NCBI GenBank assembly: GCA_027487735.1
Contig: JAIYDA010000066.1
Coordinates: 1 to 64,000, forward strand
DNA: 64,000 nucleotides
Origin: Planctomycetaceae bacterium
GTDB lineage: Bacteria; Planctomycetota; Phycisphaerae; Phycisphaerales; UBA1924
Direction of reading: 5' to 3'
Below the pieces are notes generated by a model. The model made no database searches and was not told the DNA's origin. It was given only the letters and a program-made list of their open reading frames with translations. Below, in pieces: positions 1 to 64,000 of this stretch. The translations under genes were made by a program, and so were the position numbers. Every line of letters starts with the position of its first letter. Position 1 is the first letter of the stretch.

Positions 1-1090
1 TGCGAAGCTCAGGGAAGGCATCGCCAAAGTGCTGCACCACGGTGGGCACAAGGTCTGCGAAGAACCCGGTCTTTGCGCCCAGCATCTGGCGACCATACCG
101 CACCGCACGACGCAGGATGCGACGCAGCACATAGCCTCGCCCCACGTTGCTGGGCAGCGCTCCGTCGGTCACCGCAAACGTCAGCGTGCGGATGTGATCG
201 GCAATCACGCGGTAAGCAGTATCGACGTTGTCCTTATCTTTGTCGCCCAGCTTGCCCTCGTAGCCCCGCGCGCCGGTAAGCTGCTCGATCTTGTGAAAGA
301 TCGGTGCGAACACATCGGTGTCGTAGTTGCTCCGCACGTTCTGCAGAATGCTCGTGATGCGCTCCAGGCCCATGCCCGTGTCCACGTGCTTGGAGGGCAA
401 GGGCCGCAGGCTGCGATCCGCCTCGCGATTGAACTGGATGAACACGTTGTTCCAGATCTCGATCACGTCGGGGTCGCTCTGGTTCACCATCGCTCGCGCG
501 TTGCGCCCGCCGATGCGGTCGTAGTGAATCTCGGTGCAGGGGCCGCAGGGGCCCGTGTCGCCCATCTCCCAGAAGTTGTCCTTCATGTTGCCTGGCAGCA
601 CGTTCGCTGCGGGCAGCAGCGCGAGCCACAGGTCCCGCGTCTCCTCGTCCGCCGGCACGCCAAGCTGCGGGTTGCCCTCGAAGTACGTCGCGTACATCCG
701 CTTGGGGTCCAGCCCATAGACGTTCACGAGCAGGTCAAAGCTCCACTGCACCGCTTCCTGCTTGAAGTAGTCGCCAAAGCTCCAGTTCCCCAGCATCTCA
801 AACAGCGTGTGGTGATACGTGTCCTTGCCCACGTCATCGAGGTCGTTGTGCTTGCCACCCGCGCGGATGCACTTCTGGCTATTCACCGCGCGACGCAGCT
901 TGCCCATGGGCGTCCCGGGGTCCGCCTGCCCGAGAAAAATGGGCTTGAACTGGTTCATCCCCGCGTTCGTGAACAGCAGCGTGGGGTCCTCCAGCGGAGC
1001 GCAGGGAGAGCTCGGCACAAAGGTGTGCCCCTGCTTTTTCACGAAGTACTCGATGAACGTCGACCGAACTTTGCTGACGGGCCATTGCAT
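1..1090 (-). CDS. alaS: alanine--tRNA ligase, N-terminal part (3' end beyond window)
   Basis: Charges tRNA-Ala with alanine in the cytoplasm. The reverse strand reads from an ATG at 1090 through about 363 codons to the window edge, so the editing and C-Ala domains are missing. Class II AlaRS motifs are plain near the start: the [15 protein letters not shown] block (motif 1 region), then [15 protein letters not shown] and [18 protein letters not shown] (motif 2 region). Further on come GMGLERI (motif 3) and the [20 protein letters not shown] stretch. The start fits the usual position, about ten residues before the conserved FIEYF. It is divergent from the lipoprotein gene at 1163, so both promoters must lie in the 72 bases between. 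Confidence 0.96.
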
Positions 1091-1162
1091 GCGCGAGCGT
1101 AGGGGCAAAGAACACCGCTGCCCACGAGCCGATCCGCCCGGGCGTTTGCCTACGTTTCTCGT

Positions 1163-2029
1163 ATGTCTCGCCAGGTGTACGCCCTGCTCACGCTCTGCTG
1201 CTTTGCCCTTTCGGGCTGCCAGGTGGAGCAGCGCGTCATACGCAAGAAGCAGTGGTTTGAGGGCCTGCCGGGTGTTGAGCAAGGTGGCCAGGCCGTCCGC
1301 TCCGACGCTCCCGACGCCCCAAGCACGCCACTCGCCTCAACCGGCCCCCAGATTCCTGAGAACAAGCTGCGCGAGGTCGTGCCAGCCTCGCCCAGCGCGC
1401 CCGCGCAGGTCACGCTCATCTCACGCACAGGCCGGCACCTGCTCGTGCACATCTATGAGACGCTGCGCGACAACGAGCGCGAGCTCTTTGCCGAGCAGGT
1501 GCTCAGCGAGCGCACGCGGGAGGAGTTTCTCTCGCGAGGCTTCTCCGCGACCGACGCCTTCGACCTGCTGAAAGCCCAGGAAGAGCAAGTCGTCACCTTG
1601 CTCCAGCAGATTCCAGACGCAGAGGCAACGCCCGGCGTCCGCATGCTCGCGGTGGGCAACCGTGTGCAGCGCGTGCTGCTCGGCGCGAACGCGATGGCGA
1701 GCCAGCAACTCTCGCCCGGGCTGGTGGGCATCGACATGGTGATGGAGCGCGGCAGTTGGCGCCTCCGCTGGTTTGTGCCCGGCGCTGGATATGAGATGCC
1801 GCGGATTCTTGAACCCTGGGAGCGTGAAGCCCTGCGCCAGCAGCAGATCGCCCGAGGCCAGGCCCCCACCAACGACACGCTGCTGCTGCCCGAAAGCCTG
1901 CAAGACAAGCCCGAGGGCGTCCAGGTGGGCCTCGACGCGCTGATGGACGACGCCCCCGCGCCGCAGGATGCCCCAGCTGCGGGCGTCACCCCAGCCCGCC
2001 CGGAACGACCCTTGCCCCCGCCACGGTGA
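1163..2029 (+). CDS. putative lipoprotein, function unknown
   Basis: A 288-residue protein with a short hydrophobic N-terminus ending in a lipobox (LSGC, acceptor Cys about residue 19), so probably a lipid-anchored periplasmic protein. I recognise no domain in the body. The middle is acidic and helical with several charged ER-rich stretches. The last 40 residues are rich in Ala and Pro and are probably disordered. A stretch around residues 165-205 ([14 protein letters not shown] and the following [20 protein letters not shown]) looks globular. It is divergent from alaS and followed by a chemoreceptor on the same strand after about 210 bases. Function is not assigned. Confidence 0.75.
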
Positions 2030-2239
2030 CCTCGCAAAGCAACGTCACGCACGGCGTTGCGGTCGCTATCACCCGAGAACGCGGGGTTCTCTTCGACTCC
2101 AGCGGACGCCAAGCCGATCCAAACCGCACGCCGGTGCAACACATCCGGATTTCCGCATCACCAAACTCAATCGCGCCTTATCTGCCGCCGATGTTCCATT
2201 CCGGCGCGTCGCTCTCGCGCGCTGTTTGGAGCACACCCG

Positions 2240-3985
2240 ATGAAGATCCGTACAAAGCTGGCATTGGCATTCTCCGCGTGCGTCCTCATGACCGGCACCG
2301 TCGGCTACTTTGGTTACTCGGGTCTCAACGAGACTCGCGAGTCACTCAAAGAGATCGGCGAGGTCCGCGTGCCCAGCCTCGTTGGGCTTGCCGACATCAT
2401 GACGGGCCAGCAGGTGGTCCGAGCCAACACCGGCTTGCTTGTAAACGCCGAGACGCCGCCCGCGAACCGCGATGCCCTCTACGCGAGCATCGAGAAGGGC
2501 TATGAAGAGATCAAGATCGGCTGGGACCTCTACGCGCCGCTGCCCCAAACGCCTGAAGAGGCAAAGGCGTGGGAGCAGTTTGTACCCATCTTTGAGAGCT
2601 GGCAGAAGGATGCGCAAGCACTCACGGCTCAGCTCAAAGAGTGGCAAGAGCTGAAGGCAAACAACGCTCCCGCAGAGCAGGTTGCCCAGGCCCACGCTCA
2701 AGGCAAGGAGATGTTCTCGGCTCTCGGAACGCATGACAACAGCTCTCGCAAGCTGCTCGATGAGATCTGGCAAATCAACGTCGATGTCTCGAACAGCTCG
2801 CTCGCCGAGGGCTATGCCGATGCCCACGCCAGCGTCACCCTCTTGCTCGCTGGGGTTGGGCTGGCCATCGCCGTCAGCTTCGCCTTTGCGACATGGATGT
2901 TCGTCCTCTTCAGCCGCAAGGTTGGCGCGTTCACCAGCAAGTGCGACGAGATCGCCAAGGGCGACCTCACCCAGCGCGTGCCGCAGGATGGAAGCGACGA
3001 GTTTGCCACGCTGGGCACGAGCTTCAACGGCCTCGTATCGAACGTGCAGCAAATGATCACGCAGATCAGCAGCACCAGCTCGCAGGTTGCCGCCGCCGCC
3101 ACGCAGATCGCCGCCAGCGCCGAAGAGATGAACACCACCCTGCGCACGCAGGAGCAGGAAGCCCAGCAGGTGTCGGCGGCAGTCGCCGAGATGACGGCAA
3201 GCATCGGCGAGGTCGCGGGCAAGGCGGGCGATGCGGCAGCTGCCGCCAAGCAGAGCGGTGCTCGCGCCACGCAAGGCAGCGAGGTCGTGGAGCGCACCGT
3301 GAGCGAGGTGCGGACCATCAGCGAAGATGTGCAGAACGCCGCGACGAGCGTGAAGGAGCTTGCGAGCAAGGCGGAGGCCATCGGGCAAGTCATCAGCGTC
3401 ATCAACGACATCGCCGACCAGACCAACCTGCTGGCACTCAACGCCGCGATCGAAGCCGCCCGCGCGGGCGAGCATGGTCGCGGGTTCGCGGTGGTAGCCG
3501 ACGAAGTCCGCAAGCTTGCAGAGCGGACACAGACCGCGACGGCAGAAGTCGCCAAGAGCGTCCGCGAGATTCAGAGCGGCACGGGCAACGCCGTGAATCG
3601 CATCGAGTCGTGCACCGGGCGCGCTCAGCACGGCGTCGAGCTCGCGGGCTCGGCAGGAACCGCGCTAGGTGAGATTACCGATGGTTCAAGGGCTCTCGAC
3701 ACGGCTGTCAACGCCATCGCCGCGAGCGCGAAGGAGCAGGCGAGCGCGAGCGATCAGGTTGCACGCAGCATCGAGCGCATCAACGCCGGTGCGCAAGAGA
3801 GCACGCAAGCAGCAGGGCAGGCAGCGCAAGCCGCGAGCAGCCTGTCATCGCAAGCCGAGGAACTCCGCCGCCTCGTGGGTCAGTTCCGCGTCGATGGCAA
3901 CACATCGGGCCAGGCCGAAGCAGGCACCAAAGCTCCCCGCGTGCCGAAGTACAAGCGGATGATGGCGGAAGCGCAGGCGAAGTAA
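2240..3985 (+). CDS. methyl-accepting chemotaxis protein
   Basis: A 581-residue transmembrane chemoreceptor that would signal to a CheW/CheA array. The order is TM1 (about 7-28), a periplasmic four-helix-bundle sensor (about 30-190), TM2 (about 196-222), HAMP (about 223-275) and a long cytoplasmic coiled coil. The signalling tip carries the hallmark sequences [18 protein letters not shown] and [18 protein letters not shown]. An in-frame ATG exists at 2057, but the residues it adds are polar and unlike a receptor N-terminus. The ATG at 2240 gives a standard [11 protein letters not shown] start. No che genes are near, so this is an orphan receptor. A strong terminator follows the stop by about 60 bases. 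Confidence 0.93.
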
Positions 3986-4045
3986 GCCCGCAGGCTCGCG
4001 CGACCCTGCAGGCAAATCCGCGGGCAAATCCGCAGCGAACCCTTG

Positions 4046-4079
4046 CCGCCCGACGAGCCTTCTCGTCGGGCGGTTTTTC
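4046..4079 (+). terminator. rho-independent terminator of the chemoreceptor gene
   Basis: A perfect 12-bp stem (4046-4057 with 4062-4073, CCGCCCGACGAG arm) and a CCTT loop are followed by TTTTT at 4074-4078. It sits 60 bases after the receptor stop and 25 before the photolyase start, so the photolyase is probably transcribed separately or by read-through. Confidence 0.92.
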
Positions 4080-4103
4080 TTCGCAACGCAAGGGTCACTT
4101 CGC

Positions 4104-5546
4104 ATGCGCACGCTCGTCTGGTTTCGCTCCGACCTCCGCACGATCGACAATGCCGCGCTCAGCCTCGCTACGCGGCAGAGCACGCGGGGCGTGGTGGGTG
4201 TGTTCATCATCTCGCCCGGCGAATGGCGGGCCCACGACGTTGCGCCGGTGAAGCTCGACCTGATGCTGCGCTCCCTCGCGGTGCTGCGAACCAGCCTGGA
4301 GAAGCTGCGCATTCCCCTGCTGGTTCGGCGTGCCGAGACCGTGGGCGAGATTCCGTCCCTCCTCACCGCGCTCTGCGTCAAGCACGAGTGCGATGCGCTC
4401 ACCTTCAACAAGGAGTACGAGGTCAACGAATCTCGGCGCGATGCCCGCGTGCTCGCGGCGTGCAAGGCGGCGGGCGTCGTCACGCACGCCTGCACCGACC
4501 AGAGCATCATCGAGCCGGGCGAGGTGCGCACGGGCGAGGGCAGGTTCTTCACGGTCTACTCGCCCTTCAAGAGGGCGGCGTACAAGTTCATCCAGGCGCA
4601 CGACAGCTTGCGGGCCCACCCTGCGCCCAAGGCCCAGACATCGCTCGTCTGCAAGAGCGACGACGTGCCCACCGCCATCGAAGGCTGGCACAGCGACATC
4701 GACCCTGCCCTTTGGCCCGCGGGCGAGCAAGAGGCCCAGCGCACACTCGAGCAGTTCATTCAGCATCGAAGTCGCAGCTACAAGGTCGACCGCGACTTCC
4801 CCGCGTTGCCCGGCACCAGCGCCCTCAGCCCGCACCTGGCGATCGGCACGACCTCACCCCGCCAATGTGTGCTCGCGGCCTACCAGGCAAACGCCGATGC
4901 GAAGGGGAGCCCGCTCGACAGCGGCAACGAGGGGCTCGCGCAATGGATCAGTGAGGTGCTGTGGCGTGAGTTTTACATCCACATCCTCGTGGGCTATCCC
5001 CGCGTTTGCATGCACCGCGCGTTCCAGCTGCCGACCGAGGCTATCCGTTGGAACGACAACCCCCAGCACTTCGAAGCCTGGTGCCAGGGAAAGACCGGGG
5101 TGCCCATCGTCGACGCGGGCATGCGGCAACTGCGGCAAACCGGGTGGATGCACAACCGCCTACGGATGGTGACGGCGATGTATTTGACCAAAAATCTCTT
5201 CATTGACTGGAAACTTGGTGAAAAATGGTTTATGCAGCATTTGGTGGACGGCTTCCTCGCCAGCAACAACGGCGGCTGGCAGTGGAGCGCGAGCACGGGC
5301 ACCGATGCTGCCCCCTACTTCCGCATCATGAACCCCGTCTCGCAGAGCCAGCGATTCGACCCGAAGGGCGATTTTCTGAGGCAGTTTGTGCCAGAACTCG
5401 CGGGATTGCAAGGGGAAGCGATCCACGAGCCGTGGGAGCTGCCCGGATTGCTCCGCAGCCGCCTCCAATACCCTGAGCCGCTGGTGGACCTCTCCAAGAC
5501 GCGGCAGGCAGCGATCGATCGATTTGCGGCAATCAAAAAGCCATGA
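4104..5546 (+). CDS. phrB: deoxyribodipyrimidine photo-lyase (CPD photolyase, class I)
   Basis: A light-driven FAD enzyme that splits cyclobutane pyrimidine dimers. Its 480 residues match the usual length. The N-terminus (LVWFRSDLRTIDNAAL) is the Rossmann-like antenna domain, about 1-130. The C-terminal helical FAD domain has VDAGMRQLRQTGWMHNRLRM and GGWQWSASTGTDAAPYFRI, which are diagnostic of CPD class I photolyases and include the dimer-binding and electron-transfer Trp residues. ATG 4104 is directly before the conserved first strand. The stop overlaps an ATG (5543) of the next frame. Pairing UV repair with a carotenoid desaturase 10 kb away suggests a light-exposed organism. Confidence 0.95.
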   Translation: MRTLVWFRSDLRTIDNAALSLATRQSTRGVVGVFIISPGEWRAHDVAPVKLDLMLRSLAVLRTSLEKLRIPLLVRRAETVGEIPSLLTALCVKHECDALTFNKEYEVNESRRDARVLAACKAAGVVTHACTDQSIIEPGEVRTGEGRFFTVYSPFKRAAYKFIQAHDSLRAHPAPKAQTSLVCKSDDVPTAIEGWHSDIDPALWPAGEQEAQRTLEQFIQHRSRSYKVDRDFPALPGTSALSPHLAIGTTSPRQCVLAAYQANADAKGSPLDSGNEGLAQWISEVLWREFYIHILVGYPRVCMHRAFQLPTEAIRWNDNPQHFEAWCQGKTGVPIVDAGMRQLRQTGWMHNRLRMVTAMYLTKNLFIDWKLGEKWFMQHLVDGFLASNNGGWQWSASTGTDAAPYFRIMNPVSQSQRFDPKGDFLRQFVPELAGLQGEAIHEPWELPGLLRSRLQYPEPLVDLSKTRQAAIDRFAAIKKP

Positions 5547-5704
5547 GATCACATGTCCCTCATTGTGCTGATTGCATGAGACAATTGCTGTTGCTAGCAG
5601 GCAACCTGACGATCTATGGAATCCCCGGCCCTATCATGACCACGGGGAAAGGCCCCCCTCTTCACCTTTCAATTCTGACAGTGCTCGCCTTGCACGAAAT
5701 CGCC

Positions 5705-6373
5705 ATGCAGCCCCCCCCCACGTTCAAACCAAAGTCCCACCTTGGGCCGAGCGACTTTGCTCCGGTGCTCGAAATGCCCAGGTTCTGCGTTCTCGCACGC
5801 GATACCTCCATGCGGCTTTTGTGGTGCAACGAGCAGTACGCGACCATCTTGAATGCGACCCAGGAGAGGCTGAAGGGCACGCACCTTCGCGAGAACATGG
5901 AGCCAGTTGCCGCCGACGAGCGGCAGGCGAGCCATGAGATCGTGATGACCACGGAAATCCCCAGGCAGTTCAGCGAGCTTCGCCACGGGTGGCGATGGAT
6001 CACGCGGGCTTGGCCCCTCGAACGAGCGGCATTCGGTGCCAATGGCGTGATTGTCGCGCTCTTCCCCTCTTCGGCTCCGCTCGCCGAGGACGCACCGTTC
6101 TGCGCATTGCCAGACTTTGGCGACCTCGCGATTCTCAGTCGCCGCGAGCTGGATGTGCTCTATCACCTCGCGCGGGGCCTCAACGGCCCGGAGATCGCCG
6201 AGCACCTGCATCGCTCGGAGCACACCGTGCGCGACCACATCAAGAGCATTCACGGCAAGCTCCGCGTGCACCATCGCGGCGCGCTCGTGCGGCTGGCGAT
6301 TGAGCGGGGCCTGCAGGGCTTTACGCCCCACCAGTGGGCCACGATCATCAAGAACCACCGCGTGACCGACTGA
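5705..6373 (+). CDS. LuxR-family transcriptional regulator with PAS-like N-terminal domain
   Basis: The C-terminal 65 residues form a GerE/LuxR helix-turn-helix: LSRRELDVLYHLARGLNGPEIAEHL, then HTVRDHIKSIHGKLRVHHR. The N-terminal half (about residues 20-120) has a PAS-like pattern, FCVLARDTSMRLLWCNEQYA followed by GTHLRENM, so it may sense a small ligand or redox signal. I prefer ATG 5705 (222 aa). The same frame is open from ATG 5543, which overlaps the photolyase stop, but the added 54 residues look like non-coding sequence with lower GC. It lies directly downstream of the photolyase, which suggests but does not show light- or damage-linked regulation. No receiver domain is present. Confidence 0.85.
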   Translation: MQPPPTFKPKSHLGPSDFAPVLEMPRFCVLARDTSMRLLWCNEQYATILNATQERLKGTHLRENMEPVAADERQASHEIVMTTEIPRQFSELRHGWRWITRAWPLERAAFGANGVIVALFPSSAPLAEDAPFCALPDFGDLAILSRRELDVLYHLARGLNGPEIAEHLHRSEHTVRDHIKSIHGKLRVHHRGALVRLAIERGLQGFTPHQWATIIKNHRVTD

Positions 6374-6430
6374 TCGCGGCTCCCATCGCGGCACCTTCGT
6401 GCGGGCTACGTTGCGTGCTTCTCGCCCCGC

Positions 6431-7468
6431 ATGCTGCCCGCAGAACGCATCCTCATCATCCGCCCCAGCGCTCTGGGCGATGTCGCGCGCAGCGTGTGCG
6501 TGCTTGCCAGCTTGCGGGCTGCCTATCCCAAAGCACAGATCGACTGGCTGGTGCGCGACACGTTTGCGCCCGTGATTGCCCATCACCCCGCGCTCAGCAA
6601 TGTCATCGCGTTTCCGCGCAACGAGTTCGCACGCTGGACGCGCACGCTGCGCTTGGGCTCGCTGCACGCGTATGGACGCAGCCTGCGTGCGCGGGGCTAC
6701 GACGTGGTGCTCGATTGCCAGGGCCTTGCACGCAGCGGCTGGCTGGCGTGGGCGAGCGACGCAAAGGTGCGGATTGGCAATCGCCATGCCCGCGAGCTGA
6801 GCTGGCTGTTTGCCACGCACCGCGTGCCCGTGCCCAGGGGTCTGCACAGCGTCGAGACCATGCTCGCACTGCTCGAGCCGCTAGGCGTGCCCGCGCTGCG
6901 CGATCGCGAGGCGATGCGGCTGCACACCGCTTCGGCGGATCGCTCGTGGCTGCGGACGCAGCCCTTCGCGGGGCGAAGCTATGTGGTGCTCGCACCAACC
7001 AGCGCGTGGGAGACCAAGGAGTGGCCCGCAGATCGCTTCGCGCAGGTTGCGGATGCCCTGAGCAAGCGCGGAGCGGCGGATGGCACGCCTGTGGTGATCG
7101 TGGGAGCCAAGCACGAGCGTGATCGCATTGGGCCGCTGCTGGAGGTGGCACGCCGCAACCCGCTCGTGATCGATCGCGTGGGAACCACGACGATCGGGCA
7201 GCTCATGGCGACGATCGAAGCAAGCTCGCTGGTGGTCGCGAACGACTCGGCGAGCCTGCACATCGCGGTGGGGTTTGATCGCAAGGTCGTTGCGCTGCTG
7301 GGCCCAACGGACCCCAAGCTGGTGGGGCCCTTCGGGCGCGAGCGTGACGTGCTGCAACACACCGAGCCTGGCGAGACCTTTGCGTATCGCAAGGAGACGA
7401 CGCGACGCATGATCTCGCGCATCACCACGCAGGAAGTGCTGGATGCGTGCGAGGCCCGCCTTGGGTAG
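6431..7468 (+). CDS. glycosyltransferase family 9 (ADP-heptose:LPS heptosyltransferase-like)
   Basis: A 345-residue GT-B fold enzyme of the heptosyltransferase family, expected to transfer a sugar from a nucleotide donor to a lipid-A core or related glycolipid at the inner membrane. The start RILIIRPSALGDV is the family signature. The C-terminal half has YVVLAPTSAWETKEWP, then VVANDSASLHIAVGFDRKVVALLGPTDP, the donor-binding region of WaaC/WaaF-type enzymes. Substrate cannot be told from sequence alone. It is followed six bases later by the convergent stop of the TPR gene. A PagL-like lipid A deacylase near 61 kb also points to an LPS-bearing outer membrane. Confidence 0.9.
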   Translation: MLPAERILIIRPSALGDVARSVCVLASLRAAYPKAQIDWLVRDTFAPVIAHHPALSNVIAFPRNEFARWTRTLRLGSLHAYGRSLRARGYDVVLDCQGLARSGWLAWASDAKVRIGNRHARELSWLFATHRVPVPRGLHSVETMLALLEPLGVPALRDREAMRLHTASADRSWLRTQPFAGRSYVVLAPTSAWETKEWPADRFAQVADALSKRGAADGTPVVIVGAKHERDRIGPLLEVARRNPLVIDRVGTTTIGQLMATIEASSLVVANDSASLHIAVGFDRKVVALLGPTDPKLVGPFGRERDVLQHTEPGETFAYRKETTRRMISRITTQEVLDACEARLG

Positions 7469-7474
7469 CGGTGC

Positions 7475-8791
7475 TTACTCGCCCGGAATCTGCGTGTCGT
7501 TCGCGAAGCCCGCGAGCGTGCGCCCTGCGTCGTCCTCGTTCACGAGGCGCGTGGCAAGGTCGTTGCCGGGCTCGAGCTGGTTCGCAGCGACGTAGCACTT
7601 CTTCGCGAGTTCGGGCTCGTTGAGGCGCTCGTAGGTGAGGCCCAGCAGCACGAGGACCTCGGCGGTGGGCTCGATCTCCGCGGCCTGGCGGAAGGCGACT
7701 TCGGCCCCCGAGTAGTTGCCCGTGCGGCGGAGCTGCAGGCCCTTGAGCAGATAGCCGTCGGGCTTGTCGGGCACGAGGCTGATGATGCGTGTGGTGGCTG
7801 CTCGGACGCGGCTGGCGTCGCGCAGCTTGTACGCAACCTCGCCCAGCGCAATCCACGACTCAACATCGTTCGCACCCACCTCGTCGCTCGTGAGCTTGAG
7901 GAGCACGTCGCGCGCCTCGACGGTGCGGTCCATCGCGAGCAGAGCTCGCGCCTGCAACTGCAGCAGGTCGCGCCGGGCCGCAAACTGCTTGTCTTGCAGC
8001 ACGCGGCTGAGGTTGGCCTCGGCATCGGCATACTTGCCCATCGCGAACTGCACCTGCGCCAGGTCCTCCACGATCTCCATCTGGTCGGGCGAGAGCAGGC
8101 GTGCTTGCGAGAAGAGCTGCTCCGCACCCGCGTAGTCGTTCTCGAGCAGAGCGATGTGACCGAGCGTCTGCTGGATGCCGGGGGTGTGGCGGAAGCGATC
8201 GCTCATGCTGAGCAGATACTGCTTGGCATCTTCGGCGCGACCAAGATCGACCATCACCTCAGCGGCGGCAAGGGGGTACTGCGGGTCGGTCGGATCGAGC
8301 TCCGAGGCCTTGAGATAGAAGCTCAGGGCCTCTTCGCGGCGCAGCAGGCGCTCGGCGAGGATGCCGCGGTAGTACTGGCTTTCGACGTTATTGGGGTCGA
8401 GCGCAGCGGCACGCTCGAAGCCGTCGGTCGCCCCCTCAAGCTCGTTCTTCTCGAGGAAGATGCGTCCGCGCAGCACGTGCGAGCGGGGCACGTCGCCATT
8501 GAGTGCGAGCGAAGCATCGACGTGGCGGCGGGCCTTGTCCAGGTCGCCCGCGAGGAAGGCCTGCAGGCCCATCTGATACTCGTTCGCGGCCTTCATGCCG
8601 TCCATCTTCACCTTGGCGAGGTTCTTGCGTTCGGTGGTGTACTTGCCGTTGCCGCGGCAGCCGCCCATCGAGGTCGCGGCGTACATCATGATGCCAAGGC
8701 CAGCGAGCACGACGGCTCCGCGGATGATGCGATCGGCGAGTGGGCTTGCGGTGCGGTGGGGCATGGGGTTCGTCCTTCTTTCGTTGCTCAT
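7475..8791 (-). CDS. membrane-anchored TPR-repeat protein
   Basis: A 438-residue protein with one N-terminal hydrophobic segment (about residues 25-45, ending in a GGC that could be a weak lipobox). It is followed by about nine to ten tetratricopeptide repeats to the C-terminus. Typical repeat units are GDLDKARRHVDASLALNGD, then ALDPNNVESQYYRGILAERL and ELDPTDPQYPLAAAE. The repeats would act as a protein-binding scaffold facing the periplasm or cytoplasm. It lies downstream of the secretin on the same strand, 220 bases away and beyond the secretin terminator. It may therefore be a pilotin or assembly partner (inference), like the TPR protein PilF. Confidence 0.88.
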   Translation of the reverse strand: MSNERRTNPMPHRTASPLADRIIRGAVVLAGLGIMMYAATSMGGCRGNGKYTTERKNLAKVKMDGMKAANEYQMGLQAFLAGDLDKARRHVDASLALNGDVPRSHVLRGRIFLEKNELEGATDGFERAAALDPNNVESQYYRGILAERLLRREEALSFYLKASELDPTDPQYPLAAAEVMVDLGRAEDAKQYLLSMSDRFRHTPGIQQTLGHIALLENDYAGAEQLFSQARLLSPDQMEIVEDLAQVQFAMGKYADAEANLSRVLQDKQFAARRDLLQLQARALLAMDRTVEARDVLLKLTSDEVGANDVESWIALGEVAYKLRDASRVRAATTRIISLVPDKPDGYLLKGLQLRRTGNYSGAEVAFRQAAEIEPTAEVLVLLGLTYERLNEPELAKKCYVAANQLEPGNDLATRLVNEDDAGRTLAGFANDTQIPGE

Positions 8792-8950
8792 GGGTGCTGA
8801 GTGAGCGGGATGCGCTTCGCGGGTCTGTTCGACCCTGCGGGGCTGGTCCGCTCACTCCTCCACCATCGCTATCGGCGGTTGCCTGACCCGACTTTGCTGG
8901 TTGCGCGGGCTTTGCGAGAGATTCGTGGGCCGCCTGGCTGGGCATCACGC

Positions 8951-8984
8951 GCAAAGAAAAAGCCCCGGCACGAGGGCCGGGGCT
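8951..8984 (-). terminator. rho-independent terminator of the secretin gene
   Basis: Read on the minus strand, a 9-bp stem (AGCCCCGGC with GCCGGGGCT, plus-strand 8961-8969 and 8976-8984) and a 6-base loop are followed by TTTTTCTTT. It lies 30 bases after the secretin stop. Confidence 0.9.
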
Positions 8985-9013
8985 GAAAAGATCGTGAACT
9001 CTGGCAGCGACGC

Positions 9014-12000
9014 TTAGTCCTTGGGCTGGTTGGGCTCGTTCGTGACGTTCGTGAAGGCGTGCTGTGCATCGAGGTCGACGTTCGTGTTCTGCTGGGCCTT
9101 GCCCAGTGCGTTGTAGTAGCGGTTCATCACCATGTACCACGCGGGCGACATGCCGTTGAAGCCCGTGGGGGCAGGCACGCGGACGTTGCGGCTGACGGCG
9201 GGGGTAGCAACCTGCGTGGCGACGGCGTTGTTCGCAACCGAGAGGTCCGCGAGCAGATCGCTGCCCGAGGCGTTGTTCTCGAAGTTCTCGAACTGGCTGC
9301 TGCTCACTTCGATCTGCGGGACGATCTCGGGCCCTGACTGCTGCCACTGAGTCGAACCCTCGCTGGAAGGCGTGGTCCAGGCGTCGCTGGCGACCTGCTG
9401 GCTGGCATCGCTCGAGCTGACCTCGATCGCGGGCACCTGCTGTTCAGCGGGCTGCACAGCCTCGAAGCTGCCGTTCTCAACAGCGAACACCTGGGCGTTG
9501 CCATCGAAGGTCGCGTCGACCACGGCATCGACCTCGGTCTCGCTCGAGTCGCTGCTCGCGACCTCGATCGCGGGCGCTGCCTGCTCGACGGGCTGGGCCG
9601 AAGCCTCGACCGACTCGAAGCTGCCGCTCGCGAAGGTCTCCGACACTTCGGGCACGTTGTCAAAGGCCGGGCTGGTGTAGGTGGGCTCGCCCACGGCCTC
9701 GGCAACCGCGAGGGCGTTGCTCAACTCGCTCACGTTGGTCGCGGGCTCGACGTAGCCCGGGGCGGTGCCCAGGAGGTCAAACTGCGGCTGCGTGAGCTGC
9801 GGGGTAGCAAACTCGGCACTCACGTGCTGCTCGGGCACCTCGGCAAACTGAATGGGCTCGGCGGGCTGCTGCGGCTGAGGGACTTCGTTCGTGAAGACCT
9901 CCTGCTCGGTGCTGCTCGCTTCGATGGGCTGGCTCGCAACCGCCGACTCGGTGTTCGAGGGCAGGTTGTTCAGCAACTGATCGAGACGGTTGCGACGGCT
10001 CGCGTCGCTCGCACGATAGGTGGTCGCCATCTCGCCGTGCAGCACGCGCTCCAGGAAGCTGCGGTTGTGCACGTCGCGGCTCTCACCAGCGAGGCGCTCG
10101 CGCAGCGCGACCATCGAGGGCTGATTGGGGTTCAGCCGCAGCGAGCGGTCGGTCTTGTACAGCGCTTCCTTCACCTTGCCGTCGCGGGCAAGCTTCTCGG
10201 CCTCGACGTTCATGCTGCCGGTCAGGCGATCACGGCTCCATGGGAGCACGCCCTCGCGAGCGCCGGTGAGCACGTTGTCCATGTACTGAATGCTGCGCTT
10301 GCCGGCCTCTGCCAGGGCGTCGTCATTCACGATGGTGGGCGTGATGAGGAAGATGATCTCGTTGCGGTTGGTCTGGTCGTCGTGCCCGCGGAAGGCGTTG
10401 CCCAGGATCGGGATGTCGCCAAGGAAGGGCACCTGCTTGCGCGAGACGGTCGTGCTCTCGCGGAACAAACCGCCCAGCACGATGGTCTGCCCGTCGCGAA
10501 CCATCACGTTCGTGACCAGCTCGTTGGTGATCTCATCGGGGATGGTGATGTTCGCACCGCTGACGTCGCTGGCGGTGCGGATGGCCGCCTCGCTCACGGC
10601 GGGGCGCAGCTCCATGCGGATGATGCCGTCGTTGCTCACGAAGGGACGGAAGTAAAGCTGCGTACCAGTGTCGAGGAACTCGACGGTCTGCGTGGTCGCG
10701 GTGTCGGTGCTGGTGGTGTTCAGGTAGCCGACCTTACGACCAACGAGCACGCGTGCGGGCTGCCGGTTCAGGGCCAACACCTTGGGGTTGCTCACGACGG
10801 TCGTGTCGCTCACTTCGTCGAGCACGCGAAGGAAGACGGCAACGTCGTTGCTGACGATACCGATCTTCATGCCGCCGTTGCCGCTCTGCACCTGGCCCAC
10901 GGTCTGGCTGATCGCCGTGCCGCCGCCGCCCGCCGGGACGCGGGTCTTGCCGCCGCCCGCAGCGCCCGTACCGCCGCCCGTGCCGCCACCGGTGCCGCCG
11001 CCGCTGCCGCTGTCCTCAACGAAGCCCTTGGCCATCGTCTGGGCAGCCGCGAGGGGACCAACGCTGGTGAACTCGCTGAAGCTCATGTCGGCAAGCACCG
11101 AGAAGTCCACGCCCAGGGCGTTGGCTTCGTTGAGCTGCGTCTGGAGGATCGTGGCCTCGACGAGCACCTGCGCGGGCTTGGTGTCGAGCTGGCGGATCAT
11201 CTCCTCGATCTGCGTGACGTTCTCGGGGTAGTCATAGACCACGAGCATGCTGCTGTGGGCATACTGCTCGTTGCCCACGGGCACGTCGCCCAGGCTGGGG
11301 AAGCTATCGACCTTGCCGTTGACCTTGATCTGGCCCTCGACCGAGAGCAGAGGCTTGACGAACTCGCTGGCGTCCACGCTGCTCATGTAGTTGAGGAAGA
11401 GCACCTTGCTCACCTTCTGGCGCTGGGCCTGGGTGATCTTCTCGAGCTCTTCGAGCGTGTAGACCTTCACGAAGTTGCCGTCCTCGACGTAGCCGTAGCC
11501 GTTCACGTGCAGGATGGCGTCCAGGGCCTCGTAGAAGGTGACGCCGTAGAGGTTCGCGGTGACGCGAGCCTGCACTTCCTTGCTCGCGATGATGTTCTTC
11601 TGGCTCTGGATGCTCAGCATCTCGAGCACGTTGGCGAGGTCCTCATCCTTCACGTGCAGGTCGACGATCTGCGCGTCGTCCACGTTCACGGTGCCCTCGA
11701 CCTTGGGCTCGCCATCGGCGGCTGCCTCAGCAGGGGCGGCTTCGCCCTCTTCGCCCGTCGCATCAGCAGACGCGAGGGCATCAAGCCCGGTCTCGGCGGG
11801 TGCGTCATCGAAGCTCGCCTGCGTCTCACGCGTGTCGGCAGAGAGGCTCAGGTCCTCCACCACCACCGTGCCATCGGCGTTGACGATGACCTCAGGCATC
11901 GAGCTGTTCTCGATGTCGGGGTTGGTCTGGGCGATCGCAACAGTCGTACCCGCGGCATAGGCGAGCAGCGATGCGAACAGGCCCGCACGAACCGCGCGGG

Positions 12001-12037
12001 TGCGAAGACGAGATTCAGCCAAAGTGTTGTTCGACAT
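9014..12037 (-). CDS. type II/IV-type outer-membrane secretin with long acidic C-terminal tail
   Basis: A secretin (GspD/PilQ superfamily) that would form the outer-membrane channel of a secretion or pilus system. From ATG 12037 it has 1007 residues: signal peptide (about 1-36), acidic Ala/Glu linker, an N0/STN domain (about 120-205; LHVKDEDLANVLEMLS), an N1-like domain (about 210-300), then the secretin core (about 305-610). Core motifs are VLVEATILQTQLNEANALG, then MVRDGQTIVLGGLFRE and VPFLGDIPILGNAFRG. A Gly-rich loop (GGGT repeats) sits before the first membrane strands. The last 350 residues are acidic and Gln/Ser-rich. An upstream ATG at 12181 adds an implausible 48 residues. AAGG precedes ATG 12037. 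No other secretion genes are adjacent. Confidence 0.93.
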   Translation of the reverse strand: MSNNTLAESRLRTRAVRAGLFASLLAYAAGTTVAIAQTNPDIENSSMPEVIVNADGTVVVEDLSLSADTRETQASFDDAPAETGLDALASADATGEEGEAAPAEAAADGEPKVEGTVNVDDAQIVDLHVKDEDLANVLEMLSIQSQKNIIASKEVQARVTANLYGVTFYEALDAILHVNGYGYVEDGNFVKVYTLEELEKITQAQRQKVSKVLFLNYMSSVDASEFVKPLLSVEGQIKVNGKVDSFPSLGDVPVGNEQYAHSSMLVVYDYPENVTQIEEMIRQLDTKPAQVLVEATILQTQLNEANALGVDFSVLADMSFSEFTSVGPLAAAQTMAKGFVEDSGSGGGTGGGTGGGTGAAGGGKTRVPAGGGGTAISQTVGQVQSGNGGMKIGIVSNDVAVFLRVLDEVSDTTVVSNPKVLALNRQPARVLVGRKVGYLNTTSTDTATTQTVEFLDTGTQLYFRPFVSNDGIIRMELRPAVSEAAIRTASDVSGANITIPDEITNELVTNVMVRDGQTIVLGGLFRESTTVSRKQVPFLGDIPILGNAFRGHDDQTNRNEIIFLITPTIVNDDALAEAGKRSIQYMDNVLTGAREGVLPWSRDRLTGSMNVEAEKLARDGKVKEALYKTDRSLRLNPNQPSMVALRERLAGESRDVHNRSFLERVLHGEMATTYRASDASRRNRLDQLLNNLPSNTESAVASQPIEASSTEQEVFTNEVPQPQQPAEPIQFAEVPEQHVSAEFATPQLTQPQFDLLGTAPGYVEPATNVSELSNALAVAEAVGEPTYTSPAFDNVPEVSETFASGSFESVEASAQPVEQAAPAIEVASSDSSETEVDAVVDATFDGNAQVFAVENGSFEAVQPAEQQVPAIEVSSSDASQQVASDAWTTPSSEGSTQWQQSGPEIVPQIEVSSSQFENFENNASGSDLLADLSVANNAVATQVATPAVSRNVRVPAPTGFNGMSPAWYMVMNRYYNALGKAQQNTNVDLDAQHAFTNVTNEPNQPKD

Positions 12038-12407
12038 GCCTTGTGGCCTTTCCAACGGCCGGAGTAAAGTGCTCCGGCGAGCCGCGGTTCTTGAGGAGTA
12101 TCCAAACGGAGCGCGGTCTCCGCACGACGAACCCTGTCGTCGTCCAGCCCACGCACCAACGGAATCGACCTTCTCAACCACAGACTTGGGTGAAGATGGA
12201 GCACTTCCTCAGCATTCGTCCCTTTCCTAACCGGCATAAGTGGCCCTTGGCGGGCCCAAACACCCAAACAACAGGCTACTCTCTTTCACATTCCGTATCT
12301 CGGGTGGTGGTTGCCACCTTCTCGGTCGCGACGCATCCCACCCACCACAGCCAACCCCAGTTCCCCCCAGTGCCCGACACCACAAACCCCACGCAAGGAG
12401 CTTTCTC
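12038..12407. other. divergent intergenic region between secretin and DinB-like genes
   Basis: About 370 bases without a convincing gene. It must carry the secretin promoter (minus) and the promoter of the DinB-like gene (plus). The plus frame of the DinB-like gene is open back to ATG 12240, but those residues are Pro/His-rich and not conserved in character. No clear promoter consensus, riboswitch or terminator was recognised. Confidence 0.5.
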
Positions 12408-12410
12408 TTG
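12395..12410 (+). promoter_or_regulatory. ribosome binding site that fixes a TTG start
   Basis: AAGGAG at 12395-12400 is spaced seven bases from TTG at 12408-12410, in the frame of the DinB-like protein. This supports the TTG as the start over the upstream ATG at 12240. Confidence 0.75.
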
Positions 12411-12935
12411 GGCGAGTTCGCAACCATTCTCACCACCGGCGCCAAGCGCGCCCGCATGTACAGCGAGCTGATGCTGCAGGGCATCGAGCCCGCAGCCGCC
12501 GCCAAGAAGCCCCTCGGCCCTGGCGGCAAGCTCATCGACACCAACACGCCCGCCTTCGTCTTCGGACACCTTGCGCTCTACCCCGCACGCATCTTCACGC
12601 TGCTGGGCAAGGACGCATCGCACATCGCGGCCCCCGAAGCCTGGCACGAGCTGTTCAAAGCTGGCGCTCCCTGCCTCGACGATGGCGGCGCGAGCTACCC
12701 ATCCTTCACCACCCTCACCGCCCACTTCTTCCGCGCTACCGACGCAGCGATCGACCTGCTCAGCAGCACGCCCGACGTGCACCTGCTCGCGATGCACCCG
12801 GACGAGAAGGCCCGCGCGAACTGGCCCAACATCGGCTCGGCCTTCAACTTCCTGCTCAGCGGGCACGTGATGGTGCACATGGGGCAGGTGAGTGCCTGGC
12901 GTCGCTGCGTGGGTTTGCCTTCTGCGGCGACGTAA
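12408..12935 (+). CDS. DinB-superfamily (four-helix bundle) protein
   Basis: About 175 residues from a TTG start with a good ribosome binding site. The protein begins GEFATILTTGAKRARMYSELM. The C-terminus has HVMVHMGQVSAWRR, matching the last metal-binding helix of the DinB/YfiT fold (HxxxHxGQxxxxR). FGHLALYP (about residue 50) would supply the first metal-ligand His of the family. DinB-like proteins include thiol-dependent metalloenzymes and proteins of unknown role; the substrate here is unknown. No thiol-biosynthesis gene is adjacent. It is divergent from the secretin, and a lipoprotein gene follows after 135 bases. Confidence 0.78.
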   Translation: MGEFATILTTGAKRARMYSELMLQGIEPAAAAKKPLGPGGKLIDTNTPAFVFGHLALYPARIFTLLGKDASHIAAPEAWHELFKAGAPCLDDGGASYPSFTTLTAHFFRATDAAIDLLSSTPDVHLLAMHPDEKARANWPNIGSAFNFLLSGHVMVHMGQVSAWRRCVGLPSAAT

Positions 12936-13070
12936 CGCGCGCATGCATGATGCGGTCGTGCCGATGGGTCGCTGGCTAGCATCTTGCGAGGGGCAGCGTG
13001 CGCCCGCGCAGGGTTGTCGCGGCACCGCGTTGCCTGCGACGCACCGATGTCCCGGAGAGGACCTCTGCCC

Positions 13071-14099
13071 ATGACGCTGCTCTATTCCGGTTTTCGTAAC
13101 CTGTCCTCGCTCACCGCGAGCACCTGCCTCGCTGCGCTCATCATCGCGGGGTGCCAGCGCACCTCAACCCGCGATGCAAGCTTGGACCCGACCGCAGCCG
13201 CGCCCACGCCCCCACCATCGCTCGCCGCGCCCGCACGCGAGGCTCTCGTGCCCCCATCGCCCAACGACAACAAACCAGCTGAGTTTCCTGGGCTGCATCA
13301 GGTCGTGGCATATACCCCGGGCTTCTACTCCGGTGCGGCCCCAGAGGGCGAGGCAGCGTTTGCAAGCCTCGCGGAGCTGGGCGTCCGCACCATGATCAGC
13401 GTCGATGGTGCCAAGCCCGATGTCGCCCTCGCCCAGCGGCATGGTCTGCGATACATCCATCTGCCCATCGGCTACAACGGCTTCGACGAGCAACGCCGCC
13501 GCCAACTCGCTCGCGCGACCAGCGACGCGCTCGCGGCAGGCGGAGTCTACTTGCATTGCCACCACGGCAAGCATCGCAGTGCTGGGGCCGTGGGCACAAC
13601 AGCCGTCAGCCTGGGCCTTGCGAGCAACGACGCAATGCTCGCCCGCATGAAAGTGAGCCAGTGCGCAGAGGGCTACAAGGGCCTGTGGGCACGCACGCGC
13701 GAGGCGGACGTCCTGAGCCCCGCGCAGCTCGCGGCGGTGGATGCGAACTTCCCAAGCGTGTCGCCACCGGGCAGCTTCATCGAGAGCATGGTGAGCATCG
13801 ACGCTGCACTCGAGCACCTGGGCCATATCCAGAAAGCAGGCTGGAAGACACCCGCCGACCACCCGGACCTTGTCCCCGCTGCCGAGGCTGGCATCGCGGC
13901 GGACATTCTGCGCCTGCTTGCGGACAAAGCCAGCGCTCGCAAGCAGGACGAGTTTGCGGCCCTGATGCGTGCCAATGCGGATGCCGCACAGGCACTCGAG
14001 GACGCCCTCGTCGCGGGCAGCGCCGCACCAGCGCTCGACGCCCAGCTCGCGATCGTCGCGCGAAGCTGCAAGGATTGCCACGTGAAGTATCGCGATTGA
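13071..14099 (+). CDS. lipoprotein fusing a Cys-X5-Arg phosphatase-like domain to a C-terminal cytochrome c'-like CXXCH motif
   Basis: A 342-residue protein, with GGAGAGG ahead of ATG 13071. The N-terminus is a lipoprotein signal (LIIAGC, acceptor Cys about residue 23) followed by a Pro/Ala linker. Residues about 70-185 look like a dual-specificity-phosphatase fold: FYSGAAPEGEAAFASLAELG and GVRTMISVDGAKPD. A signature loop HCHHGKHRSAG follows with Cys163 and Arg169 in CX5R spacing. The extreme C-terminus reads SCKDCHVKYRD (C333, C336, H337), the haem-attachment motif and position of cytochrome c'/c556. The preceding helices (about 235-330) fit a four-helix bundle. If exported, it would join phosphate-ester or sulfur chemistry to a haem. 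No substrate can be assigned. Confidence 0.75.
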   Translation: MTLLYSGFRNLSSLTASTCLAALIIAGCQRTSTRDASLDPTAAAPTPPPSLAAPAREALVPPSPNDNKPAEFPGLHQVVAYTPGFYSGAAPEGEAAFASLAELGVRTMISVDGAKPDVALAQRHGLRYIHLPIGYNGFDEQRRRQLARATSDALAAGGVYLHCHHGKHRSAGAVGTTAVSLGLASNDAMLARMKVSQCAEGYKGLWARTREADVLSPAQLAAVDANFPSVSPPGSFIESMVSIDAALEHLGHIQKAGWKTPADHPDLVPAAEAGIAADILRLLADKASARKQDEFAALMRANADAAQALEDALVAGSAAPALDAQLAIVARSCKDCHVKYRD

Positions 14100-14643
14100 G
14101 ACCAAACTTCAACTGGTGGCGAGCGTTGGACGACTCCAAACGCTCGCGTTCTCACTCTTCACTCAGCTCGCAGAGCAACCAGCAGCGTGGTGCCTCCGCA
14201 AAGAAAAAACCCGGCGCCCCAACAGAGCAGGACACCGGGTCTCGTGGGGCAGGGTTGGAACGACAAAGCGACTAGAGGGAGGTGAAGGGAAAAAACAGCA
14301 AAACAGCAAAGCAGCAAAGCGAGAAAGCAGCAAAGAAGAAAACACGGCTGCACGCGATGCCTCGCACCGGCGCGCATCACCTTTCCGTTTCCGTCAGTTA
14401 GTCCAATGCACAGAGTGAACTTCACGCACCGCGCCGCAAGAACTGCAACGCAAGACACCAAACTTTTCGTCCCATCACGGCGCGCGGTTCCTTGCCATCT
14501 CGCAAAAAACTTTTGGCGTGTTGCACGCACCATGCTGCGACGCGCAACCTGTCAAAAGCAACGCGACCGCTCGTATCCCAGAGCACCGCCGAGCCCCGAC
14601 ATTGCCCGCTGTGCCTTTTCCTCGCCTGCGCCGCCGCCCCGCG
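14100..14643. other. gene-free stretch with short AGCAAA-type repeats
   Basis: About 540 bases with no convincing gene. It holds a minus-strand terminator (14203-14240) and an A-rich stretch at about 14289-14345 built from imperfect CAGCAAA/CAGCAAAG units. The rest is of lower GC than the neighbours and partly AT-rich. Short open frames here have no recognisable character. Confidence 0.5.
14203..14240 (-). terminator. rho-independent terminator, minus direction, about 400 bases downstream of the desaturase gene
   Basis: On the minus strand an 11-bp stem (14230-14240 with 14209-14219, two G-U pairs) is followed by TTTTTTC. The nearest minus-strand gene upstream of it ends at 14644. It therefore ends either a long 3' untranslated region or an unseen small transcript. 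Confidence 0.75.
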
Positions 14644-16365
14644 CTACCGCATCGCCCGCCGCTTGCCAATCGCCTCGACCTCCGCGTTGCCCCCAGCGCA
14701 CGCAAGACCAAACTGCTCGCACAGCATCCGCGCCGAGATCTGCGCGGACAGAAAAATCGTGGGCAGCCCGCTCCCCGGGTGCGTGCCGCCTCCCACGAGG
14801 TACACATTCTCAAACCCCTGCAGCTTATTTTGTGGCCTCAGGTGCAGCATCTGCCCCAGGTTGTGCGCAAGGTTGAATGTCGCGCCCTTGTTGATGTTCG
14901 CCTTCCGCCACGTGTCGGGTGTGTACTCCACCACGCACTCCACGCGCTTGTCGCTCTCGCCCTCTAGCGTCAACCCGAAGTACGTGCGCAGCTGCGCAAA
15001 CGCATCGCTGCGATACCGCGCATTCGCCACGCTCCAGTCCACCTTCGCGTCGCAGTTGGGCGTGGGAATGAGCACATACAAGCTGCTGCACCCGCTCGGC
15101 GCAAGCGTCGGATCAATCCTGCTCGGGTTACACAGATAAATCGACGGATCGGGCGAAAGCTGCCCAAGCTCGCAGATCTCTTCGAGGTTCTGCTTATACC
15201 GCTCGCTCACATAGATCGTGTGGTGAGGCAGCTCGCTTTGCCCCACGTCCCCCTTCACGCCCAGATACAGCATGTACGTGCTGCACGAATACCGCTTCGC
15301 ATCCAGCTTCGCCGGGTCGTAGCGATCATTCAGCCCGCCCGCGCGGTCCATCACGCGCTCGCTGAACAAGTGCTTGAGCGCCCACGTCGCATCCGCATTC
15401 ACCACCACCGCGTCGTGCGCAATCGTCTGTCCCGCAAGCTCGCCATTCCCCCCCACCACCACCGCCCCCGCCCGCGGCGCATCGTTCGTGCGCACGCCAA
15501 AGCCATCGTCCTGCGTCAGCACCTGCCGCACCGGCGCGTTGCACACGATCTCAACACCCAGCGACCGCGCCACCCGCGCCATCGCCTGCATCAGCGCATG
15601 GCACCCACCCTGCGGATGCCAGATGCCATACTCATACTCAATGAACGGCAAAATCGTAAACAAACTCGGGCACTCATACGGACTCATGCCCAGATACTTG
15701 CTCTGAAAGCACACCGCCAGCCGCACCAACGGATCCTCGAAATACTTCTCCAGCAGCTGGTGCACCGACAGATGCGGGCTCAGCATCGGTCCCACCTTCA
15801 GCGTGTCACGCCACACGTTGGGCCCAAACAGATCCAAAGGCGTGCGCATCGCGTTCCGCAGAATGCTCTCGCTGTGCCGCAGCTTCGCGCGGTTGTCATC
15901 CAGAAACTTCGCGAACATCCTGCCGTCGCGCTCGTTCACCGCACCAATCCGCTCGCACATCGCCCGCACGTCCTGCGTCGCATCAAGCTGCAAGGGCTTC
16001 TGCCCAGGCCTGCCCAGCAGAAGGCGATACATCGGGTCCAGCCGCGTCAGCTTCACATGATCGCGCAGCCGCTCGCCACACGCCGCAAACACCTCATCCA
16101 GCACGTACGGCATCATGAAAAAGGTCGGGCCCTTGTCGAAGCGATACTCGCCGCTCGCGCCCTGCGCCACCACGTGCGCCGTCCGCCCACCCACCATTTC
16201 GCCAGCCTCATACACCGTCACCCGCGCCCCGCTCGCCGCCAGAATCATCGCGCACGCCAGCCCCCCAGGCCCCGCCCCCACGATCGCAACGCTCGGTTGC
16301 CCACCACCACCCACCGAAGAAGCGGAGCGAGTCGAAGGTGCGGCATCAAGCGTGGTTGGCGTCAT
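14644..16365 (-). CDS. crtI: phytoene desaturase-family FAD oxidoreductase (CrtI type)
   Basis: A 573-residue flavoprotein of the carotenoid desaturase/isomerase family, expected to introduce double bonds into phytoene or a C30 analogue at the membrane. The N-terminal dinucleotide-binding motif is VAIVGAGPGGLACAMILAASG, followed by the family signatures YRFDKGPTFFMMP and GGCHALMQAMARVA. The end NVYLVGGGTHPGSGLPTIFL is diagnostic of CrtI-type enzymes. ATG 16365 places the GxGxxG motif at about residue 28; an upstream in-frame ATG at 16506 adds low-quality sequence. It follows fabD on the same strand by about 145 bases. No crtB is visible, so which desaturase step it performs is not decided. 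Confidence 0.9.
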   Translation of the reverse strand: MTPTTLDAAPSTRSASSVGGGGQPSVAIVGAGPGGLACAMILAASGARVTVYEAGEMVGGRTAHVVAQGASGEYRFDKGPTFFMMPYVLDEVFAACGERLRDHVKLTRLDPMYRLLLGRPGQKPLQLDATQDVRAMCERIGAVNERDGRMFAKFLDDNRAKLRHSESILRNAMRTPLDLFGPNVWRDTLKVGPMLSPHLSVHQLLEKYFEDPLVRLAVCFQSKYLGMSPYECPSLFTILPFIEYEYGIWHPQGGCHALMQAMARVARSLGVEIVCNAPVRQVLTQDDGFGVRTNDAPRAGAVVVGGNGELAGQTIAHDAVVVNADATWALKHLFSERVMDRAGGLNDRYDPAKLDAKRYSCSTYMLYLGVKGDVGQSELPHHTIYVSERYKQNLEEICELGQLSPDPSIYLCNPSRIDPTLAPSGCSSLYVLIPTPNCDAKVDWSVANARYRSDAFAQLRTYFGLTLEGESDKRVECVVEYTPDTWRKANINKGATFNLAHNLGQMLHLRPQNKLQGFENVYLVGGGTHPGSGLPTIFLSAQISARMLCEQFGLACAGGNAEVEAIGKRRAMR

Positions 16366-16509
16366 GGCAAGAGCATTCCGTGCAAAGCGCAGCAAAGCAA
16401 AGCTTGGCGGCAGATACAAACCCGACCGCCCCTGCCGCTCGCAGCGGTTCTCTTCGCCGCCCCCGCCCCGCGCGATGCAGCCCGAGCGCCCCGCGCTTGC
16501 CCGCAAACC

Positions 16510-17475
16510 CTACGCCCCAGGCCCATCATGCGCCGTCACCTTCGCCGCCTTGTCGATGCGCCGCATCAGCCCCGCCAGCGTCTTCCCGGGCGCAAGCTCA
16601 TGAAACTGCTCCTTGCTCGCCTCAAACTCGCTGCTCATCCAAGCGCAGCTCTGGCTCCATCGCACGCTGCTGGTCAGCTGCTGCACCAGCCCGGCGCGAA
16701 TCTCCGCCGCGCTCTGCCCGCCATAAGGCCGGGCCGTCACGTTCGACACCACCCGGCACGCCAGCGGCGCAATGCTCGTCTTTTCAAGCGCCGCCGCCAG
16801 CCTCTCCGCCGCCGGTGCCATCAAGGGCGAGTGAAACGCCCCAGCCACCGCCAGCACCTGACTGCGCACGCCCAGCTTGGTCGCCTCTTCCACGCCGCGC
16901 TCGCACGCAGCCTTTGTGCCGCTCAGCACCACCTGCCCAGGAGCATTGAAGTTTGCGCACACCAGCACCTCGCCCCCGCGCGCCGCATCCGCAACCTGCT
17001 GCGCCTGCTCGTCGGTCGCGCCGATGAGCGCAAGCATCCCGCCCCCGCTTTGGTCTGCCGCCTCCTGCATCGCCGCACCCCGCAGCGACACCAGCCGCAG
17101 CCCCTCCTCAAACCCAAACGCCCCCGCCACGCACAGCGCCGTGTACTCACCCAGGCTCAGCCCAGCCGCCGCGACAAGCTGCTTCGCCGACGCCTCCATG
17201 CTCAGCCCCGCGCTCTCCAGCATCGCGGCATAGCAGGCCATGCTCGTCGTGAAGATCGCGGGCTGGCTCGCATCGGTGCGGTTCAGCCGCTCCAGAGGAC
17301 CCGCAAAGCACAGCTCGCTAAGCGTCATGCCCAGGCTTGTGCCCAGCACGCTATCCGCCCGAGCAAACACCGCCCGCGCCGCCGCTGATGCTTCAAACCA
17401 CGCCTTCCCCATCCCCACCACCTGCGCCCCCTGCCCCGGACACAACACGATGCACGACTGCGGAAAACTCATCAT
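16510..17475 (-). CDS. fabD: malonyl-CoA:ACP transacylase
   Basis: Transfers malonyl from CoA to acyl carrier protein to feed fatty-acid elongation. The 321 residues start MMSFPQSCIVLCPGQGAQ, with the conserved GQGAQ. GLSLGEYTAL carries the nucleophile Ser in GxSxGE, and AGAFHSPLM carries the partner His. The frame is open upstream to 17694, but those 73 residues lack fabD character. The start is one of two adjacent ATG codons at 17475 and 17472. The usual neighbours fabH, fabG and acpP are absent; crtI follows instead. Confidence 0.94.
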   Translation of the reverse strand: MMSFPQSCIVLCPGQGAQVVGMGKAWFEASAAARAVFARADSVLGTSLGMTLSELCFAGPLERLNRTDASQPAIFTTSMACYAAMLESAGLSMEASAKQLVAAAGLSLGEYTALCVAGAFGFEEGLRLVSLRGAAMQEAADQSGGGMLALIGATDEQAQQVADAARGGEVLVCANFNAPGQVVLSGTKAACERGVEEATKLGVRSQVLAVAGAFHSPLMAPAAERLAAALEKTSIAPLACRVVSNVTARPYGGQSAAEIRAGLVQQLTSSVRWSQSCAWMSSEFEASKEQFHELAPGKTLAGLMRRIDKAAKVTAHDGPGA

Positions 17476-17700
17476 CTCGCATGATAGTGCCCGCCGTTCC
17501 CAGCGCCCGGTCGCGGTTGCGTGCACCCGCCAATCACCCGCGCAAGCAACTGACAGGCTTGAACGCGCCCTCCAACCAGAGGACTCTCCGCTCCCGAGAA
17601 GTCGAGCAGTTATCGCGCCACGCCCGTCGCGAAACCCCACTCCCCAGCCATCTGTGACGACTGAGAACTCACAAAATCCTTGCGCATTTTCCAACTCACC

Positions 17701-17728
17701 TTGTAAAGTTTCATCTTTGCATTAAACT
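17701..17728 (+). promoter_or_regulatory. possible sigma-70 promoter of the PEP-CTERM-like gene
   Basis: TTGTAA at 17701 and TAAACT at 17723 are separated by 16 bases inside an AT-rich patch that contrasts with the surrounding GC-rich sequence. Each box matches consensus at four of six positions. It lies 92 bases upstream of the start at 17820. Confidence 0.4.
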
Positions 17729-17819
17729 TGTGTTCACTGGATTACGGGCTCGTTTGGCCCGTCATCCACTCGCCATAGGCAGCGTCCCTGCCCGTGGTGC
17801 CACCGCACAGGAGAGAGAA

Positions 17820-18653
17820 ATGCGCTCAGTTGTTTGCTTCTTCGGGGTGTCCGCGCTCGTGCTCAGCGTCACCTCTGGTGCCAAGGCCGACATCGTTTCG
17901 TACGACCACATGACCAACCAGCCCGCTACGGCTTGGAACCTGCTCTCTGGTGGCGGGAGCCCCGCGAGCACGGGCAGCCGCTTCCTCGGCAGCGTTATCA
18001 CGCTCGCTGGCGGCGCAACCACAATCACGGGCTTCGACGCCACCATGGTGAACAACACCGGCGCCGCCCTCACGTTTACGGCTGGGCAACAAGTCCGCCT
18101 GAACTACTGGATCTGGAACAACTGGACCCCGTCCGTTGGCACCGATCCTGCTTTCAGCAACCTCGCGGGCAGTGGCAACGTCGGCTTCAACGTGGGCGGC
18201 CTCAGCCTTCCCGCCAACAACTTCCTCTTCTTCACGCAGAACGCCGCAGCCGGGCCCGGTCAGGTTCCCGCAGCTAGCACCCTTCCTGGCATTGCGATCA
18301 CGCCTGTCACGGTCGCATCGAGCGGCCCCATCGGCATCACCCTGCACTGGCAGATCAACCGCAACGATGGCGCGGGCTTCGTGCCGCTGGGCGGCCTGAG
18401 CTCGATCGTTGTTGGAGGCCTGGGTGGCACAGCAGTCGCACCGGTTGTCGGCACCAACAACTTCGGCGGCGTCAACCTCGGCTACTACCGCAGCGCATCC
18501 GCAGAGAACAACGGCAACTTCCTTGGCTCGTCGGCCCGCAACATCGGTCCCAACTCCGGTGCCATGCTCCGCGTCTACACCATCCCCAGCCCCGGCGCCG
18601 CCGCGCTGCTGGGCCTCGGTGGCGTCGTCGCCCTCCGCCGCCGCCGCAAGTAA
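17820..18653 (+). CDS. secreted protein with PEP-CTERM-like sorting tail
   Basis: A 277-residue exported protein. GGAGAG precedes ATG 17820. A signal peptide (about 1-23, ending SGAKA) is followed by a Gly/Ser/Thr/Asn-rich beta-type body without a recognised catalytic motif. The last 26 residues, starting IPSPGAAALLGLGG and ending ALRRRRK, form a Pro motif, a hydrophobic helix and a basic end. This is the PEP-CTERM/exosortase-type sorting signal common in planctomycetes. The body has few charged residues, as expected for a surface or matrix protein. Exosortase is not in this window. It stands alone between divergent fabD and convergent yihY. Confidence 0.85.
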   Translation: MRSVVCFFGVSALVLSVTSGAKADIVSYDHMTNQPATAWNLLSGGGSPASTGSRFLGSVITLAGGATTITGFDATMVNNTGAALTFTAGQQVRLNYWIWNNWTPSVGTDPAFSNLAGSGNVGFNVGGLSLPANNFLFFTQNAAAGPGQVPAASTLPGIAITPVTVASSGPIGITLHWQINRNDGAGFVPLGGLSSIVVGGLGGTAVAPVVGTNNFGGVNLGYYRSASAENNGNFLGSSARNIGPNSGAMLRVYTIPSPGAAALLGLGGVVALRRRRK

Positions 18654-18741
18654 GTCTGTCGGTGGCATCAAGCAAACGCGAGGCCTCCGTCGCTGAGCCT
18701 CATCTCCATCAGGTCATTGCGGTTGCAAAATCGCAGTCCAG

Positions 18742-18766
18742 CAAGCCCGGCATCTCGCCGGGCTTG
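18742..18766. terminator. stem-loop between convergent genes
   Basis: A perfect 10-bp stem (CAAGCCCGGC at 18742-18751 with 18757-18766) has a 5-base loop. It lies 90 bases after the PEP-CTERM-like gene and 18 bases past the yihY stop on the other strand. The T-tract is poor on both sides, so termination is likely but not certain. Confidence 0.6.
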
Positions 18767-18783
18767 TTGCGTTGCTGCGCTCA

Positions 18784-20556
18784 TCAGTCCATGATCCTGG
18801 GCTTCCGCACATCCGCCATGCTCCGCCCCTCCAGCGCGCGATGCTTCGCCCGCGACAGCACATCCAGCACCGTGCCCTCGCGCGCGGGCAGCGTCGAGCC
18901 AGCTTGCTCCGCCCCACCCCGTCCTTCCCGCTCCGCAAATCGCAGCACGTCCGTTGCAAGGATCTCTTCCGGTGCCTTGGCGAGCGCAAACCGCTCGTCC
19001 TCGGGCACACCCTGCTTCGCCTCGCTCGCACTCTCGCCCGTCGCCAGCACGCGATGCACCCAGCCGCCGCGAGTCAGCAGGCCCAAGAGCATCGCCGCGA
19101 CAGGCTGCTCGAGCCCCGTCGCATCGCGCACGTCGTGGGCCGTCGTCGTCGCGCCACCCACAAACCGCTGCGAGACGCACCCCAGCACCAGCACCGCCGC
19201 CGCCGGATCAACCAGCCGCAGCCCCTCCGCCCGCTGCCCGTCCGTCGCCAGCCCCAGCGCCACGAGCACGCCCTGCCGAAAGCCCTCGCGCGACACCGTC
19301 TGATACTGCTGGAGCGTGCTCGTGATCTGAAAGCCCAGCAGCACGATGATCCACGTGACATACACCCACAGCATGAACAGCGGCACGATCGCCACCGCCC
19401 CATACAGCGCGGCGTAGCCCGACTTCATGCTGTTGGCGATGTACGCCCCAAGCAACGTCTTGCTCACCTCCCACAGCACCGCCGCGATCGCAGCCCCCGC
19501 CAGCGCCGGCCCCACCCGCACGCGCACGTTGGGCACCGCCGCAAACACCACCACCAGCATGCCCGTGCTGATCGCGACGCTGAGCACAAACTTCGTGCTC
19601 CCCACCGCGGCTTTGCTCAGCCAGCCCTGCTGCGTGCCCGCCGTGTCTTGCTGTGGCTCGCCCTGCACTAAACCCTGCGCCACACCCTGAGCCGCGCCCT
19701 GCCCCGCCTCGCCCCCCTGCAACACGCGCTCGCTCATCGTGATTGGCGCGTCCTCTCCCAGCGCCCGCATCGCAATCCGCTCCACACCCGCGCGCACGCC
19801 AAAGCTCGCCACCAGCAGCAAAGGCCCCAGCGTCAGCAGCGCCCAGTAGTCCTTCACGCGCCGCAGCCAACTCTTCCCCAGCGTCGCGCCGCAGATCTGA
19901 TTAAAGCATTTCTCCGTCTCCACCACCATGCTCAGCGCGGCATAGATCAGCATCATCGCGCCCACCAGCCCCACCGCCCCAAAGTTGATGCCATCGATCC
20001 GCGCCATCATCCCCGTGATCCACTCATCCACCCGCGCGCTCATCTTCGGAGTCGCATCGGCCGCTGGCTTTGCGGTCGTCGCGTCCTCCTGCACGATGTC
20101 CGCCATCAGCTCCGGATTCAGGCTTCGCTCGTGCCCCCCAATCCCAAAGCCAAACACGTTGATCCCCGTCATCGTCTCCAGCTGCTTCACCCGCTGCGCC
20201 TCGAGCACCTTCGCCTCGTCCACCGCGATCTGATCCACCCCCGTAAACCGGAGCACCTCGCCCACCAGGCTCTTTACCTGCGCCTCGCTCACAAACGCGT
20301 GCAGCACGACCAGCCCCACCACCAGCGTGGGAATGAGCCCGAAGATCGTGCGAAAGCTCAGTGCAGCCGCCATCCGCGTGAGCTGGCTGCGCCGATAGTT
20401 CTGCGCCGCAATCCGCCACAGCACCAAAGGCCGCCCCACCAGCAGCCCCGCCCACCACGCTTCCGCCCGCGCCCGCAGCGTCGAAGGCTCCGCCCCGGGC
20501 AAGACCTGCTTGCCCCCTCGCGACCCACCCTTGGCTTTTTCACCTCGCGCGCCCAT
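18784..20556 (-). CDS. YihY/BrkB-family inner-membrane protein with C-terminal winged-helix-like extension
   Basis: A 590-residue integral membrane protein of the YihY (formerly RNase BN) family; the molecular function of the family is uncertain. The N-terminal cytoplasmic stretch is basic. The first membrane segment contains AAALSFRTIFGLIPTLVVGL, the family signature. Later segments include LLVASFGVRAGVER, then ALYGAVAIVPLFMLWVYVTW with the conserved end LLGFQIT. Two soluble insertions are unusual: an acidic loop at about 110-175, and a repetitive GQGAAQGVAQGLVQGEPQQ loop at about 285-310. The C-terminal 170 residues (LVLGCVSQRFVGG onward) resemble a winged helix. It sits 37 bases downstream of the pseudouridine synthase homologue. 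Confidence 0.85.
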   Translation of the reverse strand: MGARGEKAKGGSRGGKQVLPGAEPSTLRARAEAWWAGLLVGRPLVLWRIAAQNYRRSQLTRMAAALSFRTIFGLIPTLVVGLVVLHAFVSEAQVKSLVGEVLRFTGVDQIAVDEAKVLEAQRVKQLETMTGINVFGFGIGGHERSLNPELMADIVQEDATTAKPAADATPKMSARVDEWITGMMARIDGINFGAVGLVGAMMLIYAALSMVVETEKCFNQICGATLGKSWLRRVKDYWALLTLGPLLLVASFGVRAGVERIAMRALGEDAPITMSERVLQGGEAGQGAAQGVAQGLVQGEPQQDTAGTQQGWLSKAAVGSTKFVLSVAISTGMLVVVFAAVPNVRVRVGPALAGAAIAAVLWEVSKTLLGAYIANSMKSGYAALYGAVAIVPLFMLWVYVTWIIVLLGFQITSTLQQYQTVSREGFRQGVLVALGLATDGQRAEGLRLVDPAAAVLVLGCVSQRFVGGATTTAHDVRDATGLEQPVAAMLLGLLTRGGWVHRVLATGESASEAKQGVPEDERFALAKAPEEILATDVLRFAEREGRGGAEQAGSTLPAREGTVLDVLSRAKHRALEGRSMADVRKPRIMD

Positions 20557-20593
20557 ATCGCTCTTGCACGTCCTCCGTGACGTCTTTCACGAG

Positions 20594-22117
20594 TCACTCT
20601 GTCGGCGGCTTCGGCCTCCGCCGAATCAACCCGCCCTCTTCCATCGGCGTTTGCTTCGGTGTCGCCCCACCCTTCACCTCCGCCTTGCCGCGAGCATTCA
20701 TCCCAGCCCGCTTCGCACTCGCACCCTTGGAGTACGCCCCGCCCTCCCCGGGCCGGGGCTTCTTGGGCCCCCTGACTGGCTGGGGGGCTGGCTTGCCGGT
20801 TGGTTTGCCGGTTGGCTTCCCCGTTGGCTTGCCGCCACCCTGAACTGGCCCGCCGAAAGCTGGCCTCTCCCGCGGTGGCTGTTCTGGTCTTGCTCCAAAT
20901 TGCCTTGGCCTGTCTGACCTTGGCCTGTCCGAGTTGGGCCCAACAGGTCTCGCCCCATCCCCTCGTGCCCCGCCCGAACGCTCACGCCCACTGCCCGGCC
21001 CGCCACCGCGCTGCCCACCATCTCGCTCCGCCTTCGCCCGCGCCCGCTCGCCCTCTTGCCGCTCTGCCAGCAGCGCATCAGGAATCGTCCGAGGCTTTCG
21101 CGCCGCCCGCTGCTGCCCCAGGCGCTGCTGTTTCATCGCCTCCTGACGCAGCACGGGCGCTGGCCAGAACGCCTTGGGCTGCCCCCACCCCTGACCTCCA
21201 CCCTGACCTCCACCATGCCCCTCGCCCCGCGTCATGAGCTTCATCGCACGCTGCTCGTCATACCGCCCATCCTCCACAATCGCCCGCAGCACGCGCAGCT
21301 CCTCGCGGCTCACCTCGCGCCACGCCGCCACCTTCAGCCCACGCAGCGTCAAGGGCCCGATCGCCACCCGCGTGATCTTCCGCACAGGCAACCCCGCACC
21401 ATGCAGAATGTCGCGCAAGGGCTTGCCCTTCGCGTCGCTCATCGCGATCCCCAGCACCGTCTTCCCCGCCTCGCGATCGAGCACCACCACCTCAATCTCA
21501 CCCCGCGCTTTCGAGCGCCGCGCCAGCGGTCCCTCCCCCTGCTCAGCCTGCTGCTCGCGTCGCTTCGCAAACGCGCTCGCCTTCGCAACAAGCTTCGCAC
21601 TCCGCCGAATCTTCGCGAGTTCATCCTCACCAACCTCGCCCGCCACCAGCACCTCATACCGCTTGGGCACGCCATACCGCGGATGCGTCAGCGCATTCGC
21701 AAGCTCGCCGTCGTTGGTCAGCACCACAAGCCCCGAGTCATCCCACCCCAGCCTGCCCACCGGAAACAGCCGCGCCCTCGCCGGATGGTCCACAATGTCC
21801 AGAATCGTCGCCCGCTCCATCCCGGGCTCGTCCGATGCTGTCACGAGCACGCGCTGCGGCTTGTGCACCACCAGCGTGAGCGCCGCCGCGGGCTTTGCCA
21901 CCAGCCTGCCATCCACCGTCACGCGATCCTTCAGCGGATCGACAAACACAGGCAGACGCATCTGCGTGGTGCCATTCACCTGCACCCGCCCCTGCTCGAT
22001 CATCGCCTCGCACACGCGCCGCGCCGCAACCCCCGCATCGGCAAGATACCGCTGCAGCCTCACCTTCTGCCCCGCATCACCGCCCGCATCACGATCTTCC
22101 GCTGCATCAAAGGCCAT
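20594..22117 (-). CDS. RsuA/RluB-family pseudouridine synthase homologue with altered catalytic motif and long basic tail
   Basis: The N-terminus has an S4 RNA-binding domain (about 18-65; LQRYLADAGVAARRVCEAMI). It is followed by a RsuA-family catalytic domain (about 75-260; KPQRVLVTASD, then LTHPRYGVPKRYEVLVAGEV). The family motif is usually G-R-L-D-x-x-T/S-x-G, where the Asp is the nucleophile. Here residues 121-129 read GRLGWDDSG, so Gly124 replaces that Asp. The last 190 residues are a disordered Arg/Gly/Pro-rich tail with a GKPT repeat. If active it would modify 16S or 23S rRNA; if not, it may act as an RNA-binding factor. Start ATG 22117. Confidence 0.85.
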   Translation of the reverse strand: MAFDAAEDRDAGGDAGQKVRLQRYLADAGVAARRVCEAMIEQGRVQVNGTTQMRLPVFVDPLKDRVTVDGRLVAKPAAALTLVVHKPQRVLVTASDEPGMERATILDIVDHPARARLFPVGRLGWDDSGLVVLTNDGELANALTHPRYGVPKRYEVLVAGEVGEDELAKIRRSAKLVAKASAFAKRREQQAEQGEGPLARRSKARGEIEVVVLDREAGKTVLGIAMSDAKGKPLRDILHGAGLPVRKITRVAIGPLTLRGLKVAAWREVSREELRVLRAIVEDGRYDEQRAMKLMTRGEGHGGGQGGGQGWGQPKAFWPAPVLRQEAMKQQRLGQQRAARKPRTIPDALLAERQEGERARAKAERDGGQRGGGPGSGRERSGGARGDGARPVGPNSDRPRSDRPRQFGARPEQPPRERPAFGGPVQGGGKPTGKPTGKPTGKPAPQPVRGPKKPRPGEGGAYSKGASAKRAGMNARGKAEVKGGATPKQTPMEEGGLIRRRPKPPTE

Positions 22118-22214
22118 CCCTCAGCATAGCCCGCGCCGGTTTCGAGCCCGGGGGGTTGAGAGCGAGCGAGCGGTTGGGGGAGGAGCCGCGCGCGAATCGC
22201 GACCAAACGGGTCC

Positions 22215-22341
22215 GAGGCATTGGGCATTCGGCATTCGCCATTCGAAGCCGCGCCGAGCAGCGCCCCCTCATCGCCCGTCGCACATGCGCGCCGACAACG
22301 AGCACCAATGCACGAATGCCTAATCCCGAATGCCGAATGCC
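22215..22341. repeat. inverted repeat of GGCATTCGGCATTCG arms
   Basis: The left arm (about 22217-22245) contains GGCATTCGGCATTCG; the right arm (about 22313-22341) contains its exact reverse complement, CGAATGCCGAATGCC. Both arms carry further related CATTCG/CGAATG copies, separated by about 75 bases. It fills the gap between the DUF5658-like stop and the RsuA-family start and could fold as a large hairpin in RNA. Confidence 0.7.
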
Positions 22342-22348
22342 TTTCCCC

Positions 22349-22801
22349 CTACCCCATCCACACCCGCACCAACATAAACCCATACAGCACCGGAAACGCC
22401 CCCACCGCCACCGCGAGCACCGCGAGGTTTCTCGCCAGCGACTCGTTCTTCCGCGCCACCACCTCGCACACGCCAATCACCACCAGCACCGTCGCATACT
22501 TGAGCGCGATCATTCCGGGCCAGCCAAAGCGATCGAAGATGTGCGACGCCACCCGGTTCGCTTCGCCCCCCCGATACACCTCGATGATGATGAACGTCAC
22601 CAGCACATCCAGCGTCGACGTCAGCACATACCAGCAGTAATGGTCAGGAAAACGCACGCCGCGCTTCGTGCCGGTGCCAGCGCCGTCAGGGCCCGCTGCT
22701 GGCAGCGGTGTTCGCCCAGATGTGGGCCCAAATGTCCGCTCGGTTGGTGCGTCCGCAGTCTCTGGCACGCGAGGAGCGTACGCGCTCGCCGTCTCGCACA
22801 A
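22349..22801 (-). CDS. DUF5658-like small membrane protein
   Basis: A 150-residue protein with a disordered polar N-terminus of about 50 residues, then three hydrophobic helices. The second half has YVLTSTLDVLVTFIIIEVYR, then GGEANRVASHIFDRFGWPGM and ALKYATVLVVIGVCEVVARK. The spacing of Thr-x-x-Asp, Gly-Gly-x-x-Asn and a central Lys in the second helix matches the DUF5658 family as I know it. Its role is unknown. The start lies 18 bases after the AroDE stop, so it is probably the last gene of that transcription unit, followed by an inverted repeat. Confidence 0.75.
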   Translation of the reverse strand: MCETASAYAPRVPETADAPTERTFGPTSGRTPLPAAGPDGAGTGTKRGVRFPDHYCWYVLTSTLDVLVTFIIIEVYRGGEANRVASHIFDRFGWPGMIALKYATVLVVIGVCEVVARKNESLARNLAVLAVAVGAFPVLYGFMLVRVWMG

Positions 22802-22819
22802 CGCGCATGCTCACCCCGT

Positions 22820-24577
22820 TCACCCCGCTCGCTCCGCGAGCGCGGCGAGCACGACCTCCCGCATCATCCCCGCGCGAGGCGCTTTCCCCAGGCAAAACGC
22901 CTCGCTCTGCAGCTCTGCTTGCCGCACAAATAGCTCCAGCCCATCCACCGTGCGCCACCCTGCCCGCCGCGCCTCGCGCAGCACGGGCGTCTCGAGCGGG
23001 TGATAGATCGTCTCGATGAGCAAAGGCCGCACGCTCGCGCTCTCGCACGCGCGCATCGCCGGGATGGGCATCGCGAGTTCGCCAGCGCTCTCCGTGCCCA
23101 TGCCCACGCTCGTCGCCTGCACAAACGCATCGCAGCAGCTTCGCTCCAGCGCATCCAGCCCCATCGCCACGATGTTGCCAGTAGCCTCGGGTATCGCCTC
23201 GCGCAGCCGCGCAGCAAGCTCTTCGCCTCGCTCGCGCGTGCGGTTATAGATCACCACGTGGGCCCCAAGGCTCGCCGCTGCCCACGCCGCCGCTGCCCCC
23301 ACGCCCCCAGCGCCCACGATTCCCACGCGCTTGCCCACGAGCTTGCCGGCCGCATTCGCCCCCAGCCCCTCATGCAGCCCCTCTTGCAGCATGCCTCGCA
23401 GCGCGATCACATCGGTGTTCATCACCCGCGCCCCGCGCACGCGCGAGTGCCCCGCCGCATCCCACTCGCGATCCACCACCAGCGTGTTCGCAGCCCCCAC
23501 CGCGCGCGTGGCGGCATCAGCTTCCCATCCCTCGCGCTGCGCGAGCTCCGCCAGCGCCCGCTTGTGCGGCATCGTCACGCTGCACCCGCACAGGTGCAGC
23601 ACCGGGTGCGCCAGCAGCTCGCGCATCGTCGCAACAAACCCCGCGCGCGACGCCGCGGCATCTTCGGCCCCGTCGGCTGCGCCGACCCCGACCCCTGCCC
23701 CATGGGCCGCGATGGGCAGATGCACATACACGCCCTCCTCCCCCGCCTCAGCAAACGCCGCGTTGTGCACCGCGGGCGAGAGCGACGCCTGCACGGGCCA
23801 CCCCACAATGCCAAACACCCGCGTGCCGCTGCGCACGCGCTGGGCGCGAAACGTGCCCAGCAAGCTGCGCAGGCTCAGCTGCCCCGGCGCGGTTGCGTCC
23901 TTCGCGTGCAGCGGCGCGAAGGTGAGCATCGATCCAAACTTGCCCCCCAGCACCCGCGTGCACACCCCAAACTCGCCCATGCCCAGCATGATCGCGGGCT
24001 TTGCGCATCGCGCGGGCGTGTCGAGCAGTTCGAGCGCATCGTGCAGGTTGCGGGCCCGGGCTGCCACCTTCATCACGCTGCACGCGGGCTCATCGTGCAT
24101 CGCCGCGATGCTGCGCGCCAAGTCCTGAGGCAAGCCCGCAAAGTCGTGCACGCTGAGAATCAGCCGCGTGGGCACCTCGCGAAGCTGCCCAGGGTGCTGC
24201 ACGCAGAGCCGCAGCTTCTGCCGGATGTTCGCCGAGCGTGCGAACGCCTTGAGCTCGATGTCGATGTACGCCGGCCCCTTGCCACTCGTGCAAAGCCGCT
24301 CATACAAGCTCACGCGGGCATCTTCGGGGCCGTCATAGGCTCCGCCCTCGCTCGCGTGCCGGCACGTCACGATGCACGCGAGCGGGCTGCTGGCAACCAG
24401 TCGCTCCAGCTCAGCAGCCTGCAACGCAAACTCCGCGTCGTCGCCGCTAAAAAATCCGTCGACGCGATACTCGACGATTCCTGCCCCGTGCTCGCCCGCA
24501 AGCATCGCAGCCCGCAAGGCCTGCTCCGCGCTCTCGACGACGATGGGCACGCAGATGAGCATGAGCAAAGCTGCCAC
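22820..24577 (-). CDS. aroDE: bifunctional 3-dehydroquinate dehydratase / shikimate dehydrogenase
   Basis: Catalyses two successive steps of the shikimate pathway: 3-dehydroquinate to 3-dehydroshikimate, then NADPH reduction to shikimate. Residues about 1-235 are a type I dehydroquinase, with LILSVHDFAG (general base His) and SVMKVAARARN (Schiff-base Lys). Residues about 255-585 are AroE: FGIVGWPVQASLSPAVHNAAF, VTMPHKRALAELA with the catalytic Lys, and an NADP-binding VGAGGVGAAAAWAAASLGA plus NRT. The same domain order occurs in the plant enzyme and in some chlamydiae and planctomycetes. Start is ATG 24577 or 24562, 33-48 bases after the HPr stop, so co-transcription is likely. Confidence 0.93.
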   Translation of the reverse strand: MAALLMLICVPIVVESAEQALRAAMLAGEHGAGIVEYRVDGFFSGDDAEFALQAAELERLVASSPLACIVTCRHASEGGAYDGPEDARVSLYERLCTSGKGPAYIDIELKAFARSANIRQKLRLCVQHPGQLREVPTRLILSVHDFAGLPQDLARSIAAMHDEPACSVMKVAARARNLHDALELLDTPARCAKPAIMLGMGEFGVCTRVLGGKFGSMLTFAPLHAKDATAPGQLSLRSLLGTFRAQRVRSGTRVFGIVGWPVQASLSPAVHNAAFAEAGEEGVYVHLPIAAHGAGVGVGAADGAEDAAASRAGFVATMRELLAHPVLHLCGCSVTMPHKRALAELAQREGWEADAATRAVGAANTLVVDREWDAAGHSRVRGARVMNTDVIALRGMLQEGLHEGLGANAAGKLVGKRVGIVGAGGVGAAAAWAAASLGAHVVIYNRTRERGEELAARLREAIPEATGNIVAMGLDALERSCCDAFVQATSVGMGTESAGELAMPIPAMRACESASVRPLLIETIYHPLETPVLREARRAGWRTVDGLELFVRQAELQSEAFCLGKAPRAGMMREVVLAALAERAG

Positions 24578-24610
24578 GTTGCGCCGCGCGACGAGGCCGC
24601 GCGCTGGCGC

Positions 24611-24883
24611 TCACTCCTCGTCAAACCCGCCATCGACCAGGGCCTTCAGCTCCGTCGCTGCCCGCTCCGCGTCCGCGCCATCCGCCACGATCTCCAGCTC
24701 GCTCCCCTGCCCCGCCGCGAGCATCATCACCTGCATGATCGACTTGCCATCCACCTCGGTGTCGCCCTTGCGCACCTGCACGCTGGAGGCAAACGTGCTC
24801 GCCAGATCGACAAACACCATCGCAGGCCGGGCGTGCAGGCCCAGGCGATTCACGACGGTGGCTTTGGCGGTTGCTTGGGGCAC
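24611..24883 (-). CDS. ptsH: HPr / NPr phosphocarrier protein
   Basis: A 90-residue phosphotransferase carrier that passes phosphate from enzyme I to EIIA. GLHARPAMVF contains the phospho-accepting His17. VDGKSIMQVMMLAAGQG contains Ser48 in the position of the regulatory Ser46 of Gram-positive HPr, so control by an HPr kinase is possible; none is visible here. Length and sequence fit HPr or the nitrogen-PTS NPr. It lies between ptsN and aroDE on one strand, 67 bases after ptsN. Enzyme I is not in the window. Confidence 0.93.
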   Translation of the reverse strand: MPQATAKATVVNRLGLHARPAMVFVDLASTFASSVQVRKGDTEVDGKSIMQVMMLAAGQGSELEIVADGADAERAATELKALVDGGFDEE

Positions 24884-24950
24884 AGATTCTGCTCAACACT
24901 CCGGTTTGACGATCTCACTGATCAACGCATCGACCCCACCCGCCACCAAC

Positions 24951-25427
24951 CTACGCCGTCAGGTGCTGGTGGTCGGCTTCCACGATCATCTCCATCACCT
25001 GCTCCGCCGTTTGGCACTCGCGCAGCGCACGCCGGAAGCTCTCCTTCCCCAGGTACTTGAAGATGACCTCCATCGCCTTCAGATGCTCCTCGGGGGCTTG
25101 CTTGGGACTCACCAGCAGCATCACGATGTACGCGGGCTGATGGTCCACCGACGTGAAGTCGATGCCCCGCGCAGTGAGTCCGAGCGCGACGCTCAGCTTG
25201 CCCACGTCGGGCAGCTTCACGTGCGGCACGGCAACGCCCTTGCCAAAGCCCGTGGTGTTCAGCTTCTCGCGCGCCAGCACCGCCTTATACAGCGCATCCC
25301 GCAGCGCAGCCGGTGCCGCCCCGCCCGCGATCGACGCGTCCACAAGCTCGCCAATCACCTCGTCGCGAGTGCGACCACGCAGGCTCATCACCACGCTGTC
25401 CTTGCTCAAGATGTCCGAGAGCTTCAT
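24951..25427 (-). CDS. ptsN: PTS EIIA protein, nitrogen-type (PtsN-like)
   Basis: A 158-residue EIIA of the fructose/mannitol/Ntr fold. The phosphorylated His is in GFGKGVAVPHVKLP (His69 from ATG 25427). PAYIVMLLVSPKQAPEEHL is the typical strand and loop that follows. No EIIB or EIIC domain is attached, which favours a regulatory PtsN role over sugar transport. The ATG at 25451 is eight codons earlier; I prefer MKLSDIL at 25427. It lies directly after hpf, as in the rpoN operons of proteobacteria, but rpoN itself is absent. Confidence 0.9.
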   Translation of the reverse strand: MKLSDILSKDSVVMSLRGRTRDEVIGELVDASIAGGAAPAALRDALYKAVLAREKLNTTGFGKGVAVPHVKLPDVGKLSVALGLTARGIDFTSVDHQPAYIVMLLVSPKQAPEEHLKAMEVIFKYLGKESFRRALRECQTAEQVMEMIVEADHQHLTA

Positions 25428-25469
25428 CACTGCCGACGCGTCTCCAAACACCCTTCCGCCCCGCGCCTC

Positions 25470-25775
25470 TCACCGACCCTCTTTCAGCCGCTCCTTAAAG
25501 TCTCGCAGCTGCCGCTCGCCCTTCTCCACCACCAGGTCAATCGCCGCGTAGGTGTCGGCCCCCAAGGCATGGCTCACAAAGTCCTTGTGCTTCTCGACAT
25601 CCAGCACCAGCTCCGCCTCATACTGGCTGCTGTGCTGATCGCGCACGTGCTTGAGCGTCACCGTCACCGCCTGCAACCCGTCGTAGTACTTGCTCAGCTT
25701 GCCAGCCTTCGCTTCCGCATACTCGCGCATGGGTTGCGTCACTTCCAGGTGCTTGCCAACAACGTCGATACGCAT
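25470..25775 (-). CDS. hpf: ribosome hibernation promoting factor, short form
   Basis: A 101-residue HPF/YfiA-family protein that binds the 30S decoding region and promotes inactive ribosome dimers in stationary phase. The N-terminus MRIDVVGKHLEVTQPMREYA, then LSKYYDGLQAVTVTL and ALGADTYAAIDLVVEKGERQL, match the family. The long-form C-terminal dimerisation domain is missing. It is the first gene of the hpf-ptsN-ptsH-aroDE run. The tRNA-Ile gene upstream ends in its own terminator, so an hpf promoter is expected in 25776-25925. Confidence 0.93.
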   Translation of the reverse strand: MRIDVVGKHLEVTQPMREYAEAKAGKLSKYYDGLQAVTVTLKHVRDQHSSQYEAELVLDVEKHKDFVSHALGADTYAAIDLVVEKGERQLRDFKERLKEGR

Positions 25776-25924
25776 CGTGCCTCCCTGATCGAGACCGCCT
25801 CACTCGGGCTTCCGGAGCACACACACGCGTCCGGAAAAACTCGCTCGCCGCTTCCCTGCGACAAACTTCCACTCCCACCCAAACGCCCAACGCCAACACG
25901 AACGCCAACAATAGTCAGTCCATC

Positions 25925-25957
25925 AACGAAAACGCCGGCCCTCGCCCGAGGACCGGC
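25925..25957 (-). terminator. terminator of the tRNA-Ile transcript
   Basis: On the minus strand a 10-bp stem (25948-25957 with 25934-25943, one G-U pair) and a 4-base loop are followed by GTTTTCGTT. It starts 11 bases after the mature tRNA end and separates the tRNA from hpf. Confidence 0.8.
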
Positions 25958-25968
25958 TGCAATCGTAA

Positions 25969-26042
25969 TGGGCCTGCGCGGATTCGAACCGCGGACCTCA
26001 CCCTTATCAGGGGTGCGCTCTAGCCAACTGAGCTACAAGCCC
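25969..26042 (-). tRNA. tRNA-Ile (anticodon GAT)
   Basis: A 74-base cloverleaf: acceptor GGGCTTG pairs with CAGGCCC, the D-arm contains TAGCTCAGTTGG, and the anticodon stem CCCCT/AGGGG has GAT in its loop. The T-arm GCGGTTCGAATCCGC is standard. The discriminator is A and no CCA is encoded. It stands alone, not in an rRNA operon. Confidence 0.97.
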
Positions 26043-26218
26043 GACGTCATGCACAGCAGGCTTTGGCCCTTGGGCCGGTTGGCCTCGCTACGCACGCACA
26101 AATCGGACACCCCGGGGCGACGCTCATCGCGCCCGCCCGTGGGGATGGAGTATAGCCCCCCACCCTCAAGGCGTCAGCAAGCTGTTGGCAAGTTCTGGTG
26201 GTGTGCCCCAGCGAGCCC

Positions 26219-27280
26219 TCACCCCACATACACCGTCGCCTCGACCGCGTCGAGCACGCGTTGCAGCTTGTTCGCGACGCACAGCCTCCCCGCGTCGCAC
26301 CCTGCAAACACCATCCCGACCCCAGCCCGGTGCGTGTCCCAGGTTGTCAGGAGCGAGCCCGAGTCTCCCGGGGCTGCCATTGGGCGCCCGCCCAGCCCCT
26401 CGACCAGCAACTGATCCGCAAACACCGCGACGCGCGAGCCATAGGTCACGCGCACGACCGCATCCGTCGCCACGACCCGCCCGTGCGTCAAGCCCGTTGA
26501 TCGCCCCACTTTCCCCACGCTCATGCCCACGCGGGCTTCTTCCACGCGCTCGCTCACGTCATACGTCCGCTGCTTGCCCCGCCGCAGCAGGGCTTGCTCG
26601 GCGCGGACGCGTTCGGGATAGACCCACACCGTCGCGGCGTCCGCAAAGTTCAGGTTGCCGCCAAAGTCGATCGTCACGACGCGCTCCAGCACGCCCACGC
26701 GGTCCCCCGGGTCGCGCCCGCCGTCCAGCATCGCAGGCTGCACCACCGCCTCGCCCGTGCGCCCAAAGTTCGCGCCCGCAAGCGCGTGATTCGTGCCCAG
26801 GGCCATCAGGCGATTGCTTCGCGCCCCCGTGCCGCGCACGAGGCATGCCATCGTGCCCACGCCCGCGCTCAGATGGCTGATGCTCAGCCCGCCCCCTGCG
26901 GGCCTCTGCTGCAACCGCTGCGCATAAGCATCGATCGCGCCCACGACCTGCGACTGGATCACAAACGTGTCGTCGTTCGCCGCCACCACACCCACCTGGT
27001 CAAACAGCGCACGCCTCAGGTGCTCCTCGCCCAGGTCTTCGCTCAACAGCACGAGCAGCGAGTTCTCCCCGGGCAGGGGCGTAAGGCCGCTGAGCGCACC
27101 CCGCAGGTCGGTCGTGGTTGCTGCTCCCACGATGAGCCCATCGCCCTGCAAATCTTCAGGCGCAAGCACCGCGACACCCGCCCCGCCCCGCATCGAGGCC
27201 TGCGAGGCCTGACGCATAAAACGGTGCTCCAATGCACGAAGAGCTTCGTGCGCGCGCGACGGGGTGGCATCCTGGGGCAT
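26219..27280 (-). CDS. Nal1-like trypsin-fold serine protease
   Basis: A 353-residue protein. The pattern GTMACLVRGTGARSN, then LMALGTNHALAGAN, VVQPAMLDGGRDPGDRVG and finally APGDSGSLL matches bacterial proteins related to plant NAL1, which have a chymotrypsin fold. The candidate triad is His165 (TNHALA), Asp214 (FADAATV) and Ser307 (GDSGSL). There is no signal peptide, so it would be cytoplasmic. The N-terminal 135 residues lack a recognised domain. Start ATG 27280 is preferred over 27355. It is divergent from rtcB with 109 bases between; the arrangement may be chance. The substrate is unknown. Confidence 0.75.
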   Translation of the reverse strand: MPQDATPSRAHEALRALEHRFMRQASQASMRGGAGVAVLAPEDLQGDGLIVGAATTTDLRGALSGLTPLPGENSLLVLLSEDLGEEHLRRALFDQVGVVAANDDTFVIQSQVVGAIDAYAQRLQQRPAGGGLSISHLSAGVGTMACLVRGTGARSNRLMALGTNHALAGANFGRTGEAVVQPAMLDGGRDPGDRVGVLERVVTIDFGGNLNFADAATVWVYPERVRAEQALLRRGKQRTYDVSERVEEARVGMSVGKVGRSTGLTHGRVVATDAVVRVTYGSRVAVFADQLLVEGLGGRPMAAPGDSGSLLTTWDTHRAGVGMVFAGCDAGRLCVANKLQRVLDAVEATVYVG

Positions 27281-27389
27281 GCCTCTATGGTTGCGGCACG
27301 CACGCCGCGAGTCTTGGCGAGCGCACGAAAAAGCGGACGGAATCCGGGCCTTCACGGGTTATCAGAACCCAGCCGTACGATGGCCCCGC

Positions 27390-28883
27390 ATGGCTCGCAC
27401 CACTTCGCCCTTTGTTCAAGTAGCACCCCACACCGCTCTGCTGCCCACCGCAGAAGGCAAGATGTCGCCCGTGACGGTGATCGCGAACGAGGCGATTCGG
27501 CAGGGCTTCGACGACATCTGCCTGCGGCAAGCCCTCAACGCCCGCACCGCCCCGGGCGTGTCGCACGTGGTGCTAAACCCCGACGCGCACGCGGGGTATG
27601 GCGCGCCCATCGGGTGCGTCATGGTGTCGCCCACGCACATCTATCCCGGGCCTGTGGGCGTCGACATCAAGTGCAGCATGAGCCTGCTGCAGCTTGATGT
27701 GCCCGAGGAGGCAATCGCCGATCGGCGGACGCGCCGCGCGCTGATTGATGCGATCCTTGCGCGCACGCCCACCGGTGCTGGGCAAGGGCAGCGCAACGCG
27801 CCCAAGGCAAGGCCCGTGTCGCTGGAGCTGGGCAAGCGCCTGGTGGCGGAAGGCGCGAGCGCGAGCGTGCTGAGCGAACTGGGCATTCCTTTACACTGGG
27901 CAAGCAAGTGCGAAGATTTCGCGCACGTGGGGCACGACAACACCACCGACGCACTGCACGCCCGCTGGGAGGTGCTGTTTGCGGCAAAGCGCGAGAAGTT
28001 TGCGGAGAAGGCCCGCCAGCTTGGGTCCTATGGCGGGGGCAACCACTTTGGCGAGTGCGAGGTCGTGCACATCGAGCGCAACGCCCGCGCTCAGGAAGCC
28101 GCACGCGTGTTCGGACTGCGCGATGGGCACGTGGCGTTCCTCAGCCACTGCGGCTCGCGCGGGCTGGGCAGCATGCTAGCGGATGGGCAGTTTCGCAGCT
28201 TGCAGAACAAGTTTGACGCCTGGGGCATCCCGCTGCCCGGGGGCGATCGCCACATGGTGCACGCGCCGCTGGGCACGCCCGAAGCGAACGCCTACCTCAA
28301 CGACATGGCGCTGGGCGCAAACTTTGCGACCGTGAACCACCTGCTCATCAACGCGCTCGTGCTCGAGGCCTTTCAGGAGGTGCTGCCCGGCGCGACGGGC
28401 GACCTTGTCTACACCATCAGCCACAACATCGCAAGGCAGGAGGTCGTGGAGAACAAGCTCGCGTGGGTGCACCGCAAGGGCGCGACGCGGGCTTTTCCTG
28501 CGGGGCACCATGCGCTGCGAGGCACCGCATTTGCCAACACCGGACACCCGATTCTGCTGCCAGGCAACCCTCGCGATGGATCGGTCGTCATGGTGGCGGA
28601 TGCGGGCGCAGCCCAGAGCATCTACAGCGTGAATCACGGTGCCGGACGCCGCATGAGCCGCACGGCTGCGATCAAAGGCCTGGACCAGCAAGACGTGGAT
28701 GCGGGGCTTGCGGAGAAGGACATCCTGAGCAACTGCCGGACGTATCCGAAAGACGAAGCTCCCGCCGCGTACAAGGACTTTGAAGCCGTGCTCGACAGCG
28801 TGAAGGGAGCGGGGCTGGCGAGCGAGGTGGCACGACTGCGGGCGCGGTTTGTGATTAAGGATGCGGACAAGGCGGATGACTGA
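27390..28883 (+). CDS. rtcB: RtcB-family RNA ligase
   Basis: Joins RNA 3'-phosphate (or 2',3'-cyclic phosphate) to 5'-OH ends using GTP and Mn2+, in RNA repair or tRNA splicing. The 497 residues carry the family sites in order: GVDIKCSM (metal-binding Asp and Cys), GGGNHFGECEVV, LSHCGSRG, ISHNIARQEV, HRKGATRAFPAG and NHGAGRRM, whose His is the guanylylated residue. DIKC replaces the more common DIGC, leaving both ligands in place. ATG 27390 gives MARTTSPF; the upstream ATG at 27264 overlaps the divergent protease gene. Neither rtcA nor archease is adjacent. Confidence 0.93.
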   Translation: MARTTSPFVQVAPHTALLPTAEGKMSPVTVIANEAIRQGFDDICLRQALNARTAPGVSHVVLNPDAHAGYGAPIGCVMVSPTHIYPGPVGVDIKCSMSLLQLDVPEEAIADRRTRRALIDAILARTPTGAGQGQRNAPKARPVSLELGKRLVAEGASASVLSELGIPLHWASKCEDFAHVGHDNTTDALHARWEVLFAAKREKFAEKARQLGSYGGGNHFGECEVVHIERNARAQEAARVFGLRDGHVAFLSHCGSRGLGSMLADGQFRSLQNKFDAWGIPLPGGDRHMVHAPLGTPEANAYLNDMALGANFATVNHLLINALVLEAFQEVLPGATGDLVYTISHNIARQEVVENKLAWVHRKGATRAFPAGHHALRGTAFANTGHPILLPGNPRDGSVVMVADAGAAQSIYSVNHGAGRRMSRTAAIKGLDQQDVDAGLAEKDILSNCRTYPKDEAPAAYKDFEAVLDSVKGAGLASEVARLRARFVIKDADKADD

Positions 28884-29043
28884 CACCCACACAAGTCCGT
28901 GGAAGTTGGTTTATTCCGTCTGTGCTGGCAATTTCTTCAAAAGAACACCCACTTTGCAGGCCAAACTGCATCCCCTTCTCGTGGCGAGTTGATTGACGAG
29001 CGTCTCAGGTCGATATCCAGACTCACCACGCATTCTTGTACGC

Positions 29044-31023
<1,980 letters not shown>

Positions 31024-31122
31024 CACACACGCCACCCGCACGCGCTATCCTCGGGGCCCTTCACCAGGTGCTTCGCTCCGCGTTTGCGAGCGGCACCCGA
31101 AAAGGACCCGGAGAGTCGCACC

Positions 31123-32226
31123 ATGGAAGCCGGCATTGTGGGCCTGCCCAATGTGGGCAAGAGCACGCTGTTTAACGCACTGACCAAGAGCAACATCCTG
31201 GCGGCGAACTACCCGTTCGCGACCATCGAGCCCAACGTGGGCGTGGTGCCAATTCCTGATGCGCGTCTCGACACGATCTGCAAGTACATCCCGCCGCAGA
31301 AGCGCGTGCCGGCGAGCCTGCGCCTGGTCGACATCGCGGGCATCGTGAAGGGCGCGAGCGAGGGCGAGGGGCTGGGCAACAAGTTCCTCAGCCACATCCG
31401 CGAGGTGGACGCGATCCTACAGGTCGTGCGGTGCTTCACAAAGGCGCCGGGCGGCGAAGAGATTCTGCACGTCGCGGGCAGCGTCGACCCCGTGCGCGAC
31501 ATGGAGACCATCGCCATCGAGCTCGTGCTCGCGGACTTGCAGACCGTGGACGGCACCTTTGGCAAGAGCGAGCGTGCGGCAAAGAGCGGCAAGCCCGAGG
31601 ACGTGGCGCGGTTTGAGGTGCTAAAGAAACTCAAGCCCGTGCTGGAGGAGGGCAAGCCCGCCCGCACCGCACGCATCGACGAGCCCGACCAGCAGAAGCA
31701 ACTGAAGATGCTCGGGCTCATCACCACCAAGCCCGTGCTGTATGTGATGAACGTGGACGAGGACGACCTGGAGGGCAAGGGCCCGATGGCGATGCGCGTG
31801 CGCGAGCGTGCGAAGCAGGAGGGGGCCGAGGTGGTCGCGGTGTGCGCCAAGATCGAGAGCGAGCTCTCGCAGATGGACGGCGCGGAGCAGCAGGAGATGC
31901 TGGAGGCGATGGGCCTGAAGGAGCCCGCGCTCGCGGCGGTTGCGCGCGCGACGTACAAGCTGCTGGGCTTGCAGAGCTACTTCACGGCGGGCGAGAAGGA
32001 AGTGCGGGCGTGGCCCATCCCCATCGGTGCCACCGCGCCGCAGGCCGCGGGCGTCATCCACACCGACTTTGAGAAGGGATTTATCCGCGCCGAGATCTAC
32101 ACGCTGGGCGACCTGGAAAAGTTCAAGAACGAGAAGGCAATCAAGGAAGCGGGCAAGCTGCGCGTCGAGGGCAAGGAGTATGTCATGAAAGACGGCGACA
32201 TCTGCCACTTCTTGTTCAACGTGTAG
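31123..32226 (+). CDS. ychF: redox-regulated ATPase YchF
   Basis: A universally conserved 367-residue P-loop ATPase of the Obg/TRAFAC group that associates with ribosomes. G1 is [15 protein letters not shown] at residue 6, G3 is [20 protein letters not shown], and the base-recognition position is MNVDED rather than NKxD, as in YchF proteins that prefer ATP. The C-terminal TGS domain (about 280-365) ends [15 protein letters not shown]. The ATG at 31123 directly precedes the first strand; an ATG at 31084 adds 13 unlikely residues. Confidence 0.96.
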
Positions 32227-32263
32227 TGGGCGCTGGAAACTGGTAGTGGGTGCTGGAAACAGG
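32224..32263 (+). repeat. 20-bp tandem duplication at the ychF stop codon
   Basis: TAGTGGGCGCTGGAAACTGG is followed directly by TAGTGGGTGCTGGAAACAGG (18 of 20 identical). The first unit begins with the ychF stop codon TAG. Confidence 0.85.
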
Positions 32264-32279
32264 TGCGAGCTAGCACGCC

Positions 32280-33764
32280 TCAATACGCGTTGCGATGGAA
32301 GAACCCGCGGAAGAGCGTGAGCCACAGGATCTTCAGGTCAAAGCCCAGGCTCCAGTGCTTGATGTAGAACAGGTCGTGCTGGAGGCGCTTGCGCAGGCTG
32401 GTGTTGCCGCGGTGTCCATTCACCTGGGCCCAGCCCGTCATGCCCGCCTTCACGTGCTGACGCAGGATGTACCCGCGCCAGTCCTCGCGGAAAGTATCAA
32501 TCAGCTCGGGGCGTTCGGGCCTGGGGCCCACAAGGCTCATGTCGCCCATGAGCACATTGAAGAGCTGGGGCAGCTCGTCGAGACTCGTCTTGCGCAGCCA
32601 CTTGCCAAAGGGCGTCACGCGCGGGTCGTTGGGCTGGGTCCACGCGCTCGTCGAGCTGCGCGGGCGCATGGTGCGGAACTTGAGAATCTGAAACTCTTCG
32701 CCCCCCAGGCTCACGCGGCGCTGGCGAAACACCACGGGGCCCGGGCTCGTCGCCTTGATCACGCTCGCAATCGCCAGCATGGGCACGCCGAAGATCGCGA
32801 GCCCGAGCAGCGCCCCCGCAATATCCACCGCTCGCTTCACCACCGCTGCGGGGCCATTGATCGGGCTCTCTCGCACTGACAGAATGGGCATGCCTTCCAG
32901 CTCGCTCACGCTCATCGCCAAGGGAGTGTGCCACGGGCTGACATCTGGGATGATGCGCACGTCCACCGGAAAACGCTCCAGCCTGCGCAGCAGATCGGGC
33001 ATGCGGGCTGCCCGCCCGTTGGGCAGCGCGAGGTACACCGCATCCACAGGCTCGTGCTCCAGCAGCAACTCCAGGTCGGCAAGGCCACCCTTCACGCTGC
33101 GACCGAGGATCGTGGGCGTGCTCGTGCTCGCACGCTGCTCGGCATGGTCGATGAAGTATGCCACGTGAATGCCCGTCCACCCGTTGCGATCCAGCGTGCG
33201 GCAGGCGATGCGCCCCAGCCTGCCCGTGCCAATGACCACCACGTGCCGCAGGTTCTTGCCGCGCTTGCGCAGCTCACGCAGCACAATGCGAAACGCGGAT
33301 CGCTCGACGATGAGCATCGCGGGCAGCAGCAACGCGAGGGCCGCGAGCTGAAAGCGCGGGCCGTCGAGCGTCAGCCCGTGCAACGCGAATGTCGCGCTCC
33401 CCGCCTGCGTGCTTGGCGCGGCGCCAACAGCCCACAGCACAACGATGAGCGCAATGACCGTGACAAGCGCCGCCTGCGCCGCCCGCTTAGCTTCCGCGAG
33501 CATCCGGCGATCGCGCATGGGCTTGTACAACCCCAGCAAGCGCATCGCGAGCAAGCCCATGGGCACCGCGAAGAGCGCGAGCGACAGCACGAGCCACCCC
33601 GTCCACGCCTGCGGGGGCGTGGGCCCAAGCCCCGCGTGCACCCGCCACCACGCCGCCGCAAAGCACGCCACCGCAACGACCACCGCGTCGCAGCAGGCAA
33701 GCAAAAGGACGAAGGTTTGATGGCGTTGCTTGAGCAGTTGAGGCCTCCGAACAAGCCCGAGCAT
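32280..33764 (-). CDS. polyprenyl-phosphate glycosylphosphotransferase (WcaJ/WbaP type)
   Basis: Transfers a sugar-1-phosphate to undecaprenyl phosphate to start exopolysaccharide or O-antigen synthesis at the inner membrane. The 494 residues hold four to five N-terminal membrane helices (about 15-160), a CoA-binding-like Rossmann domain (about 170-290; [19 protein letters not shown]) and the catalytic domain (about 305-494). Catalytic motifs are [25 protein letters not shown]-like [27 protein letters not shown] and [10 protein letters not shown]. No polysaccharide cluster surrounds it; the neighbours are ychF and dacB. The convergent gap to ychF is about 54 bases. Confidence 0.92.
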
Positions 33765-33884
33765 CCTGCGGGCCGTACATGGCTCTCCGTACGCCGGGCA
33801 ACTCCGCCCGGCAGCAGCATTGTTGCCATTTCATGAAGGGTCGGCACGCAGCACTGCCAAGGTAGGTGTCAAGAGCGAGCCGAG

Positions 33885-33931
33885 CTCTCTGCGGGGCTCT
33901 CTGCGGGGCTCCCTGCGGGGCTCCCTGCGGG
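33885..33931. repeat. 12-bp tandem repeat, about four copies
   Basis: CTCTCTGCGGGG occurs twice, followed by two CTCCCTGCGGGG-type copies. A further direct repeat of TCAGCGAGCCA lies about 60 bases on. Both are in the 276-base gap between the glycosylphosphotransferase start and the dacB stop, where I see no gene. Confidence 0.85.
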
Positions 33932-34040
33932 CGCATTTGCGGGCCCACCTTGCCCTGTCGTGCGTTCAACTGTTCAAAGAGACACTTCAGCGAGCCAGAT
34001 CAGCGAGCCACTTCAGCCCAAGCGCTCGCACAGACAACGC

Positions 34041-35600
34041 CTACCCGCCCACCTTCTCCCCCGTCGGTGCGCCAGCCACGCGGCCTCGGCGAGACAGCTC
34101 CTTGTCGAGCATCATGACGATGTCCTCGTGCAGCTCGCGCGCGTTCGCGTGGGGCTGGCTGCTGTTCATGGGCAGCTTGTTGATAAGGATCGTGAACACC
34201 AGCGAGTCGTTGGTCTCGGGGTGCACCACATAGCCGCTGAGCGAGCGCACCTCGTTGATGAACCCGCTCTTGGCATGCACCTGATTGGTCAGCTTCTTGC
34301 CGGCAAATCGCTTCTCCAGCGTGCCCGTGCCGGGCGTTGCCATGCTGTTGATGTACGTCTCGGCCCAGGGCTCCTTGCCCGCCGCCACCAGCCACCGCGC
34401 CAGCGTGCGAGGCGTCACGCTGTTCAGCCTGCTCAGCCCGCTTCCATCGGCAACCGCAGTGGTCGCGGCTGCCTCAGGCCCCACGTGCTCACTCAGCATC
34501 ATCCGCAGCACGGTCGCGCCGTTGGTCCAACTGCCGGGCTCCTTCGTCACCTCGTGCCCCATGCGCTTGAAGAGTGCCTCGGCGTAGAGATTCTCCGAGT
34601 CGCTGTTGCACCGCTGCAACACCTCCGCGATGGGTGTGCTAATGACCGCGAGCACGCGCCCCTGCGTCAGGTCCTCCTCGGGCATTGCCAGCCGCACGCC
34701 CGCCTCGGGCCCGCCAGGAATCACCACGCCCGCATCTTCCAGGCGATCGGCAATCAACTGCCCGGTCCAGAGGTTCGGCGCATCGATCGTCACCTGCGCT
34801 GGCACGCGGCTTGGGGTGCGCACCTCCCCCCGCATCACAAAGCTGTTCGCCGAGTCTCCGCGCGCGAGCCAGATGCTGTTGTTGCCCTTCGTGCTCGTGC
34901 GGGCCCGCGAGGCATCCACCCGCAGGAAGCCAGCCGTGGGCTGCAGCTCAAACAGCGGTGCGGTGCCCGCGCCGCGCGGGCTGGGGCGAGCGAACACGCT
35001 CAGCACGTTGGTATGAAAGTTCAGGCCCGCAACCTGCGCGCTGTAGGCAAGATGCAGGTTGTCCTTGTTCCAGCTCTCGTGCACATACGTGCGATCAAAC
35101 ACGCGATCATCCACCACCACCTCGCTCACGCGGGTCACGCCCGCCTTGGTCGCGGCGCTCGCGAGCTTGCCCAGCAGATCATCCACCGTGAGCCTGGGCT
35201 CGCTGCGACCAAGAATCTCGGGGTCCGCAAGCGCTGGGTCGCCCCCGCCCCGCACGATGAGCTTGTCCCCCAGCAGCACAAGCTCGGTGCGAAACTGAAA
35301 CGTGGGCCCCAGCGTCCAGAGCGCAGCCGCGCTCGTCAGCATCTTCATGTTCGACGCGGGGATGAACCCATCATCCGCGTTGTTGGTGGCCAGCACGCTG
35401 CCCGTGCGACCATCCAGAATGCACACGCCAATCACGCCGGGCGACACGCTCTTGGCGTTCACCAGCCGGCGAAGATCATCCTGCAATGCCCCTTGCGCGC
35501 ACACCACCTGCGCCGCAGCGCAAGCAAGCCCCGCGGCAAGCACCACCGCCCGCGTTCCAGACTTGCTCGCGGACACAACGGGCGACAACAGCTGCAACAT
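34041..35600 (-). CDS. dacB: D-alanyl-D-alanine carboxypeptidase/endopeptidase, PBP4 (S13) type
   Basis: A periplasmic penicillin-binding protein that trims or opens peptidoglycan cross-links. The 519 residues include a signal peptide (about 1-36, ending VVCAQ). The three S13 motifs are PASNMKM (SxxK, nucleophile Ser), SDSENLYAE (SxN) and HAKSGFI (K-T/S-G). The large insertion between motifs 1 and 2 is present, as expected for PBP4. It indicates a peptidoglycan cell wall, now accepted for planctomycetes. It stands apart from other wall genes. Confidence 0.93.
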   Translation of the reverse strand: MLQLLSPVVSASKSGTRAVVLAAGLACAAAQVVCAQGALQDDLRRLVNAKSVSPGVIGVCILDGRTGSVLATNNADDGFIPASNMKMLTSAAALWTLGPTFQFRTELVLLGDKLIVRGGGDPALADPEILGRSEPRLTVDDLLGKLASAATKAGVTRVSEVVVDDRVFDRTYVHESWNKDNLHLAYSAQVAGLNFHTNVLSVFARPSPRGAGTAPLFELQPTAGFLRVDASRARTSTKGNNSIWLARGDSANSFVMRGEVRTPSRVPAQVTIDAPNLWTGQLIADRLEDAGVVIPGGPEAGVRLAMPEEDLTQGRVLAVISTPIAEVLQRCNSDSENLYAEALFKRMGHEVTKEPGSWTNGATVLRMMLSEHVGPEAAATTAVADGSGLSRLNSVTPRTLARWLVAAGKEPWAETYINSMATPGTGTLEKRFAGKKLTNQVHAKSGFINEVRSLSGYVVHPETNDSLVFTILINKLPMNSSQPHANARELHEDIVMMLDKELSRRGRVAGAPTGEKVGG

Positions 35601-35825
35601 GCCTCACTCCTGGCTCGCCCGCCGCTGCTCGCAGCGCGGCGGGCGTGTCGAATAGAACCCAAGGCCCGCGGAGCTTGGCGTGTGCGCCTTGCCCGCGAGC
35701 ATGAATCACGAAAATCGCTTGCGACGCGCACTCGCGAAACCCATCCGCGAACAACAACTATCGTCCGCCCACCGAGCACCCCTGCAACGAATCGCTCGCG
35801 GTTTCGCACCATCCGTAAGTGCCCC

Positions 35826-37367
35826 CTACCGCAGCCCATCCGCGAGGTACGCCTCCAGCCCGTGTCGCCCGCCCTCGCGTCCGAATCCGCTCTCCTTGCA
35901 ACCACCAAACGGGCTTGCCGGGTCGAACTTGTTATACGTGTTGCACCACACCACCCCCGCCTTCAGCTTGCTCGCCACCTCATACACCCGGCTGCCCTTG
36001 TCCGTCCACACCCCCGCCGCGAGCCCGTAGGGCGTGTTGTTCGCCCGGCTGACAGCCTCGTCCAGCGTGCGGAAGCTCATGACGCAGAGCACGGGGCCAA
36101 AGATCTCTTCGCGTGCCACCGTGTGCGAGGGCTGCACACCCGTAAAAAAGCTGGGCCTGCACCAAAAACCCTTGCTGGGCAGCACCTGCAACCCGGGCGT
36201 GTGTAGCATTGCGCCCTCTGCCTGCCCAACCTTGAGATACTGCTCGATCTTGTCGCGCTGCGCGGCGCTGTTGATCGCGCCGACATCGGTGTTCTTGTCC
36301 AGCGGGTCGCCCACGCGCAGCGTCGAAAGCCGCAGGGCGAGCTTCGCCTGCACCTCTTCCAGCACGCTCTCCTGCACCAGCAGCCGCGAGCCTGCACAGC
36401 AGACCTCGCCCTGATTGAAGTAGATGCCCTGGATGATCCCCTCCACCGCCTGATCGATGCTCGCGTCCTCGAAGATGAGGTGTGGGCTCTTGCCCCCAAG
36501 CTCCAGCGTCAGCCGCTTCGCGGGCCCGCCCGCACTCGCCTTCGCCACGCTCCGCGCAATCTGCTTGCCCACCGCCGTGCTGCCCGTGAACGCGACCTTG
36601 TCCACGCCCGCGTGCTCCACGATCGCCGCGCCCACGCGCCCGTCGCCCGTCACGATGTTGACGACCCCGGGGGGCAGCCCCACCTCATCAAAGATCTCCG
36701 CCATCCGCAGCGCGGTCAGCGAGGTTGTCTCCGCGGGCTTGAGCACCACCGTATTGCCGCACGCCAGCGCGGGCGCGAGCTTCCACGCGCACATCAGCAG
36801 CGGAAAGTTCCACGGAATGATCTGCCCGCACACGCCCACAGCTCGCGGCACGCCGCGACCGCCCACCGCGAGATACTCGAGCTTGTCCGCCCACCCCGCG
36901 TGATAGAAAAAGTGCGCAGCCGCCAGCGGCACATCCACATCGCGGCTCTCGCGGATGGGCTTGCCATTGTCCATCGTCTCGAGCACCGCAAGCTCGCGGG
37001 CCCGCTCCTGCATCCGCCGCGCCACGCGAAACAGCAGCTTGCCGCGCTCGCTCGCTGGCAACGCTTGCCACGCAGGCAGCGCAGCCCGCGCCGCCCGCAC
37101 CGCCGCGTCCACGTCCTTTGCGGTCGCTTGCGAGACCATCGCCAGCGTGTCGCCCGTGGCGGGGTTGATGCTCGCAAAGCTGCCCGCCCCGCCCGCCTTC
37201 GTCCACGCACCGTTCACGTAGTGCCCATACCCCCGCGCGATCTCGACCTTCACGCTCTCTGGCGCAGCGGCATACTCAATCGCGCTCGCAGCACGCGACG
37301 CGACGCCCTTGGAAACGCCCCGAGAAGCTTTGCCGCCCGCAGATACGTTGGACACAGCACTGGACAT
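35826..37367 (-). CDS. NAD(P)-dependent aldehyde dehydrogenase
   Basis: Oxidises an aldehyde to an acid. The 513 residues are typical of the ALDH superfamily after a short disordered N-terminus: IPWNFPLLMCAWKLAPALACGN (cofactor site), LELGGKSPHLIFEDASID (general base Glu), GEVCCAGSRLLVQ (catalytic Cys), and EEIFGPVLCVMSF. The C-terminus GGCKESGFGREGG is as in betaine- and retinal-type ALDHs. Substrate is unknown. The start at ATG 37367 leaves about 45 extra N-terminal residues before the fold; 37427 adds 20 more with no support. Confidence 0.92.
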   Translation of the reverse strand: MSSAVSNVSAGGKASRGVSKGVASRAASAIEYAAAPESVKVEIARGYGHYVNGAWTKAGGAGSFASINPATGDTLAMVSQATAKDVDAAVRAARAALPAWQALPASERGKLLFRVARRMQERARELAVLETMDNGKPIRESRDVDVPLAAAHFFYHAGWADKLEYLAVGGRGVPRAVGVCGQIIPWNFPLLMCAWKLAPALACGNTVVLKPAETTSLTALRMAEIFDEVGLPPGVVNIVTGDGRVGAAIVEHAGVDKVAFTGSTAVGKQIARSVAKASAGGPAKRLTLELGGKSPHLIFEDASIDQAVEGIIQGIYFNQGEVCCAGSRLLVQESVLEEVQAKLALRLSTLRVGDPLDKNTDVGAINSAAQRDKIEQYLKVGQAEGAMLHTPGLQVLPSKGFWCRPSFFTGVQPSHTVAREEIFGPVLCVMSFRTLDEAVSRANNTPYGLAAGVWTDKGSRVYEVASKLKAGVVWCNTYNKFDPASPFGGCKESGFGREGGRHGLEAYLADGLR

Positions 37368-37424
37368 GCCCGGACTGTAGAAGCGTGCTGTGTGGGGAGC
37401 ACAGGCCTTCACCACCCCTGGTGG

Positions 37425-37590
37425 CACAGGCGTCCCGCCTGTGACTTCTGCGCAGCCCGCTTTCGTCCTTCACCCACCCGCAACGCTGTTGGCGCGCCGC
37501 GAACACGCCCACCCTCTCGTTCGCCGCCTGCGCCGATCGCTCAGCCGAGACGGCTGAGCCACCAGCTGATTCAAAGCTGAGCCACCAGCT
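37425..37590. repeat. cluster of small palindromes and direct repeats between pgi and the ALDH gene
   Basis: Three elements lie in this 230-base gap. CACAGGCG TCC CGCCTGTG is at 37425-37443, an 8-bp stem. TCAGCCG AGA CGGCTGA is at 37541-37557, a 7-bp stem. GCTGAGCCACCAGCT occurs as a direct repeat at about 37553 and 37576. The stem at 37541 is near the pgi 3' end and could help end its transcript. Confidence 0.75.
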
Positions 37591-37597
37591 CATCCCT

Positions 37598-39031
37598 TCA
37601 CTCCCCAATCACCCACTCCGTCGGCACGAGCGCCTGCTCCACATTCGTCAGGTGCTCGCCAAAGCCCTTGCGACCCATCAGCCCGAAGGTCGCCTGCTTG
37701 CCCAGCTCCACCGCGGGCTGGTCATACGCATCCACGCCCAGCAGCAGGCCCGCATACGCCGTTGCCACCTGCCACAGCATGATGAACTCGCCCACGTGAT
37801 ACGCGTCGATGCGCGGGAACGTGATCGTGTAGTTCGGACGCATGCTCTCGACGAGCGCATACTCCGTCGCGCGGCGCTCGGCGTTGAGCAGCCCCGCCAT
37901 GCTCTTGCCCTCGAGATACGCAATCGCCTCGACCCCAAGCCCAGAGGGGATCGCAACATCCGCCCCAAAGTCCTCCACGCCCACGAGCCCAATGACCTTG
38001 TCGTGGGGCCCTTCGCGATAGAGCTGAATCTGGCTGTGCTGGTCCGTCGCGCCCAGCGCCTTGATGGGCGTAAAACCCGCAAACACCTGCTCGCCCTGCG
38101 TGTTGCGTTCCTTGCCCAGGCTCTCGGCCCATAGCTGGCGATACCAATCCGCGAGCAGATACAGCGCGTTGCTGTAAGGCATCATCACGTGGTTGGTCTT
38201 GCCCTTGCTCTGACCAAGCTCCACCAGCAACAGCGCGAGCATCGCCGCCGGGTTTTTGAGCAGCCGCCCATCGCTGCATCGACCATCCATCGCGTGCGCA
38301 CCATCCAGCAGAGCCTCGATGTCGATGCCGCACATCGCGGCACTGAACAGCCCCACGGGCGACAGCACGCTAAACCGCCCGCCCACGCCATCGGGCACAG
38401 GGAGCGTGACAAACTTCTCGGCATCGCAGATCTGCCGCATCGTGCCCTTGGAAGGGTCGGTGATCGCGACGATGTTGCTGGCGTACGTCGGGCCCAGCGC
38501 CTTCTTCAGCATGTCGCGCACGACCATGAACTGCGCCGCAGTCTCCGCCGTCTCGCCGCTCTTGCTCACGACGTTAAACAGCGTGCGCTGCAAGCCCCCG
38601 TTCGCCTCGCACACCTGCATCACGCTCGCGAAGTACGCCGGATCGACATTGTCCACAACAAACATCCGCGGCCCGTTGCGCTTCCCCGCACCCTGCCCAT
38701 AGGGCAGCATGTTGTACGTGGGCGGGTTCAGCGCGGCTTGCAGCGCAATGTTGCCCAGCGCGCTGCCGCCAATGCCCAGCACCACCAGGTTGTCAAACTT
38801 GCCATGGCAGTTGCCCGCGATGCGCTTCACCTCGCGCACGTGCGTGCTCCGCGCCTCGCCCTGTGCCAAGTTGCGCCAGCGCTCCCACCCCGTGCCGCGC
38901 GACTGCGCCAGCCGCGCCGTTGCGTGCGCGATCGCGGCCTCCGCCCCAGACCCAGCCTGCAGCAACGCAGGGTCGAGCCCGTGTTCACCGACGCGATCTT
39001 CGAGGCAGTTGGCAAAGTCAATCTTGAGCAT
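37598..39031 (-). CDS. pgi: glucose-6-phosphate isomerase
   Basis: Interconverts glucose 6-phosphate and fructose 6-phosphate. The 477 residues carry the SIS-type sugar phosphate sites: NLVVLGIGGSALGNIALQAAL, FNVVSKSGETAETAAQFMV, the second signature around GGRFSVLSPVGLFSAAMCGID, and GATDQHSQIQLYREGP with the catalytic His. It resembles the Bacillus/Thermotoga-size enzyme rather than the 550-residue form. ATG 39031 gives MLKIDFANCL, the usual start; the open frame to 39166 is not conserved in character. Confidence 0.95.
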   Translation of the reverse strand: MLKIDFANCLEDRVGEHGLDPALLQAGSGAEAAIAHATARLAQSRGTGWERWRNLAQGEARSTHVREVKRIAGNCHGKFDNLVVLGIGGSALGNIALQAALNPPTYNMLPYGQGAGKRNGPRMFVVDNVDPAYFASVMQVCEANGGLQRTLFNVVSKSGETAETAAQFMVVRDMLKKALGPTYASNIVAITDPSKGTMRQICDAEKFVTLPVPDGVGGRFSVLSPVGLFSAAMCGIDIEALLDGAHAMDGRCSDGRLLKNPAAMLALLLVELGQSKGKTNHVMMPYSNALYLLADWYRQLWAESLGKERNTQGEQVFAGFTPIKALGATDQHSQIQLYREGPHDKVIGLVGVEDFGADVAIPSGLGVEAIAYLEGKSMAGLLNAERRATEYALVESMRPNYTITFPRIDAYHVGEFIMLWQVATAYAGLLLGVDAYDQPAVELGKQATFGLMGRKGFGEHLTNVEQALVPTEWVIGE

Positions 39032-39233
39032 GGGTGGGCAGGATAGGGACGAAAGCCCGCCTCGCCGCGAGCGACGCATCGCACAGCAACCACGCAAACT
39101 GACAACCCTCCTGGAGCGAGCGCGAACGTCCGGAAGCCCCACCACACCACACACACTCGACACCACGCCCGCAACAGGCTAACATCCCCACCCTGCCCGG
39201 CGGCACCCGCCCCTGGGCTCGGACGAAACCGCT

Positions 39234-39316
39234 GGGTGAGTGCCGGAGTGGCCAATCGGGGCAGACTGTAAATCTGCTGACTTACGTCTTCGGGGGTTCG
39301 AATCCCTCCTCACCCA
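39234..39316 (+). tRNA. tRNA-Tyr (anticodon GTA)
   Basis: An 83-base class II tRNA. Acceptor GGGTGAG pairs with CTCACCC, the anticodon stem GCAGA/TCTGC has the GTA loop, and there is a long variable arm (GACTTACGTCTTC). The T-arm GGGGGTTCGAATCCCTC is standard. Discriminator A, no encoded CCA. rplS follows after about 320 bases in which I see no further gene. Confidence 0.97.
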
Positions 39317-39637
39317 CTTGATTGCTCGTATTGAGTTCGATCGTCAGTTTGCCTGCGAGGGCGGGCTGCGAGTTGGACCTTGAGTTGGGGTGCGATTCGT
39401 GCACCCATCCACCTCGGCCCCAGCTATTTGAGACAGGCCCAGCCGAACGCCACCCGCGTGCGGCGTTTGTTTTCCGCCCCGCCCCTCTCCTCCCCGTCGC
39501 TTCCCTTCCTCCCGCCGCCTGCCTAACATCTGGGCCCGGCCCAAGATGGGCTGCTGCTTCCGTTTGGTCTGCGCTCGCCCGCGTGCTCCCTCCAGGGTGC
39601 CCCCGGCTCGCGAGTGGCTTTGCAAAGGCTTGGTACG

Positions 39638-40087
39638 ATGAACCGCATCCTCGACGAAATCAACCAGTCCGCCCTCAAGAAGGACGTCCCCCACTTCGGC
39701 CCGGGCGACATCATCAACGTTCACTTCCGCATCGTGGAGGGCGACAAAGAGCGCACCCAGATGTTCCAGGGCATCGTCATCAGCCGCACGGGCAGCGGCA
39801 TCAACGAGTACGCCGTGGTCCGCAAGATCGTCGATGAGATCGGCGTCGAGCGCATCTTCCCCGTGCACAGCCCCCTCGTCGCCCAGTACGAGATGGTCCG
39901 TCGCTCCGATGCTCGCCGCGCCAAGCTCTACTACCTGCGCGATCGCTCGGGCAAGAGCCGCCGCCTGCGTGACCGCCGTCGCGGCATGAAGCAAGACCCC
40001 ATGACGGGCGTCGCGCCGACCCCCGCCTACGAGCCCCTCGTGCAGCCCGCTGCGGGCAAGGGTGCCGACAAGAAGGGCAAGAAGTAA
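39638..40087 (+). CDS. rplS: 50S ribosomal protein L19
   Basis: Large-subunit protein at the 30S/50S interface. The 149 residues begin MNRILDEINQ and carry GPGDIINVHFRIVEGDKERTQ, then GVERIFPVHSPLV and RAKLYYLRDRSGKSRRL, the L19 core. The C-terminus has an extra 30-residue Pro/Ala/Lys tail. ATG 39638 fits the family; ATG 39614 adds eight residues. The usual neighbours rpsP, rimM and trmD are absent, so it appears as a separate unit next to tRNA-Tyr. Confidence 0.97.
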   Translation: MNRILDEINQSALKKDVPHFGPGDIINVHFRIVEGDKERTQMFQGIVISRTGSGINEYAVVRKIVDEIGVERIFPVHSPLVAQYEMVRRSDARRAKLYYLRDRSGKSRRLRDRRRGMKQDPMTGVAPTPAYEPLVQPAAGKGADKKGKK

Positions 40088-40190
40088 GCAGCTTTGCGCA
40101 TGCTTCGAACGCTCAGGCTCCTCTTGCCTACACGCGCGAAGCAAGCCCCGTGCTGCCACAGCTTCGGCAGATCATTCCATCAGTCCGTTC

Positions 40191-40228
40191 CGCAGGGGTG
40201 TGCTTGCACGCCCCTGCGTTGTTTTTTG
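40191..40228 (+). terminator. rho-independent terminator of rplS
   Basis: An 11-bp stem (40191-40201 with 40208-40218, one G-U pair) and a GCTTGC loop are followed by TTGTTTTTT. It lies about 100 bases past the rplS stop. Confidence 0.92.
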
Positions 40229-40464
40229 AGTGGGGCTGCTCCCTGCCGCGCCCTCTTGTGATTTTCGCCCCCTGGCACAATCGCCCGCGCCGCACGCTTA
40301 CCCCGCCCCACCTGCCCGACCGAACCGTCTGTGCAGCGGCACGCCCCGCCTGACCGATGCCCCCCAGACCAACCTCTCAGCACGAAACGCCCGCACCCGC
40401 ACGCTCGAAGAACCCCCACCGCCGCCAACACTCGCAGCGGAACCAACCCTCAGGATCGATCTCC

Positions 40465-43400
40465 ATGCTGAACCCTTCCCGCGTCTGCCTGCTCTCGCTC
40501 GTCAGTGGTCTTGCCGTCGCCCTCCCCGCGCTCGCACAGAACGCGCCAGCCGCGAATGAGCAATCGCCCCACGCCGGCATGCTGCGATTCCCCGACGTCT
40601 CGAAGGACAGCATCGCGTTCGTCTACGCGAACGACGTCTGGATCGCCCCGCGCGAAGGGGGCCTCGCCCGTCCCCTCTCCTCGCCCGTGGGCATGGAGAT
40701 GTTCCCGCGCTTCAGCCCCGATGGCAGCACGCTCGCGTTCGTGGGCAACTACGAGGGCAACCAAGACCTCTACACCATGCCCGTCGCCCCTGGCGCTGGT
40801 GCCCCCACGCGCGTGACGCACCACCCGGCGGCAGAAGTGCTGAGCGACTGGACGCCCGACAACCAACTGCTCTTCTACTTCAATGGCCTCAGCGGCCTGC
40901 AACGCCAGCAGCAGGTCTGGACGGTGCCCGCTGCGGGCGGCATGCCCACCCAAGCACCCGTGCCCTACGGAGCCTTCGCCGCCGTCAGCCCCGATGGCAA
41001 CACCCTCGCATACATCCCCCACACCACCGACTTCCGCACCTGGAAGCGCTACCGCGGCGGCATGGCGACCGACATCTGGCTGATGGACCTGAAGAAGAAG
41101 ACCAGCCAGCGCGCCACGCGCTGGGAAGGCACCGACAGCATCCCGATGTGGGCGCCGGGCAACAGCGACGTGCTCTACTACCTCAGCGATGCAGGCCCAG
41201 AGCACCGCCTGAACATCTGGAGCTTCGCCCTCGCCACAGGCGAGACCAAGCAGATCACCAAGCACACCGACTTCGACGTCAAATGGCCCAGCATGGGCCC
41301 GGGCAGCGATGGCAAGGGCGAGATCGTCTTCCAGCTCGGCGCCGAGCTCCGTTTGCTCAGCCTCGCCTCACTCGCCGAGACCACCGTCAAGGTCACCATC
41401 CCGGGCGATCGTGGCGCGCTGCGCCCTCGCATGATCGACGCTGCGCGAAACGTGCAGGGCAGCGCCCTCAGCCCCTCGGGCAAGCGCGTCATCGTCGGCG
41501 CGCGAGGCGACCTCTGGAGCGCGCCCGCGAAGGAGGGCTCGCCCCGCAACCTCACTCGCACCGATGGAGCCTTCGAGCGCGACCCAGCCTGGAGCCCCGA
41601 CGGCAAGTTCCTCGCCTACTTCTCCGACGAGAGCGGCGAGTTTGAGCTCTACATCCGCCCCAGCGATGCACGCCCACCTGTGAAGGACGACAAGGCCAAG
41701 GCCGCGAAGGCCGACGAAGCCAAAGCCAAGGACAACAAGTCTGACGAAGGCAAAGCCGAAGAAGCCAAGCCCGAAGAAGCCAAGCCCGAAGAAGCCAAGC
41801 CGGACACCAAGCCGGATGAAGCCAAAGCTGAGCAAGCCCAGCCCATCCTCAGCCGCGCCGCCAGCGCAGCCCCCCTCAAGCTCACCAGCCTGGGCAAGGG
41901 CTATCGCCGCTCGCCCGTCTGGAGCCCTGACAGCAAGTGGATTCTGACCACCGACGAAGCGGGCCACATCTTCCTCACCGACATCGAGAAGAACGAAACC
42001 GAGACCATCGCCACCAACCCCTGGGGCGAGCCCGTGGGCTACAGCTGGAGCCACGACAGCAAGTTCCTCGCCTACAGCCTGCCCGACAGCGACAACAACA
42101 ACGGCGTGATCTATCTCTACAGCATCGCCTCGCGCAAGGCAACGCCCGTCACGAGCCGCATGTTCGCCAGCACGCAGCCCACCTTCGACCGCAAGGGCGA
42201 CTTCCTCTACTTCGTCAGCGCCCGCGACTTCAGCGACCCGATGTACAGCGACCTCGACACGACGTTCATCTACACGGGGAGCGAGGGCATCTTCGCCGTG
42301 CCCCTCCGCAGCGACGTCAAGAACCCCCTCCTCCCTAAGAGCGACGAGGAAACACTGAAGGAGGACAAGAAGGCCAACAAGGACAAAGACAAGAAAGATG
42401 AGCCCAAGAAGGACGAGGCGAAGAAAGGCGAAGCCGAAGGTGACGAAGGCAAGAACGACGAGAGCAAGCAGGACGCCGCCGCCGCCGACGCCATCACGGG
42501 CCGCTGGGTCGGCCAAGCTAAGGGAGAGGGCGTCCCGGGCGGCTCGATTGAGATGGTCCTGAACATCAAGCTCGAAGGCAACGCCGTCACCGGGCGCGTC
42601 ACCAGCCCCATGGGCGGGGGCGACGTCTCGGGCACCTTCGACGCAGCCACGGGCAAGCTCTCCCTCACCCTCACCACCCCCAACGGCGCAGGCACTATCG
42701 ACGGCACCGTCACGGGCGGATCCATCGAAGGCACTTGGAACTTCGGCGGCATGAGCGGCTCAATCAGCGCCACCAAGCAAGCAGGCGGAGGCGGCTCGGC
42801 AGACAAGGGCGAGGGCGACAAAGCCGACGACGAGAAGAAAGAGCTCATCATCGACCTCGATGGCTTCGAGGCCCGCGCCATGCGCCTTCCGATCTCGCGC
42901 GGCAGCTTTGGCAATCTTGCCGTGAGCGACGGCAACAAGCTCCTCTTCGTGCGCTTCGGCTCGCGAGGCCAGGAGAGCCAGGGCATCCGCATCTTCGACA
43001 TCGCCGCCGACGAGCCCGAAGAGAAGGCCGTCATGGCGGGCAATGGCTTTGAGCTCTCTGCCGATGGCAAGAAGCTGCTGGTGGGCTCGGGCGCAGGCCT
43101 GCAAATCGCCGACGCAAGCGCGGGCGCCAAGGGCACCTCCGTCCCCACTGCGGGCATGATGACCACCATCGACCCGCGCAATGAATGGCGACAGATCCTC
43201 ACCGATACCTACCGCATCTTCCGCGACTACTTCTACGAGCCCACGATGCACAACATCGACTGGAAAGCGACCAAAGAACGCTACATGACGATGATCGACG
43301 ACTGCATCAGCCGCGAGGACGTTGCCTACGTGCAGGCCGAGATGATCAGCGAGCTGAACGTGGGGCACGCCTACATCAACGCCCCGGGCGACGTGCAGCA

Positions 43401-44415
43401 GGCCCCGAGCATCGGCGTGGGCCTCCTCGGTGCCGACTTCGAGCTCGCCACCGTCGATGGCTCCTCCGCCTACCGCATCGCGCGCATCCTCACCGGAGCA
43501 CCGTGGGACGTCGACGCGCGGGGCCCGCTCAGCCAGCCGGGCGTGCGTGCAGCAGCGGGCGACTACATCGTCGCGGTCGATGGCGTGCCCATCGACACCT
43601 CCAAGGACATCTACGCCAGCTTCATCGACACCGCCAACCGCACCACGCTCATCACGCTGGGCAAGAACCCCGCCATCGACAGCGACGCCTGGGACATCGT
43701 CGTCAAGCCCATCGCCAGCGAGGCCTCCCTCCGCTACCGCGCCTGGGTCGAGAACAACCGCAGAATTGTCGACGAGCGCAGCAAGGGTCAGGTCGGATAC
43801 ATCTACGTGCCCAACACGGGCGTCGATGGTCAAAACGAGCTCTTCCGCCAGTTCTTCGGTCAGCGCCACCTCCCCGCTCTGCTCATCGACGACCGCTGGA
43901 ATGGCGGCGGGCAGATTCCCACGCGCTTCATCGAGCTCCTCAATCGCCCCACCGTCAACTACTGGGCTCGCCGCAACGGCAACGACTGGCCCTGGCCACC
44001 CGATGCCCACTTCGGACACAAAGCCATGCTCATCAACGGCCTCGCAGGCAGCGGCGGCGACGCCTTCCCCCACTACTTCCGTCAAGAAGGTCTCGGTAAG
44101 CTCTTTGGCACGCGCACCTGGGGCGGGCTCGTGGGCATCTCGGGCAATCCGGGCCTCATCGATGGAGGCTCTATCAGCGTCCCCACCTTCGGCTTCTACA
44201 ACCCCAACGGCAACTGGGGCATCGAAGGCCACGGCGTCGATCCCGACGTCGAAGTCATCGACGACCCGGCCCTCATGCAAGGCGGCAACGACCCGCAGCT
44301 CAACGCCGCGATCGACCATCTGCTCGAAGAGATTCGCACCAAGCCCGTCACGCGTCCAGCCCGCCCAAAGAGCCCCGACCGCAGCGGCATGGGCATTCCG
44401 CAGAACGAACGCTGA
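40465..44415 (+). CDS. secreted tricorn-type protease (S41) with inserted domain
   Basis: A 1316-residue exported peptidase. From ATG 40465 a signal peptide (about 1-25, ALPALAQ) leads into two beta-propeller regions with WSPDG/FSPDGS blades. They are split by two Lys/Glu/Ala-rich linkers (about 405-470 and 630-675). Between linker two and the second propeller part lies an extra beta domain (about 677-770; GRWVGQAKGEGVPGG onward) not normal in tricorn. A C1 helical region, a PDZ domain (about 985-1075) and the S41 core follow. Candidate catalytic residues are His968 (NVGHAY) and Ser1196 (GLAGSGGDAF). In tricorn, the family degrades peptides from larger proteases; here the signal peptide implies a periplasmic or extracellular site. 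Confidence 0.9.
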   Translation: MLNPSRVCLLSLVSGLAVALPALAQNAPAANEQSPHAGMLRFPDVSKDSIAFVYANDVWIAPREGGLARPLSSPVGMEMFPRFSPDGSTLAFVGNYEGNQDLYTMPVAPGAGAPTRVTHHPAAEVLSDWTPDNQLLFYFNGLSGLQRQQQVWTVPAAGGMPTQAPVPYGAFAAVSPDGNTLAYIPHTTDFRTWKRYRGGMATDIWLMDLKKKTSQRATRWEGTDSIPMWAPGNSDVLYYLSDAGPEHRLNIWSFALATGETKQITKHTDFDVKWPSMGPGSDGKGEIVFQLGAELRLLSLASLAETTVKVTIPGDRGALRPRMIDAARNVQGSALSPSGKRVIVGARGDLWSAPAKEGSPRNLTRTDGAFERDPAWSPDGKFLAYFSDESGEFELYIRPSDARPPVKDDKAKAAKADEAKAKDNKSDEGKAEEAKPEEAKPEEAKPDTKPDEAKAEQAQPILSRAASAAPLKLTSLGKGYRRSPVWSPDSKWILTTDEAGHIFLTDIEKNETETIATNPWGEPVGYSWSHDSKFLAYSLPDSDNNNGVIYLYSIASRKATPVTSRMFASTQPTFDRKGDFLYFVSARDFSDPMYSDLDTTFIYTGSEGIFAVPLRSDVKNPLLPKSDEETLKEDKKANKDKDKKDEPKKDEAKKGEAEGDEGKNDESKQDAAAADAITGRWVGQAKGEGVPGGSIEMVLNIKLEGNAVTGRVTSPMGGGDVSGTFDAATGKLSLTLTTPNGAGTIDGTVTGGSIEGTWNFGGMSGSISATKQAGGGGSADKGEGDKADDEKKELIIDLDGFEARAMRLPISRGSFGNLAVSDGNKLLFVRFGSRGQESQGIRIFDIAADEPEEKAVMAGNGFELSADGKKLLVGSGAGLQIADASAGAKGTSVPTAGMMTTIDPRNEWRQILTDTYRIFRDYFYEPTMHNIDWKATKERYMTMIDDCISREDVAYVQAEMISELNVGHAYINAPGDVQQAPSIGVGLLGADFELATVDGSSAYRIARILTGAPWDVDARGPLSQPGVRAAAGDYIVAVDGVPIDTSKDIYASFIDTANRTTLITLGKNPAIDSDAWDIVVKPIASEASLRYRAWVENNRRIVDERSKGQVGYIYVPNTGVDGQNELFRQFFGQRHLPALLIDDRWNGGGQIPTRFIELLNRPTVNYWARRNGNDWPWPPDAHFGHKAMLINGLAGSGGDAFPHYFRQEGLGKLFGTRTWGGLVGISGNPGLIDGGSISVPTFGFYNPNGNWGIEGHGVDPDVEVIDDPALMQGGNDPQLNAAIDHLLEEIRTKPVTRPARPKSPDRSGMGIPQNER

Positions 44416-44421
44416 AGACCC

Positions 44422-44448
44422 AGCGACGCCGCCCGCCCGGGCGTCGCT
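44422..44448. terminator. stem-loop between convergent genes
   Basis: A 9-bp perfect stem (AGCGACGCC at 44422 with GGCGTCGCT at 44440) and a 9-base loop lie between the tricorn stop and the convergent hypothetical gene stop. There is no T-tract, so a terminator role is only likely. Confidence 0.45.
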
Positions 44449-44471
44449 CCATGCCGCACGCCATCACTCGC

Positions 44472-45743
44472 TCAGTCGGGCTTGCCGACTGTGTAGCCGA
44501 TCACAATCGCGCGCACGAAGTGCGAGGTTGTCCAGTCGGTCGCCCGGACGCGCAAGCAGTAGCTGCGCGTCTGGTTGCTGATTGGGCTGTTCTGAGAACC
44601 AACTGTGCCCGCAACCGACGCACCCGTCTGTCCAGTTGTGGTCGCATCGGCAAGTACTTCAATCTGAACCACCGTATGCGGGCGCGCCTGCAGCTCCACG
44701 CGCAGCGGATTGCCCGCTGTCGGCCCACCGACGTAGCATGTCATGCTGTTCACAATCGCCCCATCGGGCAGAAGCACCGGAGCCACCATCTCACCAAAGC
44801 CCACCGATGGATCGAGGCGTGCCAAAAAGTCCGGCCCTTCGCCAAAGACCCCGGGCGTCGCCGTGTCCGCCGCGTGAAACGCCTCCGCGCCCAGCGCGAG
44901 GTAGCGTTGCTGGGGCACGTTGTACTCCACGCCCGCGCCGCGAAGCGTCCCAAAGCTCACGACATCCGATGTCGTCGTCACGATCCCATCCACACCCACG
45001 GTGCCCGCCACCTGCACGCGCCGCGTGCTGAGGGGGGCAGTGCCAATGCCCACATTCCCCGCCGTCGAGACCCCCACCCGATTGCCGCTGTTGTACAGCC
45101 ACCAGACCCCGTTTGTGCCGTCGACATAGTGATATGCCCGCACGCTGCCGCCCGTCGCGTAGCCGTAAAACGGCAGCCCGTCTCCCGCCGCCGTGTCGAT
45201 GTACATGCCGCCAAACTGCTGCTGCAGCGTGGGCGTATACACCGCGAAGTAGTCCGCGCCCGTCACGGGCGTGTCGCGATTAATGAGCACCCGCTGCACG
45301 ACCCCGTCCACGTTGGTCAGCGAGCCGTTGCCCAGGTCCGTCCAGCGCTCACTGAGCGACCGCGACGCGTAGGGCGTGGCAGCGATGCGCTGCCGGGGCG
45401 AAAGCGTCGTGAACGAAGGCTGACCAACCGCGCGCACCGAAACTTCGAGCCATCGCTCCGCGCCAGTAAACACCCCGTCGCCCGGAGCCACTGTCGCCGT
45501 CAGCACCCCGTCCACGGGCACCACGCCTGACACGGTGGTTTGCACCCCAACAGGCAGTCCGCCACTCGCCGCCGTCCACACCCGAAACGTCAAGTCGTGA
45601 GCCGTCGTCACGGGCTGCCCCGCAACACGCAACTCACCTTGATAGACGAACGACTGCGCGACTGCCGGGCTCGTCGCAGCCGCCGCGCACGCCATCACGC
45701 CCACCATCCAGCAGTACGTCCGCAGTTTGCTTGCTCTGTCCAT
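44472..45743 (-). CDS. secreted tail-fibre-like hypothetical protein
   Basis: About 423 residues from ATG 45743 (45761 also possible). A signal peptide (about 1-30, TSPAVAQ) is followed by FVYQGELRVAGQPVTTAHDL and a SPRQRIAATPYASRS motif. This combination recurs in secreted planctomycete proteins, which I know only as hypothetical. The middle has Gly/Val-rich beta repeats like those of phage tail fibres (NRVGVSTAGNVGIGTAPLS). The C-terminal domain is a beta sandwich without catalytic motifs. It is probably a surface protein. Convergent with the tricorn gene and divergent from the racemase homologue. Confidence 0.75.
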   Translation of the reverse strand: MDRASKLRTYCWMVGVMACAAAATSPAVAQSFVYQGELRVAGQPVTTAHDLTFRVWTAASGGLPVGVQTTVSGVVPVDGVLTATVAPGDGVFTGAERWLEVSVRAVGQPSFTTLSPRQRIAATPYASRSLSERWTDLGNGSLTNVDGVVQRVLINRDTPVTGADYFAVYTPTLQQQFGGMYIDTAAGDGLPFYGYATGGSVRAYHYVDGTNGVWWLYNSGNRVGVSTAGNVGIGTAPLSTRRVQVAGTVGVDGIVTTTSDVVSFGTLRGAGVEYNVPQQRYLALGAEAFHAADTATPGVFGEGPDFLARLDPSVGFGEMVAPVLLPDGAIVNSMTCYVGGPTAGNPLRVELQARPHTVVQIEVLADATTTGQTGASVAGTVGSQNSPISNQTRSYCLRVRATDWTTSHFVRAIVIGYTVGKPD

Positions 45744-45813
45744 CTCCCCACCATACCGCATTCCGGCGTGCGCGCCAAGACGATTGCACCCACGCCCTGC
45801 CTATCTTTTCGCC

Positions 45814-46491
45814 ATGCGGACGCACCTCGGGATCGTCGGCGTCAGCCCAGAGGGTGCCGCCCTGTTTTATCGCATGCTCGCGCGACGCGCGAGCAAGTCT
45901 CGCACGCCCGAGCTGCAGCCCAAGATCAGCGTCCACAACGAGCCGCTCGTGGAGTATCTCGCCGCCCTGCGCCACGACGACTGGCACACCATCGGGCGGC
46001 TGCTGCGCCGCAGTGCCGAGCTGCTCGCTGCATGCGGAGCCCAGTGTGTTATGACCCCCGACAACGCCGTGCAGCACGGCGTGCAGCTTGCTGAGGTGGG
46101 CAGCGCAGTGCCGTGGCTCACCATGCCAGCCCTAGTGGGCGAGGCGGTGGCGCGCGACAGTCGCAAGCGCGTCGGCATCATCGGCACCAAGCTCGTCTGC
46201 TTTAGCAGTACGTACCAAACCCAGCTGGGCCTGCGCGGCATCCGCGTCTCGCCCCCCACCGAGGCCCAGGCCAACACGCTGGACGAGATCATCTTTGGCG
46301 AGCTCATCTTCGGATCGCCCAGGCCCGAGTCGGTCGCGAAGGTGCACGACATCCTGCGGTCCATGGCGGATGCGGGGTGCGAAGCGGTCATCCTCGCCAG
46401 CAGCGAGCTGCCCCTGGTGCTGGAGGACGTGCCCAGCCCCCTGCCCGTGTACGACTCGGTGGATGTGCTGGCCCAGACTGCCCTTGGCTAA
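45814..46491 (+). CDS. aspartate/glutamate racemase-family protein lacking both catalytic Cys
   Basis: A 225-residue protein of the Asp/Glu racemase fold: LGIVGVSPEGAALFYRML at the start, VGIIGTK in the middle and EAVILASSELPLVLE near the end. Active members use two Cys, one in a C-N-T-x-H motif and one in G-C-T-E. Here the first region reads TPDNAVQHG (Asp83 in the Cys position) and the second ASSEL (Ser196 for Cys). Some relatives have PDNT at the first site, but the loss of the second Cys is unusual. It may be a non-racemising enzyme or a binding protein. ATG 45814 is preferred over 45727. Confidence 0.8.
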   Translation: MRTHLGIVGVSPEGAALFYRMLARRASKSRTPELQPKISVHNEPLVEYLAALRHDDWHTIGRLLRRSAELLAACGAQCVMTPDNAVQHGVQLAEVGSAVPWLTMPALVGEAVARDSRKRVGIIGTKLVCFSSTYQTQLGLRGIRVSPPTEAQANTLDEIIFGELIFGSPRPESVAKVHDILRSMADAGCEAVILASSELPLVLEDVPSPLPVYDSVDVLAQTALG

Positions 46492-47194
46492 CTCGCCCTC
46501 GGATAGGGCAATCGCCCTGGTTCGGGCCGCCTGGGCCTCAATCCCACACGCAAACCGAAACGCAAACCCAGAAAGTTGGCACCTGAGCCCGGGAACCTCC
46601 GGACGGTTTCCGCCGAATCGAAAGGCACGTGCGCAAGCTATTGCACGGGTGGCGACGTTGCCACAAGGCACAGAGCGGGCGACCCAGCCGCCGCAACGCT
46701 CCGCCCAGGGAGCAAACCGGCCCCAAAGCCACACGGCGCGCGCGCACGGCGGCGCGAAACCACACCCGCACAACCGAGCGCACACGCTGGCAAGAGCACC
46801 CAAGCCCCAACCCTTATGCCACCCAACAAACCCCTTGCCGAATCGCAAATGCCAGTGGACATTTGCCCCTTGGGTCCGGTACCCTGCGAGGCTGGGCAGG
46901 CTTCGCTTGCCACGGCGTGCGTCCAACTGTGCGCGCGCTGCGGTCTCGCAAAGCCATGAGTGCCCGAGGAGCGGGGGCGACGGAGAGCGAGTGACGGTCG
47001 GTGGAAAGGTGTCGGGGATGAGGAGCGCTCGTGCGGCATGCGTCAGGATGACGAAGCCGGGCGCAGTGAGGGACGGACACATGGAGCGTGCGGGCAGCGT
47101 GCCGGGTGTTGTGTGACACCCTCAATCGCAGCCAGCAGCGAGCAGGCACAAGACCGAGGCGCTTTGGAAGTCAGTGCAGGTTGTGGAGACCAGT
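46492..47194. other. long leader region upstream of the giant secreted protein
   Basis: About 700 bases with no convincing gene on either strand; the short open frames look like random GC-rich translation. A 6-bp stem GGGTGT/ACACCC occurs at about 47106-47123, 70 bases before the next start. No tRNA, RNase P, tmRNA or SRP signature was found. The region presumably holds the promoter and a long 5' leader of the following gene. Confidence 0.5.
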
Positions 47195-50100
47195 ATGCAG
47201 AGCAAGGACTTGCGTTCGATCCTTTCGCGTGGTGCATCCTTCGTGCGGAGCACGAGCCCCCGCCAATCGCGCTCGCTGCAACTCGCATCGCGAGTCGGTC
47301 GTGCCTTGGGTGTCTCGCGCTTCGGCACCGAGCTTGAGCGCCTGGAAGAGCGCAAGCTGCTCGACGGCAGCTTCGACAACCCGCTCCTGCTCCCCGCTCC
47401 GAACGGGCAGGGCGTCATCGTGCAAGCGGGCGACATCACGCCCGCCACGCCCACGACCAACAACGACACATACCGCTTCACGTCGCCCACCACGGGCTTC
47501 ATCTCGGTGCTCGCCGACACGGCGAACCAGAACCCCGTGAGCAACCTGAACACCCAGGTGCAGGTCTTCAACAACGCCCGCCAGCTCATCGCGAGCGGCA
47601 CGACCAACGGCGTGCTGACCAGCGGCGCAACGCGCGACGGCTGGGCGGGCTTTGTCGCCACCGCAGGCGAGCAGTACTTCCTCGTCGTGAGCAGCGAGGG
47701 CCTCGCGCCAGGCAGCTACAGCCTGCGCGTCCGCACCGCCAACCAGACCTTCTCCATGGGGGGCGAGCAGCCCGACGAGCTGGGCGTGGGTCGCGAGATC
47801 GGCTCGCCCGCGCCCGACTTGGGTGCGTTCCCACCCGTGCTGCCGCAGGCAATCCTCGGGCAGCTGGGCGGCACGGGCGTGATCGCCAACCGCGAGCGGC
47901 AGGACGAGATTCTGTATCGCTGGACCGTGCCCGCGGGCAGCGCGTACGACAGCCTCACGACCATCAACGCGCAGTCGACGGTCACCAACGTGCAGCGTCG
48001 CCTCGACACGCGTCTGGACATCTACAACGCGCAGGGCCAGCTCGTCGCGAGCGACAGCGACACGGGCCGCATCAACGACGCGTTCGTTGCGCTGCGCACC
48101 CGCCCGGGCCAGCAGTACTTCATCCGCGTGCGTTCGGACGAGATACTGAACAACAACGTCGAGCTCGCAACGGGCACGTTCTTCCTCGTGGTCGATGCCA
48201 GCGCCCAGAACCTGCCGATCGACGACATGACCCGCCGCGGCACCGACGCTGGCTCCTTCCTGGGCTTTGCTGCTCCATCGGTTGCGCCCAACCCCCCCGC
48301 GCCGAACCCTGTCTTCCAGACCAACGCTTACAGCTTTGTGTCGCAGGGCTCGGGCCTTGCGATCATCGTGGCGCGGCCTCGTGGCAACGCCCCCGTCAGC
48401 GACCCCGCGCTGCGTCTGTACGACGAGGCTGGTGCTCTGATCGACTTCCGCGACAACTCGGTGGGCCTTGCCCCGCAGTTGAGCGTGAACCTCGAGGGTG
48501 GCAAGCGGTACTTCGTGATTGTCGACGGCTTTGCGTCGCAGAACCAGACGCTGTACAGCCTGTTCATCGAGGCCAACCACACCTTCCAGACGGGCGTGCT
48601 GGATGACCACATCAACACCCCCAGCGGCGTCGTGAACGCCGACCTGCGCCGCCAGGCAAATCTCGCGACAGCCCTGCCCTGGGACGGCCCGGCGTACGCG
48701 ACGATCGAAGCGCGGGACGCCGCCCTTGCCGGCACGGGCACGCTGGTGCCCGCACTCGACGCGCTCCAGGCTGGCTTCCGCATCGAGCGTGACCGCGGCT
48801 TGCGGTACATCGCCACGGGCGAAGGCCGCATCGAGGCAGGTGCGGACAACGACCTGTTCACGTTCACCGCTCCTGCGGACATGCTGAACGTGCACACGGG
48901 CAATAACGACGACGCGGGGACCGCGCTCTTCGTCGGCGGCTCGTTTGACGTTGGCAACCCCAACAGCACGTTCGACGTCTTCTCGCCCGGACTCGTGACC
49001 TTCGACGCGGGCGACTACTGGCCTGTGGGCCCGCAATTCGCGACCCAGCAGGTCGACTGGGGCTTTGCCGACAACCCGCTGACGCCCGGCCTTAACGGCG
49101 TGCGGGTGCACGCCCTCGAGGCCTTCAGCATGAACCTGGGCGATGGGCTGCGCAGCTATCTCTTCGTGGGTGGCGACTTCCGCCTCACGCTGCCCGCAGG
49201 AAACGGACAGCCCGTCGTGATGGACAACTTCGCGGTCTGGGCATTCAACCCCGCCGCGAACGCTCGCCGGTATGAGTGGCAGCAGTTCGGCGGAGCCGAT
49301 GGCCCGGTGTTTGCGTTCCAGCAGTGGGAACCTGAAGTCGCTGGCGGCGGACAGCCCGTGAACGAGCTCTACATTGGCGGCGACTATCAGAACATCTTTA
49401 CTGTGGGTGCGGGTGGCGGCGTCGCTGCCAACAGCCTCGCGCTCATCGATGAAGACGGCGGGTTCAGCGCCGTGGGCAACGGCGTGAACGGTGCGGTTCG
49501 GGCGCTCGAGGTGTATGAGCCCGTGGCCCTGGTCGTGCCGCCCGGCGGCGGTGCGCCGCAGCCGCAGACGCAGGAAGAGCGGCTGTTCATCGGCGGCAGC
49601 TTCACGAACCTTGGCCCGCGTGGCACACCCGCGCAGGGCCAGTTCACGGGCCTGGTTTCCATGCTGCCAAACTTCACGTTTGAGCGCACTGGCAACGGGC
49701 CGACGAACGTGCCTGCCGTCAACGGCACAGTCTTTGCGCTGCAGCGGCACACGCCCGCCGCAGCGACCGCAGCGATCGACGCGCGCCTCATCGTGGGTGG
49801 TGCGTTCACGGCGATGGACGGCATTCCGATCGACAATCTGGGCGTGTTCTGGAACTCGCTCGAACTCGCCGAAGAGTTCGCGGGGCAGGGCCTCAATGGC
49901 CCGGTGAGCGCACTGACGGTGTGGGATCTGCCCAACATCAACAACATTCCCGATACCGACGCTGGGTTCACGCCCAAGATCGTGATCGGTGGCGACTTTA
50001 CGAGCAACGGCGTCGAGAACCTGATCTTCGGCGATCTCGACGAGACGAGCGAGAGCGATTTCTTCGCTCCCGTGTCGTGGCTGGGCAGCGATGCGCCGGT

Positions 50101-53100
50101 GCGGTCGCTGACGACCTTGGTCGATGCGCAGGAGCCTGGCGTGCACGATGAGCAGCTCATCAGCGGCTCGCCCCAGGAAGTGCTGTACATCGGCGGCGAG
50201 TTCACGGAGATGACGTTCCAGGGGGCGTTTGGCCCCGTGACGATTGATGCGCTGGGCGTGGTGCAGCTTTCGGCATTCAACACGGGTGGTGCCGACTTCT
50301 TTGCGTTCACGCAGCCCGATGGGGGCGTGTCGAACCGCGCGGGCAACAACGCGGCGGTGGGCGTGTTCGCGCTGGGCGCGTACGACGATGGCAACGCCTT
50401 CCGCTGGGACAGGCACGACCGCCCGCGCACGCGCGTCGCGATGACCATCAACCCCGCGTTCGGATCGTTCATCAACGCGCGTGTCCGCGTGTATGACTCG
50501 AACTTCAACATCGTGTACAGCCTGCAACGCACGGGGTCGGACACGATCGCACTCCCCAACCCCGACCCGGCAGGCTCGATTGACTACTCGCTCTCGCCTG
50601 GCGGCACGCAGATCGATCAGCAGTTCGAGGGCTTTGAGGTGTGGGGTGGCGAGACGTACTACGTCGAGGTTTCGAACCTTGTCGGAAACCAGGACGCGGG
50701 TGCACAGCCCAGCGGCGCGACGGGTCGGTACACCATCTCGGTGATCGTGGACGCTGGCCCGAAGGACATCGACGGCAACGGCTCGCGTGAGGACGTGAAT
50801 CAGACGAGCTCGAGCGAGATCGCCAACGAGGGCCGGCCCATTCAGGCCCAGCAGGTTGTGACCACGCTCGCCACGGGCGATGCCGTCGCGACGCGCAACA
50901 CGGCGGCGGGCTTCCCCTGGCCCGGCAACGACGTGCAGGCGATGCGCATCAACCCCAGCACCGGGCTGTCGTACAGCAAGCGCGGCGACGAGGGGTTGAT
51001 CGACACGATCGACGACACCGACCTGTACTTCTTCCGCGCGGAGGAGACGGGCTTTGTCGAGCTTCGCGTGCAGACTGTTGGGTTCATCGACCAGTACGCC
51101 GAGATCTACGGCGGCGCGCCGACGGTGGAGGCGACCAAGCAGGTTTCGAGCCGCTTGAACGCCGCGATGCGCGTCTTCAACAACGACTTGGAGCAGATCG
51201 CGTTCGTCGACGATGTGACGACGGTCGGCGGTGTGCCGACGCAGTACGTGGGCGTGCTGAACGGCGCGGCAGCTTTCGCAGAGTTCCGACGCGAGGACCC
51301 GCGCGTGGTGGTGCCTGTGGTCGCTGGTCAGGTGTACTTCTTCCAGGTGGAGAGCGGGCAGCGCTGGGTGGATGGCACGCTGCCTCTGCCCCCGGATGCG
51401 ACCGACCCGAACAACCCGCAGCGTCGCGTGGCGGCGCCCGAGCGAGAGGTCGACTGGCGCGACGCGACGGGCGGCTACCGCATCTATGTCAATCAGGTCG
51501 GTCAGCTCGCGAGCGACTTCGAGAATGGCGTCTTCAAGAAGGACGACTACCCGGATGTGCCTGGCCAAGGCACTGTCGTGCCGTTCGATGCGCAGGCTCG
51601 CGCAAGCTTTAGTGGCGTTGTCGACGACACGCCCACCAAGCCGAGCGATGTGGACATCACGCAGTTGCTGCTGCCCACAAGCGGTCAGTACGACATCACG
51701 ATTCGCGTGACGAGCGGCGACCTCGTGGTTGGTGCTGCGTTGTTCGAGCTCAACGGTCAGAACTTTGCCAACATCACCGCGGCGGGCTCGGGTGTCTATC
51801 GCGCCACGTTCAACGCGGCCGCGGGTGATCTGCTGCAGCTGGTGATCGGCGGCCTTGGAACGACCGAGGGCTCGTACAGCGTGAGCATTACGGGCGTGCC
51901 TGTGACCGACGATCACGCGAACCTGAACAAGTGGGTCAACGCGACGACGCTCATCCCGGCGGACTTCCGCGGGCGCATCGAGGGCGCAGGCTCGATCGAG
52001 TCGCTCTACGACACCGACGTGTTCAAGTTCGACTTCGAGGCCTTCCAGCGTGCGACGGTGACGGTGCGGTCGCTCTCGCCCACGCTCGTTCCGCGTGTCA
52101 CGGTCTATGAGATGTCCGAGACGTCGACGGGCGAGGTGATTCTGCTCCGTATCGGCACGGGCGTTGGCAGCCGCAACGCGCAGGGGCTGGTGCAGCCTGC
52201 GGTCGCGCTGGCATCGCTCCAGCCCGAGCGCATCGTGGAGCAACCCAACCCTGCTGATAACCGCTCGTATCCCTTCTACTACGTGGTGGTTGAGGGTGCG
52301 AACCAGCGGCAGGACTTTGGCTCGTATGAGCTTGAGGTCGCGTATGTGGCGACCGACGACCACCCGGATGGCGACACGAACAACGACAACGTGTTTGACA
52401 CGGGCGAGTATGCCGACGCGACGGAAATCGAGCTTGATGCCTTCGAGGGCACGGCGGTGCAGGGCGGCACGCTGGAGCGCGTGGGCGACTCGGACCTCTT
52501 CAAGTTCACGGCTTCGGGCACTGGGCAGGCGACGATCACGCTGAATCGCAACGCAAGCAACGTGCGTGCGCGGCTGAGCGTGCTGGACCAGAACGCGGCG
52601 GTGCTCGCAACATCGAGCATGGCCGACAACGGCGTGACGACGCTGACGCTGAACTTCAACGTGACGCGTGGTCAGGAGCTGTTCCTGGTTGTGGATTCGA
52701 TCGCGCCGAACGCGAACACGACGCGGACGGGTGCCTACACCCTGTCGTTTGTCGCGCCGGTGGGAGACGACCACCCGAACGCAACGGAGTGGAACATCGC
52801 AACGCCCATCACGCTGAGCCCCTCGACGGGCAGCGGCGGCATTGGCGAAGCGACGGTGGGCGCGGTGGGCAACCCCCGTATCTCGCCCGATGCAGACACC
52901 GATCTGTTCAGCTTCTCGACGATTCTTGCGGGCAATCAAACGATCACGGTCACGCCCGTGTCGTCGCTGCTGGGCGATGTCGCGCTGCGGATGCAGATCT
53001 TCATCTCGACGGACCTCACGACGCCCATCGGCACGGTGGATGCGACGAGCATCAACACGCCGCTGACGTTTACGGTGAATGGCGCGCCGGTGGGCACGAC

Positions 53101-55078
53101 GTACTTCATCCTGCTGTCGCCACTCACCGGGGTGACGGGCGGCACGGCCCGCGGCGAGTATGCCATCAGCGTGGTGGGCCCGCGGCCTGCGGACCCGGTG
53201 GACCCGACCGACCCGTCGGAAGTGGACTTTAACAACCCCACGCGGATTCTGCTGGGTGAGCGCACGGGCCAGGGCAGCAGCGTGGGCAACGTGCTGAATG
53301 GTCAGACCAGCGAGATCAACCCCGCGAACGACCGCGACCTCTACAGCTTCGTCGCGGGCGGCACCGGGCGTGCGTTCGTGCGTGTGTGGCTGCCCCAGGG
53401 TTCGCTGCTCGATGCGGCGATCACGGTGTTCCGTCGCAATGAGAACGGAACGCGGACGCAGGTTGCGTTTGATGCCGATGGCATCTCGGGCAGCACGGCG
53501 TATGCGACGTTTGGCGCACGGGCGGGCGAGACGTACCTCGTGCTCGTGGATGGCCTGGGCGACGCGACTGGGTCGTACGTCGTCGAGGTGCAGTCGGCGA
53601 CGCAGATCAATCGCCTTGTGTACCCCGAGGGCTTCACGAGCGACTCGGTGTTTGAGTATGTGCCCATCGTGAACCCCAACCCCTTCCCGATTGCGTACAC
53701 GGTGCGCCTGCGGTATGAGGCGGGCGTCTTTGAGACGGTGTTCGCCGAGCGGACGATCGCGGCGAACGCACGCGATGGCGTGGCGATCAACCAGGGCACG
53801 CAGCGCGAGGCTGGCGTGGTGGCGGGCGTTGGGTATTCGATCCTGATCGACTGGACGGTGCCCGAGACGAACCCGATCACCGGGCTGGCGATTGACCCTG
53901 CGAGCGTGCAGCCGCTGGGCGCGACGCTGAGCCACTATGACTTTGGCAGCAGCACGGGCGATGCGTTTACGAGCACGGTGAGCCCGACGTGGACGTTTGC
54001 CCGCGTCGAGCGCGATCCGGGCGCGGTGCTGGACTTCTTGCTGTACTACAACCCGCAGAGCTACCCCGTGGAGACGACGCTGCGTGCGTTCTTCGGCGAT
54101 GGGACGAGCATCACGCTCGAGCCTCGCGTCGTCGAGGGCGGGCGGCGCGGCGGGTTCAGCATCAACGACCTGCAGCAGCTTGGTCGCGGCGTGTTTGGCG
54201 TGACGCTGACGGCGGTGCCACAACCAACGGTGGCGGCCTCGCTGCTCTTCGCCGAGCCGTTCGAGGGCATCGTGGCGAGCCTGACGCACTACAGCATCTC
54301 GAGCACGAACACGAATGCGTTCGCGGTGCTGGGCGATGCGGCTGGCGGGGCGCGTGCTGGTGCGGTGAACCGCTTCCAGCAGGGCTCGGGCATCAGCAGC
54401 GAGATCACGTTCTTTAACCCCACGGGCACGAACGCGACGGTGACGCTGACGGGCGCGTATCAGCGTGCGATCCTGCCTGAGTTCAGCCGGACGCTGGACG
54501 TGGGCCCGGGCCGCACGGTTCGGCTCACTGGGGCACAACTGGGCCTGCTGAGCAACCAGCCCGTGGGCCTGCGCTACACCTCGACGAACAACGTTGCGGT
54601 GGTGTCGCAGACGATCACGCTGGGCGATGCGGATGCGTCGACGCAGATCACGGCGGCGGGCACGCGGTTCTTGTTTGGCGATGCGTACATCAACGCGAAC
54701 ACCGCGGGTCGCAACTTCTTTGAGACGCTGAGCTTCTACAACCCCACGAACGTGACCAACAGCGTGTCGGTCAACCTGTTCTTCTTCAACCGCGAGAATC
54801 GGCCTGAGCTGGGGAACGCCAACCCCGCGCGGCGGACGATCACCATCAACCTGCCGGCACGCGGCTTTGGCGAGCTGAAGCTGCATGAGGCGGCGGAGGT
54901 CATCAACAATCGCGGCGCGGGCAACAGCCCGGACATCTGGTTCGGCATCGAGACTGTGGCGGCGCAGCCCTTCACGGTGACGATGACGCACTACGACCTG
55001 GTGCTGGGTGGCGGCTGGGGCGCGGTGGGCGTGCCGGTTGGGCTGACGACGCCTCTCAATCAGATCACGTTCAACTAA
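47195..55078 (+). CDS. giant secreted modular protein with PPC repeats and GG-x-F propeller-like region
   Basis: A 2627-residue protein. ATG 47195 has GGAG seven bases upstream (GTG 47174 is weaker). Residues about 48-58 (LERLEERKLLDG) match the LEPR-xLL motif found at the N-terminus of large exported planctomycete proteins. Residues about 60-575 hold several pre-peptidase C-terminal (PPC) beta domains (YFLVVSSEGLAPGSYSL type). Residues about 575-1025 have seven (L/I)-x-x-GG-x-(F/Y) motifs, suggesting a seven-blade propeller. Residues about 1025-2140 return to PPC units (DTDLYFF, DTDVFKF, DSDLFKF, DTDLFSF, DRDLYSF). The C-terminal 480 residues contain four NP-type Ig-like repeats. No catalytic domain was recognised. 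It is probably a cell-surface or matrix protein. Confidence 0.88.
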   Translation: MQSKDLRSILSRGASFVRSTSPRQSRSLQLASRVGRALGVSRFGTELERLEERKLLDGSFDNPLLLPAPNGQGVIVQAGDITPATPTTNNDTYRFTSPTTGFISVLADTANQNPVSNLNTQVQVFNNARQLIASGTTNGVLTSGATRDGWAGFVATAGEQYFLVVSSEGLAPGSYSLRVRTANQTFSMGGEQPDELGVGREIGSPAPDLGAFPPVLPQAILGQLGGTGVIANRERQDEILYRWTVPAGSAYDSLTTINAQSTVTNVQRRLDTRLDIYNAQGQLVASDSDTGRINDAFVALRTRPGQQYFIRVRSDEILNNNVELATGTFFLVVDASAQNLPIDDMTRRGTDAGSFLGFAAPSVAPNPPAPNPVFQTNAYSFVSQGSGLAIIVARPRGNAPVSDPALRLYDEAGALIDFRDNSVGLAPQLSVNLEGGKRYFVIVDGFASQNQTLYSLFIEANHTFQTGVLDDHINTPSGVVNADLRRQANLATALPWDGPAYATIEARDAALAGTGTLVPALDALQAGFRIERDRGLRYIATGEGRIEAGADNDLFTFTAPADMLNVHTGNNDDAGTALFVGGSFDVGNPNSTFDVFSPGLVTFDAGDYWPVGPQFATQQVDWGFADNPLTPGLNGVRVHALEAFSMNLGDGLRSYLFVGGDFRLTLPAGNGQPVVMDNFAVWAFNPAANARRYEWQQFGGADGPVFAFQQWEPEVAGGGQPVNELYIGGDYQNIFTVGAGGGVAANSLALIDEDGGFSAVGNGVNGAVRALEVYEPVALVVPPGGGAPQPQTQEERLFIGGSFTNLGPRGTPAQGQFTGLVSMLPNFTFERTGNGPTNVPAVNGTVFALQRHTPAAATAAIDARLIVGGAFTAMDGIPIDNLGVFWNSLELAEEFAGQGLNGPVSALTVWDLPNINNIPDTDAGFTPKIVIGGDFTSNGVENLIFGDLDETSESDFFAPVSWLGSDAPVRSLTTLVDAQEPGVHDEQLISGSPQEVLYIGGEFTEMTFQGAFGPVTIDALGVVQLSAFNTGGADFFAFTQPDGGVSNRAGNNAAVGVFALGAYDDGNAFRWDRHDRPRTRVAMTINPAFGSFINARVRVYDSNFNIVYSLQRTGSDTIALPNPDPAGSIDYSLSPGGTQIDQQFEGFEVWGGETYYVEVSNLVGNQDAGAQPSGATGRYTISVIVDAGPKDIDGNGSREDVNQTSSSEIANEGRPIQAQQVVTTLATGDAVATRNTAAGFPWPGNDVQAMRINPSTGLSYSKRGDEGLIDTIDDTDLYFFRAEETGFVELRVQTVGFIDQYAEIYGGAPTVEATKQVSSRLNAAMRVFNNDLEQIAFVDDVTTVGGVPTQYVGVLNGAAAFAEFRREDPRVVVPVVAGQVYFFQVESGQRWVDGTLPLPPDATDPNNPQRRVAAPEREVDWRDATGGYRIYVNQVGQLASDFENGVFKKDDYPDVPGQGTVVPFDAQARASFSGVVDDTPTKPSDVDITQLLLPTSGQYDITIRVTSGDLVVGAALFELNGQNFANITAAGSGVYRATFNAAAGDLLQLVIGGLGTTEGSYSVSITGVPVTDDHANLNKWVNATTLIPADFRGRIEGAGSIESLYDTDVFKFDFEAFQRATVTVRSLSPTLVPRVTVYEMSETSTGEVILLRIGTGVGSRNAQGLVQPAVALASLQPERIVEQPNPADNRSYPFYYVVVEGANQRQDFGSYELEVAYVATDDHPDGDTNNDNVFDTGEYADATEIELDAFEGTAVQGGTLERVGDSDLFKFTASGTGQATITLNRNASNVRARLSVLDQNAAVLATSSMADNGVTTLTLNFNVTRGQELFLVVDSIAPNANTTRTGAYTLSFVAPVGDDHPNATEWNIATPITLSPSTGSGGIGEATVGAVGNPRISPDADTDLFSFSTILAGNQTITVTPVSSLLGDVALRMQIFISTDLTTPIGTVDATSINTPLTFTVNGAPVGTTYFILLSPLTGVTGGTARGEYAISVVGPRPADPVDPTDPSEVDFNNPTRILLGERTGQGSSVGNVLNGQTSEINPANDRDLYSFVAGGTGRAFVRVWLPQGSLLDAAITVFRRNENGTRTQVAFDADGISGSTAYATFGARAGETYLVLVDGLGDATGSYVVEVQSATQINRLVYPEGFTSDSVFEYVPIVNPNPFPIAYTVRLRYEAGVFETVFAERTIAANARDGVAINQGTQREAGVVAGVGYSILIDWTVPETNPITGLAIDPASVQPLGATLSHYDFGSSTGDAFTSTVSPTWTFARVERDPGAVLDFLLYYNPQSYPVETTLRAFFGDGTSITLEPRVVEGGRRGGFSINDLQQLGRGVFGVTLTAVPQPTVAASLLFAEPFEGIVASLTHYSISSTNTNAFAVLGDAAGGARAGAVNRFQQGSGISSEITFFNPTGTNATVTLTGAYQRAILPEFSRTLDVGPGRTVRLTGAQLGLLSNQPVGLRYTSTNNVAVVSQTITLGDADASTQITAAGTRFLFGDAYINANTAGRNFFETLSFYNPTNVTNSVSVNLFFFNRENRPELGNANPARRTITINLPARGFGELKLHEAAEVINNRGAGNSPDIWFGIETVAAQPFTVTMTHYDLVLGGGWGAVGVPVGLTTPLNQITFN

Positions 55079-55379
55079 AGTGTGAACTAAAGTGTGATTG
55101 GTTGTGTCGTGACTGGCTGAGTTGGGGCCGGCTGAGTTGGGACTGGCTGGCAACGAAACCGGCCGTCGTTTTTCGGAATCTTGACACCCGCTGGCTGCGA
55201 TGCTGGCGGGTGTTTTTCTTTGTTTGTCTGGTGTTGTTTGGTCTTGTGCGTCTGGTCTTGTTTGTCTGGTCTTGTTGGTTTGGGCGCACGTGGTCGCACG
55301 CATGCGCGGCGATGCGGGCGGGCTGGGCGCTTGCCAGCTGGGCGTTTGCGGGCCTGCGAAGTTGCTATCCTGTGGCCCT
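55079..55379 (+). other. repeat-rich intergenic region with terminator after the giant gene
   Basis: No gene is seen. Short direct repeats include GTGTGAACTAAAGTGTGA at the 5' end, two GGCTGAGTTGGG units at about 55115-55140, and a TG-rich stretch at 55228-55290 with several GTCTGGTCTTGT copies. Confidence 0.6.
55184..55217 (+). terminator. rho-independent terminator of the giant gene
   Basis: An 8-bp stem (ACACCCGC at 55184 with GCGGGTGT at 55206) and a 14-base loop are followed by TTTTTCTTTG. It lies about 105 bases after the stop. Confidence 0.8.
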
Positions 55380-56129
55380 ATGAGCATCATCATTCTGCAG
55401 CACAGCACGCACGGACACGCGGGGCGCCTGGGGGCCACGCTTCGCGATCACGGGTTTGACGTGACGACATGCCGGCCCGACTTGCATGGGGTGGGCGGCA
55501 AGCCCGGCGCGCTGGGCGTGCCGAAGGACCTGGACAATGTGCACGGGCTGGTGGTGCTCGGGGGCCCGCAGAACGTGACGGACATCGCGAAGCACGCGTG
55601 GATGCAGCACGAGGCGGAGCTCATTAAGGCGGCGCACGCGAAGGAGCTGCCTGTGGTGGGCATCTGCCTTGGGTGCCAGCTCATTGGTCATGCCCTGGGG
55701 GGCGAGGTGGCCCCGCGCGAGAAGCCCGCGGTGGGGTTCTATCCCATCAGCGCGACCACGCCCGGGCAGACAGAGACGATCCTCGCGGGCATCACGTGGA
55801 ACAACCAGACGTACTTCTCTTGCGGGCAGGAGGTGAAGACGCTGCCTGCGGGGGCGACGCTGCTGCAGACAAGCAAGCACGCAAAGCACGCGGCCTTCAA
55901 GGTCGGCGTGCGGACGTTTGCCTTCCAATATCACTTTGAGTGCGACCAGCCCCTGATGGAGGCGATTAGCGCGCACAGCAAGGCGGAGATGGGGCAGGCG
56001 GGCGTGACCGAGGGCGAACTGAAGGTGCAGACGGACCAGCACTACGCGAGCTACGCGCGGCTTGCGGATCGGCTGTGCGTGAACATCGCGACGTACTGCT
56101 TTCCGGTGACGAGGAAGCTCAGCGCATGA
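55380..56129 (+). CDS. class I glutamine amidotransferase
   Basis: A 249-residue GATase1 domain protein. The nucleophile Cys is in VVGICLGCQLIGHALGGEV; the partner His and Glu are in FAFQYHFECDQPL. The N-terminus MSIIILQHSTHGHAGRLG is typical of GMP-synthase-like single-domain amidotransferases (YfeJ-like), whose acceptor is usually unknown. No synthetase domain is attached. It overlaps the following HhH-GPD gene by ATGA, so they are translationally coupled. The upstream open frame to 55200 lies inside the terminator region and is rejected. Confidence 0.9.
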   Translation: MSIIILQHSTHGHAGRLGATLRDHGFDVTTCRPDLHGVGGKPGALGVPKDLDNVHGLVVLGGPQNVTDIAKHAWMQHEAELIKAAHAKELPVVGICLGCQLIGHALGGEVAPREKPAVGFYPISATTPGQTETILAGITWNNQTYFSCGQEVKTLPAGATLLQTSKHAKHAAFKVGVRTFAFQYHFECDQPLMEAISAHSKAEMGQAGVTEGELKVQTDQHYASYARLADRLCVNIATYCFPVTRKLSA

Positions 56130-57256
56130 GCGTGCGGGCACGCACGAGCTTGCGCGCTGGAAGCGCGGTGAGCGCCACGCTCCTGCGTTTGGCGACGCCC
56201 AGCGATTACGTGCTCCATCGTGATGCGTGCAGCTATGGGTACTTTTTGCTCTCGCCCAACGCGTGGGACCCGGGCACTGGTTCGCTGTGGCGCGTGCTGA
56301 CGCTGGGAGCGGAGCGTGCCAAGCCCAAGGCGGTGCTGGTGCACATCTCGCAGGCGGTGCGGAGGGCCTCGGGAAGGTCATCGGCGAGGGCTTTAGCGAG
56401 GAAGGCAGCTCCGCTGGTGGTGGTGTGCAGGCCTGCGGTCAGCGCGAGCGAGGCGGAAGAGGTGCGGGCGCAGCTGGTGCGGATGCTGCGCTTGGATGAG
56501 AGCGCGGAGACGATCGCGGCGTTTCATCGCAAGGACGCGCGGTTTGCGGCGGGCGGACATGGTCGGCTCATGCGCAGCCCAACGCTGTTTGAGGACATCA
56601 TCAAGACGGTGACGAGCTGCAACATGCAGTGGCCTGGCACGATGAGCATGAATCGCAAGCTTTGCGAGGTGCTGGGACCCGTGGTGCGGCTTGGGCGGGG
56701 CGAGCGACTGCCCGAGGGGGTCGAGGCGCACGGCTTTCCGAGTGCGAGGCAGGTGGCGGCGGCGCGGGCGAGCACGCTGCGGGCGCGATGCCGCACGGGG
56801 TATCGCGATGCGCGGATGATCGCCATCGCGAAGCGGTTTGTGCTGCCTGTGGCGAAGGGCGGGCTGGACGCGGCGAAGCTGGAAGACCCCGCAACGCCCG
56901 ACGACGTGGTGATGGAGATGCTGCTGGAGCTACCCGGCATTGGGCCTTATGCGGCGGCGAACATCATGCAGTTGCTGGGGCGATATCACCGGTTGCCCCT
57001 GGATAGTGAGAGCGTGCGGCATGGGCGGATGGTGCTGGGGATGCGCGGGAGCAGCGCGCAGGTGATGCGGCGCGTCAAGGCGCACTTTGGGCCCTTTGGC
57101 GAGCACGCATTTCGCAGCTACTGGTTTGAGCTGCGGGAGTTTTATGAGTCGGTGCATGGGCCGGCGCACTTGTGGGCGAAGGAGACGACGGGGAAGCTGT
57201 TTACGGCTGCGCTGCTGAAAAAGAAGGCGGGGGAAAGGGCGAAACGGGGCACGTGA
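56126..57256 (+). CDS. HhH-GPD DNA glycosylase (AlkA/OGG-like)
   Basis: A 376-residue base-excision repair enzyme. An N-terminal beta domain (about 1-115) is typical of AlkA/OGG1. The helix-hairpin-helix is LELPGIGPYAAANIMQLLG, followed by the catalytic Asp (about residue 293) in RLPLDSESVRHG. FEDIIKTVTSCNMQWPGTMSM is the conserved first helix region of this subfamily. There is no Lys in the HhH position used by OGG1, so a monofunctional alkyl-base glycosylase is more likely. Its ATG overlaps the amidotransferase stop (ATGA). The base specificity cannot be told from sequence. Confidence 0.87.
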   Translation: MSVRARTSLRAGSAVSATLLRLATPSDYVLHRDACSYGYFLLSPNAWDPGTGSLWRVLTLGAERAKPKAVLVHISQAVRRASGRSSARALARKAAPLVVVCRPAVSASEAEEVRAQLVRMLRLDESAETIAAFHRKDARFAAGGHGRLMRSPTLFEDIIKTVTSCNMQWPGTMSMNRKLCEVLGPVVRLGRGERLPEGVEAHGFPSARQVAAARASTLRARCRTGYRDARMIAIAKRFVLPVAKGGLDAAKLEDPATPDDVVMEMLLELPGIGPYAAANIMQLLGRYHRLPLDSESVRHGRMVLGMRGSSAQVMRRVKAHFGPFGEHAFRSYWFELREFYESVHGPAHLWAKETTGKLFTAALLKKKAGERAKRGT

Positions 57257-57356
57257 AGGGGTGGGTGCGTCGCGGGGAGGTTGTGTTCGCGCGTCGCATC
57301 CTGCTGCATGGTGGGAGCGAACTTGGGGGTGGGGCCGGACGTATGGTGTTTATCTC

Positions 57357-58112
57357 ATGAACATGCAAATGACTATCGGTGCTGGGCGCGGGCTGGCGTT
57401 GGCGTGCGCTGTGGGTTTGTTTGGGGCTGCTTTTGGGCTCGGCGCGTGCTCGCCTGGGTCGAATCCTGCTGAGGAAAAGTCGGCAGCTGCGAACACGACC
57501 GCGATGCACGCTGATGCGACGAACGCGACCGCGCCCGCAGCAGCCGCGGCGAGCAACGCAACGCCTGTTGCGGCATCTGCCACCGCGAGTACGACCACCA
57601 GCGAGAAACCCGCCATGAACACGCCTGATGCACCCAAGACAACGCCCGTTGCGATGAACAAGACCAAGGACGAGTGGCTGAAGCAGCTTGGGCCCGCGAA
57701 GTACCGCATTCTGCGCGAGGCGGGGACGGAGCGGGCGTTCTCGCACGAGTTCTGGAAAAAGGAACCCAGCGATGGGAGCTATCGGTGCGCGGGGTGCGGC
57801 ACGAAGCTGTTTGAGGGCACTTCAAAGTTTGTGAGCGAGTGCGGTTGGCCCGCGTTTGACAAGGCGGTGCCGGGCACGATCAAGTATGTCGAAGATCGCA
57901 CGTATGGCATGGTGCGGACCGAGGTGCGGTGCACGGCGTGCGATGGGCACCTTGGGCACGTGTTTGACGATGGGCCCACGGACACTGGGCAGCGTTACTG
58001 CATCAACGGGCTTTCGATCGACTACGCCGAGAAGTCTCCGCAAGCGGAGACGCCTGCTGCCTCGCCCCAGCCGGCTTCTCCCCAGCCAGCTTCTCCCAAG
58101 CCGGCACCGTGA
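57357..58112 (+). CDS. msrB: lipoprotein methionine-R-sulfoxide reductase B
   Basis: Reduces methionine-R-sulfoxide in exported proteins. From ATG 57357 (251 aa) a lipoprotein signal (LGAC, about residue 31) precedes an Ala/Thr/Asn-rich linker of about 70 residues. The MsrB domain (about 105-225) has two zinc Cys pairs (CAGCG and CTACDGHLGHV) and the catalytic Cys in QRYCINGLSI. GWPAFDKAV is the second signature. The tail is made of SPQPA repeats and its last 110 bases overlap the convergent nnrE gene. The lipid anchor implies action in the periplasm. Confidence 0.9.
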   Translation: MNMQMTIGAGRGLALACAVGLFGAAFGLGACSPGSNPAEEKSAAANTTAMHADATNATAPAAAAASNATPVAASATASTTTSEKPAMNTPDAPKTTPVAMNKTKDEWLKQLGPAKYRILREAGTERAFSHEFWKKEPSDGSYRCAGCGTKLFEGTSKFVSECGWPAFDKAVPGTIKYVEDRTYGMVRTEVRCTACDGHLGHVFDDGPTDTGQRYCINGLSIDYAEKSPQAETPAASPQPASPQPASPKPAP

Positions 58113-58860
58113 GGGCCCCCGCTGCTTGCAGCATGGAGTCGTATCGCTCTTGCGGCGCGACGGGCAGCGGCGCGACAACAACGCGCCCGCAGAAGGGCTT
58201 GGCGTGCGGCACGAGCGTGCAGGGCTTGCGGGCAGTGAGGCAAAGGGTGACGTCGGCGTGGATGCAGATGCCTCCGAGGGCCTCGCCTGTATCGCCTTGC
58301 ATGCCGCTCGGGACGTCGACGGCGAGCACGCGCGGCGATGAGTTGCCTCGTGCCGCCTTTGGCTGATGCTTGCGCGATTGCGCGAGGAGCTTGCAAGCGG
58401 CGAGGGCGTTGCCTTGAAGCGGACGATGCAGGCCTGCACCAAACATGGCATCGATGACCAGTGGCACGGCGAGCAGCTCCTGCTTGCAGCGTGACCAGGG
58501 TTGCACCGCGACGCCCGCGAGCTTTGCACGACGAAGCTGCTGGCGGCAGAGGGGCGAGCACGCGCTCGCGGGGGCGATGCGGCAGAGCAGTACACGCTCG
58601 CCCGCGACGCTGAGCAGGCGTGCGGCGACGGCACCATCGCCGCCGTTGTTGCCTGGGCCTGCGAGGACGATGACGGAGTATGCGGAGGCTGCGGTGCGCT
58701 GCGTGCGGCGCGCTCGCAGCATCGCGCGGGCTTGCTGGGCGACGAGGATGCCCGCGTGCTCCATGAGGAGCTCGATGGGCAGGCCCAGGGTGCGGGTGCA
58801 GGCGTTGTCGAAGGCTTGGACGCCGCGAACGGGCAGCAGAAGCTCGGAGCGTGGGCTCAC
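58003..58860 (-). CDS. nnrE: NAD(P)H-hydrate epimerase (YjeF N-terminal domain)
   Basis: Interconverts the R and S forms of hydrated NAD(P)H so that the partner dehydratase can repair them. GTG 58860 overlaps the stop of the TlpA-like gene (GTGA), giving 285 residues. The motifs are VIVLAGPGNNGGDGAVAARLL, then VIDAMFGAGLHRPLQG with the catalytic Asp, and VLAVDVPSGMQGDTGEALGG. The C-terminal dehydratase domain of two-domain YjeF (NnrD) is absent, and no separate nnrD is seen here. The last 36 codons extend past the family end and overlap the msrB tail on the opposite strand. Confidence 0.85.
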   Translation of the reverse strand: MSPRSELLLPVRGVQAFDNACTRTLGLPIELLMEHAGILVAQQARAMLRARRTQRTAASAYSVIVLAGPGNNGGDGAVAARLLSVAGERVLLCRIAPASACSPLCRQQLRRAKLAGVAVQPWSRCKQELLAVPLVIDAMFGAGLHRPLQGNALAACKLLAQSRKHQPKAARGNSSPRVLAVDVPSGMQGDTGEALGGICIHADVTLCLTARKPCTLVPHAKPFCGRVVVAPLPVAPQERYDSMLQAAGALTVPAWEKLAGEKPAGARQQASPLAETSRRSRSKAR

Positions 58861-60191
58861 GGGGTGCCTGCCTGCGGTGCGGGCGGATTGGCCTGCTTTG
58901 GCTTGGCGAGGTCTGGATGAGCTTGTTCTGGTGCGGCTTGCAAGCCTGCGAGCTGTCGCTGCATCGCTTGGGCCTGCATCTCCTGCGAAGGATCGGGGTC
59001 GAGCGCGAGGGCAGCGGTGATGAGCTGGCTTGCGGCGTCGAGCTGCTTGAGCCGCATGCGGACGCCTGCGAGCGTGAGTGCGTCGCGAGCGCTCGCGACG
59101 ACGACGAGGGGCTCGCCCAGCTTGATGGCGGCGTCGCGCTCTTGAGTGCTGCGTTCGGGGCGGGTCGCGTCGGCGATGATGGACTCGCCCAGGGCAGCGA
59201 GGCGCGAGGCGAGGTCGGTGCGCTGCGCGATGGTCTCGCTGCCAGCTGCGGAATCTTGCACGGGGGTGTCGAGCAGGGCCTCGGCAAAGCCTGCGAGCAG
59301 TTCGAGGCGTTGGGCGCGGGCGAAGCCTGTGAGCGTGGTTGCTTCGTTGAGGGTGCCCTCGATGAACGTGAGGGCCTCGCTTGCCTTGCCGCGCGTGAGC
59401 ATGAGGCGGGCCTTTGTGACGCCGCTGCTTGCAAACATTTGTGGGTCGCGATCGAAGATGTTGCCTGCGATGGCGATGGCGTCGTCCCAGTGTTCTTCGC
59501 GGGTGGCGATTTGCAGGCGGGTTGCGTCCTTCATGCCTCCGGCGTGGGCCTCGCGGGTGCGCTGGAGGCGATCGAACGCGGCGTCTTTGTCGAAGGTGCC
59601 CGCGAGAAGCTGGGCGAGTGCTTCGTCCATGCCCATCATGGGGTGCCCGACCCACGCGACCTTGCCCGCGTCGTCGACAAGGAACACGGTGGGAATGCTG
59701 ACTTGACGCGCGGCACGCATCCAGGCACGCTCGAAGACTCCGGTTTCGTCCCAGGCGATGTCGTAGGCGATGCGGTCTTCACGCGTGCGGACGTAGTCGC
59801 GGACGCGGGATTCGAAGGATGCTTGGCCTTCGCGCAGCGGGAATCGCTGCTCCCACGTTGCGACGCCCAGCACGCGGATGCGATCGCCATAGGCGCGGGC
59901 GACGCGAGAGAGGTGCGGGAGCGTTCGCTCGCAGGGGAGGCACCAGGTGGCCCATGCGTCGACGACGTGGACAACGCCTGGCTCGAGGGCGGCTTGGGGC
60001 GAGCCCTTGATCCAGCTGAGGCCTGCGATGCTGGGGGCGAGGTCGCCTGGCAGGAGAAGAGAGGGGTCGGCCTCGGCTGGCTCGCTCGCGGCTTGGTCGG
60101 GCTGGGCACTGGCGACCGGCAAGACAGCAAGCGCGGCGGCGAGGCAGGCGAGGGCGTGAGCAAAGACGGAGCGGCGGGGAGAAAGGGGCAT
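58857..60191 (-). CDS. TlpA-like thioredoxin-fold protein with TPR-like C-terminal half
   Basis: A 444-residue exported redox protein. A signal peptide (about 1-29) leads into a thioredoxin-like domain (about 48-200): VVHVVDAWATWCLPCERTLPH has the redox pair Cys84/Cys87, and QVSIPTVFLVDDAG has the cis-Pro. This is the TlpA/ResA group that reduces or transfers disulfides in the periplasm. The C-terminal half (about 215-410) is all-helical with TPR-like pairs and a Gln/Pro/Ala tail. Its stop overlaps the nnrE GTG start, so they are coupled. Confidence 0.88.
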   Translation of the reverse strand: MPLSPRRSVFAHALACLAAALAVLPVASAQPDQAASEPAEADPSLLLPGDLAPSIAGLSWIKGSPQAALEPGVVHVVDAWATWCLPCERTLPHLSRVARAYGDRIRVLGVATWEQRFPLREGQASFESRVRDYVRTREDRIAYDIAWDETGVFERAWMRAARQVSIPTVFLVDDAGKVAWVGHPMMGMDEALAQLLAGTFDKDAAFDRLQRTREAHAGGMKDATRLQIATREEHWDDAIAIAGNIFDRDPQMFASSGVTKARLMLTRGKASEALTFIEGTLNEATTLTGFARAQRLELLAGFAEALLDTPVQDSAAGSETIAQRTDLASRLAALGESIIADATRPERSTQERDAAIKLGEPLVVVASARDALTLAGVRMRLKQLDAASQLITAALALDPDPSQEMQAQAMQRQLAGLQAAPEQAHPDLAKPKQANPPAPQAGTP

Positions 60192-60251
60192 TGCGGGAAA
60201 TAGTATCGTTCGCAGCGTGGGGCTGGTGGTGCGGCGGAAGCGCCGTATTCA

Positions 60252-60461
60252 ACACAGAGACACAGAGACGCAGAGGAAGAGGAGATGAGAGAGGGATGGA
60301 GGGAAGAAGGGAAAAAGTGAGCGGGGCGAAGCAGGCGATCAGCGTTCGGTTGCGCTCGTCAGCGCGGTCAGCGCATTGCCTTGATTCGCTCCATCCCTTC
60401 TTCCCTCCATCCCTCAATCTCTTCTTCTTCTCCTCTTCCTCTGCGTCTCTGTGTCTCTGTG
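60252..60461. repeat. 210-bp inverted-repeat element with CACAGAGACACAGAG arms
   Basis: The left arm 60252-60311 starts ACACAGAGACACAGAGACGC and ends GGAGGGAAGAAGGG. The right arm 60395-60461 is its near-exact reverse complement, with a few extra bases (CTTCTTCTT) inserted. The 83-base centre is GC-rich. It lies between the divergent TlpA-like gene and the coiled-coil gene stop, and could form a hairpin of about 60 bp. I see no gene in it. CACAGAG-type units are known to me as dispersed intergenic repeats in several bacterial phyla. Confidence 0.88.
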
Positions 60462-60490
60462 CTGAAAACGAATCACCCCTGCCCCCGCAT

Positions 60491-60775
60491 TCACGCACCT
60501 TGCTCGCGGGCGTTGTCGTCGCGTGCGTCGTCGGCGTCGGAAGCGGGCTCCGCGCTCGGCGCGGATTGCATGCGCTGAATGAGGCGGGCCTCGATGGTGG
60601 TGAGACGGCGGGAGAGGGCGAGCACCTGCTGCTGCACGTGCGTGAGCTGTTTACCCAGCTGGTCAGCATCGTACGAAGTTTGCATGTGCGCCTCTTGCAG
60701 GGCTCGCACGCCTGCGGCGAGGTCGGCGAGCTGGGAGCGCAGCGATGGGTCTTGGTTGTTGCTGGGTTGCGACAT
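60491..60775 (-). CDS. small coiled-coil protein, function unknown
   Basis: A 94-residue protein from ATG 60775, starting MSQPSNNQDPSLRSQ. Residues about 10-70 form a helical coiled coil with heptads (QLADLAAGVRALQEAH, then HVQQQVLALSRRLTTIEARL). The end is acidic (SDADDARDDNARE). It resembles SlyX-type small coiled coils in shape only. It is divergent from the PagL-like gene with 28 bases between the starts, so the two probably share a control region. An open frame further upstream runs antisense to that gene and is not counted. Confidence 0.6.
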   Translation of the reverse strand: MSQPSNNQDPSLRSQLADLAAGVRALQEAHMQTSYDADQLGKQLTHVQQQVLALSRRLTTIEARLIQRMQSAPSAEPASDADDARDDNAREQGA

Positions 60776-60803
60776 GCGGCGTTTGGAGCGATATGGTAGC
60801 GGC

Positions 60804-61499
60804 ATGCTTGCAGCTCCTTCTTCGTCTTCGCGCTCGCTGGTCAGGCTTCGCTGGGTTGGCGTTGCGTGCTGCGCGGTGCTCGGTGGCGGGTGGAGCAACG
60901 CACTCGCAGCGGATGGGCAGGCCGATCCGCTGCTCGCGCCAGCAGGACTGAGCGAAGCGACGCTTGCGGCGGAGAGCACCTCGCCCCAGAGCGCGTTTGG
61001 CGAGGCGAAGACCTGGTGGTGGAACGCGACGGTGGGCGTCGCGAGCGACTTTGACGACATCGACGATGCGAACGCTTCGGTTGGCATCAGCTACTTCGCG
61101 GCGGAGGATGTGGAGGTCGGGGGCGATCTGCTGCTGCGATATGTGGTGCAAGATGGGAACGATGCGCTCGCACTGAACCCGCAGGTGGCGTTTCGGTGGC
61201 ACTTCTGGAAGGGTGCGACGCTGTTTGGAAGCAGCGCAGAAGGTGCTAACACCTGGACGGCATTTCTTGAGGTGGGGATTGGCGTGATGGTGAGCACGGA
61301 CGATGTGCCGCCCGCTGCGACGAGCATCAACTTCACGCCCCGCGCGGGCGCGGGCGTGACATATGCGCTCAACGACACGACGCGTCTGCTCGCGAGCCTG
61401 CGTTGGAGCCACGTGAGCAACGCGGACATCTTTGGGAACGACGACAACGTGGGGAGCGACGGCGTGATGCTCACGGTGGGGTGCATCTGGGCGTGGTGA
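60804..61499 (+). CDS. PagL-like lipid A acyloxyacyl hydrolase (outer-membrane barrel)
   Basis: A 231-residue protein with a signal peptide (about 1-36, NALAA) and amphipathic beta strands (TWWWNATVGVASDFDD, then EVGGDLLLRYVV). Near the C-terminus it has RWSHVSNADIFGNDDN, matching the H-x-S-N-A motif that supplies the catalytic His and Ser of lipid A 3-O-deacylase. It ends in a Trp-rich barrel strand. PagL removes an acyl chain from lipid A in the outer membrane. This fits a diderm cell with lipid A, with a GT9 enzyme at 6.4 kb. The start at ATG 60804 gives the signal peptide; the upstream frame lies over the divergent gene. Confidence 0.8.
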   Translation: MLAAPSSSSRSLVRLRWVGVACCAVLGGGWSNALAADGQADPLLAPAGLSEATLAAESTSPQSAFGEAKTWWWNATVGVASDFDDIDDANASVGISYFAAEDVEVGGDLLLRYVVQDGNDALALNPQVAFRWHFWKGATLFGSSAEGANTWTAFLEVGIGVMVSTDDVPPAATSINFTPRAGAGVTYALNDTTRLLASLRWSHVSNADIFGNDDNVGSDGVMLTVGCIWAW

Positions 61500-61627
61500 G
61501 CGAGGGTGCGACGCGGTAGCGCGAGAGCTTGACACGTTCTTTGCACAGCACACACATTCTTGATGTGTCAATCTTTGCGCCGCATTCACGCGGGTTTGAC
61601 TCAAAGCGTGAACATTTGCAGTATTGT

Positions 61628-61646
61628 CCTCCTCACTTCAAGGAGG
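61628..61646 (+). promoter_or_regulatory. Shine-Dalgarno-sequestering hairpin before a TTG start
   Basis: CCTCCT at 61628-61633 can pair with AGGAGG at 61641-61646 (7-base loop), burying the perfect Shine-Dalgarno AAGGAGG that lies five bases from TTG 61652. Upstream, TTGACAC (61529) and GTGTCAA (about 61565) form an inverted repeat, and TTGACA could be a -35 box. Confidence 0.5.
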
Positions 61647-61651
61647 TCCCT

Positions 61652-64000
61652 TTGCATCTGTTCCGTTCTGACAAGCATCGTGTTCTGAATCGTCCGATGG
61701 TCGCTCCGGTCGTTGCGCTGCTTGCAGCCGCGGCTGGCACTGCGCAGGCTCAGCCTGGGCCGCAGGTGGGCACGCTGGTGGCACTGCCCGACACGCAGTT
61801 CTACAGCGATAGCGCGACGCGCTTCCCGCAGTTCCTCCAGCAGACGAACTGGATCAAGGACAACCGCAACGCGATGGGCATTCAGTTTGTGTCGCACCTG
61901 GGCGACATCGTGCAGAACGGCAGCGTGCTGACCGAGTGGCAGCGTGCGGACCAGGCGATGGACGTGCTGGACACCATCGTGCCCTCGCTGCCCTACGCGG
62001 CTGTGCCGGGCAACCACGACTATGCCACCACGGGCAGCAAGGGCACGCTCGCGGCGAACTATGTGAACAACTTCGGGCCCCAGCGTTATGCCGGTCAGCC
62101 CTGGTATGGCGGCAGCACGAGCAACGGCTGGAACCACTACCAGATCATCACGATCGGCGGGCGGCAGTATCTGCACCTTGCCTTGGAGTGGCTGCCCGCT
62201 TCGGCGACGGCCGGTCAGGACGACGCGATTGCCTGGGCGCAGAGCGTCATTGACGCGAACTTCAACATGCCCACGATCCTCAGCACGCACGAGTACATCA
62301 TCGACGACTTCACGGTCGCGAGCGGGCGGAGCGGCGGCGGCGAAGCCATCTGGAACAGCCTGGTGCGGAACAACAACCAGATCTTCCTCTGCCTCAACGG
62401 GCACTTCCACCGCGGCGTGGATGGCGACGACGGCGAGCGCTTCGAGGTCGCGACGAACAACTTCGGTCGCCCCGTGCTCCAGTTCCTGAGCGACTATCAG
62501 GCCTACCCCAACGGTGGCGATGCCTACCTGCGGCTGTACGTCTTCAACGAGCCCGCGAACCAGTTCCACGTCGTGAGCTACTCGCCCAAGACCGGCGCGA
62601 CGAATGCGGCGGGTGCTGGCGCATCGCGCTTCTTCGCGGCCTCGCCCGTGAACCCTTACGCCATGCCCGCGGGGCTGCCCGCGCTCACGAGCGGCACCGT
62701 GCAGGTGGATGCCAACAGCCGGTTTGACATCGCGCTGGACTATGCGGCGCGGTTTTCGCCCATCGCCCCGCCCCCGCCCCCGCCGCCGCCGCCCTTCACC
62801 ACGTTCAGCTTCCGCAACGGCGTGAACAGCTACGCCGGCACGCAGGACAACTATGTGGCGATCTCGACGCCCACGACGAACTTCGGGGCCTCGACGATCG
62901 TGAAGGTGGACACGGTGGACGGCGCGAGCAACGGGCCCGTGCACGGTCTGCTGCGGTTTGAGAACATCGTGGGCAGCGGCGCGGGGCAGATTCCTGCGGG
63001 CAGCACGATCGACCTCGCAACGCTGACGCTGAACACCACGAACGCGACCGCGAACGCGGTGAACATCCACCGCATGGTGGGCGCGTGGGATGAGGCCTCG
63101 ACGTGGAACAGCCTGGTGGCGGGCGTGCAGGCCGATGGCGTGGAAGCTGCGGTGGCGACCGATGTGGTGCTACCCAGCGTCGCGAGCGGCGTGCGCGTGA
63201 TTGACGTGACCCCCGCCGTGACGGCGTGGACGAACGGCGCAGCGAACCAGGGCTGGGCCCTGCTGCCCACGGGCAGCGACGGGTGGGACTTCAGCAGCAG
63301 CGAGGCAACGACCACGACGCAGCGCCCGCAGTTGACGGTGCGCGTGCTGAACCCTGGCGTGCAGCGTGCGACCTTCGTGAACGGCACGAACGGGTATGCT
63401 GGCACGCTGGACACCGAGCTCATGCAGTCGACCCCGACGACCAGCCGCGGCGACGCGCTGGACTTCTCGATCGACTCCGACGACCCCAACGGCACGGGGA
63501 GCGACAACCACATTCTCATCCAGTTCCAGGACATCATCGGCGAGCTGCCCGGGCAGGTGCCCGCGGGCAGCAACGTGGTGATCAACCTCGCGCAGCTCGT
63601 GGTCGAGGGCTTTGACCCGGGCGACGGCGCAAGCGTGCACCGCGTGCTACAGGCGTGGGATGAGAACGCGACGTGGGCCAACAGCTTTGGTGGCAACGGC
63701 GTGCAGAACACGGGCATCGAGGCTGCGTCGCAGCAGGATGCGGTGGTGGCTGGTGCGACCGGTCGCGTGGAGATCAACGTGACGGCTTCGCTCCAGGCCT
63801 GGGTGAACGACCCCGCGAGCAACTTTGGCTGGGCCCTGCTGCCCCTGGGCAACAACGGCTGGGACATTCGCTCGAGCGAGAGCACGCAGCCCCCGCAGCT
63901 TCGCGTGTACTACACCGTGGTGCCCACCGGGTGCGATTCCATCGACTTCAACCGCGATGGGCTCTTCCCCGATGATGCCGACCTGGTCGACTTCCTCAGC
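61652..64000 (+). CDS. secreted metallophosphoesterase with DNRLRE domains (3' end beyond window)
   Basis: From TTG 61652, 783 codons reach the window edge. A signal peptide (about 1-34, AAGTAQA) precedes a calcineurin-like phosphoesterase (about 40-350): LVALPDTQFYS, VSHLGDIVQNG, AVPGNHDYA, ILSTHEY and LNGHFHRG supply the two-metal site. A Pro-rich linker (PPPPPPPPP, about 371-381) leads to two DNRLRE-type beta domains (about 384-565 and 570-755). Their motifs are TNFGASTIVKVD and WALLPTGSDGWDF. The last visible residues FNRDGLFPDDADLVDFL form the dockerin-like motif of Phycisphaerae secreted proteins. The substrate could be an extracellular phosphate ester or nucleotide. The perfect Shine-Dalgarno supports the TTG. 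Confidence 0.88.
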   Translation, partial: MHLFRSDKHRVLNRPMVAPVVALLAAAAGTAQAQPGPQVGTLVALPDTQFYSDSATRFPQFLQQTNWIKDNRNAMGIQFVSHLGDIVQNGSVLTEWQRADQAMDVLDTIVPSLPYAAVPGNHDYATTGSKGTLAANYVNNFGPQRYAGQPWYGGSTSNGWNHYQIITIGGRQYLHLALEWLPASATAGQDDAIAWAQSVIDANFNMPTILSTHEYIIDDFTVASGRSGGGEAIWNSLVRNNNQIFLCLNGHFHRGVDGDDGERFEVATNNFGRPVLQFLSDYQAYPNGGDAYLRLYVFNEPANQFHVVSYSPKTGATNAAGAGASRFFAASPVNPYAMPAGLPALTSGTVQVDANSRFDIALDYAARFSPIAPPPPPPPPPFTTFSFRNGVNSYAGTQDNYVAISTPTTNFGASTIVKVDTVDGASNGPVHGLLRFENIVGSGAGQIPAGSTIDLATLTLNTTNATANAVNIHRMVGAWDEASTWNSLVAGVQADGVEAAVATDVVLPSVASGVRVIDVTPAVTAWTNGAANQGWALLPTGSDGWDFSSSEATTTTQRPQLTVRVLNPGVQRATFVNGTNGYAGTLDTELMQSTPTTSRGDALDFSIDSDDPNGTGSDNHILIQFQDIIGELPGQVPAGSNVVINLAQLVVEGFDPGDGASVHRVLQAWDENATWANSFGGNGVQNTGIEAASQQDAVVAGATGRVEINVTASLQAWVNDPASNFGWALLPLGNNGWDIRSSESTQPPQLRVYYTVVPTGCDSIDFNRDGLFPDDADLVDFLS

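Follow-up and report, generated by a model that had tools for sequence, protein, structure and literature searches.

Why a phosphatase-like active-site loop and a haem-attachment motif should lie in one exported protein is the question raised by a gene at positions 13071–14099 (+ strand) of the window, the 64,000-nucleotide stretch of planctomycete DNA analysed here. The frame is open throughout, from an ATG at 13071 to the stop at 14099, with an alternative in-frame start (TTG) at 12984, and encodes a lipoprotein-like chain of 342 amino acids for which 83 full-length relatives are available. Existing annotation names the protein at best as a "dual specificity protein phosphatase" or a "hypothetical protein" (two records), missing the haem half. 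Cys-based phosphatases can be switched by oxidation of the catalytic cysteine, and to our knowledge no Cys-based phosphatase carries its own haem. The preliminary description of the locus knew of no protein with both motifs, and in keeping with this no description of a fusion between a dual specificity phosphatase (DSP) and a cytochrome was found in the literature searched, with most subscription journals outside the search. The conserved architecture is apparently undescribed, its parts being two known families.

Organization of the gene and its product

The protein begins with a predicted signal peptide ending in the lipobox IAGC, in which Cys28 is predicted to be lipidated (13071–13154), followed by a low-complexity Ala/Pro linker that is unconserved in the alignment (residues 29–72, 13155–13286). 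The DSP/PTP-fold domain covers residues 73–212 approximately (13287–13706) and includes the PTP loop HCHHGKHRS (residues 162–170, 13554–13580) with Arg169 and with Cys163 as predicted nucleophile. The class II cytochrome c domain, comprising four helices, takes up residues 229–342 (13755–14096) and holds the haem-attachment motif CKDCH (residues 333–337, 14067–14081) within a C-terminal end reading SCKDCHVKYRD. The lipobox, the Cys and Arg of HCHHGKHR and the terminal SCKDCHVKYR picked out in the preliminary description are all present in the translated frame. Applying a strict pattern, the lipobox was detected in 45 of the 83 relatives, with most of the remainder having an apparent N-terminal signal sequence, so that what stays constant is export, not a lipid anchor. 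The source genome carries a cytochrome c assembly gene, making haem attachment outside the cytoplasmic membrane possible.

Distribution and conservation

Family matches were found in 212 of 400 genomes of the order, in 81 of 298 genomes sampled from the class (a figure that counts in single-domain DSP matches) and in 183 of 392 genomes from the phylum, about 129 of the listed matches covering both halves. All named relatives belong to the Planctomycetota, mostly to the Phycisphaerae, the one labelled Kuenenia (L014) being also a planctomycete. One relative, WP_148599161.1, comes from the culturable species Aquisphaera giovannonii. A scan of genome contigs and plasmids, which detects close relatives only, gave no relatives beyond the Planctomycetota. 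Plasmid copies were seen in Aquisphaera giovannonii (L129) and in Planctomyces sp. SH-PL62 (L130, 4896–5858 and 6924–10852), the latter lying 2 kb away from genes for cytochrome c oxidase and for a DUF3365 protein, a context that does not recur elsewhere.

When 83 non-redundant full-length relatives were read letter by letter, Pro91, His130, Pro132, Tyr135, Cys163, Gly166, Arg169, Leu205, Met240, Cys333, Cys336 and His337 were invariant (83/83), with His162 (82), His168 (81), Asp266 (74) and Trp258 (71) near-invariant and Arg341 present in 81, the remaining two having gaps. The retention of both motifs in 83 distinct relatives from many genera and families rules out a chance juxtaposition or an assembly artefact. 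Taken with the motifs themselves and the predicted folds, this retention makes it very probable that, as first proposed, a CX5R domain of the DSP fold and a C-terminal class II cytochrome c domain are united in one exported chain.

None of the 83 full-length relatives keeps the phosphatase half without CXXCH. Apparent losses of CXXCH in C-terminally short matches disappeared on full reading (G817, G655, G895, G928 and G037), arose from matches running off contig ends (G831, G766 and G813) or represented split genes (G633 and G757). The only close phosphatase halves without CXXCH came from three genomes (L092, L093 and L105) in which the DSP and the cytochrome are separate adjacent genes, DSP first, with the CXXCH gene directly downstream.

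Split genes and other architectures

In L092 the split DSP (4910–5563) is followed by the cytochrome at 5650–6078, while in L093 and L105 the pair lies on the reverse strand, with the GTG start of the L093 cytochrome at 5419 touching the DSP stop. The Pfam model Cytochrom_C_2 (PF01322) supported the split cytochromes of L092 (5.7e-5) and L093 (0.0016), and with a weak match in L105 (0.06) the assignment there rests on the terminal CVDCHTLFK. The L105 DSP (2982–3935, − strand) has the loop HCHHGKHRG and no clear signal peptide, adjoins the lipoprotein with this ending and has an additional C-terminal half weakly resembling a second PTP-like or Rossmann-like domain.

Of twenty single-domain DSP regions retrieved in the same manner, most had ordinary HCxxGxDRTG loops and no C-terminal CXXCH neighbour. 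These ordinary DSPs form a different group, the tree gathering every fused sequence into one clade (100/90) that excludes the split DSPs and, at a greater distance, the ordinary ones, although the exact placements are unsure because of long branches. Divergence of the two halves was correlated (mirror r = 0.85), and the sequences are consistent with a history in which neighbouring genes were joined. The haem half was seen alone once, as a lipoprotein (L045). A second, small CXXCH protein of the source genome (CNACH; L126, 1191–1730, genome contig C45), a 180-residue frame with a weak cytochrome c' match, is apparently a stand-alone cytochrome.

In one lineage a glutathione peroxidase lies N-terminal to the DSP-cytochrome in the same chain (L008 and L067; PF00255, 1.9e-39), linking the family to peroxide or thiol redox. 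This three-domain frame of 496 residues (L067, 5530–7017, + strand; also L008, 4371–5858, and L042) has the loop HCHHGQHR. Elsewhere the DSP-cytochrome unit lies in frame, with no stop between, behind a sodium/calcium exchanger (L046, 6482–8473, − strand) and behind a sodium-dependent nucleoside transporter (L055, 4415–6772, + strand), both of which are possibly transporter fusions with an envelope-side enzyme.

Beyond the split pairs no conserved operon or substrate gene was found, the gene being solitary in about 60 loci, and with no conserved neighbours no substrate can be named. Elsewhere in the window a 2755-aa open frame (47171–55438, − strand), with one nearly as long on the opposite strand, may encode a giant protein.

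The phosphatase-fold domain

AlphaFold2 modelling of residues 62–342, using 12 relatives, gave a DSP domain and then four helices (pLDDT 89.1; model m85b5c4ea7f72), the pTM of 0.72 giving moderate confidence only in the relative placement of the DSP and haem domains. The DSP half matched the Pseudomonas aeruginosa phosphatase TpbA (PA3885; 4r0s) by Foldseek (2.2e-6) and by VIA alignment (Z 16.9, 155 residues, 3.0 Å, 24% identity), and DUSP23 (2img) by VIA (Z 17.6), with 3gxg/3gxh also among its structural neighbours. On residues 83–175 the DSP-PTPase Pfam models matched below cut-off (Tc-R-P 0.0031), and a PDB sequence search with the phosphatase half recovered TpbA weakly (2m3v and 4r0s, 0.0034–0.0089). 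Two hallmarks of the DSP/PTP superfamily are thereby present, namely the PTP fold and an HCX5R loop whose Cys and Arg never vary.

TpbA is also an exported (periplasmic) DSP-fold protein, and its loop HCKHGNNR has the same spacing as HCHHGKHR with HCxHGxxR in common, but it has no haem domain and its loop ends in NRT in place of HR followed by S, G or A. In classical DSPs Ser or Thr follows the loop Arg, while in this family Arg169 is followed by S in 56, G in 22 and A in 5 of the 83 relatives (Gly/Ala in 27). The general acid of TpbA, Asp105, aligns with Asn136 in the segment HLPIGYNGFDE (residues 130–140, 13458–13490), the equivalent of the general-acid loop, and this position is N in 38 relatives, D in 27 and S in 10, with other residues in the rest; at Asp139, aligned with TpbA Asp108, 36 of the 83 have D. 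As the family does not conserve the usual general-acid Asp, phosphatase activity stands as a prediction, drawn from a CX5R spacing identical to that of TpbA. In TpbA itself the D105A substitution lowered catalytic efficiency by only 53% (PMC4409338).

The weak conservation of the general acid bears on the main rival explanation, according to which the DSP-fold half would be a thiol or sulfur redox enzyme, with Cys163 taking either a thiol or a sulfane-sulfur compound as substrate and the haem accepting or donating electrons as in a fused dehydrogenase-cytochrome. The loss of Ser/Thr after the Arg in about a third of relatives, the three conserved His of the loop and the natural glutathione peroxidase fusion would all fit such an enzyme, while its loop follows the CX5R spacing seen in TpbA and other phosphatases and sulfur-oxidation genes did not recur near the gene in the loci examined. 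A precedent exists in the DUF442 (BLH_phosphatase) domain of Blh, a PTP-fold domain proven to be a sulfurtransferase, which likewise places this fold in a redox/sulfur role fused to a second redox domain, there the ETHE1 sulfur dioxygenase rather than a cytochrome (PMC5823870). Although its representative 3gxg, along with 3gxh, is among the structural neighbours, BLH_phosphatase (PF04273) was not listed for the query and reached sub-threshold matches in some relatives only (0.0008; 0.00066), and a redox enzyme of this kind is regarded as unlikely. The preliminary description had left the choice between a phosphatase-like and a rhodanese-like enzyme; the rhodanese-like reading is the less likely of the two, given a loop with CX5R spaced as in TpbA, although the DSP half may yet transfer sulfur.

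The haem domain

Cytochrom_C_2 (PF01322) matched residues 291–341 of the full protein at its curated cut-off (26.5 bits, 1.4e-5) and the isolated haem domain above it (30.5 bits, 7.7e-7), and was matched by 17 of 17 divergent family members, with hmmsearch likewise giving matches to cytochrome c' (1.2e-6). Folded alone, the haem domain gave a confident model (pLDDT 92.1, pTM 0.85; model m9bb34a113081) with helices at model residues 8–27, 41–61, 65–86 and 91–113. The top VIA ranks were the Kusta0087/Kusta0088 complex (Z 12.7–13.3), cytochrome cb562 (Z about 11.6–12.3) and cytochromes c' (6a3l and 4cx9, Z 11.6–11.9); for helical bundles a Z of 11–13 does not by itself settle the matter, and the PF01322 sequence match agrees with it. 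Foldseek returned no match under 0.001 for the haem domain alone, an unsurprising outcome when a helical bundle is short and lacks its haem, and VIA and Pfam were used instead. The last helices are thus predicted to pack into a four-helix bundle, superposing on c', cb562 and Kusta0087/0088 and bearing CXXCH on its last helix, the combination that characterizes class II cytochromes c and that the preliminary description had anticipated.

Class II cytochromes c (c' and c556) and b562/cb562 have the same four-helix bundle with a C-terminal CXXCH on its last helix, but those known work independently as small carriers or gas binders, whereas here the domain is fused behind an enzyme and has a W-x2-P-x3-PDL loop inserted between helices 1 and 2. 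The best neighbour, the Kusta0087/Kusta0088 complex of the anammox planctomycete Kuenenia stuttgartiensis (6r6m/n/o), aligned over 102 residues at 13–14% identity, lacks a phosphatase domain and has Cys32 (from the entry titles) at the distal position occupied here by Met240 (codon 13788–13790). The superposition pairs residue 6 of the model with 6r6o residue 26, 2bc5 residue 1 and 2ccy residue 10, and an ungapped helix 1 would therefore place model residue 12 (Met240) opposite 6r6o residue 32, 2bc5 Met7 and 2ccy residue 16, which we take to be the distal haem positions (using also the titles of the C32-mutant entries). Met7 is the axial ligand of cytochrome b562. Rhodospirillum molischianum c' carries an unligated Met16 at the distal position, such that a Met there does not prove ligation; a haem with His337/Met240 ligation is nonetheless probable.

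The preliminary description had suggested a redox- or NO-gated enzyme with a c'-type motif; on the c'-type reading, a five-coordinate haem would bind NO (or CO) and so gate the phosphatase. Cytochrome c' is indeed the best sequence match in Pfam, and the closest structural neighbour, Kusta0087/0088, is an unusual NO-binding class II cytochrome, but Met240, invariant in 83 of 83 relatives at the position of the axial Met7 of b562, speaks for a haem with six ligands, to which NO would have no access. The invariant Met240 points to a low-spin haem of the c556/c562 type, acting as a redox relay or gate, in preference to an NO-sensing site, and gating by NO is accordingly improbable.

Proposed function

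The retention of both active-site motifs in all 83 relatives suggests an envelope enzyme wired to redox state. The reading that we favour, with a confidence slightly short of even, is that of a Cys-dependent envelope phosphatase whose own haem links it to redox state. The product would be a single-copy, stand-alone envelope lipoprotein, a DSP-fold Cys-dependent hydrolase, most likely a phosphatase acting through Cys163 and Arg169, that shares one covalent chain with a class II c-type cytochrome, the haem of which is probably ligated by His337 and Met240. The haem, presumably attached outside the cytoplasmic membrane, would trade electrons with the envelope pool of electron carriers or with oxidants, and its redox state would set the activity of the oxidation-sensitive catalytic Cys, possibly through a changed contact between the domains or by keeping the catalytic Cys reduced. 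Redox state would in this way govern the dephosphorylation of an envelope substrate, redox gating by the haem being a reasonable proposal from the architecture. A pseudo-enzyme, whose DSP fold would dock a phosphate or phospho-ligand and so place an ordinary electron-carrier cytochrome on a partner with neither catalysis nor gating, would suit the weakly conserved general acid and the cytochrome half found once alone as a lipoprotein (L045), but is more doubtful still, as mere ligand binding would tolerate C to S or D whereas Cys163 and Arg169 are invariant (83/83).

More broadly, and tentatively, these proteins may constitute a new class of Cys-dependent envelope enzymes that are coupled to haem and occur throughout the Planctomycetota. 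Electrons passing between the covalent c-type haem and the catalytic Cys of the PTP fold would either drive the reaction or switch a phosphatase, giving an envelope redox-to-dephosphorylation signal to which a peroxidase domain would add a peroxide input in one lineage. The fusion marks a planctomycete-wide gene whose haem half annotation misses. Were the phosphatase reading to hold, these bacteria would have a means of translating envelope redox state into altered phosphorylation; alternatively, the family would provide a PTP fold doing redox chemistry outright.
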